Part shown: positions 1-64,000 of the stretch, piece after piece
Layout of the letters: each line of letters starts with the position of its first letter
Position numbering within the stretch: the first letter of the stretch is position 1
From: Hemibagrus wyckioides
Taxonomy: Eukaryota; Chordata; Actinopteri; Siluriformes; Bagridae
Reading direction: 5' to 3'
DNA: 64,000 nucleotides
NCBI RefSeq assembly: GCF_019097595.1
Contig: NC_080735.1
Location: 14,981,917 to 15,045,916, forward strand
Notes under the pieces: model-generated
Seen by the model: only the letters and a program-made list of their open reading frames with translations
What the model was told of the DNA's origin: nothing
The model's database searches: none
Translations under genes and position numbers: made by a program

Positions 1-508
1 CCATCTCAGGGCACCAGGAACACACACACTGACACCCTCGTTCACACACAGGGGTATTTTAAAGTCACCTATGCATCCACTGGCTTGTTTTAGGAGTTGA
101 GAGGAGGAAGCCTATGTTAATAAAATGAAAATGTGTTGAATAAAATGATAAGTGTTAATTACATATTCATTTATGGTATCTGAGAGTAATTACAAAAGCT
201 AGATTAATTATTTATACACATGTTTATCTGCTCTGTACTCTTCTGTATTCTCTTGTTTCCTCCTACCTTCCAAATACATCTAAGCAACTAGAATATTTAT
301 GAGAAACTGAAGGATTGTGTGTGTGTGTGCATTGTGATTCACAAAGGACTAGCATCCCATCCAGGGTTTATTACCGCTTCACATCCAGTGTTCCTGACAC
401 AGACCCAGGATCCATCTTACCCTGATCAGGAAAATGCAGTTACTGAAAATATTTCAGTGTATTGAGCATGTAATGACATTGATAATCCCATAGGTGGTGC
501 TGTTGTGA

Positions 509-1097
<589 letters not shown>

Positions 1098-1271
1098 ACT
1101 GGTGTGGACTCTTTGTAGTGTTATGTGCATCTGTCTTTTTTTTTTTTTCTTCCTTACGGATTCATGCTTCATTTTGTACAATGTGCAGAAAGTATAATAT
1201 CACCTGGATGTATATAGATGTTTTGGTTATTTCTAAAGTTCAGTTATTTTGAAGTGTATGCGAATTTCATC

Positions 1272-1277
1272 AATAAA
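1272..1277 (+). terminator. dpcd polyadenylation signal
   Basis: A canonical AATAAA lies 175 bases after the dpcd stop codon, in an AT-rich 3' UTR. It is the first such signal on this strand after the stop, so I take it as the cleavage signal. Confidence 0.6.
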
Positions 1278-1973
1278 GTACAGGATGTATAGAAACTTAA
1301 CTTCAGTTCTTGGGAGACATGTTTTGAGTAATGCCTCCACCATGGCTGCCCAGTAAAAATGCTTATACATGGTGATGCCATTGAGGTTACATTTATTCCA
1401 AACACAAGGCCTGGAAGATTGCCCTTTGTTCGATTCTTGTAGAAAAATTAATCTTTAAAATTATCATCTTCATTGGCATTTTTTATAATAATGAAATATT
1501 TTTCTCATCTTCTTTCACATAAATCTATCACATTGGTTAATAATTTTACATTACCCACAATGCCTTTTCACTCCATGCTGACGCCGGTGCCGATTGGCAG
1601 TTACCCCATGCTTCATCTCTGCGTAAAGAGTGATGCAGCAGAACTTTAGCTATTTACTCCTCCCTTGTACATATTGCTCAGGCTTGTATCTTTGCAGAGC
1701 TTGATCTCTGGCATAACTCGGCATAACAGGTCATATAGCTGCATTCTGTAACTTTGAGTTTAACAGTTGTCTTTCTCATTAATATGATATTTAACGGTGC
1801 TGGAAAATCTTGAGAGCAAGAAATTATGCTCTTGTTCGCTTCTGACATAAATAGTGAAATAATAATGCAACATCAGCCTACAAATTAGCACAAGTATTGT
1901 TTAGCACATATATGCAATAACTGTTTAGTATATTTCAATATAAATCATAATAAAACTATTTTTAATCAGTGAC

Positions 1974-2017
<44 letters not shown>

Positions 2018-2043
2018 CAGATAGATAGACAGATGGATAGATA
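1974..2043. repeat. (GATA)n microsatellite
   Basis: About 17 tetranucleotide units of GATA, with GACA and GATG variants at the right end. Confidence 0.95.
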
Positions 2044-4778
2044 AATGTCAGTGTAGCCCCATGTTGTAAGGGATTATTAGTAATTGATTAGTTGACTGAG
2101 TAACTGATTAGTTGATTTTGGTTAGATTCTATAAACCTAAAACCCTGGAGACCATCCAGTGAAGGCATCCTTGCATTGATTGGATTGAAGATTAATTAAT
2201 TCTTTATAAATCCGCATCTGCTTGATGAGCTACACCTACCAGACTTGTGAGTTTTGCACTGAAAGACGGTTACTTAATCTACATAGTAAACACTTTCATA
2301 TACAAACCATAAATAATACCAAGAACAATAAAAAGTCGGCAAATCAGATTTGATTCAGAGATTTAGGCCTATACAAATAATATTAGTACAGTTTTAGAGG
2401 TGTTTATCTCTAATTCCATGCTGGTGTCAGATAAATTCAGTGCTATTTCTAACTCTAATCTCTTTCATGCTCTTTAATACAGTATTTTATTTGTGTGCAA
2501 AATGCAAACTAGTGAAAGGTTCTGTTTAGGCTAATAAGCAATAATCTTTATCACACTGATTTTTATCAGCTTCACTCTTAAGATTCCAGGTTCTTTATGC
2601 TTGATTAGAAGAATGCAGGAATGTGGCACCGAATCAAAAGTTCTCACGTTCAAGCGACTGTTTTGTCCATGGAAAAACAGAACCCGCTGTGCATTATTAT
2701 CCCTATGGTGTTGACAATCATTCTAGCGTCCAAACATTTGCACACACCATTGGAGCTTTCCAGGAACAGAGCAGCTCCTGGCTCGGACCTCATCTCTGTG
2801 TACTCCCTCCGCACAAAAAGGTGGTACGCCCTAGCTTCCAGCTGCTGTATTTTCCAGAAAGAACCAATTCCTAATGTCCAGGGAGAATCCTTGGCTTGAC
2901 TGAGTATTCTGAAATTTCTGCAGGCAAATGTTCAGACTGAGAAGGTCTACAAGTTAACGGTCACCTAGAGAGAGAGAGAGGCTCTTCTAGATCCTCCAGT
3001 CAGTGTCGAACACAGGAACTTTCATCCAATAGCTTTCTTCCCTTACCATGTGCGGACAAGAAGTCTAGCCTGCTGGCTGCGTTTAACGCTCATCTCCAGT
3101 TCTGGGTGGATGCAGAACGTTTATAGTCTCCATGCTTGTGTGGGCTTGTTATGCAGAAAAGCTCGGTTTCTGCTTTTAGTATCGCTTGGTGCAAATGGTT
3201 GATATCTTAGACATTTCTTTTTGCATTTTCAAACCATGTGTCATGAGGCATAGGAAAATTTGGCTTATTTGCTGGGATTCAGAACAAGAAGGAATTTCAC
3301 ATGTCACATGATGAATCATCTAATGGTTTGTAATTGTGTGATTCCAGCTTATAACAGTCCAATTTTTTTCTCTTCTGAACATTAAGCATGAATGATCTGC
3401 CTTTCTGAATGGAATGGGCACAGGGTTGGTGCTCAGTCCCAGTTTCACCAGTTTTCAATGATCCTGACAATCAGGCTGCGAACATGGAAAGATTCCAGGG
3501 CTTGTTGATAAACTGGAAGTCGTGGGAAGATTTAAAGAAAAAAAGAGCAAATAGGCAGTAGGGTGATGTGATTTTTGTCCAGTGTCTCTTGTTCCTTTCC
3601 CTCTCTCTCTGTCCCTCCCTGTCTCGAGGCCCCAGCAGTCATGCTCGGCTGCCTCACCAGAGACACTCGTTCTTTTGCCCCTTTTCAACCTCATGCATCC
3701 CTCTTTGCTTCTTCCCAGCCATTCCCCCATCTTTCAGAGCCTTTTGCCTCATCTCACCCCTGAATCTCTCTCTCTCTCTCCCCCCTCCCTTATGCAATGC
3801 CACTCTCCTTTTTCCCGTGATGGCTGACCCCTTCTTGTGTCATTATTCGAGCCCTGCCATTGTACAACATGTTCCTTTTCTCTCTGGCCGACAAAGAGGG
3901 CATTTGATCAGAGGGTTACGGTGTGCGGCTCACAGAAATGCGACTACGTGGTGGTAACCTTTGTTTGGGGCCTGCAACGCTGCGTTGACCTCATCGCTCC
4001 TGAAGCGAAAGGCCCAAAACCATTCAAAAGCCAGTCTCACTTGCTGAGCACATTCAATCAGGCCTGGCCAGTCACAGATATTGGTTCCTGGTTAACTGGG
4101 GCTCACAGGCTTCTTGTTTTTCAGCGGGAGCTGAGCTTGCCAGGGCCAAAAAACAAAAAAACAAAAAACAGCTATACTACCCTGGCGATAAACCTATTGA
4201 ATAGTTGTGAGTATGTCTCTTGGGTGTTTTTTTTTCCTCCCTCAGGCCACTGCTGTTGTATACCTCATCTCTAAAGGAATCTGTGTCCTAATTTGCCCAA
4301 GGACAGCTTTTCAACTTTAACCTCTACTACCCCTCTACTACTTGCTGTTCTCTGGTGCCCACACACATGCAGCACATCACCGAAAAGGTGCTTAAGCAAT
4401 TTATGAGAAAATACTGAAGCATGTTCAATGCACTCGGACTTTGAGTAAATTGGTGATCTTTTAAAAACAGATGTCAGAGAATTAATTTAATTAAAATCTA
4501 TATTTTATATACATTTAAACATATGGCATTCATTATAAATGAAAAGGAAAACAGTACGCTTACAGACATTTTAATACGCACTCTATAATAAATATTTCTG
4601 TCCGCACTTTTAAAAATTCCTCTGATAAAAATATATATTCAAATATAGACAATGGAAAGGAGACGGTTGTGTCTCAAAAGACATAGACAAATCTGCATAA
4701 GTGCACCAGAGAGGTTGTTGTATTTTGTTGAATGGGATTGTTTAAAACAACATAGCTGCCATGTGTGAGTGTATTTGT

Positions 4779-4807
4779 TGTGTGTGTGTGTGTGTGTGTG
4801 TGTGTGT
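4779..4807. repeat. (TG)n microsatellite
   Basis: An uninterrupted TG dinucleotide run of about 29 bases. On the opposite strand it gives a spurious Thr-His open frame. Confidence 0.9.
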
Positions 4808-5108
4808 CTCATTCCCAGAGATAAACTGCACATTACTTAACGAATGGCTTCTGGAGGCCTTCCCTCTTAAGCTGATTTGAGAACAGTCTGGGTTTTTTTT
4901 TTAATTATTATTATTATTATAACTAAGAAGCAGTCTCTTCAGAAGTCAAATAAAGTCTCTGCATTTAAATTAGACACACACAAATTAAATCCAGTTTGAT
5001 TGTTCAAGCTACTTTACAAGAGGTCTTTTTAAAGATGTGTGTAGATGTTTAGCTCTATATGTGCATGTGCGTGTCTAAATATATTCGTGTGTGTGTAAAC
5101 GGGCATCT

Positions 5109-8100
5109 TTAGTTGACACCAGGCCGATGGCTGTGTTTAGTCCTCTTGCTGAGCTGATAAGGGACAATATCGAAGGGCTTATGCTCAGTGAGCAGGTGTC
5201 CTCGTGGAAAGCGTTTCATGAAATGAGCTTCTCTCTGGTGCTGTTGCGTGCGCGTCGCCTTCCGTGGACGGCCCTTACGTGTAAATGCCATGTACCAGCC
5301 TTTGTACTTGGCATTCTGCAGTGCTGTGTAGTTGTTCTCCAGGACGATTTCAGTGAAAATGCAGTCCTTGCCATGACCCTTCCTCTGGAACAGGGACAGC
5401 GAAACATTCAGAGGACATAAAGTTAGAAAACTGTTATTCCGCTGCGCTGGTTTTTATTGCATTGTGGAAGGTGGGAAGGAGACGTGCTCAGATGTTGTTA
5501 AAAATTCTAACCGGGTTCAAGGATTCAAAGACATTTATATTACTGTTTTATGCATGTTTGCTTTAAAAGAAAATGTCTAAAAATCCTATGAAGTAAGAGT
5601 GACGTGGGATGAAAATTCACAGTGTGCTATTTATACTACACAAATATCCTGGTTTTTAGTATTTGCTCATGACTTTACCTTTTATAAAGCATAAGGCTAC
5701 ATGGAATATAAGTGGAGTAAGTAGCAAACCATCTGCTTAGAGAGTTTCCAAAACAACGATCTGTAGTTTCACAAAACATTTATTAAAATTTAAAATATCT
5801 TCTACAGATCTTTCTTTCTGTCTGTCTGTCTTTCTTTCATTTTGAAATACTGATTTTTGTAATATTGATCATTTGCTATTATAGATTAATAATAAACTAC
5901 ATAATGAGCACAAAATCTGTACTTTGTATCAGAATAAAAACCCCCAAACATTTGCCTCACCCGTCCAATCAGCTTTCCTTTCTTGTTCATGCATATGTAG
6001 AAGCCGGTCTTAGCTCCACGGATACGAATCCGACTCCCAAACGTATCGGTCTCCACTATCAGTTTGGCTGGAAGTGTCAAAAAAAAAAAATTACAAACAA
6101 GCTTTGTGTCTAGACAAATATTTAATCATTCTTATCGTCCTTAACATTGTACTCTGAATCTGGATAAATCCAAAATATTATAGAGTATGCATATATTTAT
6201 ACATACATATTTTTAGAGCAATTACAGAAGAAAGTTTATGGAGAAGACTTACAGAAGAAACTCACGTGGATAATTTCAACATGATAACAAATTTTTTTTT
6301 ATAATGAAATAGAAATGAAAATGGTGGAACTTTAGCTATTCATCACAAATTGTATCAAATTAATTGTCAAATCTTAGTCAGCAATTTCAATTTTAGCAGT
6401 GGGCATAAACATGTAGTGATCTGTGATACAAAAGCAAAAAGTTAAAAACATAATGCTGTACAATTTGACCATGTGATTTAGTTTTTTTCTTCTTCATCGC
6501 AGTCCAAGCATATCCACATACAGTGCATGTGAATTTACATTAAGCAGGGCAGTTTATAAAGTCATAGTGTAATGGACAGAGCAAATCGGTATCCGGGATA
6601 TGGACGCATTCTCAACGTGGACTGTCCTGTTTTTACTTTCATATTATAAAGCAATCACTCTGACCTCTATTGTATTTACTAAGAGGCTTAAGCTATCTTA
6701 AGTGACCACGTTTGTCGTGGTTGCGTCTTTCTCATTACCCCATCTTCATTCAACATGCATTTTCATTCTGCATCATAGGCCTTTCAGGCAAATAACATAA
6801 AGCAAAGCGTGCATTGTCATCTTTTGAAAGCCTTTGCAATACAAATTTAAAAGGTAAAAAAAAAAGGTTTACAATTCTTCTTCTTCTTCAGCTTTATATA
6901 TACCATTTTGTTCTGAAAGAAAGCATCTATTTGTTCCATCTGAGGGAAACTTGCACTTGCACAAGCATGCTGATTCTCCATCTTGGGTCTTTTTTGACAG
7001 GCTTTTTTGTGTATGATGGTGGGCGTGCACGTGTGCTCTCGGTGCATTGGCAAATGCGTAAGAAACTCGTACGAATGGTTAAGGTAACGATGGCAGGCGA
7101 AACTCCCTGTGTCGGTGATTTCCTACAATTTCCCTTTAGTCATCAATCACGCTTAAATCGCCTTTAACGTTTAGAGCACGTGCGAGGTGGCGACGTGAGC
7201 GCGCGCTCTGTCTGTCCCGCAGAAAAAAAAGGCGAAATGGGAGAAACACAAGAGGCGACGAAAACGAGTCTAAAAAAAGAAAAGAGAGACGAAGTGGAAA
7301 GATGGCGAGACACACCGAGGTGACAAAGTTAAAGCAGGTGCAGTAAAGCTTCTGTGAAACCTAAAATAATCGTTTTTCATAAAATGTAATGCGGAACCAC
7401 TCCAGCGAAAGTAACCTGATTAGTGCATATTATAACCCACACCTTAAGAAGCTCGTGCTAACATTGCCTTTTTTTTAATGGCTAAACCATATACACTATT
7501 GTTTTTTTTTTCTTGCCCAATTTCAAGGCACACAAAAGGTTTGTCTCAAGGTTAGAAAATGATTCGTCTTTCCATATCCTCCAGCTCTATTTTATTTTAT
7601 TTTTTTTTGTTCGACAGAGAACTGCTCGGGAAATGTTTAGCTAAGACGGTACAGAGGTAAGATGAGTAACTGATGGGTTTTCCAGATTGAGCCGGGTTTT
7701 CCCAAGATCCCACACATTCACAACCATATATATGACATTTCAAAATATGCAGGCTGCTTTATAGCTAAACCCTAAGGGACAAATTAAGACAAACATAAGC
7801 CATTTTAGTCAGGATTTAATATACTGAAGACTAATTAGGGAATGACTAATTAGGCTACTTCAATAGGTCAATCACTTGCCTAACGATAAAGACAGCCATC
7901 CTTGATATATACGATAATCAGGAAACTATTAGCTTGTATATCACATTCTGAAAATAACAGATCAATTGGCTGTGAATTGCGCAATAATTTATTAGCAGGG
8001 ATATGTAGTATAAAATAACACGATTCAGCTCATTTGCCTGATGATTTTCAAAAAGTGACTTGATGCATACTGCAAATTAACTGAATGTTAAGAGTCAATG

Positions 8101-10273
8101 CTTAATGACGAAATCATCGCAGTGATGGCTGGGATTTGAGCACACAACCTTCTGATACGTAACCTAAAGCCTTAACTAATGATTCAACCATTCTACCCCT
8201 AAATTAAATCACACTGAAAGGTTGCATTTTAACCCTCACCTTTCGACTGAGTCTTACCGTGCATCTATTGTGACTTTCATTGTTTCAGCCAAATGAGCAA
8301 ATGTAATGGAGTATACTTTAGAATCTATTACATTTGGTAGATATATGCTTTCTGGAACCACCCAAGTACTGAAGCCATACATAAGCCATTAAATGCTAAA
8401 CTCCTAACAAATCTACACATCAGACTAGGGAATGTTTTAGCCAGACATCCGTTACATATTATAATTAGATAATGTTTAATGCCAATGCATGTTTTCAAGC
8501 ACAATACGGTATATGGACCATGACTGCAAGTTCAACCGCTCATATTTAGCTACAGTCTCATGAAAGAAATGCATGCTATAGTATATCATTCCTTATAGCT
8601 GTGGTGGTACCCTCAAGCTTACACACTTTAAAGCTTTACTGTTTATCTTTGACCTAAAAGGGTGGCTGCCAGGTTTACTGTCAAACAGAAATTAAATGAT
8701 CCATTTATATAACTTAAATAGTTGATAAAGCTATATTATAGCACTATTTACAGGTGAAAGATAGACAGGTACAAATATATGGAAAACCTGAAAAATCAGT
8801 GAGCCACCCAAAGAAACCAGACCTGCTACACTGTGTCAAAAGATATGAGACACTTTTAATATCTGAACATTTTTGTTGTTTTCTCTAGTTTACTAGCAGC
8901 ACTTTTTTATTCTTAATTTTATTCTGCATATGGTTATGTCAAGTACTTATTATTTAGATCTACATGTATCAACTACCACTTAAATAATTTTAAACCAATT
9001 CAGACACCAGTGTAAACTAATGATCCTTGTTGGTTGCTAGATCCCCATTTGAGAAATTGAGCCATTACAGATAATCCTTCTGTTATTTAGTGTTAGTTTA
9101 TTTTATTTTTGTGTTAGGTTTAATAGATGGCACGTTAGGAAAATTTAATGCACTTTAATCCGACCGTGTTTTCTCTAATTTATGCTGATTAGTAGATTTT
9201 ACGCGCGGTTTTAGTTTCCTTCTTTTGAAACTACTTTGTGCATTAATTTACTAGGATTGAAAGATGACTTTTTTTTTGTTTTTGGTTTGCTCTTACCGTG
9301 CACGTCTCCGTCCTCGCCGTTAGCCACAACTCTCTTATTGCTCAGCACCTGCACGTGTCTGCCGCTCGTGCGGCTGTACAGCTGGTAGGTGCGCGTCAAC
9401 CGGCGGCTCGTGCGGTCTGATAAGCGGCTGTGCTCGGTCACGTGCTGCTTGAAGTTCGGCACGGACACGGAGTGCAGGCCTGTCGCCGTCTGAAGAAAAA
9501 CGAAAGCACGCGTAAAAACGGGCTTTTCAGTGATTTGCATTTAATTATATAATAACAACAACAAGACAATGCACAGGAAAAGAAAACACCAATAAAATGC
9601 AAAGTGTGCAAAAACCTGGATGGTGTATATATAGGCTAATTCTAGACGAATATTAAGGGGAACATGTACGCTACTAATTCAGTGTGAAACTATAATTTGT
9701 TTGCATTTATACCATCAATGCATCGCACATTATTTTGCTCAATAAAGGATTTACAAAGGATTCACAGCTATACTGTATGTAGGGTTGTTACTGTCACACT
9801 GTTATGTGGTTTGAGATTTAGATCCAGCGGCGTGGAGGGCGCTTTTGGACAGTTGACATGCCCCTGATGGGCTGTTTTAGCACGAGTGATCTTTCACCCA
9901 TCTCTCCATGCACCATTTCTCTCAACGATTCCTTTTCATTTCAGCCATGCGTCCTATCCACATGCTATTACCATTACCTTTAGGGCATAGACTTTTTCAA
10001 GATGTTAGATGCACAAAAATATAGGCGCAGTATTGAGTTAATGCCTGTACAAACCGAGAAAAACTTTACAGCCTATACAAATAAATGCGCACTTACCTGT
10101 GTGTAAAAGATTAGTGTCATAAATTGGATTAACCTGGGAAAAAAAAAACAGGCACGGTTGTTAATTGGTGCAGCTAATAAGTATATGTATTATTTGCTAA
10201 AAACAAACAAACAAATAAAAACAAACGTGAGATTTACTTACAGGTAACCCCACTTAGAAGATTTCAGCTTCAT
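5109..10273 (-). CDS. fgf8b: FGF8-subfamily growth factor, five exons, complete (fgf8b)
   Basis: Secreted FGF ligand signalling through FGF receptors and ERK during embryonic patterning. Coding exons on the - strand: 10242-10273, 10097-10133, 9297-9489, 5961-6067 and 5109-5384. All have AG/GT borders and matching phases, giving 214 residues. The first two short exons encode a hydrophobic signal peptide ([16 protein letters not shown], ending FYTQ). Exon 3 carries PNFKQHV and [17 protein letters not shown]; the 107-base exon 4 carries [13 protein letters not shown] and [12 protein letters not shown]; exon 5 carries [39 protein letters not shown] and a basic tail. The 107-base exon and the split signal-peptide exons are typical of FGF8. 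[20 protein letters not shown] is FGF8-like rather than FGF17/18-like. The suffix b is inferred from divergence and from dpcd and slc2a15 as neighbours with no fbxw4; fgf24 is the alternative. Confidence 0.85.
6071..9296. other. fgf8b intron 4 (large intron)
   Basis: About 3.2 kb of intron between the PNFKQHV exon and the 107-base exon. It includes a CpG-rich stretch near 7150-7290 and a decayed SINE near 8120-8220. No other coding content is supported. Large introns of FGF8 genes can hold enhancers, but I identified no specific site. Confidence 0.6.
8120..8220 (-). repeat. Decayed tRNA-derived SINE fragment
   Basis: Read on the - strand, the block resembles the head of a fish tRNA-derived SINE: TTAGTTAAGGCTTTAGGTTA, then ATCAGAAGGTTGTGTGCTCAAATCCCAGC split by substitutions. 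The GTGCTCAAATCCC part matches a degenerate B box. No clear tail is visible. Confidence 0.45.
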
Positions 10274-10493
10274 TGTGAGATTCTGCAAACGCTTGCGTCT
10301 GTCTCCTGATTTAAATCCTTCATGAGTTCCCTGATTCTGATGGGACAGCGTTAGTCCCGATGGAAATGTCCTCTAAAAATAGATCCCGCTGCTGATCAAC
10401 TACCAATTAAGTTGAATTGACAGCACACAATTTTATAGTCTATTGAGAGAGATCCATAATTCCCTCATAAAAAATAAAAAACGTCGTCCACCG

Positions 10494-10502
10494 TATATAT
10501 AA
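10494..10502 (-). promoter_or_regulatory. Candidate TATA box of fgf8b
   Basis: On the - strand the sequence reads TTATATATA, about 220 bases upstream of the fgf8b start codon, with a mixed-composition region behind it. The position would give a 5' UTR of about 190 bases. It is only a motif match. Confidence 0.35.
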
Positions 10503-13500
10503 CTGGACAATCCAAAAAACAAACCGTTCTCGCTGTTATTCCAGAGCATTCAAGCGGATTTTACTACCTGCTCCCCGAACCACAGACACTGTGAGCCAGT
10601 GATCTGATTCGTATTAACGACCAGGGGAAAAAATAAACGGGAGAAAACGGAAGGGATCTTATCCGCTATCCAGGAGACGCGATCGCATCTAATATGAGCG
10701 CGCAGTAACTTGTGCATTATTTCAGTTGTTCTTATTTTCTCATGGCATAGCTAATATGAATCCCCAAAGACCTTAATAATCAGTCATAAGGCAAAACTTG
10801 TTGAAGTCATTTCTGAATTTTTGAAACGGATGATCCGCTTTCAGATTAAAGTGAAATGATGCAACAGAAGTCTGCTTTTCATCCCGCAGTTTATCCCGCA
10901 GAGAAGTGCGGCTCGGAGCAGCCTTCCCTCCGCATTTAAGTCCCGACACTGAACACACACACACACACACACGCACGCGCGCGCGCGCAAAGGCAGGAGG
11001 AGCAAAGACAAAGTCACGTTTAAAAACATACAGATAAGATCTGGGGCATTTGAATGCCAGTGTCTCAGTAATATGCTGTCATTTATATCAAATATTACAA
11101 TATGGTGCCCTTAAACCCTACGATGTTATTCTGATGTGCTGTTTAGTTTATATTGTTTTGAAGCATTCGGTTTTTTTCATAGATACATAACATTTCCTGC
11201 TGTTGTACTAAACTTAGGCTAATGTCAAAATAGAAGGTCATTTAAGACATTAAATTATAAGTGGCATCCAAAAGCTATGGCATACTGTGTTGTGTTTTGT
11301 AGAGAAGCATGTAGTTTTGCAGGCAAATACAATGAATTTATACTTGATTCAGGTAACCAGTTAAAGTAATGTAAAAACCTAAGGGTAATAATAAACGAAA
11401 GGAAAACTTAAATGACGTAAAATGTGTTACTTAGGACTTGGACAACCAGGAGCCACCAGAAGACCTTCAGTGTGTCTGGAACTGTACTGGAGCAATTAAA
11501 ATATATCCTTTCGTTTAATTAGGTAGTTATTTATCTACTGACTGTAAAAGCCAGAGCATTTGATTTCCATCATTTTGTTCTATATTAAAACATCCAGTGA
11601 GCTCTCCTACCCTGTAGATAGGAGTCATTGTGGAATAGACCACACCCATCTGGGTAGAATGTTTCATCATAAGATAAATATAAGGGGTTTTTACTCTAGA
11701 ACTACTTGGCACTGGAGCCAGGAATAGGCTGTGTGAATCTGCAGTCTGGGCTAGAAATAATTCCGGTCTGGGCCTTTACTTCATATCTGTATTACTTTAT
11801 AATACTTTATAGCGAAGTCTGACAGGTTTCATATTTATGCCATAGTACTACTAAGCACTATTTCTATTGTAATCCCTTATTAAAGTCTGGCGAATAGGTT
11901 TCTTATCATTCCTTAACAGCAAGTAAAAACATTATTTCATGGCCCCCGCAGCACAAAATCTGGATTTGTAACCTTCATCCTGGATGTGTAACTATAACTT
12001 ACCAGAACAATGGAAAACATGTGCTATGAATCAAATCCCATTCTTAAGAGCGTAAATACAGAGTTTAATATCATTAATCTTAATATCAGTCTGTGTAGAT
12101 GTAGCAAATATATTGCTTTGTGCGTAGAGACTTTTAATGATAGTAACATATGGCATGCATCTTTTTCAGTCCTTGTCTAGAGGAGGTCCCTTACAGTTAT
12201 TCACTCTATATCAGCAATCAGGAGTATCAAATATAAATATATTCATTATTAATGTAATAAGATTATTCACATAATAATAGCCAAATATGATTGACTATAG
12301 GTACCACAAATTCTTGTCTAAAACCACGGTTCCCACGTCCCACCCGAGATGCAATAGGGAACTTTTCACACCTTTGCGCTCATATACCGTAGGAATGGCA
12401 GAGCAGCTGTTCTCTCGTATAGAAAATGTAATTATTGGTGTTCATTCACATTGCCCCTATAAATCAGTCTTTAGAGAGTGAGAATGAACCTGCGTGATTA
12501 GTTCCAGAGGGAAAATAATTTTTTGCCACCTGGAACTGCTCAGTGCACTAGTTAAAAAATCTCACCTCAGACCATGCATAAGCTTACATTCAAGGTGCAG
12601 GATTTTTTTTTTTGGTTTCTATAAATCCCCTTCATACAAAAAAAATTTTAACAAATGTAGCTATCAATGATTCAATACTAGAGTGACTTTGATACCAGCA
12701 TTGACATAGAAAGTTAGAGACAGTTTCTCTTTGGAAAAACATTATTTTTTCTTTGGCTCCCTGACCTCCGTCTCAAGACAATAAAAATTTAAGATTTAAA
12801 AGTTTATAGCTCTTTCTCTCTCTTCCGCCTCTCACCAGCCATCTCGTTCCCAGTCATTTGTGGTTAAGCGGCAACTATAATTCAATAGTGGTTAACCAAA
12901 TATCATGTCTTGTCAGGTGGCTGGGCTATGTCATTTCACATGTTCTTTCTACTAACGAACTCTCATATTAGTGGGTCTGGCTGGCTCTGAGCAGCTCCAC
13001 TGTCTGAAGTCTGCTCATTGAGGCTTTGACACCAAGCCAAAACACTGCCCTTGTTCTCCATCACCACGTTCTCTCGGGATCCCCATAAACTGTGCTGGTA
13101 TTCCCATTTTCTTTCCTTTCAGTACAAGGCTTAGTATCGATGCAGTTTGAATACATATACCATCGCCAGTGACAGTAGAGCATAAAAGTGAGACAGAGAG
13201 AGGAAGAGCAGAGTGACTGAATGTCTGAAACTACTAGGATAGTATCCATTTCTTCAATTAAAGACTGAGGTGACTCCAGAGCAAGTCATAACACAGACAG
13301 AAGACTTTTTTCCTAGATAAAGGTAGCCAATAGTACTTTTTTTACATCGTGTCTTTAGCAACATATGATTGATGACATGAAGACATAATGTTTTAAAACA
13401 ACAACAAAAAAAAAATATTTAAAATTCATGAAGATAATGCAGTTGTTTATTCACCAGCAGCACTATAGACCTGCAAATATTTAGACACTGTGCAGATTGA

Positions 13501-15157
13501 GAAGAAAAATCTAATAGCTATAGAACAATAAAAGCACAATATTAAGTTGATGTAGGTCATACACAGTACAGTAGGATGGGTCCAACCTAATAAAACGCAG
13601 TAATCCTAACTTATATCTAGACCATGCAATGAATTAGCACTCAACAGGTTTAAGGTATAATGATTACATAGCAGTTAGCACTGTTCTTTCCCATTACTAA
13701 GTAACGATTTGGCCATTTCAAGATCTGTATCCAAGCTGAGTCTGAGATCACTGAAATGGTCACAGCATTACAAAGACATTGTTCCTGCTTGGCACATAGG
13801 AGTAGGGAGCCATTTCATTTTCATACATTAAAGTAAGGTAGCAGATTTCACACACACACCTGGCAGATTTAAACACCAAAAATTACAGATAACTTCCTTG
13901 CCATTAACAGATGAAGTTAAAACTGTTCGCTTTTTGTAAAAACTGGCCCAGGAGACAAATACATAGCAGTAACATAGCAGACAAATAGGTTCGACAAGAA
14001 AATGAAACACACTTTCTATAGCCACAGAAAGAGTATGAACGCTTATGCAAACTTTTTGCTTGGTGAATATGTTAAAATGTAGTGCGCTTCACTGGGGTGT
14101 GATGCATTTCGCTGCTGAAACTCACCACTTGCTGTACTACACACATCTGATGAGATGTGTGAATAAGACCATGGAAATGATTACACAATTGTCCTTTCCC
14201 TGGGAATTTTTAAATGTGTTTGTTTAACTGTATAACTACAGGGCCATATGTTATTACATTACATTAGCTACCACCTTTTATAGTATAGTCACTTAGGCAA
14301 AGTGTGACTGGTCAAGAATATAAGAACTACCACTTGCTGAATGAAGAAATAAAATGATTAAACATAGTAATCAAGGTTATTTATAAATTTAATTTCCATG
14401 ACAGTTTCATGCTCCTGATTTAGGATATGAATCAGAACTTGGTGATGCTGAGGTAAAAAAGGTTTACTTAAGGCAGCTGCTAGCAGTAGCTCATCCCGTT
14501 CACTCTAAATGTTTCCCTTGACTCCTGTGCACTGTTCCTCTGAACACACTCTGATTTACTGTCTTGTAAACACATAGGAAGTAGCATTGAAAACGCTTTA
14601 ACAAAGTCAATAAAAGCAGATACCATTCCTGGTTTCGGAGTTGCATGCGACTCCCCCCATCCACTGTCACTCTGCAAGCAAGTACACACACACACACATA
14701 CAGGCATATGCACACTTGTAAGCCACCTTCACTTTCTAACTCTCCTCTGCTCCCCCTTTCTTGTAGTTTTGGGTTTAGGGCAGGTTGGGGTGATTACTTT
14801 AGCAGGTCTACCTGCAAGTTTGCTTTGAGTCTTTTCTTTTTCATCTGGGTGCAGAAAAGTGGCCCCTGGTGTCTAAACAGCTGTGTAGACCTAGGCGGGG
14901 GAAAAGCACAAAAAGAAGGACGAAAAGAAAGACTGGAAATTCAGTGTGCCACAGGGACTTTTTCTCCGTTTCTCCTTTTCTCTTTCGCTTGTCCTTTTTT
15001 TTTTTGAAACCCAGTCCTAAGCCCTGTCTTTTGTGTGTTTGTTTTTTTCACATCTCATATCTTACCTCTTTCTCGGTTTCTTTCTATCACATCACCACTG
15101 AATATTGCCTTCACTGCTTTTACAGGGCTATTACCGAAGCCAAAGCCTCCCACCACC

Positions 15158-15160
<3 letters not shown>

Positions 15161-15189
<29 letters not shown>
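15161..15189. repeat. (CT)n microsatellite
   Basis: Uninterrupted CT run of about 29 bases inside a pyrimidine-rich tract. Confidence 0.9.
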
Positions 15190-15192
<3 letters not shown>

Positions 15193-17574
15193 GTCTCTCA
15201 CATCTGAAAGTCTGGAGAGAAATATTCATTTAAAAATGAACTGTTTTTATCCCAGGTGCTTAATCGATTGGGGGCCCTTGCATATGATCGCATTTCTGGT
15301 CCTTTTCAAATTCGACCTATGAATTCCAGCATGAGCCTGCAATTCGAATAAGACAGCAGTGGGCTTGCCATTTGCTTGAAGTTGTGGGCGGCCGTTGTGG
15401 TCCGTACACAGATGGACCTCAGGTGCCGGGTGAACTAAACTGTTGTCCATCCGTCCTGCTGCAAGGGGGAGCGGGCGGCAAGGTTAAAATCTTCATAAGG
15501 CGTACATGGGGGTGGGATGGAATTTTCTCTGGAGCAGGTCACTGCTACCTTGTCACTGCCTGCTATATCATCTTTCCTCCTCTGAGGAAAGAAGCCCAGA
15601 GAGGGCTGGAGATGAAAAAGGCAGCTCTCGACTCTCATATTTTGGAGGTTCAAATGCCAACATTTTTTTTTTTCAGTAGTTTTAGTGCTGAGAGACAAAT
15701 ATCGATTGACATGTAACCTGGAATCTCCTTTGAAACCAAACCCGGACATTTTTTTATCTCTGCTGTATGAAATGTAATTTTAAAAATGGGTAAAATTAAT
15801 GTCATAGCTTATTGTGCTTCTCTTTTCTTGGGAGTTGATGAAGATACAGTACATGCAGCTTAACTGTTCACGGTTTATGTCTGTATTTCATTTTTCATCG
15901 ACTGCCATCCGAAAATATCAGTGAAGGACCTGGTTATTATTATATATCTCCTGGAGAAACTTTAGAGTAGTTATTTAATGATAAATCTTAATATTAATAA
16001 CTGACTGCTTTTACCTGCTTTTTGCCCTTGCTACAGCTGATAAATTAATTTCTGTTCCTCAACAAACTTTTGTGTACCACACCAAATTTTTTTCATTTGC
16101 TAATGTTACAGGTGAAGTAAATGCTCTAGTACATTAAAATACACCTCAGTTTTCCTGTTCTTATAATAGTTTTAAATGAGCTGTATGCAAGTATAAAATG
16201 CTGAATGCCATTTTCAAAGTGGAGTCCTGGGTGTATAGTTAGGGGATTTACAGGAAGGTTATTATTAAAAGCAATACAACAAATAAGCCTATAAATATAT
16301 AGTTGAAATGGATTTGATGCCAGTTTTAATACATGTGCGCTCTGTGAGTAGATATTTCAGGAATAAAAAGCTTTATGGCTTTTCAGAATATAATTGTACA
16401 CATATCTCTGCTTAGAAGGAACCAAAAACATATCAATTTAAAATTTTATGTAAAATCTTAATCAGGTTAAAATATAAATCTCAAATATAAAGTACAGGAC
16501 AGAAGAGCCCTGGAATATGTTTTCAGTTTCACAAAGCTTCCTTGAAAAGTTACAACACATATCAAGATATTAAAGTGAGGTAGAGGGATGGTGTGTGTGC
16601 GTGCTTGCATGCCGGCACGCAAAAAACAAAGTGAGAAAGCAGAAAAGGAGTTGGCTGGGCAGAGTTTCAGAGGAAAGTCATGTCTTCAGAGGAAGAGAGA
16701 GAGAGAGGAGAATGTGGTGTTGAGTGTGGTACTGTTTGCTTAGTCCCCATCAAAGCCAGGTCTAATTATTTTACCATGCGCAGGTTCAGCTAGTGCTGAG
16801 TGCTGGGGCTTCTGCCTTTACAACTTTAACCTCACAGTGGTCTCATGGTCTCATGGCTCTTTCTCAGTGATCGCTCAGAAGTGTCCTATGTACAGTCGCT
16901 AGTATTGATGGTTCTATTGGATGGCTGAATGATCTCTTAAAAAACTTTTTGTTGGTTTCAGCAAATCAGTATCGTACAGGAAAGACAACACACATACAAA
17001 CAAAAATGTATTCACTGATTCATTATTTCATTCTTCAGTAATTGTTTTATTCTGATCATGGCTGTGGTGGATGTTGAAATTCGGAATACTATTAGGAATG
17101 CTGGATGAGATCACAACCTACAAAAATAATTTTGAGAAACTCCCTCTCCGAGTGGGCTATCTTGGACCAGAACCTAGCCTCATATTCAGACACTCTGACA
17201 CCTTGATCAGCAAACCTCCCTGCACTGCCTGATCTCCTATGGTGGGTCTGCCTTGCTGCAGCTGTAAAAGTCGCTGTAAAAAATCAGCCATTGCATAATG
17301 GAAACAGGACTGTGTTCATGCATAGGTGACCTGGGGAACCAATTACTCCTCCAGTATGTACACATGTGAGTGTGTGTGTGTGTGGGTGAGAGGTTAAATG
17401 GGATCCTGACTTTTGCTGTGACCCTTGTCTGGGAGAAAGACCACCATGAGAAACTTATAAGGCCACCACATGACATATTAATGGGAATAGGACATAATTA
17501 ATGACCCCATCCCCATCCAGGGGACATGATGGCTTATTGAGTATAAAAATGATGTTAATCATATGCTGTGGTTC

Positions 17575-17800
17575 TCACAGTCAACAGATATCAACCCAAG
17601 GGAACACCTATTAGAGAGTCGTTATGTGTTTGCCAGCATTCTCCACCACCATCATCAAAGCATGAATTAAATGAATATCTTTTTTGAAGAATGGTTCATT
17701 GTGCCAGAATTTATAGCAAGATGCATTGACGCTATTCTGGTGGCTTGTTGTGGCCCATCACTTTATTAACATGCTTTATGTTCACTTTCCCTTTTGTATA
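17575..17800 (+). mobile_element. Decayed Tc1-like transposase C-terminal fragment
   Basis: The + strand reads approximately SQSTDINPREHL, a mutated form of the [11 protein letters not shown] signature that carries the third catalytic acid of Tc1 transposases. Downstream sequence keeps the layout of a Tc1 3' end but is broken by stops. No inverted repeat pair was found. Confidence 0.5.
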
Positions 17801-20548
17801 AATTTCACCATAGTACACAAACTGCAATTCATATGATTTTAAAATTTTAACTAGGTTCACTTACTACTGCTTCAGAAGCACTTTGAAGGATTTTTCTTTG
17901 ATTGCACCAGAAGGGCACAAAGGAAGCTTTGTATTCTGTGCTGAAAATTGATTACATTTGCTGTATTACTACAGCTACCATTTATGAATTATACTTCTTG
18001 TAAAATTTTCTAAAAGGTTTTATCTCACTAAATTGTGCAGTAAATCATTATAGACTCAATGATTGTGATTCCATTAATAAATATGCTGAATTCATTGTAT
18101 TGTCTGGTTCAGAGAGATGCCTGGAATGCTTTTAGGGATGTACTGTTGGACATATTAGAATGTGAGACTTAGATCAGTGCATTCCAGGAGCATTTCTGTC
18201 CCTCTTCAGATGTCCATCATCCCCATTATCTGTACACACACACACGTACACACATGTACACATGCACACAGACACATGCATGCACACACACTGTCATTCA
18301 GCAAGAACAGTTTGGGACTGTCGATGTGTTAATCACAAAAGAATGTGCACACAGAGATAGTACTCAGTGTACCATTGTAGTTTCAACATAGCTGACATGA
18401 CAGGAAGTCGTATTCTAGAGCAGATATTTTATGTAAACGTAAACGTGATCCAAAACCTAACGAATAACAAAGCAATAAAAGGGAAGTAGGCAGAGATCAA
18501 TATACAAATACAAATGAGGAACACATGGTCAAGAGAAATCTAAAATTAAGAGCCAAGATAACAATCCTAAAGAGATTAAATGAGATGAGCTTTAGGTGTC
18601 TGTGATTAGTGGGATGTTGGCTAGAATTTGGCTGAGGGAGACCTCTGGAGGGTGGGAGGTATATTGCAGTTATTTTTGTCCAGCACTGATCACTTTGAAT
18701 ATGTGAAATCCACAAAACAATTAACCCCCCAGCAAACGTAGGGTAATTGAAAACTTTTCAGTCAAGGTTTAACCACATGTACAGAAACATAACATAAGTA
18801 GATACCCTCTCAAGGATTCATGAAGGAAATTGTGAACCTCTCCTGAACAAACAGTTCTTCCACCAAGCTGCATCATATCACCCATTACCAGAGCAAAGAC
18901 TGAAAGCCAAAATCAAACTGTCATACAGTCAAATGACCTATTCAGAGACCTCTAAGACAGAATTGTTTTGAGTGACAGATCTGAGCACAGAAATGTTGCA
19001 GAGGCCTTCTTGAATACAATGGCTCACATCAGTTTTAATGGTAAAAAGGTTGTCAGTCCCCCAAGACAGCCTTCCTAGAGTTGGCCACTTAGCCAAAATA
19101 AACAAACAGGAAAGAAGGGCTTTAGCCAGGGAGTGGGGGTGGAGGGTGGTCAAGAACATGAAGGAACATGCCGAAAGACAACCTTCTCTACATCACTCCA
19201 TCAATCAGGCAGATTGGTATTGGAAGAGATATGGTAGATTTTGGTGAAATGGAAGCATTCAGTGAAAAGCAAATGAAAGCTCTCTTAGACCGCTTATTGT
19301 TTGGCCAATTCCATCGTTATAATAAAGCAGGGTGGTGTTAGCACCATGCTGTGAGTACTTTTTAACAGCAGAGATTTGGAGGCATTTCAGGACCTTCTGC
19401 TTAGGACCTTATTTTTGCTATATGAGAATGTATTCCTACCTCATTCCACTTGCTGAACTTGCTGAAGATGAGTGAAAGCTCAATGGATTTCGTTTGCTAT
19501 TACTAAAGCAAAGTTAAGTTTGGGTCAACCATAGTAAAATATTTATTTTACTATATAAAACACTTCTCAGTAGTGCACTCAGACTGCTGGACCCCACTGT
19601 AGCTGTAGGTGCGATCCAAAGTAGAGATTTCTGGAACCATTGGAAGCTTTGCAAAATATTCCAAACATGTTGATTTTTTACAGTGTCGATAGCAGCAGGC
19701 CAGGTTTCTGTGGCATGCTGTGTGGGTGCTGAAAGCACTTCAGTGGTATATGCCAGTGCTCTCTCACATGTTCAGGCTGTGTTTTTGACAAGGGGTGTAT
19801 GTGTGTGTCTGCATGCGCCTTTCAGGGGAAGGGGCTGATGCATTTGATATGGGGTTCAGTGGACGCATGACAGGATCTGTCAGTTGTGTATGCATCTTAT
19901 GTGCACTGAGTAGACTTAATAAAGGGTTTTTTTTGGATCACCCATTCATGGGAGGGAACATTGATATTAATTCTGATATAATATCAGAACAATGTAAAAA
20001 CATCAAACAAGTTCAGTTATGCTGAAGAGTGGGACAGAGAGAGAAAGAATAAGATATAGAGTTATATCCATCTTAATGGATGTATCATTTGCAGTAATTT
20101 GTAAAACATATTGTGCCTGAAGTGTAGACGTTCAGCATGAAAACTGCTTTATTTTGATTGTGTCTTGAAGTTGATTTAATTACAAAATTTGCTTATCCTG
20201 GGAATGAGAACGTTATACATGGGCTCCAAAACATTAAGAAGGTGTTAAAATCCCACATAATCAAGATATGGGGTGATTGTTACTGTCACTGCCCTGAGGT
20301 TATCTGCTGACATTTTTTCTTGCATGCCAATACTACTAATGTTCGTTACTAATGTACTCATCGCAAAGTTGGTTGTTGTGTGCTAAGAGTATCAGTGTTG
20401 ATGCATCTTAGTCTGTGCATATTCTGGTGTCTTGATATTCAGTCACAACACACCATAGCTCCTATGTATCATGATCTGTAACTAAATAACAAAATGTGTA
20501 CACATATTATTGTAGTTAATATTAATGTAGAATATACATATTAATATA

Positions 20549-21093
20549 CACTGACCAGGCATAACATTATGACCACCGGCTGAATATTGTGTTGGTCCCC
20601 CTTTTGCAGCCAAAACACAACAAACTGTGATGCACTGTGTATTCTGACACCTTTCTATCAGAACCAGCATTAACTTCTTCAACAGCTTGAGCAACAGTAG
20701 CTCGTCTGTTGTATTGGATCATACGGGCCAGCCTTCACTCTCCATGTGCATCAGTGAGCCTTGGTCAGCCCTGTCGTTGGTTCACCACTGTTCCTTCCTT
20801 GGACCACTTTTGATAGATACTGACCACTGCAGACCAGGAACACCCCACAAGAGTTGCAGTTTTGGATATGCTCTGATCCAGTCGTCTAGCCATCACAATT
20901 TGGTCCTTGTCAAACTCACTCAAATCCTTACGCTTGTCCATTTTTCCTGCTTCTAACACATCAACTTTGAGGACAAAAATGTTCACTTGCTGCCTAATAT
21001 ATCCCACCCACTAACAGGTGCCATGATGAGGAGATCATCACTTACCTTATTCACTTCACCTCTCACTGCTCACAGTGTTATGCCTGATTAGGG
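20549..21093 (-). mobile_element. Internally deleted Tc1/mariner element (MITE-like)
   Basis: About 545 bases bounded by TA and by imperfect inverted ends sharing CAGGCATAACA. On the - strand the right part encodes the start of a Tc1 transposase ([20 protein letters not shown], then [12 protein letters not shown], a helix-turn-helix). The left part encodes only the extreme C-terminus (VLAAKGGPTQYS). The catalytic middle is gone, so the copy is non-autonomous. Confidence 0.8.
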
Positions 21094-21376
21094 TATGCAT
21101 TAATGTAGTTTGATGTAACTGTACTGGTCCTGTTTCATTAATCTGTTTTATTATTTTTTCTTATGACAAACTTTTCCAAATCAGGCAAATGCATGTTACA
21201 AAAAAGTACAAAAAGTACTGTGTTAAAACAATGTTGAGTATGAGCAAACTGTGAATAGGAGTTCAGGAATGAACACAGGACAGTCATCATTATGATTATT
21301 ATTACAACAGCAGTTCTCAGAAGATGCAAATAATTAGTAGAATTCTGACAAAATAGACACAAATACTTTTGATCTA

Positions 21377-22615
21377 CACTATATTGCCAAAAGTATTCGC
21401 TCACCTGCCTTGACTTGCATATGAACTTAAGTGACATCCCATTCCTAATCCATAGGGTTCAATATGACGTTGGTCCACCCTTTGCAGCTATAACGGCTTC
21501 AACTCTTCTGGGAAGGCTGTCCACAAGGTTTAGGAGTGTGTTTATGGGAATTTTTGACCAGTCTTCCAGAAGCGCATTTGTGAGGTAACACACTGATGTT
21601 GGACGAGAAGGCCTGGCTCTCAGTCTCCGCTCTAATTCATCCCAAAGGTGTTCTATCGGGTTGAGGTCAGGACTCTGTGCAGGCCAGTCAAGTTCATCCA
21701 CACCGGACTCTGTCATCCATGTCTTTATGGACCTTGCTTTGTGCACTGGTGCACAGTCATGTTGGAAGAGGAAGGGGCCAGCTCCAAACTGTTCCCACAA
21801 AGTTGGGAGCATGGAATTGTCTTGGTATGCTGAAGCATTCAGAGTTCCTTTCACTGGAACTAAGGGGCCAAGCCCAGCTCCTGAAAAACAACCCCACACC
21901 ATAATCCCCCCTCCACCAAACTTTACACTTGGCACAATGCAGTCAGACAAGTACCGTTCTCCTGGCAACCGCCAAACCCAGACTCGTCCATCAGATTGCC
22001 AGATGGAGAAGCGCGATTCGTCACTCCAGAGAACGCGTCTCCACTGCTCTAGAGTCCAGTGGCGGCGTGCTTTACACCACTGCATCCGACGCTTTGCATT
22101 GCACTTGGTGATGTATGGCTTGGATGCAGCTGCTCGGCCATGGAAACCCATTCCATGAAGCTCTCTGCGCACTGTTCTTGAGCTAATCTGAAGGCCACAT
22201 GAAGTTTGGAGGTCTGTAGCGATTGACTCTGCAGAAAGTTGGCGACCTCTTCGCACTATGCGCCTCAGCATCCGCTGACCCCGCTCCGTCAGTTTACGTG
22301 GCCTACCACTCCGTGGCTGAGTTGCTGTCGTTCCCAAACACTTCCACGTTCTTATAATACAGCTGACAGTTGACTGTGGAATATTTAGGAGCGAGGAAAT
22401 TTCACGACTGGATTTGTTGCACAGGTGGCATCCTATCACAGTTCCACGCTGGAATTCACTGAGCTCCTGAGAGCGACCCATTCTTTCACAAATGTTTGAA
22501 AAAACAGTCTGCATGCCTAGGTGCTTGATTTTATACACCTGTGGCCATGGAAGTGATTGGAACACCTGATTCTGATTATTTGGATGGGTGAGCGAATACT
22601 TTTGGCAATATAGTG
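21377..22615 (-). mobile_element. Full-length Tc1-like transposon with perfect 29-base ends
   Basis: The 1239-base element is flanked by TA dinucleotides. Both ends read CACTATATTGCCAAAAGTAT inward and stay identical for about 29 bases (to CTCACC). It contains one intact transposase gene on the - strand. The identical ends and open frame suggest a young insertion. A fragment of the same family is fused to other sequence at about 45.96-46.13 kb. Confidence 0.9.
21459..22481 (-). CDS. Tc1-type DD34E transposase, intact, 340 aa
   Basis: Cut-and-paste transposase of the Tc1/mariner superfamily. I chose the start at [13 protein letters not shown], which gives the usual length of about 340 residues; an in-frame ATG 28 codons upstream is also possible. 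The N-terminal half has paired helix-turn-helix segments ([13 protein letters not shown]) joined by a GRPRKL AT-hook-like motif. The catalytic core shows LWSDESRF (first Asp), FQHDCAPVH (second Asp) and [17 protein letters not shown] (Glu). The C-terminus is AAKGGPTSY. There is no frameshift or stop, so the protein could be active. Confidence 0.9.
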
Positions 22616-24770
22616 TATAATTCCTAGCTTTGATAATTAAGAAAATTTAAGTATAAATTTTATACTTAACATTACCTACCAGTTAGGTTCTAGGTCAAAT
22701 GCAGGATCAAACACAAAACTGCTTACATACATATATACGGCAGGTTATACCTACTGTAGTATCTAACAAAAATTATGAGGTATATGACAGCCAACCTTTT
22801 TTAACCCTGTTAAAACAAATGGTAGCCAACAATACATTTATAATTGTATTTAAAATGCAATATGATACATTTCAGACTTTACACAGTACCAATGGATGCA
22901 TGTACAATAATGCATGCATTTTACTAATACACAATTTCAGTCACACTTCATTGCAAGTATTTTGTAAAAACAACATTTTGTATTTGCTTGAGATGTATAA
23001 AATGAAAGTATTTCTGAATATACAGTTGTCACAGCATTTGACTTATTGTAAGACTGTATATTTCATTCAAATAATAAGTTAAATGCACTCCTTACACCCA
23101 TTTTGACTGTACAGAGCAAGCCAAAAATGAATTCTCATGCTACAAATAGGATCAAGTCAATATGTAATAAATTAACATGTCTATTGCTTTCTGTTAATGA
23201 GTCAAAATACTTTATAACATTGTAACACTGTACAATAAGGTTCCCTTAACTGATATTCATCACGGTTCTTACTATGAATAGTGATTAACATTTAGTGTTA
23301 GTTCACTATCAGTAAAATTGTCAAGGTAACTAATACTTAATTAAAGCACAAGTAAAGCTTTTAATGCACCTGGAAACCATTCAATGGTTCATTCAACTAC
23401 ATTCAATATTTAGTATTACTTTAATTAATTTTTTTGGCAATTTACGAGTACTTGTTTTTGAATTAAATCGATTTAGTAAATGCAGGTGTATATAGTAATA
23501 TAAACATATTATTACAATATATTAATTGTAATATACCAATACATATATTAAATTACTTAATAATTTTGACATTTCATGACTTTCATTCATTCATGTTGAC
23601 ATTTATTCAGGTTAACTAATGCTATACGTAATTGTAGTTGAGGGAATCTTACTGTAAAGCATAACCGTTACATAGTATAGTATTACATGGTATAGTATTT
23701 TCTGAATATACATCGTCTTCAAAAGACATAAGCAGCTGGTAATGGGATAAAACATGAAAATATTTAGAGGAAAAAATTTCACATTAAATGGTTTGGATAT
23801 CAGTATTCATCAATATGTGATCTTCACTGGTGCAAAAAGTTTATTTTGGAATGAAATTCAGACCTGAGTTTTAGTTAAGTGGCATGTTGGTCTCTGTTCA
23901 CTTTGTATAATAGTTTTCTCAATGCTGTATGACTACAGCCTGAAAGTGGTACCAGTGGGATTTAGCCTCTAAATAAACAATGCAGCAGCACTTAAGTACT
24001 TTAATCACTGGAAAATTGAGTGAGATTATAAATTCTTGCTCTTTTCTTTTTAGAAGCAAGCAGCAAAACCCAACCTTTTAAAATTTTACTTGTATTTAGC
24101 AACACATTTCTTCTCCTTGTGACATCAGTAACATCAAGACTAACTCCTCACTGGAATAATGAAAATACAGTACCAAGGAAAAGGTGCTAGAATCGCTAAA
24201 CATCTCACAGATATTTCCCTATAGGCTTAGCCTATTCAATGTGTTTCATAGTTTACTTTTTTTTTACTAAAATAAACATATTTTCATCATATATACAGTC
24301 TCCTGCACTTTAGTGTTAAATAGGCTACAGATGTGAGGACGTTACTGAATGTAGACCACTATCTGAGAATATTTACTTGGACAGCAAAGGTTAAACCAAT
24401 CCAGAGGACCATATTTGTGAAAATGTTCCTGGAACTATATTTAATTGAGTAAAATAAGAAATTTGGAAAAAATTAATCAACATGCCTGGGTTTAAACAGA
24501 AACTGAACACTTTCTTATTTATTTTGTTTGGTCAGGCAACTGTATATTTTAGTGAACTTATATTAAGAAGGGCATTTAATCATTATAAAACTATTTCAGA
24601 TGTCTTTTGGGAAGTGGCTGAGAAATATATGGTATAAAATAGTATGGTGGGTCTCACAGGATCTGCTTAGTTCACTGTATTATTATTTTTTTTTTACAGA
24701 GAACATTAATGTGTGGATTGTTCAGCACCAAAAGTCACATTAGAAAAATAAAACAAAACTGTTTTCCATA
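22616..24770. other. Intergenic, between the Tc1 element and slc2a15
   Basis: AT-rich sequence with no supported gene. Its rightmost part should be the 3' UTR of slc2a15. Confidence 0.6.
24518..24523 (-). terminator. Candidate slc2a15 polyadenylation signal
   Basis: AATAAA on the - strand, about 250 bases after the slc2a15 stop codon. Confidence 0.4.
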
Positions 24771-27700
24771 TCAGCCCATCCATTCATCATCACTCCACAT
24801 GTACATCTCATCTTTCCCCTTTTTCTCCATTGCTCCGTATCTGTTCTTCATTCTGAGGCCAGGATTCTCAGTGATGGGCAGCTGTTCACCCTCAAGCTCA
24901 CAGTTGTTCCTTGAAGCGAACATTTGGCTGATCTCCACAAACGTCTTGTTCTTTGTCTCAGGAATGACAAAGTAGACATAGGTTGCCACGCCCACACAAA
25001 TGCCGAAGAACACCAGGTAACAGAAAGCCCCTGCTGACATCTGGAAAGAAGATTTGATGTATATATTGGGCAGCTTTTTGAGTAATATTGCATCATGAGG
25101 ATTTGTTTCAAACAGAACCTTAGGTCTCACTTTCATCATCTCTCCATTAGTGCCATCTGACCTCTTGAAATCACACCCTACATTCCTTTAAGATATGCAG
25201 TAATCAAGCAGAAATACATTACGCATTAGAGGGACAAACATACCTGCAGGAAGGGGAAGACAAATCCGACAGTGAAGTTAGATATCCAGTTGAGTGCTCC
25301 CCCAACAATGTAAGCTGAGGGTCGGTGTGACTGCTTAAACAGCTCACCTGTCATGAGGAAGGGCACTCCAGCTGTGCAGAGACCAATGTCTGTTACTAAA
25401 ATGTACTACAAATGCAATCATTTCCTTCAACTAACACCAGAGGGTGGCATTAAGTAATTTATGGCATATGGTGAGCTTGGTCTATTAAGAGAAGACGGTT
25501 TCTGGTATATAGATTTAGGGTTAAAGGTTAAGGGTTAGGTTTGTTTGTGTTTTTTAAACAAAACACAAACAAAAATGTCAAAAGAAGAGTCATAAGTTGA
25601 ACCAAATGAGAGTTATGGTACACCCAGGGCTACAGACTACAGAAAATCAAGAACAAAGAACTCTTAGGACTTAAAAAGTGACATTAATCAAGTGGAAAGA
25701 CAAAAGCAGGATTATTATTATCTGGCCACAGATGGAGAGGGGTATGCCAAAATCAGGAAATTGTATAGGAAATAAAGCTTTCTGATTGTCTTACCAGGCC
25801 CAATACAAAATCCTGCAATGATGCCCACCACACAGATCACGCTAACATAATGCATAAAGGGCACGTGAACCTGGTAAAAAAAAAGGCAGGCCAAAATGAA
25901 GTGATGATTGCAGTCCTTTCTAAGGTCTGTTCTTAGACAAATTTATAAATGACTGAGGTAAAGCTGCTACCTGCAGAACAAGGGAAAGGGTGATGCCTGC
26001 ACAGCACATGCCCATAAAGCTGAATCCACCAATCAACAGAGGCCTGCGACCTACTCGCTCGATAGTGAAACACTTCAGAGAAAGCAGAAAAGAGCATATC
26101 AAAATAGGCAACTAGCTTCCTGCTAATATTTCTCTTTTAATGCACATTCGTCTGTGATAAAACACAAAACGAGAATAAGTAGTCAAAAGGCTCTGTCTAG
26201 AGAAGAGAAGAAAAAGGAAGGGAAGGAGTGGAGCTCACCAGGATTGGTCTGAATGTTCATTAGACTCTCCCCAACCAGTGTGGCAAATCTTACATTTTTT
26301 CTAGATAACTATGGGTTTAGATCTTATGCTGTTCATGCTCATTAGACTCATGAGTGAAGATGAGAGTAATAGTGAGTGTTTTCTTACCCCAATGAGTCCA
26401 GCAATCACCTCAATGGCACCTGTGCCCACTGTTGTGTATTGAACCTGTGAGACAGAGATTCCTGCATTCTCGAAGATGTCGTTTGTATAAAACCAAATCT
26501 GAAAAACAGGTAGGTAAGTTAAATGTTTGCATAAAGCATCATTCTTTGGCTTACAAAAGTGCATTAAAAATTAAAGTTTAAATTCTGAATTAGGTTTTAG
26601 GATGCACTGTTAGGATGAGATGGAGTAGTTCCATAAGTTGACTTTGACCCAAACAGTCTAAACTTGAGGACCAATCAGAAGATATCTAATGGCACAGAGA
26701 TGGGGAAGTTGTATAAGAGGTGGCAAGATTTTTAAAATAACATTAGGAATGATCAGAGTGATACATGCTTATTATGGTAATTTGCCTTTTTATACTTCAT
26801 ACTATGTAACATATATTTGTATATAACTATCCTTTAGGCATATCATAGAATCTGACTCACTGCATCAATGCCGGACAACTGCATGCCCATGTTGATGACC
26901 ATGACTGAAATGACCTGCCAACGTACAGCTCTGTCTCTTAGCAGCTCATACACTGAGACGGTCCTCACTGAAGAGAGTGAGCGCTGCTCCTTCTGCATCT
27001 CCTCCACCTCTGCTTGGATGTTAGTTTTTGCTCGATACCACCTAAGAGCTAACAATAACACCAGCACACAATTGAAAAAAAGGATTTTAGCAACCCCAAA
27101 TGTTTAGAAATAACCCTGGTTTTTCAAGAAAAATGTAGCCTACAGTATATTGTGATTTGATTTTGTGCAACAGACCTAAAGTTATATAGCAGATCCGATC
27201 AGTGTATATACTCTTCTATACTATACTATACTATGCTATACTATACTATACTATACTATGCTATACTATGCTATATAATACTATACTATACTATACTATA
27301 CTATACTATACTATACTATACTATACTATACTATACTATGAAATACCAGTAATAGCTCTTAAAACCTAGAACAATTATGTTCTACTAGCACCAAATTGCT
27401 AGTTTTGGCCAGACTATAGCATAATTACATGCTTAAGCACAGGACTATAGGAAATGTGTGCTGTATTTTTGGATTTTTGATTGCAGTGGGACACTAGAAT
27501 ACTGGGAAACATATTCTAGCTTTCTGATATGCCTGCATACTTTAATACTAGCATTCCTTATACACACACTTGCTTTGCTGCACACTACTGCACACTGCTC
27601 AGTTCAATACAAAGATAGTAACGCTAGCATACTAACAAACATGCACATTAATACACTAACCAATTAGCACTATAATTCTTGCATCCTTGGACATTAGAAT

Positions 27701-30700
27701 AATACCTGAACACTGTTGTGCTTGCAGACTTTAAATATTTCCACACTATTATAACCCAGTGGCCTACTAGCATGAAACCAAGGGAAGTCTTGTTTACTAG
27801 CATACTGCATTGTAGTACACATGCTTGCACCTCAAGGAGACAATCAACTCAACCTTGTATCATTGCTAGAGGGAGGCAAAGAGCAACTAACAACATTAGT
27901 AGTTAAACTTTTCCCACCAGAGGGCACCAGAGAGAAAAGAAGTAAATTGTTTTTCTAGAGCACATTTAAACAAACTTAAACACACTGACTATGCTGCTTT
28001 ACAAAGATTATAAAACAACAAAATTATTCTTAGAAACTGAAAAGTAAATATTATTAAATAGATAGAAAAACAAACAAAAAGCAGAAATGCAAGGGGCACT
28101 TTTAAAGTCAAGTGACAACTGGTTTGAACAATACTGGTCAGCAAATCACTGTTGGGATTTAACTTTGGGTTTGAGTCTATATTTGAGGGGAGCTACATAG
28201 GCCAAAATCGCTTGAGGCGTAGAAAAGGGAATTGAATTTATATGGACTTGAAAGAAGCTCAGCAGCAGCTGATATAGCTGGCTGTAGTAGCATTTCTCTG
28301 ACAGCATTCAGCAAACTAATTTGCAGTGAAAGGGTTAATATAATACCAAGAGGACTAGATAAAGTGACAGTGAACACAGTAGGCTTACGATTAAAAGAAC
28401 ATGCAACCTCAATATTTATTTTATCAATAGAGAACCCATAAGATATATATTGAGATCAAGAGTAGCTCTATTTCTATGCAGAAGGAGACCAAAGGAATCC
28501 AGGACATCACTAAACTCATGGACCATTAGTTTTAATCATTTATCAAACACGAATACTAAAATGACCATCATGTAATGAACCAATATAGGACAGGAAGTCA
28601 GAAAAAAAAATATTATGCCAATGTATTTGTATATTTACATATATGCATACCAGGAACCTTGATGCAACTATATTTGATTTAAAAGGAAAAATTGGTTCAT
28701 TTGTATTATGGCTCTTACCTGACTTTAACAAAGGGGATTTAGGGCATTGCCAGAAAGCTCCTATCAATTTTTACATTGTGAATAAATAGTAAAATTACCA
28801 TTAAGAGTGGCATGAATGTTGTGTTTCTCAATCAGTAAGTAACGAGGACTCTCAGGAAACCATGGCAATATCATTAATTGGACAAATGTTGGGACCACAA
28901 CTAGAGAGAGGAAAAGAGGCCAGTGCTCTTCCTATGGAGAAAAGACATGACATTTTAGTCTATAGCAGAAAAAAGAGTGTGGCATTAATAGTCTATATTT
29001 TAGGAGATTCCGTATGTAGAGGATTTCAAAACATTTGCAAATGAGAAACATGACTTGATGAGCCAAAGTTTTTCAATTCTTGTGATTATTGTGCAAATAG
29101 CATACATAATTTTTGAGATGTATGGAATGGACAGAGTTATCTCTACCTCTGACTGATGGAATCCCTTCTATGTGTAATTGTCTTTCATTTTCTTTTTAAT
29201 TAGAGCTCCAATTAGAACCACCACCGATAGCTACAATCACGCTAGCGTACTAGCACACCACAATCATTGGAAACATACTTAAGAGTTTGCTGGCATTCTA
29301 GCAAATATGCATACTAACATACTTTAATACTAGCATACAATAGTATTAAATATACTAGTATATCACCAACAAACTAGCATACTTGCATGCTAGCATACTA
29401 TATCCAACTACCGCACATTTCCATCCTACAGACCTACACACTAGAATGCCATTTCAGTTAAAATTCCAACTTGACCATCTTTATAAAGCTACAACCATCA
29501 ACCTACCACTGAGAAGCCCCCTTTCTAAGTGTGTATTCTGTTTAATCAGATTTCAGTGCATTTCTTTCTCCATTCAGATTATATTATATTTCTGCATTTA
29601 CCTTTCCCAGGACTTCATGAAGTCCCAGAATTTGAGCAATGAAAACTCCAATACAGATGAAGATACTAGGAACAAGGCCCAGGAAACCACGTAGGTTCTT
29701 TGGAGCGATTTCTCCCAGGAACATGGGCACTACACTAAGAGAGATCCCTGCTCGAGTAGAAAAGGAGAAGAAATTAGTTTCAAACAAAACAGTGAATGTA
29801 TTACAAATCTTATATTTCCATTTGGAAAAATATTGTCAACAGTATTTGTCTAAAAAGAGAAAGTGGATGTATTTATATTCGAAAAATATTACAAAATATT
29901 TGCAAAATGGCATATTTAAGTGCTTAAATAATGTCATAATAGCATCTATATCACGGCATCCCATTCCCTTCTTAGGGAGCTGGGTTACATACGTGAAATG
30001 GTGTAGTTCCCTTTCGAGGGAAGGCTGATGCTATGGGAATGCCAATACCAATGCTGTCACATGCTGGGAGATGTCTGTCCCAGAGGACATGAACGACCCG
30101 GAAGCAGAGCACTAGCACTAGCCCTGTAAGACTGAGGACCCAGGAGTGGGTTCCAGTGCTGAACAAGGTGATTCACCTAGTGGAGTGAGCTGTAATCCTT
30201 AGTGGTGAAGCCACACAGCGTGCTTAATAGGCCTAGGAGATACTACTATCCGGCACAAGATGCTGCTTGGAGACCCGATTTTGTTGTGGCTGCCAAAGCA
30301 GACAAAATGGAAATGACTTGCACCATGTGCACCATTGCACTCATTGCTCAAGCAATGAGCCTAAGTGCTGAGAACCTGAACTGGGCACATCAGGTGCAGT
30401 CTCTCCTGCTCCGTTGACTCGTGGGGTGGACCAGGCAACCGACTTATGGCAGAGCTGTTTCCAGGGTCAGAAACTCCTCAGAGGCTGACTCCATTGGCTC
30501 AAAGGGGGCTTAGAGAAGTCCCTCCAGGACCACTGAGAGGTCCCAGGAGGGAAGACATAGTCTGCAGGAAAGCCTTAGCCGCCTGGGACCACACAGAAAG
30601 TCAGAGACCAGAGAACAGGCACATGAAATGCAGCAGTGGCTGCCACATATACCTCAATGTAGAGGGTGATAGGGCCTCAAATAGGTGTGTATGATGGAAC

Positions 30701-33554
30701 ACTAGCACTGTATTTACAGGGCAGTGAACTAAATCTTAACAATGCTGATTACACCAGAGGTGAATGTTCAATATAGTATCCACCACCTCAAACGCAGAGG
30801 TTCCAAATCTCAGGGTGGGGGTGGAGAATTGCCCCCTGTGCCTGAGAGAGGAAGTTTCTATTAACAGGAATCTCCCAAGGAGCACTGTCCAGAAGGGAAA
30901 TTAAGTCCACAAGCCAGACTCAGGTGGGTCTGCTAGGACCCCAGTGAGCAGAGCTATCGGTGAAAGCATACAGATGGAGCCTCGGCTATTTTTGCACCAT
31001 GGCATCCAACCCCCAAAGGGTTAAAAAGACAAAGCCACATGGTACTGTTGTGGGTTGACTCATCAGAGGCAAACAAAGCCACTTCCACCTGGCGAAAAAT
31101 TACCATATGCATTCCACCACCTGTGGATGGACATGCCATTGCCCAGGGCTCAGCTCCTGCATCAGCAAGAAGCCTGCTTCTTGATCATGCACTCTGGAGT
31201 GTAAAATTGCTTTCAGTGAGAGAAATCCGGTCTCTATCTTAGGCCAGGTCTGGTACATCATAAATTTCGGGAGAAAGTGTTTCAGCACTAGAAACACAGC
31301 CCCCATCTTTAGGCAATGTGTGCCATGAGAGACAGGAGCCCTTCCAAATGCCATGGGCAGGGTGGCCGTCTACAAACACTCCCCAACCCTAAGGGGGGGT
31401 GTCTGTTGAAAGAGTCTTGTGATTATGACCTAAAAGTCATCAAGGCGAGAAACTGGGGTCTGTCCACATAAGAAGGGTATGAAGCTTGTGATTCATAACC
31501 CTTGTGATCCTGACAGGGGTGTCTGTAGGGGTGAAAAACCCCTGCTCCTGAGCCGTAGTTGAAACTCATGATCTCATGTGTAGCAGACCTAAAGAAATAG
31601 CTTTGGCTGCCAACGCCATAAGCCGAGCACCCTCTGCGCCTGGACAGCAGAGAGAAATTGGCCTAGCCAGATGTCCTTTACAGCAGAAAGGATAGAACCC
31701 CCCCCTTTGGGAGACAGATGTGCCTGCATGGTTGAACCCCAAACTATCCACAAGAAGGATGTTATACAAGAGGGAGAAAACACACACTTCTCTGGGTTGA
31801 GCCTATGGCCTAGAGACCTAATGTGGGCAAGCACAGTACGTTAATGTCCAACTGCTATGTCTCAACTGAGACATTCATCTGGATAATTGAGTAGCCTGAG
31901 GTGTACCCTGGGATGCCCTCCATACAGCCTCCATGCACTTTGTGAGAATGAACAATATGACTAGGCAAAAAGGGAGAACCCAGCATCTGTATGCTTTGCC
32001 CCCGAAAACAAAACTATGTGAAGATAGGCATCCTTCTGGTTTATCATCACAAACCACAATGAACTTGAGTGTTACTGTAACATTTCAAACTTGTACATTT
32101 CAGTGTAGAACTCGGAGCATGCAAGTTCACAAATGGGCATAGCCCCCATCCTTCTTGGGAATCAAAAATGTTGTTATAGAGAGAAGTATGCTCTATGGCC
32201 CCTTTCTCAGATGTGAGAGAAGTTCCTCCTGGAGGAATGAATTTGGTAGTGGGCAGCACATCTTCAAAGAAGGAGGATATGAGACGAACCAGATTCTATA
32301 GAATTTTTCCCACAGAATCCATAATATCCTGCGACACACCTAGCAGATGCTTCCATACTGCCAGGTGGTCTGAGAGAGGTCTTTGTTGCTCTTCATTTCT
32401 TTAAAAGAATGGATCCATACTGCTGCAGACTCAGAACTTCTTTGAACCGGCATACTTGGCCACTACAATACTAGCACACTACATCATTGTACCTGAATGT
32501 ATTCCTGTGATGAAGCGACCGATGATGATCATCTCAGGAACGCCAATATGCCTACTAAGGCCCATGAGTCCACCAGCTACAAACACTAGAACTGTACTCT
32601 TTACCAATGTCCCTCTTCTACACAAAAACACAGAAAGGAAAAATACGTCAATAATGTTCATGAAAAATATTACCTGACTGTACAAAATCCTTCTGGAACT
32701 CTAATGTGGGTGAATTATAATTTTAGACATCATCTATATGAGACATAATATGAGACATACAATAAATCTCTAGAACATTGCAGCTTGGTGTAGTACCTTC
32801 CGAATTTGGTGACTAGCATTCCCACAGTAAGGGATCCTACCAATCCACCAATGGCAAAAATGGACACGGTAATGGAGTAAAGCACCGTGATGCTGTCGTT
32901 GCTCAGGCCGCTCCCATTACGCCTTACTGCAGTATGGTTATAGAAGTCCTTTATGTACTGGAAGGAGGTGCAAACAGTACACATGAGAAAATATAAGCTG
33001 CTTTTCATTTTTTATGACATTAGTGCGAGTATTTACAGTCCAATTATAATCAAAGATTTTTCATGTCATTTCTATACATTTAATACAAGTGTTTTCATTC
33101 ATAGTTAATATAGCTTCATAGCATGTAAATATAACGTCATTTATTGTTATTATTATTATTATTTTATTATTTTTTATTTTATTTTATTGTTATTATTATT
33201 TTTATTTTTTTTACACTTGCAGTGCGTGGGCTTTAATTTCCACATTTATTTTCATATTACTTGACTTGAGCTGCTTGAGCTGCTTTGGGCCTCGGCAGGA
33301 CAAAGTAATTCAGTTTATAAAATTATCTAGTATATGCTCTGAGACTGAAGTTTTAATCTGTCATCTGTTCAGAGTAATTAAGGGGCTTCTAAGTAGATAA
33401 AATGAGCAGCCATACAGAGGAAGCACGTGCTACCTTTCACCCTCCCTGCTTTGTAGCAGACATGTGATCTACTCATGTGATCAAGCTAGTGGGCAGTAAG
33501 TGACAAACTGGGAGAAAGTGGAGTTAAGTATCCAATAAAGGTTTATGATCTATC

Positions 33555-33590
<36 letters not shown>

Positions 33591-33647
33591 TGTATGATGA
33601 TTATTATTATTATTGTTATTATTATTAAAGCAAACTCTCTCTCTCCC

Positions 33648-33691
<44 letters not shown>

Positions 33692-35066
33692 GCACCAACA
33701 TACAGTATCTTCTCATTCTCTGTTATTTAAACGACTCATAATTTGATGTGTTAACAGTTAACAGTTTCCCTAAATAATGGATTTTGCATGTAGCACTATA
33801 CAACATACTATTAGTCCACCTTCTCATCAACAGAATTTTACACGAAATAACAAATTCCAAAGAATTTGCTTCACCATGTTATTCAGATGGAACATAACAA
33901 ATAAGATAAGGTTAGGGTCAAGTGTGGGATTAGTGTATTAAAGTTTTCCTTGTGTATTAAAGTATCCTATTCTCCTACAAGTAATAGACAGTCACACTCA
34001 TTCAGTACTGTGTATATCATCTGTTACTCACCTGAGCAGGAGAATTGACTACAGCTAAGTTATAGCCATAGAGCATGGAGCTGCCAAAAGATGAGATCAA
34101 TGCTGCTGCTAGCAGGGTTGAGGTTAAATGCTGTAGAAACAAGACATAATTTGAATTAAATTCCTGGGATAAAAAATCACCGGGAACACAAGTTCATCCA
34201 TCCAAAATTCATAAGTATGAGTTCAAATTACCACAAGTTACCAACACTCCTAATAAAACAATGTTATGAAGGGGCTGTAAATGGTATGACAGCATATTAG
34301 GTATGAGAATAGTGCATTTGAGCTATGGATCAGTCATGATTTCAAATACCAGCATGTCATGGTTGAGATCAGTTGTATCCAAAATCCTATCCTAAAATTT
34401 TAGTCTATGGTTAATTGATTTATTATATTTGAATTGAAGTGTCCACCGAATAGTGAATATCACATGCATGCTGCAAGTGATGGATTACATTCTGACAGTA
34501 ATCCATCTAGCCACATGACTGTATTAGCAAAAGTGTGAGCTACAGTCAAGGCATGTGAGAGTGTGCAGCCATAAGACTTGGAACAAAGTCAGTCTTTGAT
34601 TCAATCTTAAATCTCTCTTAAGTTCTACCAGATTCAGGAGCACTGGCTTTAAATTTTGTAAGGAACACTACTAGGGTGTCATGGTTTAAAAAACAAAACA
34701 AAATAAGTAACATGCATATGGAAATGGCTAGGAGGTGTATCGTCAGTGGCGAAAAAAAGTTCAGCATGAGTGTGAAAAAAGGCACATGATTACAGAGTCT
34801 AAAGAAAGCATTTGTTTGTTTTCTCACAAGAACGTGTCCTGCTTTGCACTGATGCACTAAAACGTTGAACAAAATGTTTTGGTCAGATTTCTGAGCACAC
34901 ATAAAGGGAATCTACAGAAATACTAAATGATATGTTAGTTAAAATATATTATTTACTTTTCCTTTGCTATATATACAAATATGATCGATAATAGATCAGA
35001 ACCCAAAACTGGGTGACTTACCCCTCGAATTGTCCCTTTTGGCTCGTTTAAACCTTCCACCGCCAT
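24771..35066 (-). CDS. slc2a15: Class II facilitative sugar transporter (GLUT15 type), 12 exons, complete
   Basis: Twelve-helix membrane transporter of the SLC2 family; class II members move hexoses such as fructose, and in fish slc2a15 is tied to pigment cells. Coding exons (-): 35022-35066, 34032-34130, 32797-32957, 32493-32617, 29602-29747, 28799-28931, 26861-27048, 26388-26498, 25971-26072, 25795-25870, 25244-25371, 24771-25040. All borders are AG/GT with matching phase, giving 527 residues, usual for the family. The start [15 protein letters not shown] leads into [19 protein letters not shown]. Signatures: [47 protein letters not shown] (class II style), [19 protein letters not shown] and [11 protein letters not shown] and NGSG/NDS glycosylation sites lie in the first outer loop. 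slc2a15 is chosen over slc2a5/9/11 partly from the fgf8 neighbourhood. Confidence 0.85.
27207..27341. repeat. (ATACT)n pentanucleotide array
   Basis: About 27 units of ACTAT with occasional ATGCT variants, in an intron of slc2a15. Confidence 0.9.
29950..32445 (-). mobile_element. Decayed DIRS-like (tyrosine-recombinase) retrotransposon in slc2a15 intron 4
   Basis: On the - strand, broken frames match fish DIRS reverse transcriptase and RNase H. 31875-32060 has [15 protein letters not shown] and TKCMEA. 31570-31834 has [18 protein letters not shown] and then ISLGLLHMR. 30950-31140 has [14 protein letters not shown]. The catalytic Y-D-D box region near 31885 reads NYPDE, so the polymerase is dead. 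GC content is higher than in the flanks. Boundaries are approximate and I did not resolve the recombinase domain. The copy is antisense to nothing: it lies in the same direction as slc2a15 and must be spliced out. Confidence 0.65.
33141..33690. repeat. Cluster of simple repeats in slc2a15 intron 2
   Basis: ATT-rich tract (about 33141-33211), (AAT)n (about 33557-33590), ATT units (about 33599-33628) and a long (CT)n run (about 33637-33689). Confidence 0.9.
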
Positions 35067-36470
35067 TCAGCAATGTATGCACAAATTTACACGCAGAGTA
35101 AAAGTAAATTTTGCTTATTGGAACTGTCTCTAAAGCATTCAGGCTGCGAGCGAGACTACCACCCTGTGTGCAGCACCTCCTCCTTCTCATTCACCTCTCA
35201 TGACTGACTCGTGCATCATCTCCTCAAGAGTGTTCAGCTCTCCACATGCACTAACAGTCCGGTGTCTACTGACTGGCAGTTCCTGAGAATTTATATTATT
35301 GTTTTCACACATGATGGTTAGAAATCCTATAAATTTTACATGGGATTAAATAGCAAAGGCAGAAAATCTGCAACCTTATCTGTGACCTGAAACATTCTTT
35401 ACACATAAGCTGTCCTTTGGCATTGTATGTCTTTTAGTTTACAACTCTTACATTTGACCCCTGACCCTAATTATCAGATGTTACATAACACAATGGAGTG
35501 AACATGGCCGGAAGTTAGTTACAAACCTAAAGGGGCTTATTTGCTAAAAATGCAGGTCTCAAAGTGTTTTTATTTGTCAATTCAATTTGCTAACAATCTT
35601 TACTTAAGAATTATATTTTGTATGGTTTGTCTGTTTATACAGTAGTTATGCTTAAGGTTTTTGACCATCCATCAAACAAGTTCATTCATATCACTTATTA
35701 TTCCTGTTATCAGTGTCATAGTAGCATTGATTTCCTTACCAATATCTCTCATATTTCCTTTTCTCTTAAAGACAAAAAACAAATCAGATGTAATGTTCTT
35801 TAGAAAGACCGAATTCCCTTGTCCTGCAAATTTGTCTGTGAAAGAAAATGTAAATATACAAATTTACCCCTGACTGTCTCATAGCACTGACACTGGAGTC
35901 TCCTTCTACAAATGCTAAATAAACATCCCATTACAGAAAACCTCACTATAGGCACTAATGACTATGTTCTTATCCTGTTTATCTGGAGAATCCGTTATAC
36001 AAAGCCCTGGTAATGGACTGGAATGAGTGAATCATTATATTCATCTACTTTGCTCTGCAGATGCTACTATAGTCAGAGCTGCTGTTATAGCCATGTGGGA
36101 TTTTGAAAATGTAATAGTGCTCTGCTATAAGAATGAAATTAAGCTGATAAATTAATTATATGAAGCAGTGGAATTTTTTCATACCTTTTTCATATCATGG
36201 ATTATAGAACCTGGATAATGTCTAATCCATAATGATGACATGTCTAATCTATACAACTGAAATAAAATAATCATTCTGTTTCACAGCATGTTGGTATTAA
36301 CTCCTGCGTCAACTCATAAGAATGCAAAGTCTAAGCACAAGAACCTCACATGTTCCTCTCCTTCTCCCTCTGTCTCAGTCTTATGACTGTTTTTTTTTTA
36401 TTCATATCATTGAAACATAATGTGGGTAGGGATTAATTTATACCCGTATTGTGACCATTATTCTAATGTG
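35067..36470. other. slc2a15 upstream region
   Basis: Contains the expected 5' UTR and promoter of slc2a15 next to 35067; I see no convincing TATA box. The rest is AT-rich with no supported gene. Confidence 0.5.
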
Positions 36471-37136
36471 ATGTGAAGAGCTGTTTCTCTAGTTAGTAGA
36501 CAAATTCAGCAGTGGCTTTTGGACTCAGTATGAAACAACTTTGCCTTTCACATGAAGGTCACACTTCACATAGGCCATATGACTCTCAGTAAAATGGGAA
36601 TAGAATCAGTATATAGTCCGAAAACCATCAATGACTTTCACACACAACTCTATTCATCGTTTCTCTTTTGGATTTAAAATCCAAAATCACCAAAATCACG
36701 TTTTCTGCCATTTACTTTAATCAATTAACAGTTTCTGTTGTTTTTTATTATATTAACAATGTTTTATATATTTACATTCAATAAAGCAAGTCTTCACTTT
36801 GCCACCTGACAGATCCAGAGTCTACGGATTGCTTGTAAGTTCAGATTTCTGTCTTTGGGAATTTTGTTCTCTGTGTAAGAATGGGTGCCTCTTAATTCTC
36901 TGATTTCCCTTACCTCCAAAAAACATCCTGGTCGATGAACTGATCACTCTAAATTGCTTTCAGATAAATATAGTTTTTTATGACACATGATGCATTTTTT
37001 TGCTCCAGAAAATAAAATAAGAAACAAACAAACACATAAATAAGGCAGATATTGAATGTAGCCAAGTCTACAATAACTACAATTATCTACAATAACTGGT
37101 TTGTTATTTTGTATCTACTTGAATGCATACCTGTAG

Positions 37137-37187
37137 TACACATGTGCTCACACACACAGACACACAGACACACACACACAGACACAA
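37137..37187. repeat. CA-rich imperfect microsatellite
   Basis: CACA runs separated by CAGA units. Confidence 0.8.
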
Positions 37188-37427
37188 AATCACATGCAGG
37201 GATAGCCTGAAAGAACTGAGAAGCCTCTAGCCATGAAGAACATTCGTTTGTACAGAACACATTTCTAGGAACCATTCCTTTAGTAACATGACCTGTGTTT
37301 ATGTTTCATATTTCTTATTCATTACTTCTTTAAACCATGTTATACTTTTCTAAATGACATTTTGCTTATGAACACCAGAGCTACACATTAGCCAAGGGGT
37401 GTACTTTGAAAAGGGTGTTTTACTGAC

Positions 37428-37616
37428 TAGTGCAGCGGTAGCTCAGTAAAAACAACTGATTAGTGGGTCTTGATTTCAAATCCCTGCTCTGTCTCAACTG
37501 TCTCTACTGGGCCCTTGAGCAAGGCCCTTAACCCTCAACCACTCATTTGTGTAAATGAGATAAATCTAAGCTCCTGTGGGTAAGGACATCTGCCAAATGC
37601 CATAAAAGTAAATGTA
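37428..37616 (+). repeat. tRNA-derived SINE
   Basis: The head reads GTGCAGCGGTAGCTCAGTAA (A-box-like) followed by a TTTCAAATCCC B box. The middle carries GGGCCCTTGAGCAAGGCCCT, a hallmark of a widespread fish SINE core. The tail has ATCTGCCAAATGCC and an AT-rich end. It is inserted in copy 1 of the segmental duplication and absent from the paralogous place near 48.0 kb. Confidence 0.75.
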
Positions 37617-38333
37617 TACTATAAATAAGTTCTAGAACATAATTCTCCTGAGTGATCTGGTTGCTGTATAAGCCTGTGAGTATGATCAGCTTTCAGTTTA
37701 TCTGGTCTCAATATAATATGATAGCTTTAAGAGAGAAGACACTTTACATTTAATGACACAGTCAATGCCAAAACCTTAATTTTTATCACTATTTATTTAA
37801 TTATTATAACCAGTACATTGTTGAAATTACTTAATCAAGAAGTAAATTAAAAGTTTCTCAATCTGATATACCAACAAAGCACAAAACACACTATAATACA
37901 CTTGTGCAAGAAGTATAATTAGTCAGTTTAGTTCTGCACTAATTTTTTTTAATTTTTTTTTTTAGAAATGAATAATGAGCACTTGTTAGTGTTGTATTTG
38001 CACCACTGAAGTATGCAGTCATGTGCTGAAACCTGTTTGGTTTTGAAGATTTGCAGAGTGCAGGTTTTTAATCAGATTTTTTTAATCATTCAAGACTTTT
38101 AACTAGTGAACAGATAATGCAAATTACCTGTATCATTGACTGTAATTAAGGTACAATAAAACTGTAGTAAAGAATATATAGTATGCATTTCTAACAATAA
38201 TAAAACAAAAATCCTCATAAGAATGCTTAGGAATACTGATTAATAAAAATCATGTCCATAGACTGATGTAATTCTGATATAACTGAGCAGAATATAACAA
38301 AATAAATGTCATTGGTATTGGAGAAGATTTGAA

Positions 38334-38398
38334 TCCTCAAAAGTTGGCAGGATTGGTGATGCTGACTTTCAGATTAACATCATCCACCTTCTGAAAAA
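38334..38398 (-). pseudogene. Terminal-exon-like remnant, copy 1
   Basis: On the - strand an acceptor (TTTTTTCAG) precedes AAGGTGGATGATGTTAATCT, reading KVDDVNLKVSITNPANF then stop. Related blocks occur at about 48.83 kb (VDDVNLKVSMISPANI, stop) and 45.2 kb (LDDINLKVINPAI, stop). The shared acceptor and stop suggest the last exon of the duplicated gene family, possibly of the galectin unit. No complete gene is attached here. Confidence 0.45.
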
Positions 38399-38639
38399 AA
38401 AGAAGGCATCTCTTAACATTTCTGTTTGTTATAATGCAAATCTAAAACCTATTTAAATTATATATTTTAGTAAATTGTGACTTGATTTTGTAAGGGCTGC
38501 ATTTATAGATTTCCAGTTAAATGTTACATTTAAGAGCAGAATGTAGCTAAACTTTGATAACATTGTCTTGGTTAATTACTGATGTTACCAGGCCTATTGA
38601 GGTCACACTATTCTTGGGTTGACCCTATTTGTTTAGTTT

Positions 38640-40769
38640 TATCTGTTGAGCTTAAACTCCTTTTAGTATTGTTTCTAACAACATTCCCGGCGCGTACCGT
38701 GTGGAGCCCCGCCCCCACCTCAGCTACTTACAGCATACATACCACTTGTCAGACAAACCAAACCAGTTCTGAAACAGGTGAAAACCTGGCCAGCAGAAGC
38801 CATCTCTGCTCTTCAGGGCTGTTTTGAGTGCACTGACTAGGACATGTTTAGGGAGGCTGCAACCAACAGTGAAACCACAGACTTGGAGGAATACACGTCC
38901 TCAGTGACCAGCTACATTGGAAAGTTCATCGATGACGTAACTGTCTCTAAGTCCATCACCACATGCTTAAACCAGAAGCCATGGATGAACCCAAAGGTCT
39001 GTGTGTTGCTAAAATCCATAGACTCTGCTTTCAGAGCTGGAGACAAGGACGCCCTAAGAACAGCACGGGCCAAATTGTCTCGAGCCATCAAAGAGGCAAA
39101 GCCTGCACACTCCCAGAGAATTCACGGCCACTTCCAGAGCAGCGGTGACACTTGGCGCATGTGGCAAGGCATCCAGTCCATCAACAACTACAGGCTAGCT
39201 CCACCTGCCTGTGACAGTGATGCCTCCTTTCCAGATGGACTGAACAGCTTCTATGCTTGGTTTGAGGCACAAAATGACATGACAGTGAGGAAGGCTATCC
39301 CTCCTCCAGAGGACCAGGTACTCTGTCTCACTATGGCAGATGTGAGGAAAACTCTATGCAGAGTTAACCCACGGAAAGCTGCTGGACCAGACAACATTCC
39401 TCGCAAAGTGTAGAGGGAATGTGCAGAACAGCTTGTGGATGTCTTCACTGACATCTTCAATATCTCCCTGAGCAGCGCTGTCATCCCAATCTGCCTAAAG
39501 TCCACCACTATCATCCCCATGCCGAAGAAGTCTCCAGTGTCCTGTCTCAATGCCTACTGTCCTGTTGCACTCACACCCATCATCATGAAGTGCTTTGAGA
39601 GGCTTGTCATAAGAACCTGCTGCCACCATCACTAGACCCCATGCAGTTTGTGTATCATACAAATTGCTCCACAGATGCCATCAGCACAACCCTCCATCTG
39701 GCTGTCACACACCTGGATAATAAAGACATTTATGTACAAATGCTTTTCATAGACTTCAGTTCAGCATTCAACACAATCATTCCTCAGCACCTGATAGAGA
39801 AGCTGAGTCTGCTGGGCACCAACACCTCCCTCTGCAATTGGATCCTGGATTTCCTGACTGGGAGACCTCAGTCAGCCGGATCGTGAACAGCATCTTCAGC
39901 ACCACCACACTGAGCACTGGAGCTCCTCAGGGCTGTGTACTCAGTCCACTGCTGTTCACTCTGCTGACTCATGACTGTGCAGCAATGCACAGCTCCAACC
40001 ACATCATCAAGTTCGCCGATGACACGACCATGGTGGGTCTCATCAGCAAGAATGACGAGTCAGCGTACAGAGAGAAGGTACAGCGGCTAACAGCCTGGTG
40101 TAAAGCTAACAACCTGTATCTGAACGTGGAAAAAATAAAAGAGATGGTTGTTGACTTCAGGAGAGCACAGAATGCCCATTCTCCACTGAACATCGACGCG
40201 TCCAACATGGAGTTCATCAAGAGCACCAAATTCCTTGGTGTTCACCTGGTGGAGGACCTCACCTGGTCACTCAACACCAGCTCCATTACCAAGATAGACC
40301 AGCAGCATCTCTACTCCCTGCGGAGGCTGTGGAAGGCTCATCTTCCTCCTCCCATCCTGACCATCTTCTACAGAGGAACCATTGAGAGCATCCTGAGCAG
40401 CTTCATCACTGCCTGGTTTGGGAACTGCACCGTCTTGGATCACAAGACCCTGCAGCGGATAGTGAGGACAGCTGAACAGATCATCAGAGTCTGTCCTCCC
40501 TCTATTATAGACATTTACTCCACATGCTGCATCCGTAAAGCAAACAGTATTGTGGATGACCCCACACACCCCTCACGCACACTCTTCACCCTTCTGCCAT
40601 CTGGAAAAAGGTACTGAAGCATTCTCACCCACACAACCAGACTATTGAACAGTTTCTTCCCTCAGGCAATCAGGTGTCTCAACAGAGAACTGAACTGAGC
40701 TGGACATGGACACACACCCACACACAACAGAGAACTGTTTTCAACAGAGAACTTAACTGAGCTGGACAC

Positions 40770-40805
<36 letters not shown>

Positions 40806-40990
40806 AACCAAAATAAATTCTGATACTCTTATTCACTGTCCCTAACCTGGCTTCTTCTCCTACTTTGCACTCACTGTCAAACACTGTCCTTTTGCACATA
40901 GTCAGAGCTTTGTGTCTTGTTTGTCTGCACTGTTCTGTCATCCTGTGCACTTATGTTGTATGTTTAGTTTTTTTTTTTTTTAATTGCACC
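38640..40990 (+). mobile_element. CR1/L2/Rex1-group LINE, 5'-truncated, reverse transcriptase region
   Basis: A non-LTR retrotransposon copy on the + strand with several frameshifts and one early stop. In order: an endonuclease-RT linker ([16 protein letters not shown], about 39050); [15 protein letters not shown] then TAG (39411); [16 protein letters not shown] (about 39560); [14 protein letters not shown] with the first catalytic Asp (about 39750); STGAPQGCVLSPLLFTLL (about 39910); the FADD box in IIKFADDTTMVGL (about 40010); and a C-terminal LPSGKRY region. It is among the best preserved of its family in the window. The 3' UTR continues past 40990, is interrupted, and resumes at about 42056. 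Confidence 0.85.
40774..40801. repeat. (CA)n microsatellite in the LINE 3' region
   Basis: Uninterrupted CA run within the duplicated ACAGAGAACT tail of the LINE. Confidence 0.9.
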
Positions 40991-40996
40991 TTGTAG

Positions 40997-41306
40997 TATT
41001 GTCACATCTAGTCCTGATCCTGAATTCCAGAGGGAGCTTTCTCTTGAGTTTTGAAACTCACTTCCGGGTTCCCACATGGACATATAAGCATGGCGCACCC
41101 AGCTTAAGTGCCGTTTCTGCTTTAGTTATAAACGTGCCAAGCCTTGCTTAATTTATTGTGTATGGCCTTGCTTGTTTTCTGGATTATTGCCTTCGTTTTG
41201 CTCCTTTTGGTTTTGGGTTATTTTCCGGTTTTTGATCCTCGCTACATTTCATGACTACTAATGCTTATGGATCCAACACAGTCCGCCTCTGGCGAATCAT
41301 TAGAAG
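40997..41306. mobile_element. Unclassified insertion in the LINE 3' UTR, LTR-like
   Basis: This block separates two halves of the LINE 3' UTR. It starts TGTCACATCTAG and has the T-rich, promoter-like texture of a fish gypsy LTR. AGTAT occurs at its left edge (about 40992) and again at its right edge next to the Tigger insertion, which could be a target duplication. I cannot confirm the class. Confidence 0.35.
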
Positions 41307-41308
41307 TA

Positions 41309-42049
41309 CAGTCAAACCTTGCTTAACGAGCACCTCGTATAACGAGTGATTCTCATAACAAGCAAAACAAATTGTAAAACGAGCGATGTTTTGCATAATG
41401 AGTGACGACAAGACAACTTTAGGCAGCTTCTCGGCTATCAGTGTTTAGTGCTCGTTCCTCATTACAAATGCACGCTACAAATTTATTTAATGATAATGCT
41501 GTGTTGCATTTTTGCCAAATTTTGAAGTGTAGGCAAAAACAAATGTCTCTAGACAGCTTGCTAGTAAAAAAGGATGCTAAAGAAACTGCCAGTAGTGCCA
41601 CTGCTTCTAAAAGATTTAAGTTAGTGAGTCAGTCGAGACCGCAGTGAGTGAAGAAGAGTATCCCTTGGTGAAAGGTTCTCCTCCTGCCCCTCAATAACCC
41701 TCGCCCTCCTCCTCCCCCTGTCTCTGTCTCCCCCGCACTAGGAGTGACCTTCTTTTTCATAAGTTTTTATTTCTTTTTATTTTATTGATTATTTATTCTT
41801 TTCCAGGTTCATTTCTATTAATAATCTTTTTATATCATGTGTTAATAATTAAAAAAACACCTTTAGATAGTATTATAAAAAATAAATTAATTATTTACAT
41901 AGAAAATTTTTTGAGTATTCTTTTCAGCATGGAACGCATTATCGTATTTTACACTGATTCCTATGGGAAAAATTGTTTCACTTAACGAGTGTTTCGCATT
42001 ACGAGTAAGATTCAGGAACTAATTATGCTCGTTAAGCGAGGTTCCACTG
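41309..42049 (+). mobile_element. Non-autonomous Tigger/pogo-type element
   Basis: About 741 bases flanked by TA. The ends are imperfect inverted repeats: CAGTCAAACCTTGCTTAACG on the left, and on the right the complement of CAGTGGAACCTCGCTTAACG. Inside, 41441-41647 (+) encodes a short frame with FCQILKCRQKQMSLDSLLVK, which resembles the C-terminus of Tigger transposases. The catalytic domain is missing. Confidence 0.75.
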
Positions 42050-42055
42050 TATAGT

Positions 42056-42200
42056 TTAGCTCTATGTCTGTCCGCATCAACTGTACTTTGTTTTTGTTCT
42101 GTGTAGCACCTCTGGTCTAGGAGGAACGCTGTTTCATTTCACTGTGTACTGCATCAGCTATATATGGTTGAAGTGACAAAGTTTCTTTGACTTTGAGTTT
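42056..42200 (+). mobile_element. LINE 3' UTR, resumed
   Basis: Contains GTTTCATTTCACTGTGTACT and a repeated TTTGACTTTGA tail, as at the 3' ends of the related LINE copies near 50.1 and 52.75 kb. It is the distal part of the LINE that begins near 38.6 kb. Confidence 0.6.
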
Positions 42201-42399
42201 TGACTTTGACTTTTCTCACTGCTGGAGAAGATTGTGACTATTATATGCAGACCCTTCTATTTACCATGGAAATTCATAACTGTGTCTATAGTCAGAGTGC
42301 ACATTCCCCCAATCGCCTACACTAAGTAGGCACTTTGTTTATTAGCAAGTGGCAGAATGCTGAACCCCTGATGGACTTTGTGTATTAATGAGCTGTAAA

Positions 42400-42650
42400 C
42401 TGCTCACCCTGATGGACTATTTATTATTGCCAGAGATTTCAACCATGCAAATCTAAATTCTGTCAGAATGTGGAATTTCCAACAAAAGGAATGAATGTGC
42501 TGGATCTTGTTTACACAAACATCCTCAGCCTGTGATATGCAGAGTTCTGTCCCACCTTGGCTACTCAGACCACATCTGTTATACTAATTCCAGCATCCAG
42601 TCAGATGCGCTAAACTGGTTCTGAGCAGGTAAAAACTTGGCCATGTAGCG
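42400..42650 (+). mobile_element. LINE endonuclease fragment
   Basis: The + strand reads IARDFNHANLNSV with a later WLLRPHLLY, a mutated form of the GDFNHANL and S-DH motifs of LINE apurinic-type endonucleases. Frameshifted. Confidence 0.55.
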
Positions 42651-43740
42651 AATCTAGCTCGACATTTAAATATTTAAATTAATTATAACTAGTTATAATT
42701 AATTATAAATATTCAAATGGGGGTTTTAGAACTAACTGTCAGAGAATCACAATTATTTGATTTGTTCGTCCAGCGAACAGACAGTATAATTATGTATTAA
42801 TTCCAGGGAAAGTTATCTTCCTGGCCAAGAAAGAATAACTACTTTGTAAAGTACTAGCTGTAATTTAGCACATAGCAAGAGCAATGTTCAGGGACCCCGA
42901 AATTGTGAGCAAAGCACAGAGACAATCACTCGTGAATAAAATGCATTTAATAAAACAGAAACACACAACACATACTAACTACGACACACATACATAAAAG
43001 ACAGGATAAGGATTATAGAGAGCGGATAAGTAGGCAAAGAGAGATTGAGAGTAAGGAAGGGAATATGGAGGAACTCAGAACGAGAGAGAGAGAGAGAGAG
43101 AGAGATAAGGAACTAGAGAAGAGATCAAATATGGCAAGTTTCAGATCGAGTTTTGATTACCACGTGTGAGAATTGTCAAGGTAATTAGGATTCGCCTTAA
43201 TAAAGGGGCTTCAGCTTAGCATTGCGGATCTAAAATAATTTGTAACTTTTACTTGCATTGGTTCGTTGATAAGAGTCCTGATGGAGTGGATCAAGGAGGT
43301 TCGGAGATTCAAAGTCCTCGGAGTAAGCAAGAGATTCTGCTGGAACGAAAAAGGTTTCGGTGGTGCAAACAAAGTTCTTCAATTGAAGCTGCCGGCAAAG
43401 TCTCAGAAGAAAGTGAAAGTCTTGTTTTAATTACATACTAATGACATAATTAGAAAGTTTACTGATATAATATCATAGTTTATCTTATGTATTTTAAACT
43501 GTCATATTAACATGCGTGCTCCTCACATGTTAAAACAGCATGCTCTAACGTTTCAATTCTCTTCTATCCCAGTAAATAATAAAAAAAATACAGTGGGTTG
43601 CCCATTAATCAAAACCACATATTTGTATCAGATATATGTAAAAATAACATGAAAGACAACATGATAAACATAATAAATTAATTTATTAATAGCTTTAAAA
43701 GTAACTCTAGTGTCTACACTTTGTCATTACGTAATTTTAA
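42650..43740. other. Unclassified repeat-like block
   Basis: Contains short palindromic AT stretches (ATTAATTATAACTAGTTATAATTAAT, about 42675-42700), a GA repeat (about 43083-43105) and a short open frame at 43253-43441. The layout is reminiscent of an LTR with its neighbouring leader, but I found no paired repeat and make no class call. Confidence 0.3.
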
Positions 43741-43830
43741 AAGTGTTTCTTACCTTTAGCTAAAGCTTCCTGAAAACTGGGTTTGTGTGGCTAGTGAAAA
43801 TGAAACTAAGAAAGGGAGGGAGGGGCATGG

Positions 43831-43862
<32 letters not shown>

Positions 43863-43864
43863 GG

Positions 43865-43895
<31 letters not shown>

Positions 43896-43900
43896 TGTCA
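43740..43900 (-). promoter_or_regulatory. Promoter-like fragment of the duplicated gene family, copy 1
   Basis: Shared with 46.43-46.56 kb. On the - strand both have an exon-end-like AAAG followed by GTAAG/GTAAT (about 43747-43755), with an interferon-response-like motif behind it. The motif, on the + strand at 43796-43807, is GAAAATGAAACT, matching the consensus GAAANNGAAACT. CA and GA repeats follow (43837-43892). Confidence 0.4.
43837..43892. repeat. (CA)n then (GA)n compound microsatellite
   Basis: CA run followed after a short TGGGA spacer by a GA run. Confidence 0.9.
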
Positions 43901-44009
43901 ATGGCTGAATGATCCTGAAGTGTGAGTGTTCATGTATGTGACTGTTAGATGCAGAAAATGTTATTTACCATGAAAGTTCACCAATGTTTTCATATTCGGA
44001 GTGTACGTT

Positions 44010-44170
44010 TCCTACGTGTTTATTGTCACCGGAGATTTCAACAATGCAAATCTAAAATCAGTGTTCCCTAAATTGCATCAGCAAGTGGATTTTTGCAGCA
44101 TGAGAGTCCGAACATGCTGGACCTTGTTTACACAAACATTCCGTCATCCGAGCTACAAACTGTATTGTAG
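44010..44170 (+). mobile_element. LINE endonuclease fragment, second copy
   Basis: The + strand reads VTGDFNNANLKSVFPKLHQQ, then a frameshifted LVYTN-like segment. GDFN is the endonuclease motif of CR1/L2-group LINEs. Confidence 0.6.
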
Positions 44171-44424
44171 ATGCTTATTTTAAGACTTTTGCACTACTGC
44201 AACTGAGTATACAAAACATTTTATAATACTTTACTACATTTGCAATATTATTATATAGTGTTTAAATCCACTAGATGGCACCAAAGTTCCTAGTTTGAAA
44301 GGCAGCTCTCGTTGAATTCTGAAGTGGAACCTTAAACATTTCTTTGAATAATACAAATGCAACCTGGTTCAGAGGAGGGTTATTTTATATATAATGTGAT
44401 TAATAGTATGAATACAAATGGCCT

Positions 44425-44505
44425 CTCTGCCAAAACAACCCCTTGGAAGTACAAAGCTATTAATTTTCTCAGCCTTCCAGGGATTTCTTTAATGTAAAGA
44501 ATGAT
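44425..44505 (-). pseudogene. Galectin exon remnant
   Basis: On the - strand the block reads approximately KEIPGRLRKLIALYFQGVV. It aligns with the first galectin exon of the better copies (ESIPGGLRPGMALFFQGVV at 53.3-53.4 kb). Neighbouring galectin exons are not visible, so this is an isolated relic. Confidence 0.6.
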
Positions 44506-44769
44506 CTGTGGTGAGTAAAAGCATATTGCATACATGGATTGGTAATAAAATGATTTTTATTAGAAACACAATCAAGTTACATGAACCAGACCTCTTCTCA
44601 CATAATAATAATTCTTCATTTTTTAGACAAGTATCCAGCAAGACATCTAGCTAATTAATTTCTTTTACCTTAAATTAAAAATGGCAAATAACATCATAAT
44701 GGAAATTGTATATCTATACTTTTTACAGTTCATATAATTTTATTGTTTTTATTTTCTCCATAAATTGGA

Positions 44770-45460
44770 TAATCTATGAATCAGTTCTAGGGCATAATTC
44801 TCCGGACTAACCTGGCTGATGTATAAGCATGCGATTATGATCAGCTTTCATGATATTTGGTCTCAGTATATTATGATATCTTTAAGGTAGAAGACATACT
44901 ATGTTTAAAGACACATTATGCATTAATTTTGACCAAGAAAATAAAGTTCAAACATTGTGTGAAACATTATTATTATCACATTTATGCAATTATTATAATT
45001 AGTACATTGTTAAAATGACTTATCAAGAAGTAGATAGTTTCTCAATTCACAATAACAACAAAAACAAAACACACCATAATACATTTGGGCAAGAGGTATA
45101 ATTAGTCAGTCAGCTCTGCTGTACAATACTGCACATGACCATAAGCTGTTGTATACTTGAGCACAGAGTAACAAATAATTGTTGCTCATTTCGAAGGAAG
45201 ATACAAATCCTCAAATGGCAGGATTGATGACTTTCAGATTAATATCATCCAATTATTTAAAAAAAAACATCTCTTAAGGTTCCTGTTTGTTATGATACAA
45301 ATAAAAAAATATATATATTTTATTTGAATATTTTGCAAATTGTGACTTTCTTGATTTTATAAGGGTTGCATTTACAGTAGTATGTCCTACAGAAGTTTAA
45401 GGCTAGGATGTAGAGATCATTTTTGTTTAAACACTAACGTTACCAAGCCTAACTATTGAG
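44770..45460. repeat. Segmental duplicate, copy 3 (partial)
   Basis: Diverged partner of 37.62-38.58 kb and 48.04-49.02 kb. It shares ATTATGATCAGCTTTCA (about 44833), the AAGAAGTA-AAA-TTTCTCA region and the small terminal-exon-like block at about 45199-45250 (LDDINLKVINPAI, stop, on the - strand). Confidence 0.7.
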
Positions 45461-45891
45461 TATTTTTAAGTTTTACAGTGGAGATCAAAATTACAGAATT
45501 TATAAACATTTAATTTTTTCTGAAACATTGTTAATCTTCATTAGATTAGAAACATTAGAAAACCTCTGGAATATCATCAGAAGGAAGATGGATGGTCACA
45601 AACCATCAAACAAAACTGAGCTGTTTGCTTTTTAGCGAAAAGAGAGGTATAAAGTCACCCAACAGCGAAAAACTGGTGGAGAGCATGGAGCCGAAACACA
45701 TGAAAGCTGTATTTGCAAATTGGCATTATTCCAACAAATACTGATTGATGTTATTTAGATGTGTTGTCATTTCCTTTAAATATACACTCTAAATAACAAT
45801 AGTTATATTTTGAATTTAGGAGAAATATTGTCAGCCGTTCACAAAAAATGAAGCAAAACAAAAAACATAAGAAACTGGTTATTTTCCAGAG

Positions 45892-45895
<4 letters not shown>

Positions 45896-45962
<67 letters not shown>
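45896..45962. repeat. (TA)n microsatellite, about 66 bases
   Basis: Pure TA run that ends exactly where a Tc1 transposase fragment begins. Confidence 0.95.
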
Positions 45963-45963
<1 letters not shown>

Positions 45964-46127
45964 TGAGAGCCAGGCCTTCTCGTCCAACATCAGTGTGTGA
46001 CCTCACAAATGCACTTCTGGAAGAATGGTCAAAAATTCCCATAAACACACTCCTAAACCTTGTGGACAGCCTTCCCAGAAGAGCTGAAGCTGTTATAGCT
46101 GCAAAGGGTGGACCGACGTCATATTGA
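45963..46127 (+). mobile_element. Tc1 fragment, same family as the intact copy at 21.4 kb
   Basis: The + strand encodes [20 protein letters not shown] and on through [20 protein letters not shown], ending KGGPTSY and stop. It is nearly identical to the C-terminus of the 340-residue transposase. The rest of the element and its left end are missing, replaced by the TA run. Confidence 0.85.
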
Positions 46128-46305
46128 ATATTACCCATTAGTCCACTGTTGCAGTGAGTCACTGGCTTCACTCACTCCCACATTACTAACAGCTCTGTAT
46201 CAAACCCAATATTGTTCTGTTGACTGTAGTCCAGAAGTTTCTATGACTGTCCATTTCCCAACATCAGTTAAAAGGTGTCATCCTTTACTCAACTGTGAAG
46301 TGTAA
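46128..46305 (-). pseudogene. Remnant of the stonustoxin-like gene 3' end (FN3 region)
   Basis: Aligns with 54211-54450, the 3' part of the large stonustoxin-like exon, in the same orientation. Both carry CATTACTAACAGCTCTGTAT and the following Gln-Tyr-rich FN3 codons, but this copy has internal deletions and substitutions. It shows that at least one more gene copy once lay here. Confidence 0.7.
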
Positions 46306-46429
46306 TGAATAATCTGGAATGAAGGTATACAGCATGCCGTGCAGTGATCTTCCCGAGGCAGCTCTTGAGCTATTGCCATGCAGCTGGAACCGATGACCAT
46401 GTCAAAATAATAACATAAAATGTATTAAG

Positions 46430-46514
46430 AGCGTTTATTACCTTTGGTTAAAGCATCCGGAGACCACTGATAATCTGGCCTGTTAAAATGAAACCAAGAC
46501 AGGGCGTGGCTTTT

Positions 46515-46558
<44 letters not shown>

Positions 46559-46560
46559 TT
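46430..46560 (-). promoter_or_regulatory. Promoter-like fragment of the duplicated gene family, copy 2
   Basis: Partner of 43.74-43.86 kb: TTACCTTTGGTTAAAGCATC, then an interferon-response-like TAAAATGAAACC at 46494-46505, then a CA repeat (46517-46556). The motif is one base weaker than in copy 1. Confidence 0.4.
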
Positions 46561-47200
46561 ATAGTGTAAATATTTACACTCTTCCCCGCATTAATAATTT
46601 TGTGACCTAAAGCTGTTATACATTTTTTCTCTTTGGTAAACATAATTTTATACTCAACAACTAAAATTTAATGTTTGTGTTATATCGTTTTACTTCCAAC
46701 AGATGGCACCAGCGTTCCTAGTTTAAATGGCGGCTCGTAATGAATTCAGATTTGAAACCTTTTAAACTTCTTTCTTGAAATATAACAAATTCTAAGAGGT
46801 TTAAATGTTAACCATAAACATATTTAAACACATTTAGACAGTTTTACATTTAAAGAATTTAGACAGATCTTATGTATACATTTTCATAGTTCCTGTCATA
46901 TTTCCATCACAACACACTTTGATGCATTAATCAGAAACTGAAGAATAAAATTAAGTGGTTTACATTTTTTAGTTTAGGGCTGAAACTAATCATTGCAGGT
47001 GCAGGGTTGGACAGCCATTTTTAGTTGTTTACACAGATAGAGTTAACTTGCCAGTGGAAACTCTCATAGTAAAGGTTGCTATTGGCAACCACCACGTCAA
47101 ACCAAAACCACCCCCGGATCTTGCTTCTTTACAAGCACAGGCATTTCCCAGAGAAGCAGAAGGGGCACTCAGACAAGCTTGCTTAAAAGCATCAGTGGCA
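46560..47200. other. Unassigned stretch with one open block
   Basis: AT-rich except 47040-47250, where the + strand has a frame with VKVAIGNHHVKPKPPPDL and FPREAEGALRQACLKASVAF. It has balanced composition unlike its surroundings. I do not recognise it; it may be a transposon or gene fragment. Confidence 0.3.
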
Positions 47201-47852
47201 TTTGGACACAATATGAAACAAACATGTATTTCTGCTTTAAATACACTGTTCAAAGAGTTCCTGAAACAATTTACTCTTACCTTTCACATGAAGGTCACAC
47301 TTGAAATCCTGTGGGTCATATGACTCTCAGTAAAATGGGTATAGAATCAGAGAGCCTTTGAGAAAAGTCAATGACTTTCACACACAACTTTATAACTGTT
47401 TACTCTTTCAGCTTTAAATCACACCAAAGTCATATGTTTTCTGGGATTTTCTTTAAACAATTAACAATTTCTGTTGTTTTTATTATAGTAATAATGATTT
47501 ATTTATTTACATATACAATAAAACAAGTCTTGGCTTTGTCACATGACAGTTTCAGAGACTCTGATCCGATTGTAAGTTTGGCTTTCTGTCTGTGTTCTCT
47601 TTGTGTCTGCACGTTCTCTCTGTGTCTATATGAATGCCTCTTGGTTCTCTGACTTCCCCTACAGCACTTTCAAAAAACACACTGCTAGATGAATTGATCA
47701 CTCTAAATTGCCTTTAATTTAGAACGTATGTGAATCTAGTATATATTTTAATAATGAAATAAAATAATTTAGTCATACAATTCTACTGTTAGTCATATTA
47801 TCATTTATTTAAAATAAATTAAAAAACAAACAACAAAACTGTCATTCGTTCA

Positions 47853-47885
<33 letters not shown>

Positions 47886-49030
47886 GTTGAGGCTGAGCTC
47901 TGATTGTCTTGTTTTAAATTTTCTTGAGGTACAGCACCAGACCCACCCACTTTTTTTGTTAGCGAATCAATGTTGTTTTTATATTATTTGGTCTCATGTG
48001 ATTGGACCAATCTCATCGAGTCTATAGTCATCGAGTATACTATAAATAAGTTCTAGCACATAATTCACCTGAGTGATCTGGCTGATGTATAAGCATGTGA
48101 TTATGATCAGCTTTCAGTTTATCTGGTCTTAATATAATATGGTAGCTTTAAGAGAGAAGACACATTAATGACATTATTTTGGCCACAAAAAAAGTTCAGA
48201 CAATACAGAACCTTAATTTTTATCACTATTTATTTATTGATTTTAACCAGTACATTTCTATCTATTTAATCAAGAAGTAAATTAAAAGTTTCTTAATTTG
48301 TTATAACAACAAAGCACAAAACACACAATAATGCAAGAGGTTTAATTAGTCAATTTAGTGGATAATGGATAATGGATTTTTTTATTTTTATTTTTTTAGA
48401 AATGATTAATGAGCACTTTCTAATGTTGTATTTGCGTCAGTAAAGGAGGAGCCGAAATAAGAAAATCAAATAAAAATACTGTGTCAACTTCAGCTTTGTA
48501 TTTGGTGTAAGTATGTCATGTGCTGAAACCTGTTTGGTTTTGGAGATTTGCAGAGTGCATTCAAGACTTTTAACTAGTGAACAGATAATGCAAATTACCT
48601 GTATCATTGACTGTAATTAACGTACAATAAAACTGTAGTAAAGAATATATAGTATGCATTTCTAACGATAATAAGCAACAAAAATCTGATAAGAATGCTC
48701 ATCAGTAAAAAAAAACATTACGGGTTAATGAAAAGACAAAAAACACCCATAAACAGTTTTAATTCTGATATAATTGACCAGAATATAACAAAATAAATGT
48801 CATTGGTATTGGAGAAGATTTGAATCCTCAAATATTGGCAGGACTGATCATGCTGACTTTCAGATTAACATCATCCACCTATTGAAACAAAAAAACATCT
48901 CTTAACATTCCTGTTTGTTATAATGCAAATCTAAAACTTATGTAAATTCTATATTTCATAAATTGAGACTTGATCGATCTTGGTTAATTACTGATGTTAC
49001 CAAGCCTGTATAACTGAGTTCACAATATTC
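47200..49030. repeat. Segmental duplicate, copy 2
   Basis: Partner of 36.48-38.59 kb (see there), lacking the SINE. Contains a GT microsatellite (about 47857-47883) and the terminal-exon-like block at about 48835-48890 (VDDVNLKVSMISPANI, stop, on the - strand, with a TTTCAATAG acceptor). Confidence 0.8.
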
Positions 49031-49039
49031 TGGGGTTTG

Positions 49040-50144
49040 GACTGTTTGTTTAGTTCTATCTGTCGGTTTTGCTTTAAATGTTTAGTACAGTTTCTAATTA
49101 CTGCTCACCACCTGATGGACTTTGTGTGTTAGTCAGCACAAGCTATCTCTGCCCTTCAGGACTGTTTTGAATGCAATGACTATCACTACACGCTCCAGTC
49201 AAAAGCTGTGGATGACTACAAAGGTGCATGTACTGCTGAAGACCAGAGACTTTGTCTTCAGAGCAGATGACAAGGTGACCCTAAGAACAGCAAGAGCCAA
49301 ACTGTCCCGAGCCATCAGAGAGGCAAAGTACACACACGCCCAGAGAACCCACAGGAACTTTAAAGAAGGGCATCCAGGCAATCACTAACTACAGTACAAC
49401 TTCATCTAACTACAGGACAACTCAGTCAGTCTGGAACCACAACACAAACACCACCATACTGAGCACTGGGGCGCCTCAGGGTCATATGCTCAGTCCACTG
49501 CTGTTCACTCATGACGGACGACATCATTAATTTTCAGATGCCAAGGTGGGTCTCTTCAACAAGTCAACATACAGAGGGGAGCTGCAACAGCTAACAGCCT
49601 GGTGTAGAGCCAGCAAGCGGTCTCTGAACTTTGACAAAACAAAAGGAATAGCTGTCGGCTTCAGGATAGAACAGAGCATCTCTTCTCTGATAAACATTGA
49701 CTGGTCCTCCATGGAGATCATCAGAAGCACCAAATTCCTCTGTGAAAACCCATCTCCCACCCCCTGTCCTTACAACGTTTTACATAGTGACTACTGAGAG
49801 CATCCTGAGCAGCTACATCACTGTCTGCTTTGGGAATTGCACTGTCTGGGATTGTATGACCTTGCAGAAGATAGTGAGCACAGCAGAGATGATCATCCTC
49901 TATCACAGACATTTATTTTATTTTATTTTATTTTATTTTATTTCTCTGTCTTGGAGCAAATTGTTTTGTCTGTCTGCACTGTCTCTTATTTTGCACTGTT
50001 TGTGCAAGATTGCACACAAGCACTGTATGTGGAAATTTTTTGGTTCTTAATTCTTTGTTGTTTATGTAGCTCTGTGTTCTTTAATGTAGCACCAGGGTCT
50101 AGTAGGGACACTGTTTCATTTCACTACAGTATGTACTGCATCAG
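49040..50144 (+). mobile_element. Internally deleted LINE fragment, downstream of galectin copy B
   Basis: Same LINE family as 38.6-41.0 kb. It keeps [20 protein letters not shown] and [15 protein letters not shown] (49190-49340), then jumps across most of the reverse transcriptase to STGAPQ-like and STYRGELQQLTAWC segments, and ends in the common 3' UTR. A (TTTTA)n run lies at about 49914-49941. Its 3' tail abuts the last galectin codons on the other strand. Confidence 0.8.
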
Positions 50145-51382
50145 CTATATACATAAATGACCTACTTTAGTAATGGCAATGGTGTCCATGAAGACGTCTC
50201 CCCTAATATCAAGTGTAGTCACTGTGTCCATTGGGATACGGTGCTGGAACGTGCAGTACTCCAGGCCATTCACCATCACCTGAACAAATGAAGTATCAGC
50301 TTATTGAATCCAAATGATTAAAGTCTTTACCCTCACATTTATTTTCTCCATAATATCACACCTCATAGCATTCTTGTTTAATAACCAAGATGATATCAAA
50401 AATTGCTCCTTGGACAAATGGGTTTCCTGATGCCCACTGTGGATGCTCCCATGACCCATTCCTGCAGCTGTCAAGGACCACACAGTCCACCCGGGGGTTG
50501 AAGTGAAGAGCAATGTCATGAAGGTACTTTGGCGTGGTCTGCAAATTTACTTCAAAGCTGAAAGAAATTGTTTAACATTTAATTGACTATACCAGATTAG
50601 AGTGAGAATTTTTTAACTAACCTATTACATGTTGCCTTTCATTCAAAATGTTATGAAATGAAAATACATTTTTCATACCGTGTAAAATCTTTTGGAACAA
50701 GTCCTTGGAAGAACAAAGCCATACCAGGTCTTAAGCCTCCAGGGATTGATTCCAAATATGGTTTGTTCTGTTGTGGTTAAGCATCATTCATGTTATAATG
50801 ATACAATTGTAATCAAGTGGTTATTTTAAAATGCATAAACCTGCAATCTTTTGGATTGTTCATTCATTTTGAAAATGAAAAGAAAATGTTACTCACAGGT
50901 TTGCAGACTGGATGTGGCCCACCAGACTGGATGTCAGAAAAAATGAAAGAACATATGAAGAACATTGAAAGAATATTTATGAAACCTGTTTGCTCCTCAT
51001 TTATGACAAACCAGAGTGCTGTAAAGTTGACATTGACTTACAAAGGGAAAACTGTAATAGAAAAAACTTGCAAAACATCTTGCTACTTGATTTGCACATT
51101 TCTTTTTATATTAAGTCTAACATTTACCTGTAAATATCAATGTAAATGTAAATGTTAATGAATATAGAATTTATTTGTTTTATTCCATGTGTGTAGTGCG
51201 ATTTAGAGATTTGTATTGAAACATTATTACTTACAGGACTGTTCAATATTTTAGTCCTTAGTTTATTAATGAGCATGGGTGTGGAGAATTTCTGTGGGAA
51301 AAGAAATTATGTACAACATAAATAAATGAAAATACATGTCTACATATAACTCACAACTAATTGCCATTAGTTTATATGTTTA

Positions 51383-51427
<45 letters not shown>

Positions 51428-51645
51428 TTTACTTCTGTAGAAAAAAGACAAATATGTGTAGTAGAACATCTAAACTGTATTGATATACAATGAATGAAAA
51501 ACTAAACTAAAATAAAAAATTCTTAGGAAAATTTCATTTTACATTTAGCTATTATATAATAACTATATATGATAACATATAATGTTAACTGACCCATTGG
51601 TCCACTGTCACAATGAACTTCCCACTGATGGTGAAGGGGACAGAA
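50145..51645 (-). pseudogene. Galectin unit, copy B: linker and CRD exons kept, stonustoxin-like body lost
   Basis: Exons (-): 51590-51645 (tail of the large exon, ending FIVTVDQWVS), 51235-51291 (FSTPMLINKLRTKIL), 50897-50926 (SGGPHPVCKP), 50679-50767 (ESIPGGLRPGMALFFQGLV), 50362-50557 (ALHFNPRV and NGSWEH) and 50145-50279 (VMVNGLEYC). All borders are AG/GT and no frame is broken in the galectin part. The sugar-binding set is HFNPR, VVLDS and NGSWE; copy A has Asn in place of that Asp. The large upstream exon is cut off at about 51645 and replaced by LINE sequence. Without its normal 5' end the copy is probably not expressed as the family gene, though it could serve as extra 3' exons. An alternative last exon may lie at 48.83 kb. 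Confidence 0.7.
51381..51427. repeat. (ATT)n microsatellite
   Basis: About 15 ATT units, present in copy B but largely absent at the matching place in copy A (about 54026). Confidence 0.95.
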
Positions 51646-52792
51646 TTGAGTTCACACAATTCTGGGGTTTGGACAGTTTGTTTAGTTCTATCTATCGAGT
51701 TTGCTTTAAACGTTTAGTACAGTTTCTAATTACTGCTCACCACCTGATGGACTTTGTGTGTTAGTCATTGCATTCAAAACAGTCCTGAAGGGCAGAGATA
51801 GCTTGTGCTGACTATCACTACACGCTCCAATCAAAAGCTGTGGATGACTACAAAGGTGCATGTACTGCTGAAGACCAGAGACTTTGTCTTCAGAGCAGAT
51901 GACAAGGTGGCCCTAAGAACAGCAAGAGCCAAACTGTCCCGACCCATCAGAGAGGCAAAGTACACACACACCCAGAGAATCCACAGGAACTATAAAGAAG
52001 GGCATCCAGGCAATCACTAACTACAGTACAACTTCATCTAACTACAGGACAACTCAGTCAGTCTGGAATCACAACACAAACACCACCATACTGAGCACTG
52101 GGTTGCCTCAGGGTCATATGCTCAGTCCACTGCTGTTCACTCATGATGGACGACATCATTAATTTTGCAGATGCCAAGGTGGGTCTCTTCAACAAGAAAA
52201 ATGAGTCAACATACAGAGGGGAGCTGCAACAGCTAACAGCCTGGTATAGAGCCAGCAAGCGGTCTCTGAACTTTGACAAAACAAAAGGAATCGCTGTCGG
52301 CTTCAGGATAGAACAGAACATCTCTTCTCTGATAAACATTGACTGGTCCTCCATGGAGATCATCAAAGCACCAAATTCCTCTGTGAAAGCCCATCTCCCA
52401 CCCCCTGTCCTTACAATGTTTTACATAGTGACTACTGAGAGCATCCTGAGCAGCTACATCACTGTCTGCTTTGGGAATTGCACTGTCTGGGATCGTAAGA
52501 CCTTGCAGAAGATAGTGAGCACAGATGAGAAGATCATCCTCTATCACAGACATTTATTTTATTTTATTTTATTTTATTTCTCTGTCTTGGAGCAAATTGT
52601 TTTGTCTGTCTGCACTGTCTCTTAGTTTGCACTGTTTGTGCAAGATTGCACACAAGCACTGTATGTGGATATGGAAATGTAATTTTTTTGGTTCTTAATT
52701 CTTTGTTGTTTATGTAGCTCTGTGTTCTTTAATGTAGCACCAGGGTCTAGTAGGGACACTGTTTCATTTCACTACAGTATGTACTGCATCAG
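51646..52792 (+). mobile_element. Internally deleted LINE fragment, downstream of galectin copy A
   Basis: Tandem partner of 49040-50144, with the same internal deletions. It carries a 53-base inversion at 51762-51814 relative to the other copy and keeps the frame NKKNESTYRGELQQLTAWYR. Confidence 0.8.
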
Positions 52793-53933
52793 CTATATAC
52801 ATAAATGACCTACTTCAGTAATGGTAAAGGTGTTCATGAAGACCTCTCCCCTAATATCAAGTGTAGTCACTGTGTCCATTGGGATACGGTGCTGGAACGT
52901 GCAGTACTCCAGGCCATTCACCATCACCTGAACAAATGAAGTATCAGCTTATTGAATCCAAATGATTAAAGTCTTTACCCTCTCATTTATTTTCTCCATA
53001 ATATCACACCTCATAGCGTTCTTGTTTAATAACCAAGATGATATCAAAAGCTGCTCCTTGGACAAATGGGTTTCCTGATGCCCACTCTTGATGCTCCCAT
53101 GACCCATTCCTGTAGCTGTTCAGGACCACAGAGTCCACACGGGGGTTGAAGTGAAGAGCAATTTCATGAAGGTACTTTGGCGTGGTCTGCAAATTTATTT
53201 CAAAGCTGAAAGAAATTGTTTAACATTTAATTGACTATACCAGATTAGAGTGAGAATTTTTTAACTAACCTATTACATGTTGCCTTTCATTCAAAATGTT
53301 ATGAAATGAAAATACATTTTTCATACCGTGTAAAATCTTTTGGAACAACCCCTTGGAAGAACAAAGCCATACCAGGTCTTAAGCCTCCAGGGATTGATTC
53401 CAAATATGGTTTGTTCTGTTGTGGTTAAGCATCATTCATGTTATAATGATACAATTGTAATCAAGTGGTTATTTTAAAATGCATAAACCTGCAATCTTTT
53501 GGATTGTTCATTCATTTTGAAAATGACAAGAAAATGTTACTCACAGGTTTGCAGACTGGATGTGGCCCATCAGACTGGATGTCAGAAAAAATGAAAGAAC
53601 ATATGAAGAACATTGAAAGAATATTCATAAAACCTGTTTGTTCCTCATTTATGACAAACCAGAGTGCTGTAAAGTTGACATTGACTTACAAAGGGAAAAC
53701 TGTAATAGTAAAAACTTGCAAGACATCTTGCTACTTGATTTGCACAATTCTTTTTATATTAAGTCTAACATTTACCTGTAAATATCAATGTAAATGTTAA
53801 TGAATATAGAATTTATTTGTTTTATTCCATGTGTGTAGTGCGATTTAGAGATTTGTTCTGAACCATTATTACTTACAGGACGGTTCAATATTTTTGTCCT
53901 TAGTTTATTAATGAGCATGGGTGTGGAGAAGTT
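52793..53933 (-). CDS. Galectin carbohydrate-recognition domain module, copy A (likely 3' part of the stonustoxin-like gene)
   Basis: Galectins bind beta-galactosides. Exons (-): 53877-53933 (FSTPMLINKLRTKIL linker), 53545-53574 (SDGPHPVCKP linker), 53327-53415 (ESIPGGLRPGMALFFQGVV), 53010-53205 and 52793-52927. The 196-base exon carries the binding motifs ALHFNPRVD, VVLNS and NGSWEH; the last exon has VMVNGLEYC and TLDIRGEV. The small exons are phase 0-0 and the galectin exons join in phase with AG/GT borders. No stop interrupts it, and the CRD is about 125 residues, the normal size. The only ATG ahead of the CRD in frame is inside the linker, which follows a good splice acceptor. I infer that it continues the gene to its right (-), but an independent galectin gene is possible. 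The final six codons, VGHLCI and stop, come from the adjoining LINE tail. Confidence 0.75.
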
Positions 53934-54205
53934 CTGTGGGAAAAGAAATTATGTACATCATAAATAAATGAAAATACATGTCTACATATAGCTCACAACT
54001 AATTACTATTTAGTTTATATGTTTAATTATTATTCTTTTTTTTTTTTACTTCTGTAGAAAAAAAAGGCAAATATGTGTAGTAGAACATCTAAACTTCATT
54101 GTTATACAAGGAATGAAAAACTAAACTAAAATAAAAAAAATTCTTAGGAAAATTTCATTTTACATTTAGCTATTATATAATAACTATATATAATAATATA
54201 TAATC

Positions 54206-56218
54206 TTAACTGACCCATTGGTCCACTGTCACAATGAGCTTCCCACGAAAGGTGAAGGGGACAGAGTCGCTGGCTTCACTTACTCCCACATTACTAACAG
54301 CTCTGTATCGAACCCAGTATTGTTCTGTTGCCTGTAGTCCAGTCAGTGTGAAGGTGTTTTGTGTATCTGAAGTGTCTATGACTGTCCATTTCTCAACATC
54401 TTCTGCTGAATCAGTTGAAGGTGTCATCCTGTACTCAACTCTGAAGCGTACTGTTTCTCCAGTTGGGGATTTTGAAAGCTTCAGGGTGACTTTCCCATCA
54501 CCGGTCTCCACCACAGGTTTGGGAGGTTTGGACACAGGCTGGAACTTAGGATCTGTTAGACTGCCATTCTGATATAGCCGGATGGAGATTCCTGGATTGT
54601 TGGAGTCAGGTATCGATGCAATGATGAATTTGAATTTCTTCTCATTTTTATTGGCCTCTAAAAAGGTTGTAAATAGAGAAACATTCTGCCTCATCCTTGC
54701 AGAGTTGTCAGGAGAAGTAAACCAAGGTTGTGCTTTTTGGAGAATTAAATCTCTCTTGCTTGTTTGCCCCGACATTGTAAATCCTTCAGAATTCTCACTG
54801 TCTTGTAGAGCTGCTAGGTAGGAATCTTCATCATTTAGAGAAGTAAATGACAAACATACCACTGCATCAACATCAGGATGAAAACAGATGGAGTTGAGTG
54901 ACCCTGATGATTTTACTATGAGGTCCTTCAGTCCACTGGTATAGGAGCTCAATATATTTAATTCAGATGTAATGCCATCTAACCATTTGTTCATGTTGCT
55001 TGCATTGAAGGGTGATGTGTAATGGATTTTCAGGATGTCCTCCAGTGCCTTGCCCTCTTGTGTCCCACCACGAATAGCTGGCAGCACTCTGAACAGTGCA
55101 TTCTTGAACGAACTTGTATAATTCTTATGTAATGCCTGAAATTTTAGCAACCTGTCTTTTAGGTCAGGAAAATCCTCTGTTATTTGTCTTTTGATCAAAT
55201 CATTGCATACTCTCTCCATGTCATTGATCTCTTCCAGCACAGTTTCTGTTTTATACATCACGCTCAAACTGATTTCTCTCACCAACTTTGCAGCCTTATC
55301 ATCCAAAAGATTGAGAGGATACAGCCACACGGTCAGAGGCACACCTTTACCTTGTTGCTTCATCAGAGCAGGCACCTTCTTGTACACTTCCAGGGCTTCT
55401 TTGTATGTTGTGGGGTTTTCATTAAGTTCAATGTCACCATAAAATGTGACACTAATATTTTCTGACATTTTTTTTTCATTTTCATTCATAGTTAGGGATG
55501 CTTGCCCCTCAATAGATATGGTAGGGATCTTTTTAACCATTGCATGAAGGTTTCCTTCAATTTCCTGTTTGTTCTCATTTTCTGCACTGGTATAATCAAA
55601 GACCATGAAAACCTGAGCTCCATACAGTACAGCTGTAACTACATGCGTGGCTGTTTTCTGGTCAAATACTTGTGGATAGGTGATATTACCAAGCTCCTTC
55701 ATAGTGAGCTGTTCAAATTTTGTTGTCTGGCTGTACTGCATAGTAACTCTGCACTGACGTGTTGAGGATTTGGTATCTAGAAGGTACTTGGCCGATCCTC
55801 CAACCTCCACTAATCCACTTAGAAAACTGGCTTTAAGGGAAGCATTTATATCTAGAAGGTTTGCCTTGTTACTGAGACTGTCAGAGGCAGCAAAATTCAG
55901 ATGGGTTTTAGGCTTCTGATGCACATCAAGGTCATCACGCAATGCATTCTTATCCCATAAAGTAACACCTGAAACAGGACAGTGATCATGAGGGTCAAGT
56001 AATTTCTGATATTTCATATTGCATACAGTATGAACATAGCATGGTTTATTATTGATTTTAGTATCATTTTTCACCACCGTCATTAGACTGCAAATGAGTA
56101 ATTAAATTATTATGATGTAAACTGCACCTGGAATAAAGGAGTCCCTCCGGCAATCATATAACATGCCTGGATACAGAGTTCTTCCGAGGGCAGCTATTTC
56201 CATGTATATGGAATCCAT
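54206..56218 (-). CDS. Stonustoxin/neoverrucotoxin-like protein (SNTX-MACPF family) with FN3 domain
   Basis: Member of the stonustoxin-like family, whose fish venom members form pores; most fish homologues are not venom and their role is unknown. Exon 1 is 56128-56218, from MDSIYMEIAALGRTLYPGML to FIP. Exon 2 starts at 55968 (TTTCAG acceptor, GVTLWDKN); the open frame above it (to 56083) is intronic. Order: MACPF-like SNTX domain (about residues 1-260, with SLKASFLSGLVEVGGSAKYL); a helical focal-adhesion-targeting-like domain (about 265-385); a thioredoxin-like domain (about 390-505, FKFIIASIPDSNNPG); and FN3 (about 515-605, VRFRVEYRM and YWVRYRAVSNVGVSEASD). There is no PRY-SPRY domain, unlike the venom subunits. 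The frame is intact. It ends at a TAA (54206), or is spliced at GTCAGT (54209-54214) into the galectin exons. Confidence 0.85.
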
Positions 56219-56806
56219 TTCTGCAAGACTTCTGCAAGAGAAAAGAAAAGACTGGAAAATAAGAAAAGAAGAGAAAATGAGAATATTTGACAATGCATTT
56301 ATGCATTGAAACAATTATGTCAATAATGATATTTTGTTGTCTGCTTTATTTCCTCCATGATTATTGCACGTCGAATTTGTCGTTAATTTGTAACCATATT
56401 TAACTCTTGTCTTCCCTGGCCTTGTTGGCTGGAGCACTGAGTTTATGTTCATGACTGGATTTACATTTATGGTGAGACTTTGGTAGCCTTTGGTAGCCTT
56501 AAACCCTAGCTTTTTGGGTTCTTTGTGTTCTGGTTGGTGTATTCTTTATTCCATTAATCTTTATTAAAGATGTTTTAGCCCTTGCATCTCTTTCCTGAGA
56601 GTCCTAGTCTGAATATCGCCCTAGTTACCTAGTAACCTTATATCACCTCAGAGTGTCTCTTGGCCAATCCAGTCTATAAAATATATGAAATATTTTTCAG
56701 CTCTTAATAAAATTGGCTGGCACAAGCTATATTTTCCATAAAGAATTAATTAATAATAGCTATTTTACACATGTAAATCAAATAATTTGTGTGCACAAAC
56801 ACTTAC

Positions 56807-56970
56807 CTTTCACAACGATGTCTCAACCTGTCTGTCTTCTTGTGAATGCGGCTGTAAAAAAAATTCTGATAGAAGTAGCAGCGCAGTGTTGATTGGGGTG
56901 CTCTGATGGCAGCAGTCACGTAGTCAGTCAGGCCCACCCAGTCAGTTGCTAGATACAGCAGAGACTGCTT
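56807..56970 (-). promoter_or_regulatory. 5' UTR exon of the stonustoxin-like gene
   Basis: A GAAAG/GTAAGT donor (56801-56806 intronic) ends a non-coding exon on the - strand. The next acceptor, TTCTCTTGCAG at about 56231-56241, leads directly to the first coding exon. The upstream limit is inferred from the TATA box at 56995. The same donor is copied at 62241-62246. Confidence 0.55.
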
Positions 56971-56994
56971 TGATTACAGCGATTGCTGGATGAC

Positions 56995-57000
56995 TTTATA
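56995..57000 (-). promoter_or_regulatory. TATA box of the stonustoxin-like gene
   Basis: TATAAA on the - strand (GTATAAAGT), about 190 bases upstream of the 5' UTR donor. A GCAGAAAGTAGAAGTG stretch further upstream (about 57045-57062) is loosely IRF-site-like. Confidence 0.5.
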
Positions 57001-57309
57001 CATGCCTTTGCCCATATTAGGTTCTTCCTGGCATGTCATATGACACTTCTACTTTCTGCGTGATAGCACTTGCTGAATGAAACGTCTCTGCACTCCTGCT
57101 CCCCCTCCCCCTTTACACCGAACACATTTCACAGAGGGTCACCGAAGTTTAGTTGTACGTTGAAACTATAATGAAACATGTATAATGAAACAGAGCAACT
57201 TACTAAAGTATGTGTCAAAAAGACATCATGTGCAACCGCAGAAGAAAGATAATTCCAGTAAAGATAATTTTCAGGAGCCATCAATCTGGAGTAGTAAGGA
57301 GCTGACTAT

Positions 57310-57797
57310 TACCTCATTCAACTATTGCTCTCACTTTAAGTTATGCTGTCATAGCTAGTTTTGCTATAGAGTTATAGAGTCCCTGCCTGCACTTTTCACA
57401 TAAACTATATTGTCTCTAAACATCACATGATCACAAGCATACTTAATTTCTTTCTCTCTCTCTTTCTGTCTTTCTCTGTCAAGCTATACATCCAACTCCT
57501 GAACTTCCAGTGTTCTGAGTTTCCAGTGTGACCACTGGCTCTACCCCTAGTTGGAGTCTCATCATTTGCTGGTGCTCACTGATGCTGTGGATGGGAGTTT
57601 TTCCCTGACACCATCGCCCCAGGCTTGCTCATTAGGGATAAAATAAGGATAAAATAGTAACTTTAATTTAAACTTATATAACTTAAATTTTATATATATA
57701 TATACATACATCTGTCTCTCTACTTTTGTAAAGCTGCTTTGAGACAATGTCCATTGTAAAGGGTTCTATAGAAATAAATTGAATTGAATTGAATTGT
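57310..57797 (+). mobile_element. L2 LINE 3' end
   Basis: Typical fish L2 3' UTR: AAGCTGCTTTGAGACAATGT near the end and a terminal (ATTGA)n run (about 57777-57795). The same 3' UTR, without the terminal repeat, occurs at 63420-63711. Confidence 0.8.
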
Positions 57798-57839
57798 TCA
57801 GCACCTGGGGAGTAAAGTTTCAAATGGTAGAGATTTCCA

Positions 57840-58075
57840 TCTCGTGTGAAGGTGCGCAATGCATGTCCACACAATATCTATCTGAGAATCAATCGTCTCC
57901 TATGGGCCCTTATCACAATACCCATAACAAGCTGTACGGTTGAACGATTGTTTTCAGATGAAAATGAGATTAACACAGGTATCAGAGCAACAATGCTGAC
58001 ACAGAGACTGAACTCTTTGTCCATTCTCTCTTTCGAAAGAAAATTGATTGATGGTGTTAACATTGCTTAAAATGA
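57840..58075 (+). mobile_element. hAT transposase C-terminal (dimerisation) fragment
   Basis: The + strand frame carries NIYLRINRLLWALITIPITS, then CTVERLFSDENEINTG and TQRLNSLSILSFERKL. This matches the C-terminal dimerisation domain of hAT transposases (P-S-ERSFS, RSTM-RLNSL pattern). No upstream part or inverted ends were identified. Confidence 0.75.
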
Positions 58076-58079
58076 CATA

Positions 58080-59820
58080 CAGGCTGATGCTCTGATTACA
58101 TGGTGGTTTGTATTCAAGCAGGTATAGTTGTGTTGCCTATTTTGATAACAGATGCATTTTAGACTAGGCCCACCCAATTGTCTCTGGGCCCAGCCACATT
58201 GTGATTCCTGGGTGCGCTAGTGGGCAGAATGTTTTTTTTATGATGTGGTTCATGTATGTCCAGAGCTAAAACTGCTGTTCGTGGCTGCACCTACACCCAG
58301 GTAAAACTTAATTTGTGGCTTAAAAAAGACTACTGTGTGCACAGTCCTCAAGTTAAAGTGGACTAGTACAGCCCTGTTAATGCAACTACTATTACCGTGC
58401 TGTTCGCGAATGCCCCACCACGCCCTCCACTTATTAGTGCTGTTATTTAGTGGAGCTTTGCCGTAAGTTCCCTGCATTATTATTAGTAATTTAAACGTCA
58501 CATTTGAATTTGGTTTACCAATCAAATGCTTATTTATTCTATATTTAACTTTTGAACCACCTGCATGTAGGCCTATCAGGAGATTGCTGCACCTTATTAA
58601 GATGTTCTTCAGTCTTCACTTCATTCTAGTCTAATCTGGAAATGATCACACATGAAGAGCTCTTCGATAAGTAAAAATGTCGTCTATTTTGAAAATGTGA
58701 GAGTGGGGCTCAAACGCAGAAAAAGATTAAACTCGAAACAGCAGAGGTAACATGTTACTCAGTAAAATACCAAAGCTATCAGTTTATTTTACTAAAGCTG
58801 ATGATGGAGTGGAAGTTGACAAACAGCAACAGGGCCGGGGCTGGACACATGATGAAACACGTAAAAACAGGAAAAAAACACAGCGTCATCATCATCCCCA
58901 ACAATTTTAGGTTAGTTTGATTATTAACTTGATGCATGTGTATTGCTTTTGTGTTTGAACAAACGCTGTATACTCGCTTAAGGGGTGGGCGGTGGGCAAG
59001 AGCCCGTTTGAAATATTCTTTTGTGTCATTATGATGCAAGCTTAAGCACTGTGGTTTAAATACAAATGATTTTAAACAGTTCCAGCTCATTAAGCAGAAT
59101 TCAGTTTGGTAAATGTGCGTGTTGAGACGATACACACACACACACCTCAGTTAAAGCAGCTGCCCGCACAACGCCTGACTAAACTTGAGTTCTTGTTTGC
59201 ACTTTGTGCTTGAACTTTCAAATACACATAGTCATGGGTAAAAATACTCGTCTTTCCGAGTATCCTCGTAAACACAGTCGTTTGTGCCTTAAATGAGCGG
59301 TAATAGTTAAAGATGTAAAAATGTGTATTATAATTAGTATATGAGATCCTGAGGTTTTAAAGCGACATCAGCCTAATAGAGCTACTGTTGCCCTGTGTGT
59401 CAAAAATGTTAATCAAACATCAGAAATGAAATCACTCACCGTCCTTGACCAAATAACTTTTGTAAACTAAGTAAAGACTTTGATGTCCCTGGAAAGTGAC
59501 ATTTTTTTCGATCCCTGGACTTTAGTGACATTATCAAGAACAAGAGCAGGAAAAAAACATTTTAAGGTAAGCAATTGTCTTCATTGTATATTATAACTGA
59601 ATTGGCCACTGTTATTCTGAATGCTAGAAATACATTTTTTGTCCCATCTTTACTTTATTAGTGTAAAACAAGTTCATCAGTGTTAGAACGATGCACATTT
59701 TTCCCCTCAGTGGGTGGGGGTGTCGGGCCTACAGTAACTCATAGCCCCTGGGCCCAATGAGGTCTTAATGCAGCCCTGCTAATAGTAATACTAGTCATAA
59801 TATTAAACATCATCATCAAA
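58080..59820. other. Unassigned interval
   Basis: No supported gene. The stretch CTGGGCCCAATGAGGTCTTA near 59750 and CTGGGCCCAGCCACATTGTG near 58190 look transposon-derived, but I could not pair them as element ends. Confidence 0.4.
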
Positions 59821-59826
59821 GATGTC

Positions 59827-60206
59827 TTTATATAGCTGTGGCGGAGCAGTAAAGGTGGAGCGAAAAGTGAAACCAAAATAAACGTCATCACGGCCAGCAA
59901 ATAGGAACGGGAATCAGCTGAGGGCAAACTCACGCAGGTGTATTGCTGGAGTGAACGCCGGAGGGTCACCGAGAGCGCAAAGTCACGTGTTTTCTCAGGA
60001 GTGAATGGGAAGTGCGGTTTACCTGGATGCCTTCTTTCCTTGATGAAAATCCACCCAAATCCGCTGTTTGAAACTCTGTCCCAAGTTCCCAAGCCGAACT
60101 GTCGGCTGGATGGCTCACAGTTTGCCGTGCACACACACACACATTCACCGATCACCTACGCCACATTTGTCACTCGCATACCGCAACAAACAACTCCCTT
60201 TAATGT
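59827..60206 (+). promoter_or_regulatory. Promoter/first-exon-like block
   Basis: A balanced-composition island in AT-rich surroundings. On the + strand: TTTATATAG (59827-59835), an IRF/ISRE-like GAAAAGTGAAACC (59862-59874) and a good donor, AATGTGAGTATT, at about 60204. A frame runs through most of it but resembles nothing I know. It may be the first exon of a truncated + strand gene. The reading is tentative. Confidence 0.3.
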
Positions 60207-60777
60207 GAGTATTTTTTTTCTTTCTTTTCTCTTTACCATATTAGCACATTGATTTTCCTTAAGAGGCCGACTGGAACTAATCTTGTTTGTGTTTCCTTTT
60301 TTTTGATCATCGGTTCTGAACTGTATCGAGAACCGGATGCTTGAAACTGCTGCTGTGAATGCAGACGAAACTTCGCGATCGCCGCAGATTTTGTTTGTTT
60401 TGGGGGGGGGGGGTGTTTGATGGTTTTGTTTTGCTTTTGTTTAATTGTGATAGATGTATAATTTATAGTTTCTTACTTGTGAAAAATACATGCAAACCTT
60501 AATCAGAAATTTTCTTTCTATTTGCATTTATTTTCTGACATATCTATTGTTATTATTATTATTATGTTATATGTAATAGGTGGCGTTTGATGGCAATATA
60601 GGTTAATTTTTTAATTATTTTGACAGGCTAACCCCTGTCTGGCGCCCAAGCTAGTATTATTTTAGTTAAAATGTTTGGGTGTCTCTTGGGTGTCGCCACC
60701 ATTACATAGCGATATAATGCAAATGACCTGTAACATTTACTGTAATTAAGGTACAATAAAACTGTAGTAAAGAATAA

Positions 60778-60782
<5 letters not shown>

Positions 60783-60862
<80 letters not shown>
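60783..60862. repeat. (TA)n then (TC)n compound microsatellite
   Basis: TA run of about 50 bases followed directly by a TC run of about 28 bases. Confidence 0.95.
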
Positions 60863-60899
60863 AGCATACATTCAACTCCCGAATCTGAGTTTCCAGTGT

Positions 60900-61805
60900 G
60901 CTTAAAAAATGCTTAAAAATGCTTTACTCCCCTTCAAGAGCCTGATCTAATTTCACTAATTCCACATTTTTCCTTAAACAGATATTGCCAGTAGCTACCG
61001 CACCCCTTCTAAAAATGATAAATTCTATAGCACTGGCTATGTGCCTAAGTCTTTTAAGCTAGCAGTTATCAAACCCCTGATTAAAAAAAACGGACCTCGA
61101 CCCCTGTCAGCTATTCAACTATAGGCCAATATCAAACATGCCCTTTATCTCCAAGATCCTAGAGAAGGCAGTTATGTTTACACTTACATAGGAAGAAAAT
61201 TCATGAAATGTATCAGTCAGGATTTAGACCTCACCATAGCACAGAGACAGCACTGGTTAAAGTGGTCAATGACTTGTTACTGGCTTTTTATCAGGGTTGT
61301 GTCTCATTACTGGTGTTACTCAAACTTAGTGTAGCGTTTGACACCACTGACCACACTATTCTACTTGATAGGCTAGAACATGTTGGTGTTAAAGGAACAG
61401 CCCTCTCCTGGCTCAGGTCTTATTTGACTGATCGTTATCAGTTTGTAGATCTAGATGGTGACTTCTTTATGCATACCAAGGTTATGTTTGGTGTTCCACA
61501 AAGTTCTGTCTTAGGCCCATTGCCCTTGGTGCAATTATTTGTAAAAATGGTATTAGCTTCCACTGTTATGCTGATGACACACAGCGATATGTTTCAGCTA
61601 AGTCAGATGAGAGATACCAGCTTATTAAGATTGAAGAATGTGTAAAGGACATTGGACAGTGGATGCTTACTAACTTCCTCCTGCTTAACTCTGACAAGAC
61701 ATAGATGCTTGTACTAGGACCACATGCAGCTAGAAGTAAGCTTTCTGATTACAGAGTAACTGAGGATGGTCTTTCTGTTTCATCTTGGTGTGATTCTTTT
61801 TTTCA
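60900..61805 (+). mobile_element. L2 LINE, 5' part of a split copy
   Basis: L2 reverse transcriptase, frameshifted. It has [20 protein letters not shown] (about 61120), [20 protein letters not shown] (about 61210), a mutated [16 protein letters not shown] (about 61330), [17 protein letters not shown] (about 61475) and a VLGPHAARSKLSDYR region (61705 on). The A-D-D box is frameshifted (CYADD-like codons near 61568). It breaks off at about 61805. Confidence 0.85.
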
Positions 61806-62214
61806 GATCCTCGGAGAGTTCTTTGCCATGAGGTGCCATGTTGAACTTCCAGTGACCAGTATGAGAGAGTGTGAGAGCGATAACACCAAATTTAACACAC
61901 CTGCTCCCCATTCACACCTGAGACCTTGTAACACTAACAAGTCACATGACACCAGGGAGGGTAAATGGCTAATTAGGCCTAATTTGGATATTTCCACTTA
62001 GGGGTGTACTCACTTTTGTTGCCAACGGTTTAGACATTAATGGCTGTGTGTTGAGTTATTTTGAGGGGACAGCAAATTTACACTGTTATACAGGCTGTAC
62101 ACTCACTACTTTACATTGTAGCAGAGTGTCATTTCTTCAGTGTTGTCACATGAAAAGATATAATAAAATATTTACAAAAATGTGAGGGGTGTACTGACTT
62201 TTGTGAGATACTGT
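61806..62214 (+). mobile_element. Tc1 3' fragment of a second family
   Basis: Encodes a typical Tc1 C-terminal tail (LGEFFAMRCHVELPVTSM) followed by the GGGGTGTACTCACTTTTGTT block and an end reading CTTTTGTGAGATACTGTA. Only the right end is present. It lies between L2 and the copied promoter. Confidence 0.75.
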
Positions 62215-62680
62215 AAATCAAATAATTTGTGTGCACAAACACTTACCTTTCACAACGCCCTCTCAACCTGTCTGTCTTCTTGTGAATTCGGCTGTAAACA
62301 GTTCTTCAGAAACAGCGCAAATTGCTTTGATTACAGTGATCTTTGCATGTCTTTGGATGCCTTTGCATGCCTTTGCATGCCTTTGTCCATATTAGGTTTT
62401 TCTTGGCATGTCTTACGATACTTGTACTTTCTGCATGAGAACACTTGCTGAATGAAACGTCTCTGCCCTCATGCTCCCCTTCCCCCTCCACACCAAGCAC
62501 ATTTCACAAAAGACCACCGAAGTTTAGTTGTACGTTAAACTAAAATGAAACAGAGCAACTTGCTAAAGTATGTGTGAAAAAGACATCGTGCAGCCGCAGA
62601 AGAAAGATAATTTTCAGGAGCCATCAATCTCGAGCAGTAAGGAGCTGACTATTACCTCATTCACCTATTACTCCATCACA
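62215..62680 (-). repeat. Copy of the stonustoxin-like gene promoter and 5' UTR exon
   Basis: Matches 56770-57300, starting AATCAAATAATTTGTGTGCA. The exon donor GTAAGT is kept (62241-62246), but the TATA region is replaced by ATGCCTTTGC units repeated about three times (about 62355-62385). No coding exon follows on its downstream side, where a Tc1 fragment lies. Confidence 0.75.
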
Positions 62681-62769
62681 CTTGCTATTACTATTACTCT
62701 GGTGCACACTTTAACATCGCTTTTGAGGATTCTGAACCTAAATTATTTGTTAGAACTATAAAAACTAGT

Positions 62770-63538
62770 TCATGCTTTTGTTACTTCTAGTTGGATTATT
62801 GTAATGCCTTACTGTCTGGATGTTTCAGTAGGAGCATAAACAATCTCCAGTTAGTCCAGAACACAGCAGCTAGAGTCCTAACCAGAACCAGAAGATATGA
62901 ACACATCCCTCCAATCTTATCCATACTGCACTGGCTCCCAGCCAAATTTCACATTGATTCTAAAATACTTTTACTAACCTATAAAACACTAAATGGTCTC
63001 AGGCCATAGTACCTGAGTGATCTTTTGGTTATTTATGATCTGCAATGCCTACATCGATCAAAGGGTGCAGGTTATTTGGTAGTACCTTAAGTAGCAAAGG
63101 ATATAGCAGGGGGCAGAGCTTTTTCTTACAAAGCCACAATTCCACAGTTATGGAACAGCCTTTCAATTAGTGTTCGGGATTCAGACACAGTCTCAATGTT
63201 TAAGTCTAGTCTAAAGACACATTTGTTAAGTCAAGCTTTTAATATATAGTTTTTTTTTAGGTAAAGGAGCAGATCTAGAAGGTTCATGGGAATAGAGTGT
63301 TTGGTGTACTGGGATGTTTGGATGCTGTTGCCTTTACCACCCTCACAAGTCGCTCAGGTTTGCTGACTGTGAAATGGTTGAATGCTTTATGTCCCAGGAA
63401 GCCTTCATGTCTGTTACCTTCTCGCTCTCCCTTTTAGTTATGCTGTCATAGCTAGTCTTGCCAGAGTCCCTGCCTGTACGTTTCACATAAACTATATTGT
63501 CTCTAAACATCACATGATCACAAGCATACTTAATTTCT

Positions 63539-63582
<44 letters not shown>

Positions 63583-63711
63583 GTTTTTCTCTGTCAAGCA
63601 TACATTCAACTCCCAAACTCCCAGTGTTCTGAGTTTCCAGTGTGACCACTGGCGCTACCCCTAGTCAGAGTCTCCTCATTTACTGGTGCTCACTGACGCT
63701 GTGGATGGGAG
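62770..63711 (+). mobile_element. L2 LINE, 3' part
   Basis: Frame 62791-63009 carries DYCNALLSGCFSRSINNLQL, AARVLTRTRRYEHIPPILS and LHWLPAKFHID, the C-terminal region of L2 polymerase. A decayed RAFSYKATIPQLWNSLSISV-like stretch and the 3' UTR follow. It ends abruptly in galectin exon sequence. Confidence 0.85.
63541..63591. repeat. (CT)n microsatellite
   Basis: CT run in the L2 3' UTR; the matching place in the 57.4 kb copy has only a short CT/TTTCT tract. Confidence 0.9.
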
Positions 63712-64000
63712 TTAAGGACCACAGAGTCTTTGTCTCTTTTGAGACTGAGAGCAATATCATGAAGGTACCTTGGCCCAGTCTGCAAATTTATTTCAAAGCT
63801 GAAAGAAATCATTTTTAACATTTAATTTACTGTAACTGTAACAGATAGTGAGAAATTTCAAGCTATTCTATTCAATATTGCCTTTCATTCAAACTGTCTT
63901 GAAATGAATATGCATTTAGCATACCATTCACAATCTGATGGAACAACCACTTGGAAGAACAAAGCCACATCAGGTCTCAAGCCTCCAGGGATTGATCCTA
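63712..64000 (-). pseudogene. Galectin unit, copy C (truncated, runs off the window)
   Basis: Exon 63925-64000 or beyond (-) reads SIPGGLRPDVALFFQVVV. The next, 63712-63798, begins FEINLQTGPRYLHDIALSLK and stops where L2 sequence begins. The HFNPR motif is replaced by SLKRD, and the rest of the CRD is missing. It is therefore a dead CRD, or an allele-like relic, at the start of a third unit. Confidence 0.75.

Follow-up and report, generated by a model that had tools for sequence, protein, structure and literature searches.

The window, by which we mean the whole 64-kb stretch of DNA that was analysed, carries on its minus strand a stonustoxin-like (SNTX-type) coding sequence and, beyond a gap of 281 nt, a short series of exons that ends in a galectin domain. 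This agrees with an earlier note on this DNA, which had described, on the same strand, an SNTX exon and then, within about 280 bases, two phase-0 linkers and a galectin. The features are as follows:

56128-56218, minus strand: exon 1 of the stonustoxin-like gene, with ATG at 56218, 30 codons plus 1 nt (91 nt) and the donor CAG/GTGCAG
54215-55968, minus strand: large exon, with MACPF_SNTX, Stonustoxin_helical, Thioredoxin_11 and fn3 domains (Pfam)
54206-54214, minus strand: candidate donor GTCAGT, then directly TAA; either a spliced border or the end of the reading frame
53877-53933, minus strand: linker exon A, 57 nt, phase 0/0, acceptor 7.86 bits, donor 2.92 bits
53545-53574, minus strand: linker exon B, 30 nt, phase 0/0
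53327-53415, minus strand: galectin exon 1, 89 nt, placed by sequence and phase, with no Pfam match by itself
53010-53205, minus strand: galectin exon 2, with the sugar-contact strands (PF00337, E 2e-14; Galectin-9 3wv6, E 2.3e-12)
52793-52927, minus strand: galectin exon 3, with the stop TAG at 52795-52793 (PF00337, E 1.6e-05)

We examined the stonustoxin-type part and found that exon 1 joins the large exon in phase 1 with an open frame, and that the large exon is open across 584 complete codons. The Pfam profiles MACPF_SNTX (PF24674, 29.0 bits against a cut-off of 27), Stonustoxin_helical (PF21109, E 7.2e-27), Thioredoxin_11 (PF18078, E 3e-30) and fn3 (27.4 bits against a cut-off of 25) all match within it, and the features of the SNTX family, namely the MACPF/CDC-type, helical (FAT) and thioredoxin-like domains, are all present. 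Among solved structures, stonustoxin (4wvm) matches the large exon with both its chain A (alpha, E 3.6e-82) and its chain B (beta, E 6.8e-78). Residues 21-475 of the large exon pair with residues 51-505 of chain A (455 residues on each side), and the FN3 domain starts at about residue 487, past the ends of the stretches matched to stonustoxin (475 and 485). The open frame, the four Pfam domains and the 4wvm match thus bear out the description of a complete SNTX-type exon with FN3. The C-terminal PRY-SPRY of the venom subunits was not found in the large exon by Pfam, and three B30.2 motifs, searched in six frames of the whole window with no positive control, gave no match.

After the FN3 domain the large exon reads TGG and then GTCAGTTAA, which can be taken either as a donor (TGG/GTCAGT, at 54214) or as the last codons ahead of a stop (TAA at 54208-54206). 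When splice sites were scored with vertebrate base frequencies, this donor reached 0.68 bits, and a GT that scores equally well or better occurs once per 221 nt. Since two of the galectin acceptors score -0.94 and -0.82 bits on the same scale, the scale is a rough one. Ten GT sites within 56218-54215 outscore the donor at 54214, eight of them in 56218-54600 and the others at 54501 (1.17 bits) and 54283 (GGA/GTAAGT, 1.96 bits); the latter likewise has phase 0, which would allow an in-frame join with a shortened FN3. The usable donor that had been claimed just before the stop of the large exon is therefore present as a GT in phase 0, but it is weak and not the best in its exon. Hence, it is the acceptor of linker A, and not the donor, that carries the argument for a fusion.

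This acceptor lies in the top 0.36% of 4196 minus-strand AG sites (one per 4267 nt), and the donor of the same exon in the top 2.75% of 3787 minus-strand GT sites. An acceptor of this strength indicates that linker A is probably an internal exon, which needs a donor upstream. Past the TAA and before linker A, the best donor is at 53996 (0.41 bits), and its intron would be just 63 nt long. The AT-rich gap between the large exon and linker A is similar in size to the introns that separate the linkers and galectin exons from one another (82-302 nt). We also asked how often such exons arise by chance. In the 797 nt that separate the large exon from the galectin, the two linkers are the only internal exons that are open, keep the frame and pass the thresholds. 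Of 1000 dinucleotide-shuffled sequences, none had two or more open internal exons under strict thresholds (3 and 2.5 bits), 26 had them under lax thresholds (0 and 0), and 1 had at least one such exon at a threshold of 7, which in the real sequence leaves linker A alone. As the thresholds were picked after the scores had been seen, the result under the lax thresholds is the safer guide.

The domain by which the galectin family is recognised, the galactoside-binding lectin domain (PF00337), is found in galectin exons 2 and 3 taken alone (53.6 and 24.8 bits, respectively, against a cut-off of 22.1), and the best solved-structure match of exon 2 is galectin-9 (3wv6). The linker and galectin exons have GT/AG borders and phases that join in frame, and both linker lengths are divisible by three. 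With open exons, GT/AG borders and phase 0 at the joins from stonustoxin to linker and from linker to galectin, the statement that every junction keeps the frame holds.

In summary, the strong acceptor of linker A, the lack of a good other donor in the gap and the phase-0 joins make a single spliced gene the better reading. On the layout of the exons, we consider it likely that 56218-52793 on the minus strand is one gene of seven coding exons, encoding a stonustoxin-like protein with a galectin tail. Its transcript would be spliced at 54214, joining the stonustoxin exon to linker A, and its product, for which about 780 residues had been proposed and the summed exon lengths give about 783, would comprise in order a MACPF-type, a helical, a thioredoxin-like and an FN3 domain, a two-exon linker and a C-terminal galectin. 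The galectin would thereby occupy the C-terminal place that PRY-SPRY has in the venom stonustoxins. This would probably be a new domain combination within a known family. None of 5 viral and 44 prokaryote stretches that fitted a pattern encoded a relative, and, among the papers listed on stonustoxin, verrucotoxin and SNTX/MACPF with galectin, titles and the first parts of abstracts mention no such fusion. The weak donor, the better in-phase GT at 54283, sequences resembling polyadenylation signals, an ATG in linker A and the lack of purifying selection between the two galectin copies described below count against the fusion.

In an alternative reading, two neighbouring genes lie here: a stonustoxin-like gene that lacks a third exon and stops at the TAA (54206), and a small galectin gene of its own, which would begin either at the ATG of linker A (53918) or in an unseen 5' exon. 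This seems to us rather unlikely, although several observations favour it. Ahead of linker A come two hexamers that resemble polyadenylation signals, AGTAAA 155 nt and ATTAAA 178 nt past the TAA, and the ATG of linker A has an in-frame stop upstream, at 53951. A tandem copy described below (unit B) carries the entire galectin part together with 353 nt before its first linker, which leaves room for a small promoter. On the other hand, the very strong acceptor of linker A would be superfluous for a first exon, and in a gap of just 281 nt a 5' exon would find no good donor. A precedent for a stonustoxin-like gene that ends in its second exon comes from the stonefish, where, according to the section of the source on sntx genes, eight sntx genes in a cluster consist of three exons each, whereas four sntx-like genes on chromosome 6 have lost the third, the second running to a stop, with full-length Iso-seq transcripts (PMC10566576). 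The layout here is compatible with that of the three-exon genes, exon sizes being left out of the comparison, and, as in the chromosome-6 genes, its second exon can reach a stop; the same section leaves galectin exons unmentioned, unlike the gene here (PMC10566576). The proposal that a galectin replaces SPRY within one gene is supported by the acceptor, by the phases and by the absence of a visible PRY/SPRY motif, and is weakened by the stonefish sntx-like genes that end in exon 2.

The galectin part has been duplicated in tandem, and further, damaged copies lie elsewhere in the window:

51645-54265, minus strand: tandem unit A, with 17 codons of the end of the large exon, the linkers, the galectin and the 3' flank
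49012-51644, minus strand: tandem unit B, with linkers at 51291-51235 and 50926-50897 and galectin exons at 50767-50679, 50557-50362 and 50279-50145
63705-63995, minus strand: galectin copy C (the third), 82-83% identical over 249 nt and broken in galectin exon 2
46152-46362, minus strand: stonustoxin-like relic, with pieces of exon 1 and FN3 and an in-frame stop, the large exon being mostly gone
44434-44496, minus strand: galectin exon 1-like fragment (tblastn E 1.8e-05)

Units A and B abut, are 93.5% identical and measure about 2.6 kb each. As the upstream border of the duplication lies inside the stonustoxin exon, unit B carries 17 codons of it, the linkers and the galectin, and no stonustoxin start. 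Its pieces of galectin exons 2 and 3 match PF00337 (E 2.3e-12 and 1.8e-06, respectively), while the exon-2 piece of copy C has no Pfam match, and copy C meets the edge of the window before any linkers. Two more galectin copies had been said to keep the linkers, but only unit B does so; good linker matches are limited to units A and B, and a third linker-bearing member was rejected on that ground. We also looked for an exon formed by the stonustoxin tail of unit B: its frame is open from 51713, the best acceptor before the tail is a weak one (-1.43 bits), and one inside it scores 2.52 bits. In the 3' flank of the units, a 61-nt stretch (49126-49186 versus 51758-51818) is inverted in one copy (97% complementary). 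The relic and the galectin fragment suggest that the array formerly held more such copies.

The match of the relic to the end of the large exon, which stops at ...AATGGGT, was considered as support for the donor and rejected, because sequence that the relic's surroundings have in common with 21458-21596 begins about 5 nt later, which makes the loss of similarity uninformative. A 395-residue stop-to-stop frame at 21462-22646 (minus strand) has Tc1/Sleeping Beauty-type transposase domains (PF25787, PF01498 and PF13358), and its end recurs beside the relic at 45990-46128 (95.7% over 139 nt). Reverse-transcriptase similarity was found in an open frame at 39724-40614 (plus strand; PF00078, 50.3 bits) and at 61163-61642 (plus strand; PF00078, 29.2 bits, slightly below the cut-off of 29.6), and both are probably retroelement remnants. 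Repeated blocks at 56772-57599 and 62212-63713, about 5.4-6.1 kb apart and 78-95% identical, lie upstream of the stonustoxin-like gene and beside the broken galectin copy, and may reflect either an earlier duplication of the locus or a repeat common to both places. Over the whole 64 kb, Rfam gave no match at gathering scores, and NCBIfam gave two weak matches, neither near its cut-off.

The presence of a second galectin part raises the reading that one stonustoxin exon has alternative ends, stopping at its own TAA, splicing to galectin A or skipping to galectin B. This is a form of the single spliced gene and is compatible with it, and we regard it as improbable in this specific shape. In its favour, unit B retains the letters at its splice borders and stays open across 168 linker and galectin codons, both tails have phase-0 linkers with lengths that are multiples of three, and the differences between the A and B exons are mostly amino-acid changes. 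There were 22 amino-acid-changing and 5 silent changes between the coding exons of A and B (pN 0.051, pS 0.041, ratio 1.24; binomial p 0.82 against no selection), so that no sign of purifying selection is seen between the two, and these changes would also fit a drifting duplicate. Among the changes that the partial copy C polarises, read by eye off an alignment, B had acquired 4 amino-acid replacements and 1 silent one and A 1 of each kind, counts too small to test, and this fits B having drifted after losing its start.

Positive selection on the galectin exons was also considered. The first comparisons looked strong, with 19/423 differing positions in the galectin exons versus 2/333 in introns 3-5 (p 0.001) and 23/510 in the linker and galectin exons versus 11/635 in introns 2-5 (p 0.008); other sets gave p 0.60 (exons versus intron 1), p 0.62 (exons versus the uncorrected flank) and p 0.12 (galectin exon 2 versus intron 5). 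The 61-nt inverted stretch had inflated the divergence of the flank, and the corrected comparison sets it aside. After this correction, the exons differed at 23/505 positions and the non-coding sequence at 56/1971 (p 0.064), or at 27/556 when the stonustoxin tail was added to the exons (p 0.022), and the p-values were 0.088 for the galectin exons alone, 0.097 for the exons versus introns 1-5 and 0.099 for the exons versus the flank. Positive selection is thus not proven, and a faster change in exons than in non-coding sequence is no more than suggestive, which limits the support that divergence lends to alternative tails.

A decaying locus, in which the galectin part and perhaps the entire array would be pseudogenes, as the broken copies at 63.7-64.0, 46.2-46.4 and 44.4 kb and the absence of purifying selection on galectins A and B might indicate, is very improbable in view of a main gene that is open throughout its 584 large-exon codons and its linker and galectin exons and has GT/AG borders.

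Returning to the single spliced gene, we examined whether its galectin could bind sugar. The contacts of the galectin site are seven residues, which we take to be H44, N46, R48, N61, W68, E71 and R73 in galectin-1 numbering. In the alignment to galectin-9, copy A keeps five of these (H44, N46, R48, N61 and W68) and has Q in place of E71 and W in place of R73, whereas copy B keeps four, with N61 changed to D, E71 to P and R73 to W, so that neither has the full set. Galactose contacts may persist in copy A, the usual galectin specificity is unlikely there, and a protein ligand for the tail is possible. The description as a glycan-directed protein of a pore-forming family, which had been applied to this gene, exceeds the evidence, as two of the seven sugar-contact residues are changed in copy A, pore formation is no more than putative, and stonefish have sntx-like genes that stop in exon 2.

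To our knowledge, neither stonustoxins nor galectins have a signal peptide. The joined product may be an immune or barrier protein that is cytosolic or released by an unconventional route. Its galectin tail would recognise a ligand, either a glycan or, given the altered sugar site, a protein, and would bring the MACPF part to a membrane, on which it would then act. That the protein works as such a galectin-aimed, membrane-acting effector is a tentative proposal, which we think has a modest chance of being right. Galectin and PRY-SPRY belong to the same jelly-roll superfamily. In a bolder version, PRY-SPRY would have been swapped for a galectin, the tail then duplicated, and one body spliced to either of two galectins, which differ mostly in amino-acid changes, to give a membrane-acting immune protein with a modular and fast-evolving recognition end, a scenario that we consider a long shot.

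Among known systems, the stonustoxin and neoverrucotoxin cytolysins (4wvm) have the same order of MACPF/CDC, helical (FAT) and thioredoxin-like domains as the gene here, which has an additional FN3 behind the thioredoxin-like domain and, with the proposed splicing, a galectin tail in place of PRY-SPRY. The nearest working analogy for a pore-forming domain linked to a lectin domain is the lamprey protein LPFP, a member of the natterin family with a jacalin-like lectin and an aerolysin-like domain (PMC5605768). LPFP differs in having an aerolysin pore fold and a jacalin-like lectin, in contrast to the MACPF and galectin found here. Zebrafish Dln1 is a relative of lamprey LPFP. Astrotactin-2 resembles the present gene in having a perforin-like domain, then FN3 and then a further C-terminal module, and it has been suggested not to form pores (PMC4892435), so pore formation should not be assumed here either; it differs in being a neural membrane protein with an annexin-like end. 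The tandem-repeat galectins (galectin-9, -8 and -4) count among the solved galectins closest to exon 2, whereas here there is a single domain, changed at the E71 and R73 positions and adjoining a stonustoxin-like part. The congerins I and II of the conger eel are a galectin pair said to evolve at an accelerated rate (PMC2843614); they are free-standing, and accelerated change in the galectins here is suggestive only. In the catfish, the discussion of a study on resistance to enteric septicaemia includes a table with a 'stonustoxin subunit alpha-like' row (PMC3890627), which offers a lead to a candidate counterpart of the gene here.

If the galectin tail is real, the C-terminal module of the SNTX-like proteins would be exchangeable, and some members of the family would recognise glycans or other ligands. 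Ligand recognition by an SNTX-galectin protein would then parallel that of the lectin-aerolysin proteins, and a role in defence would become testable.
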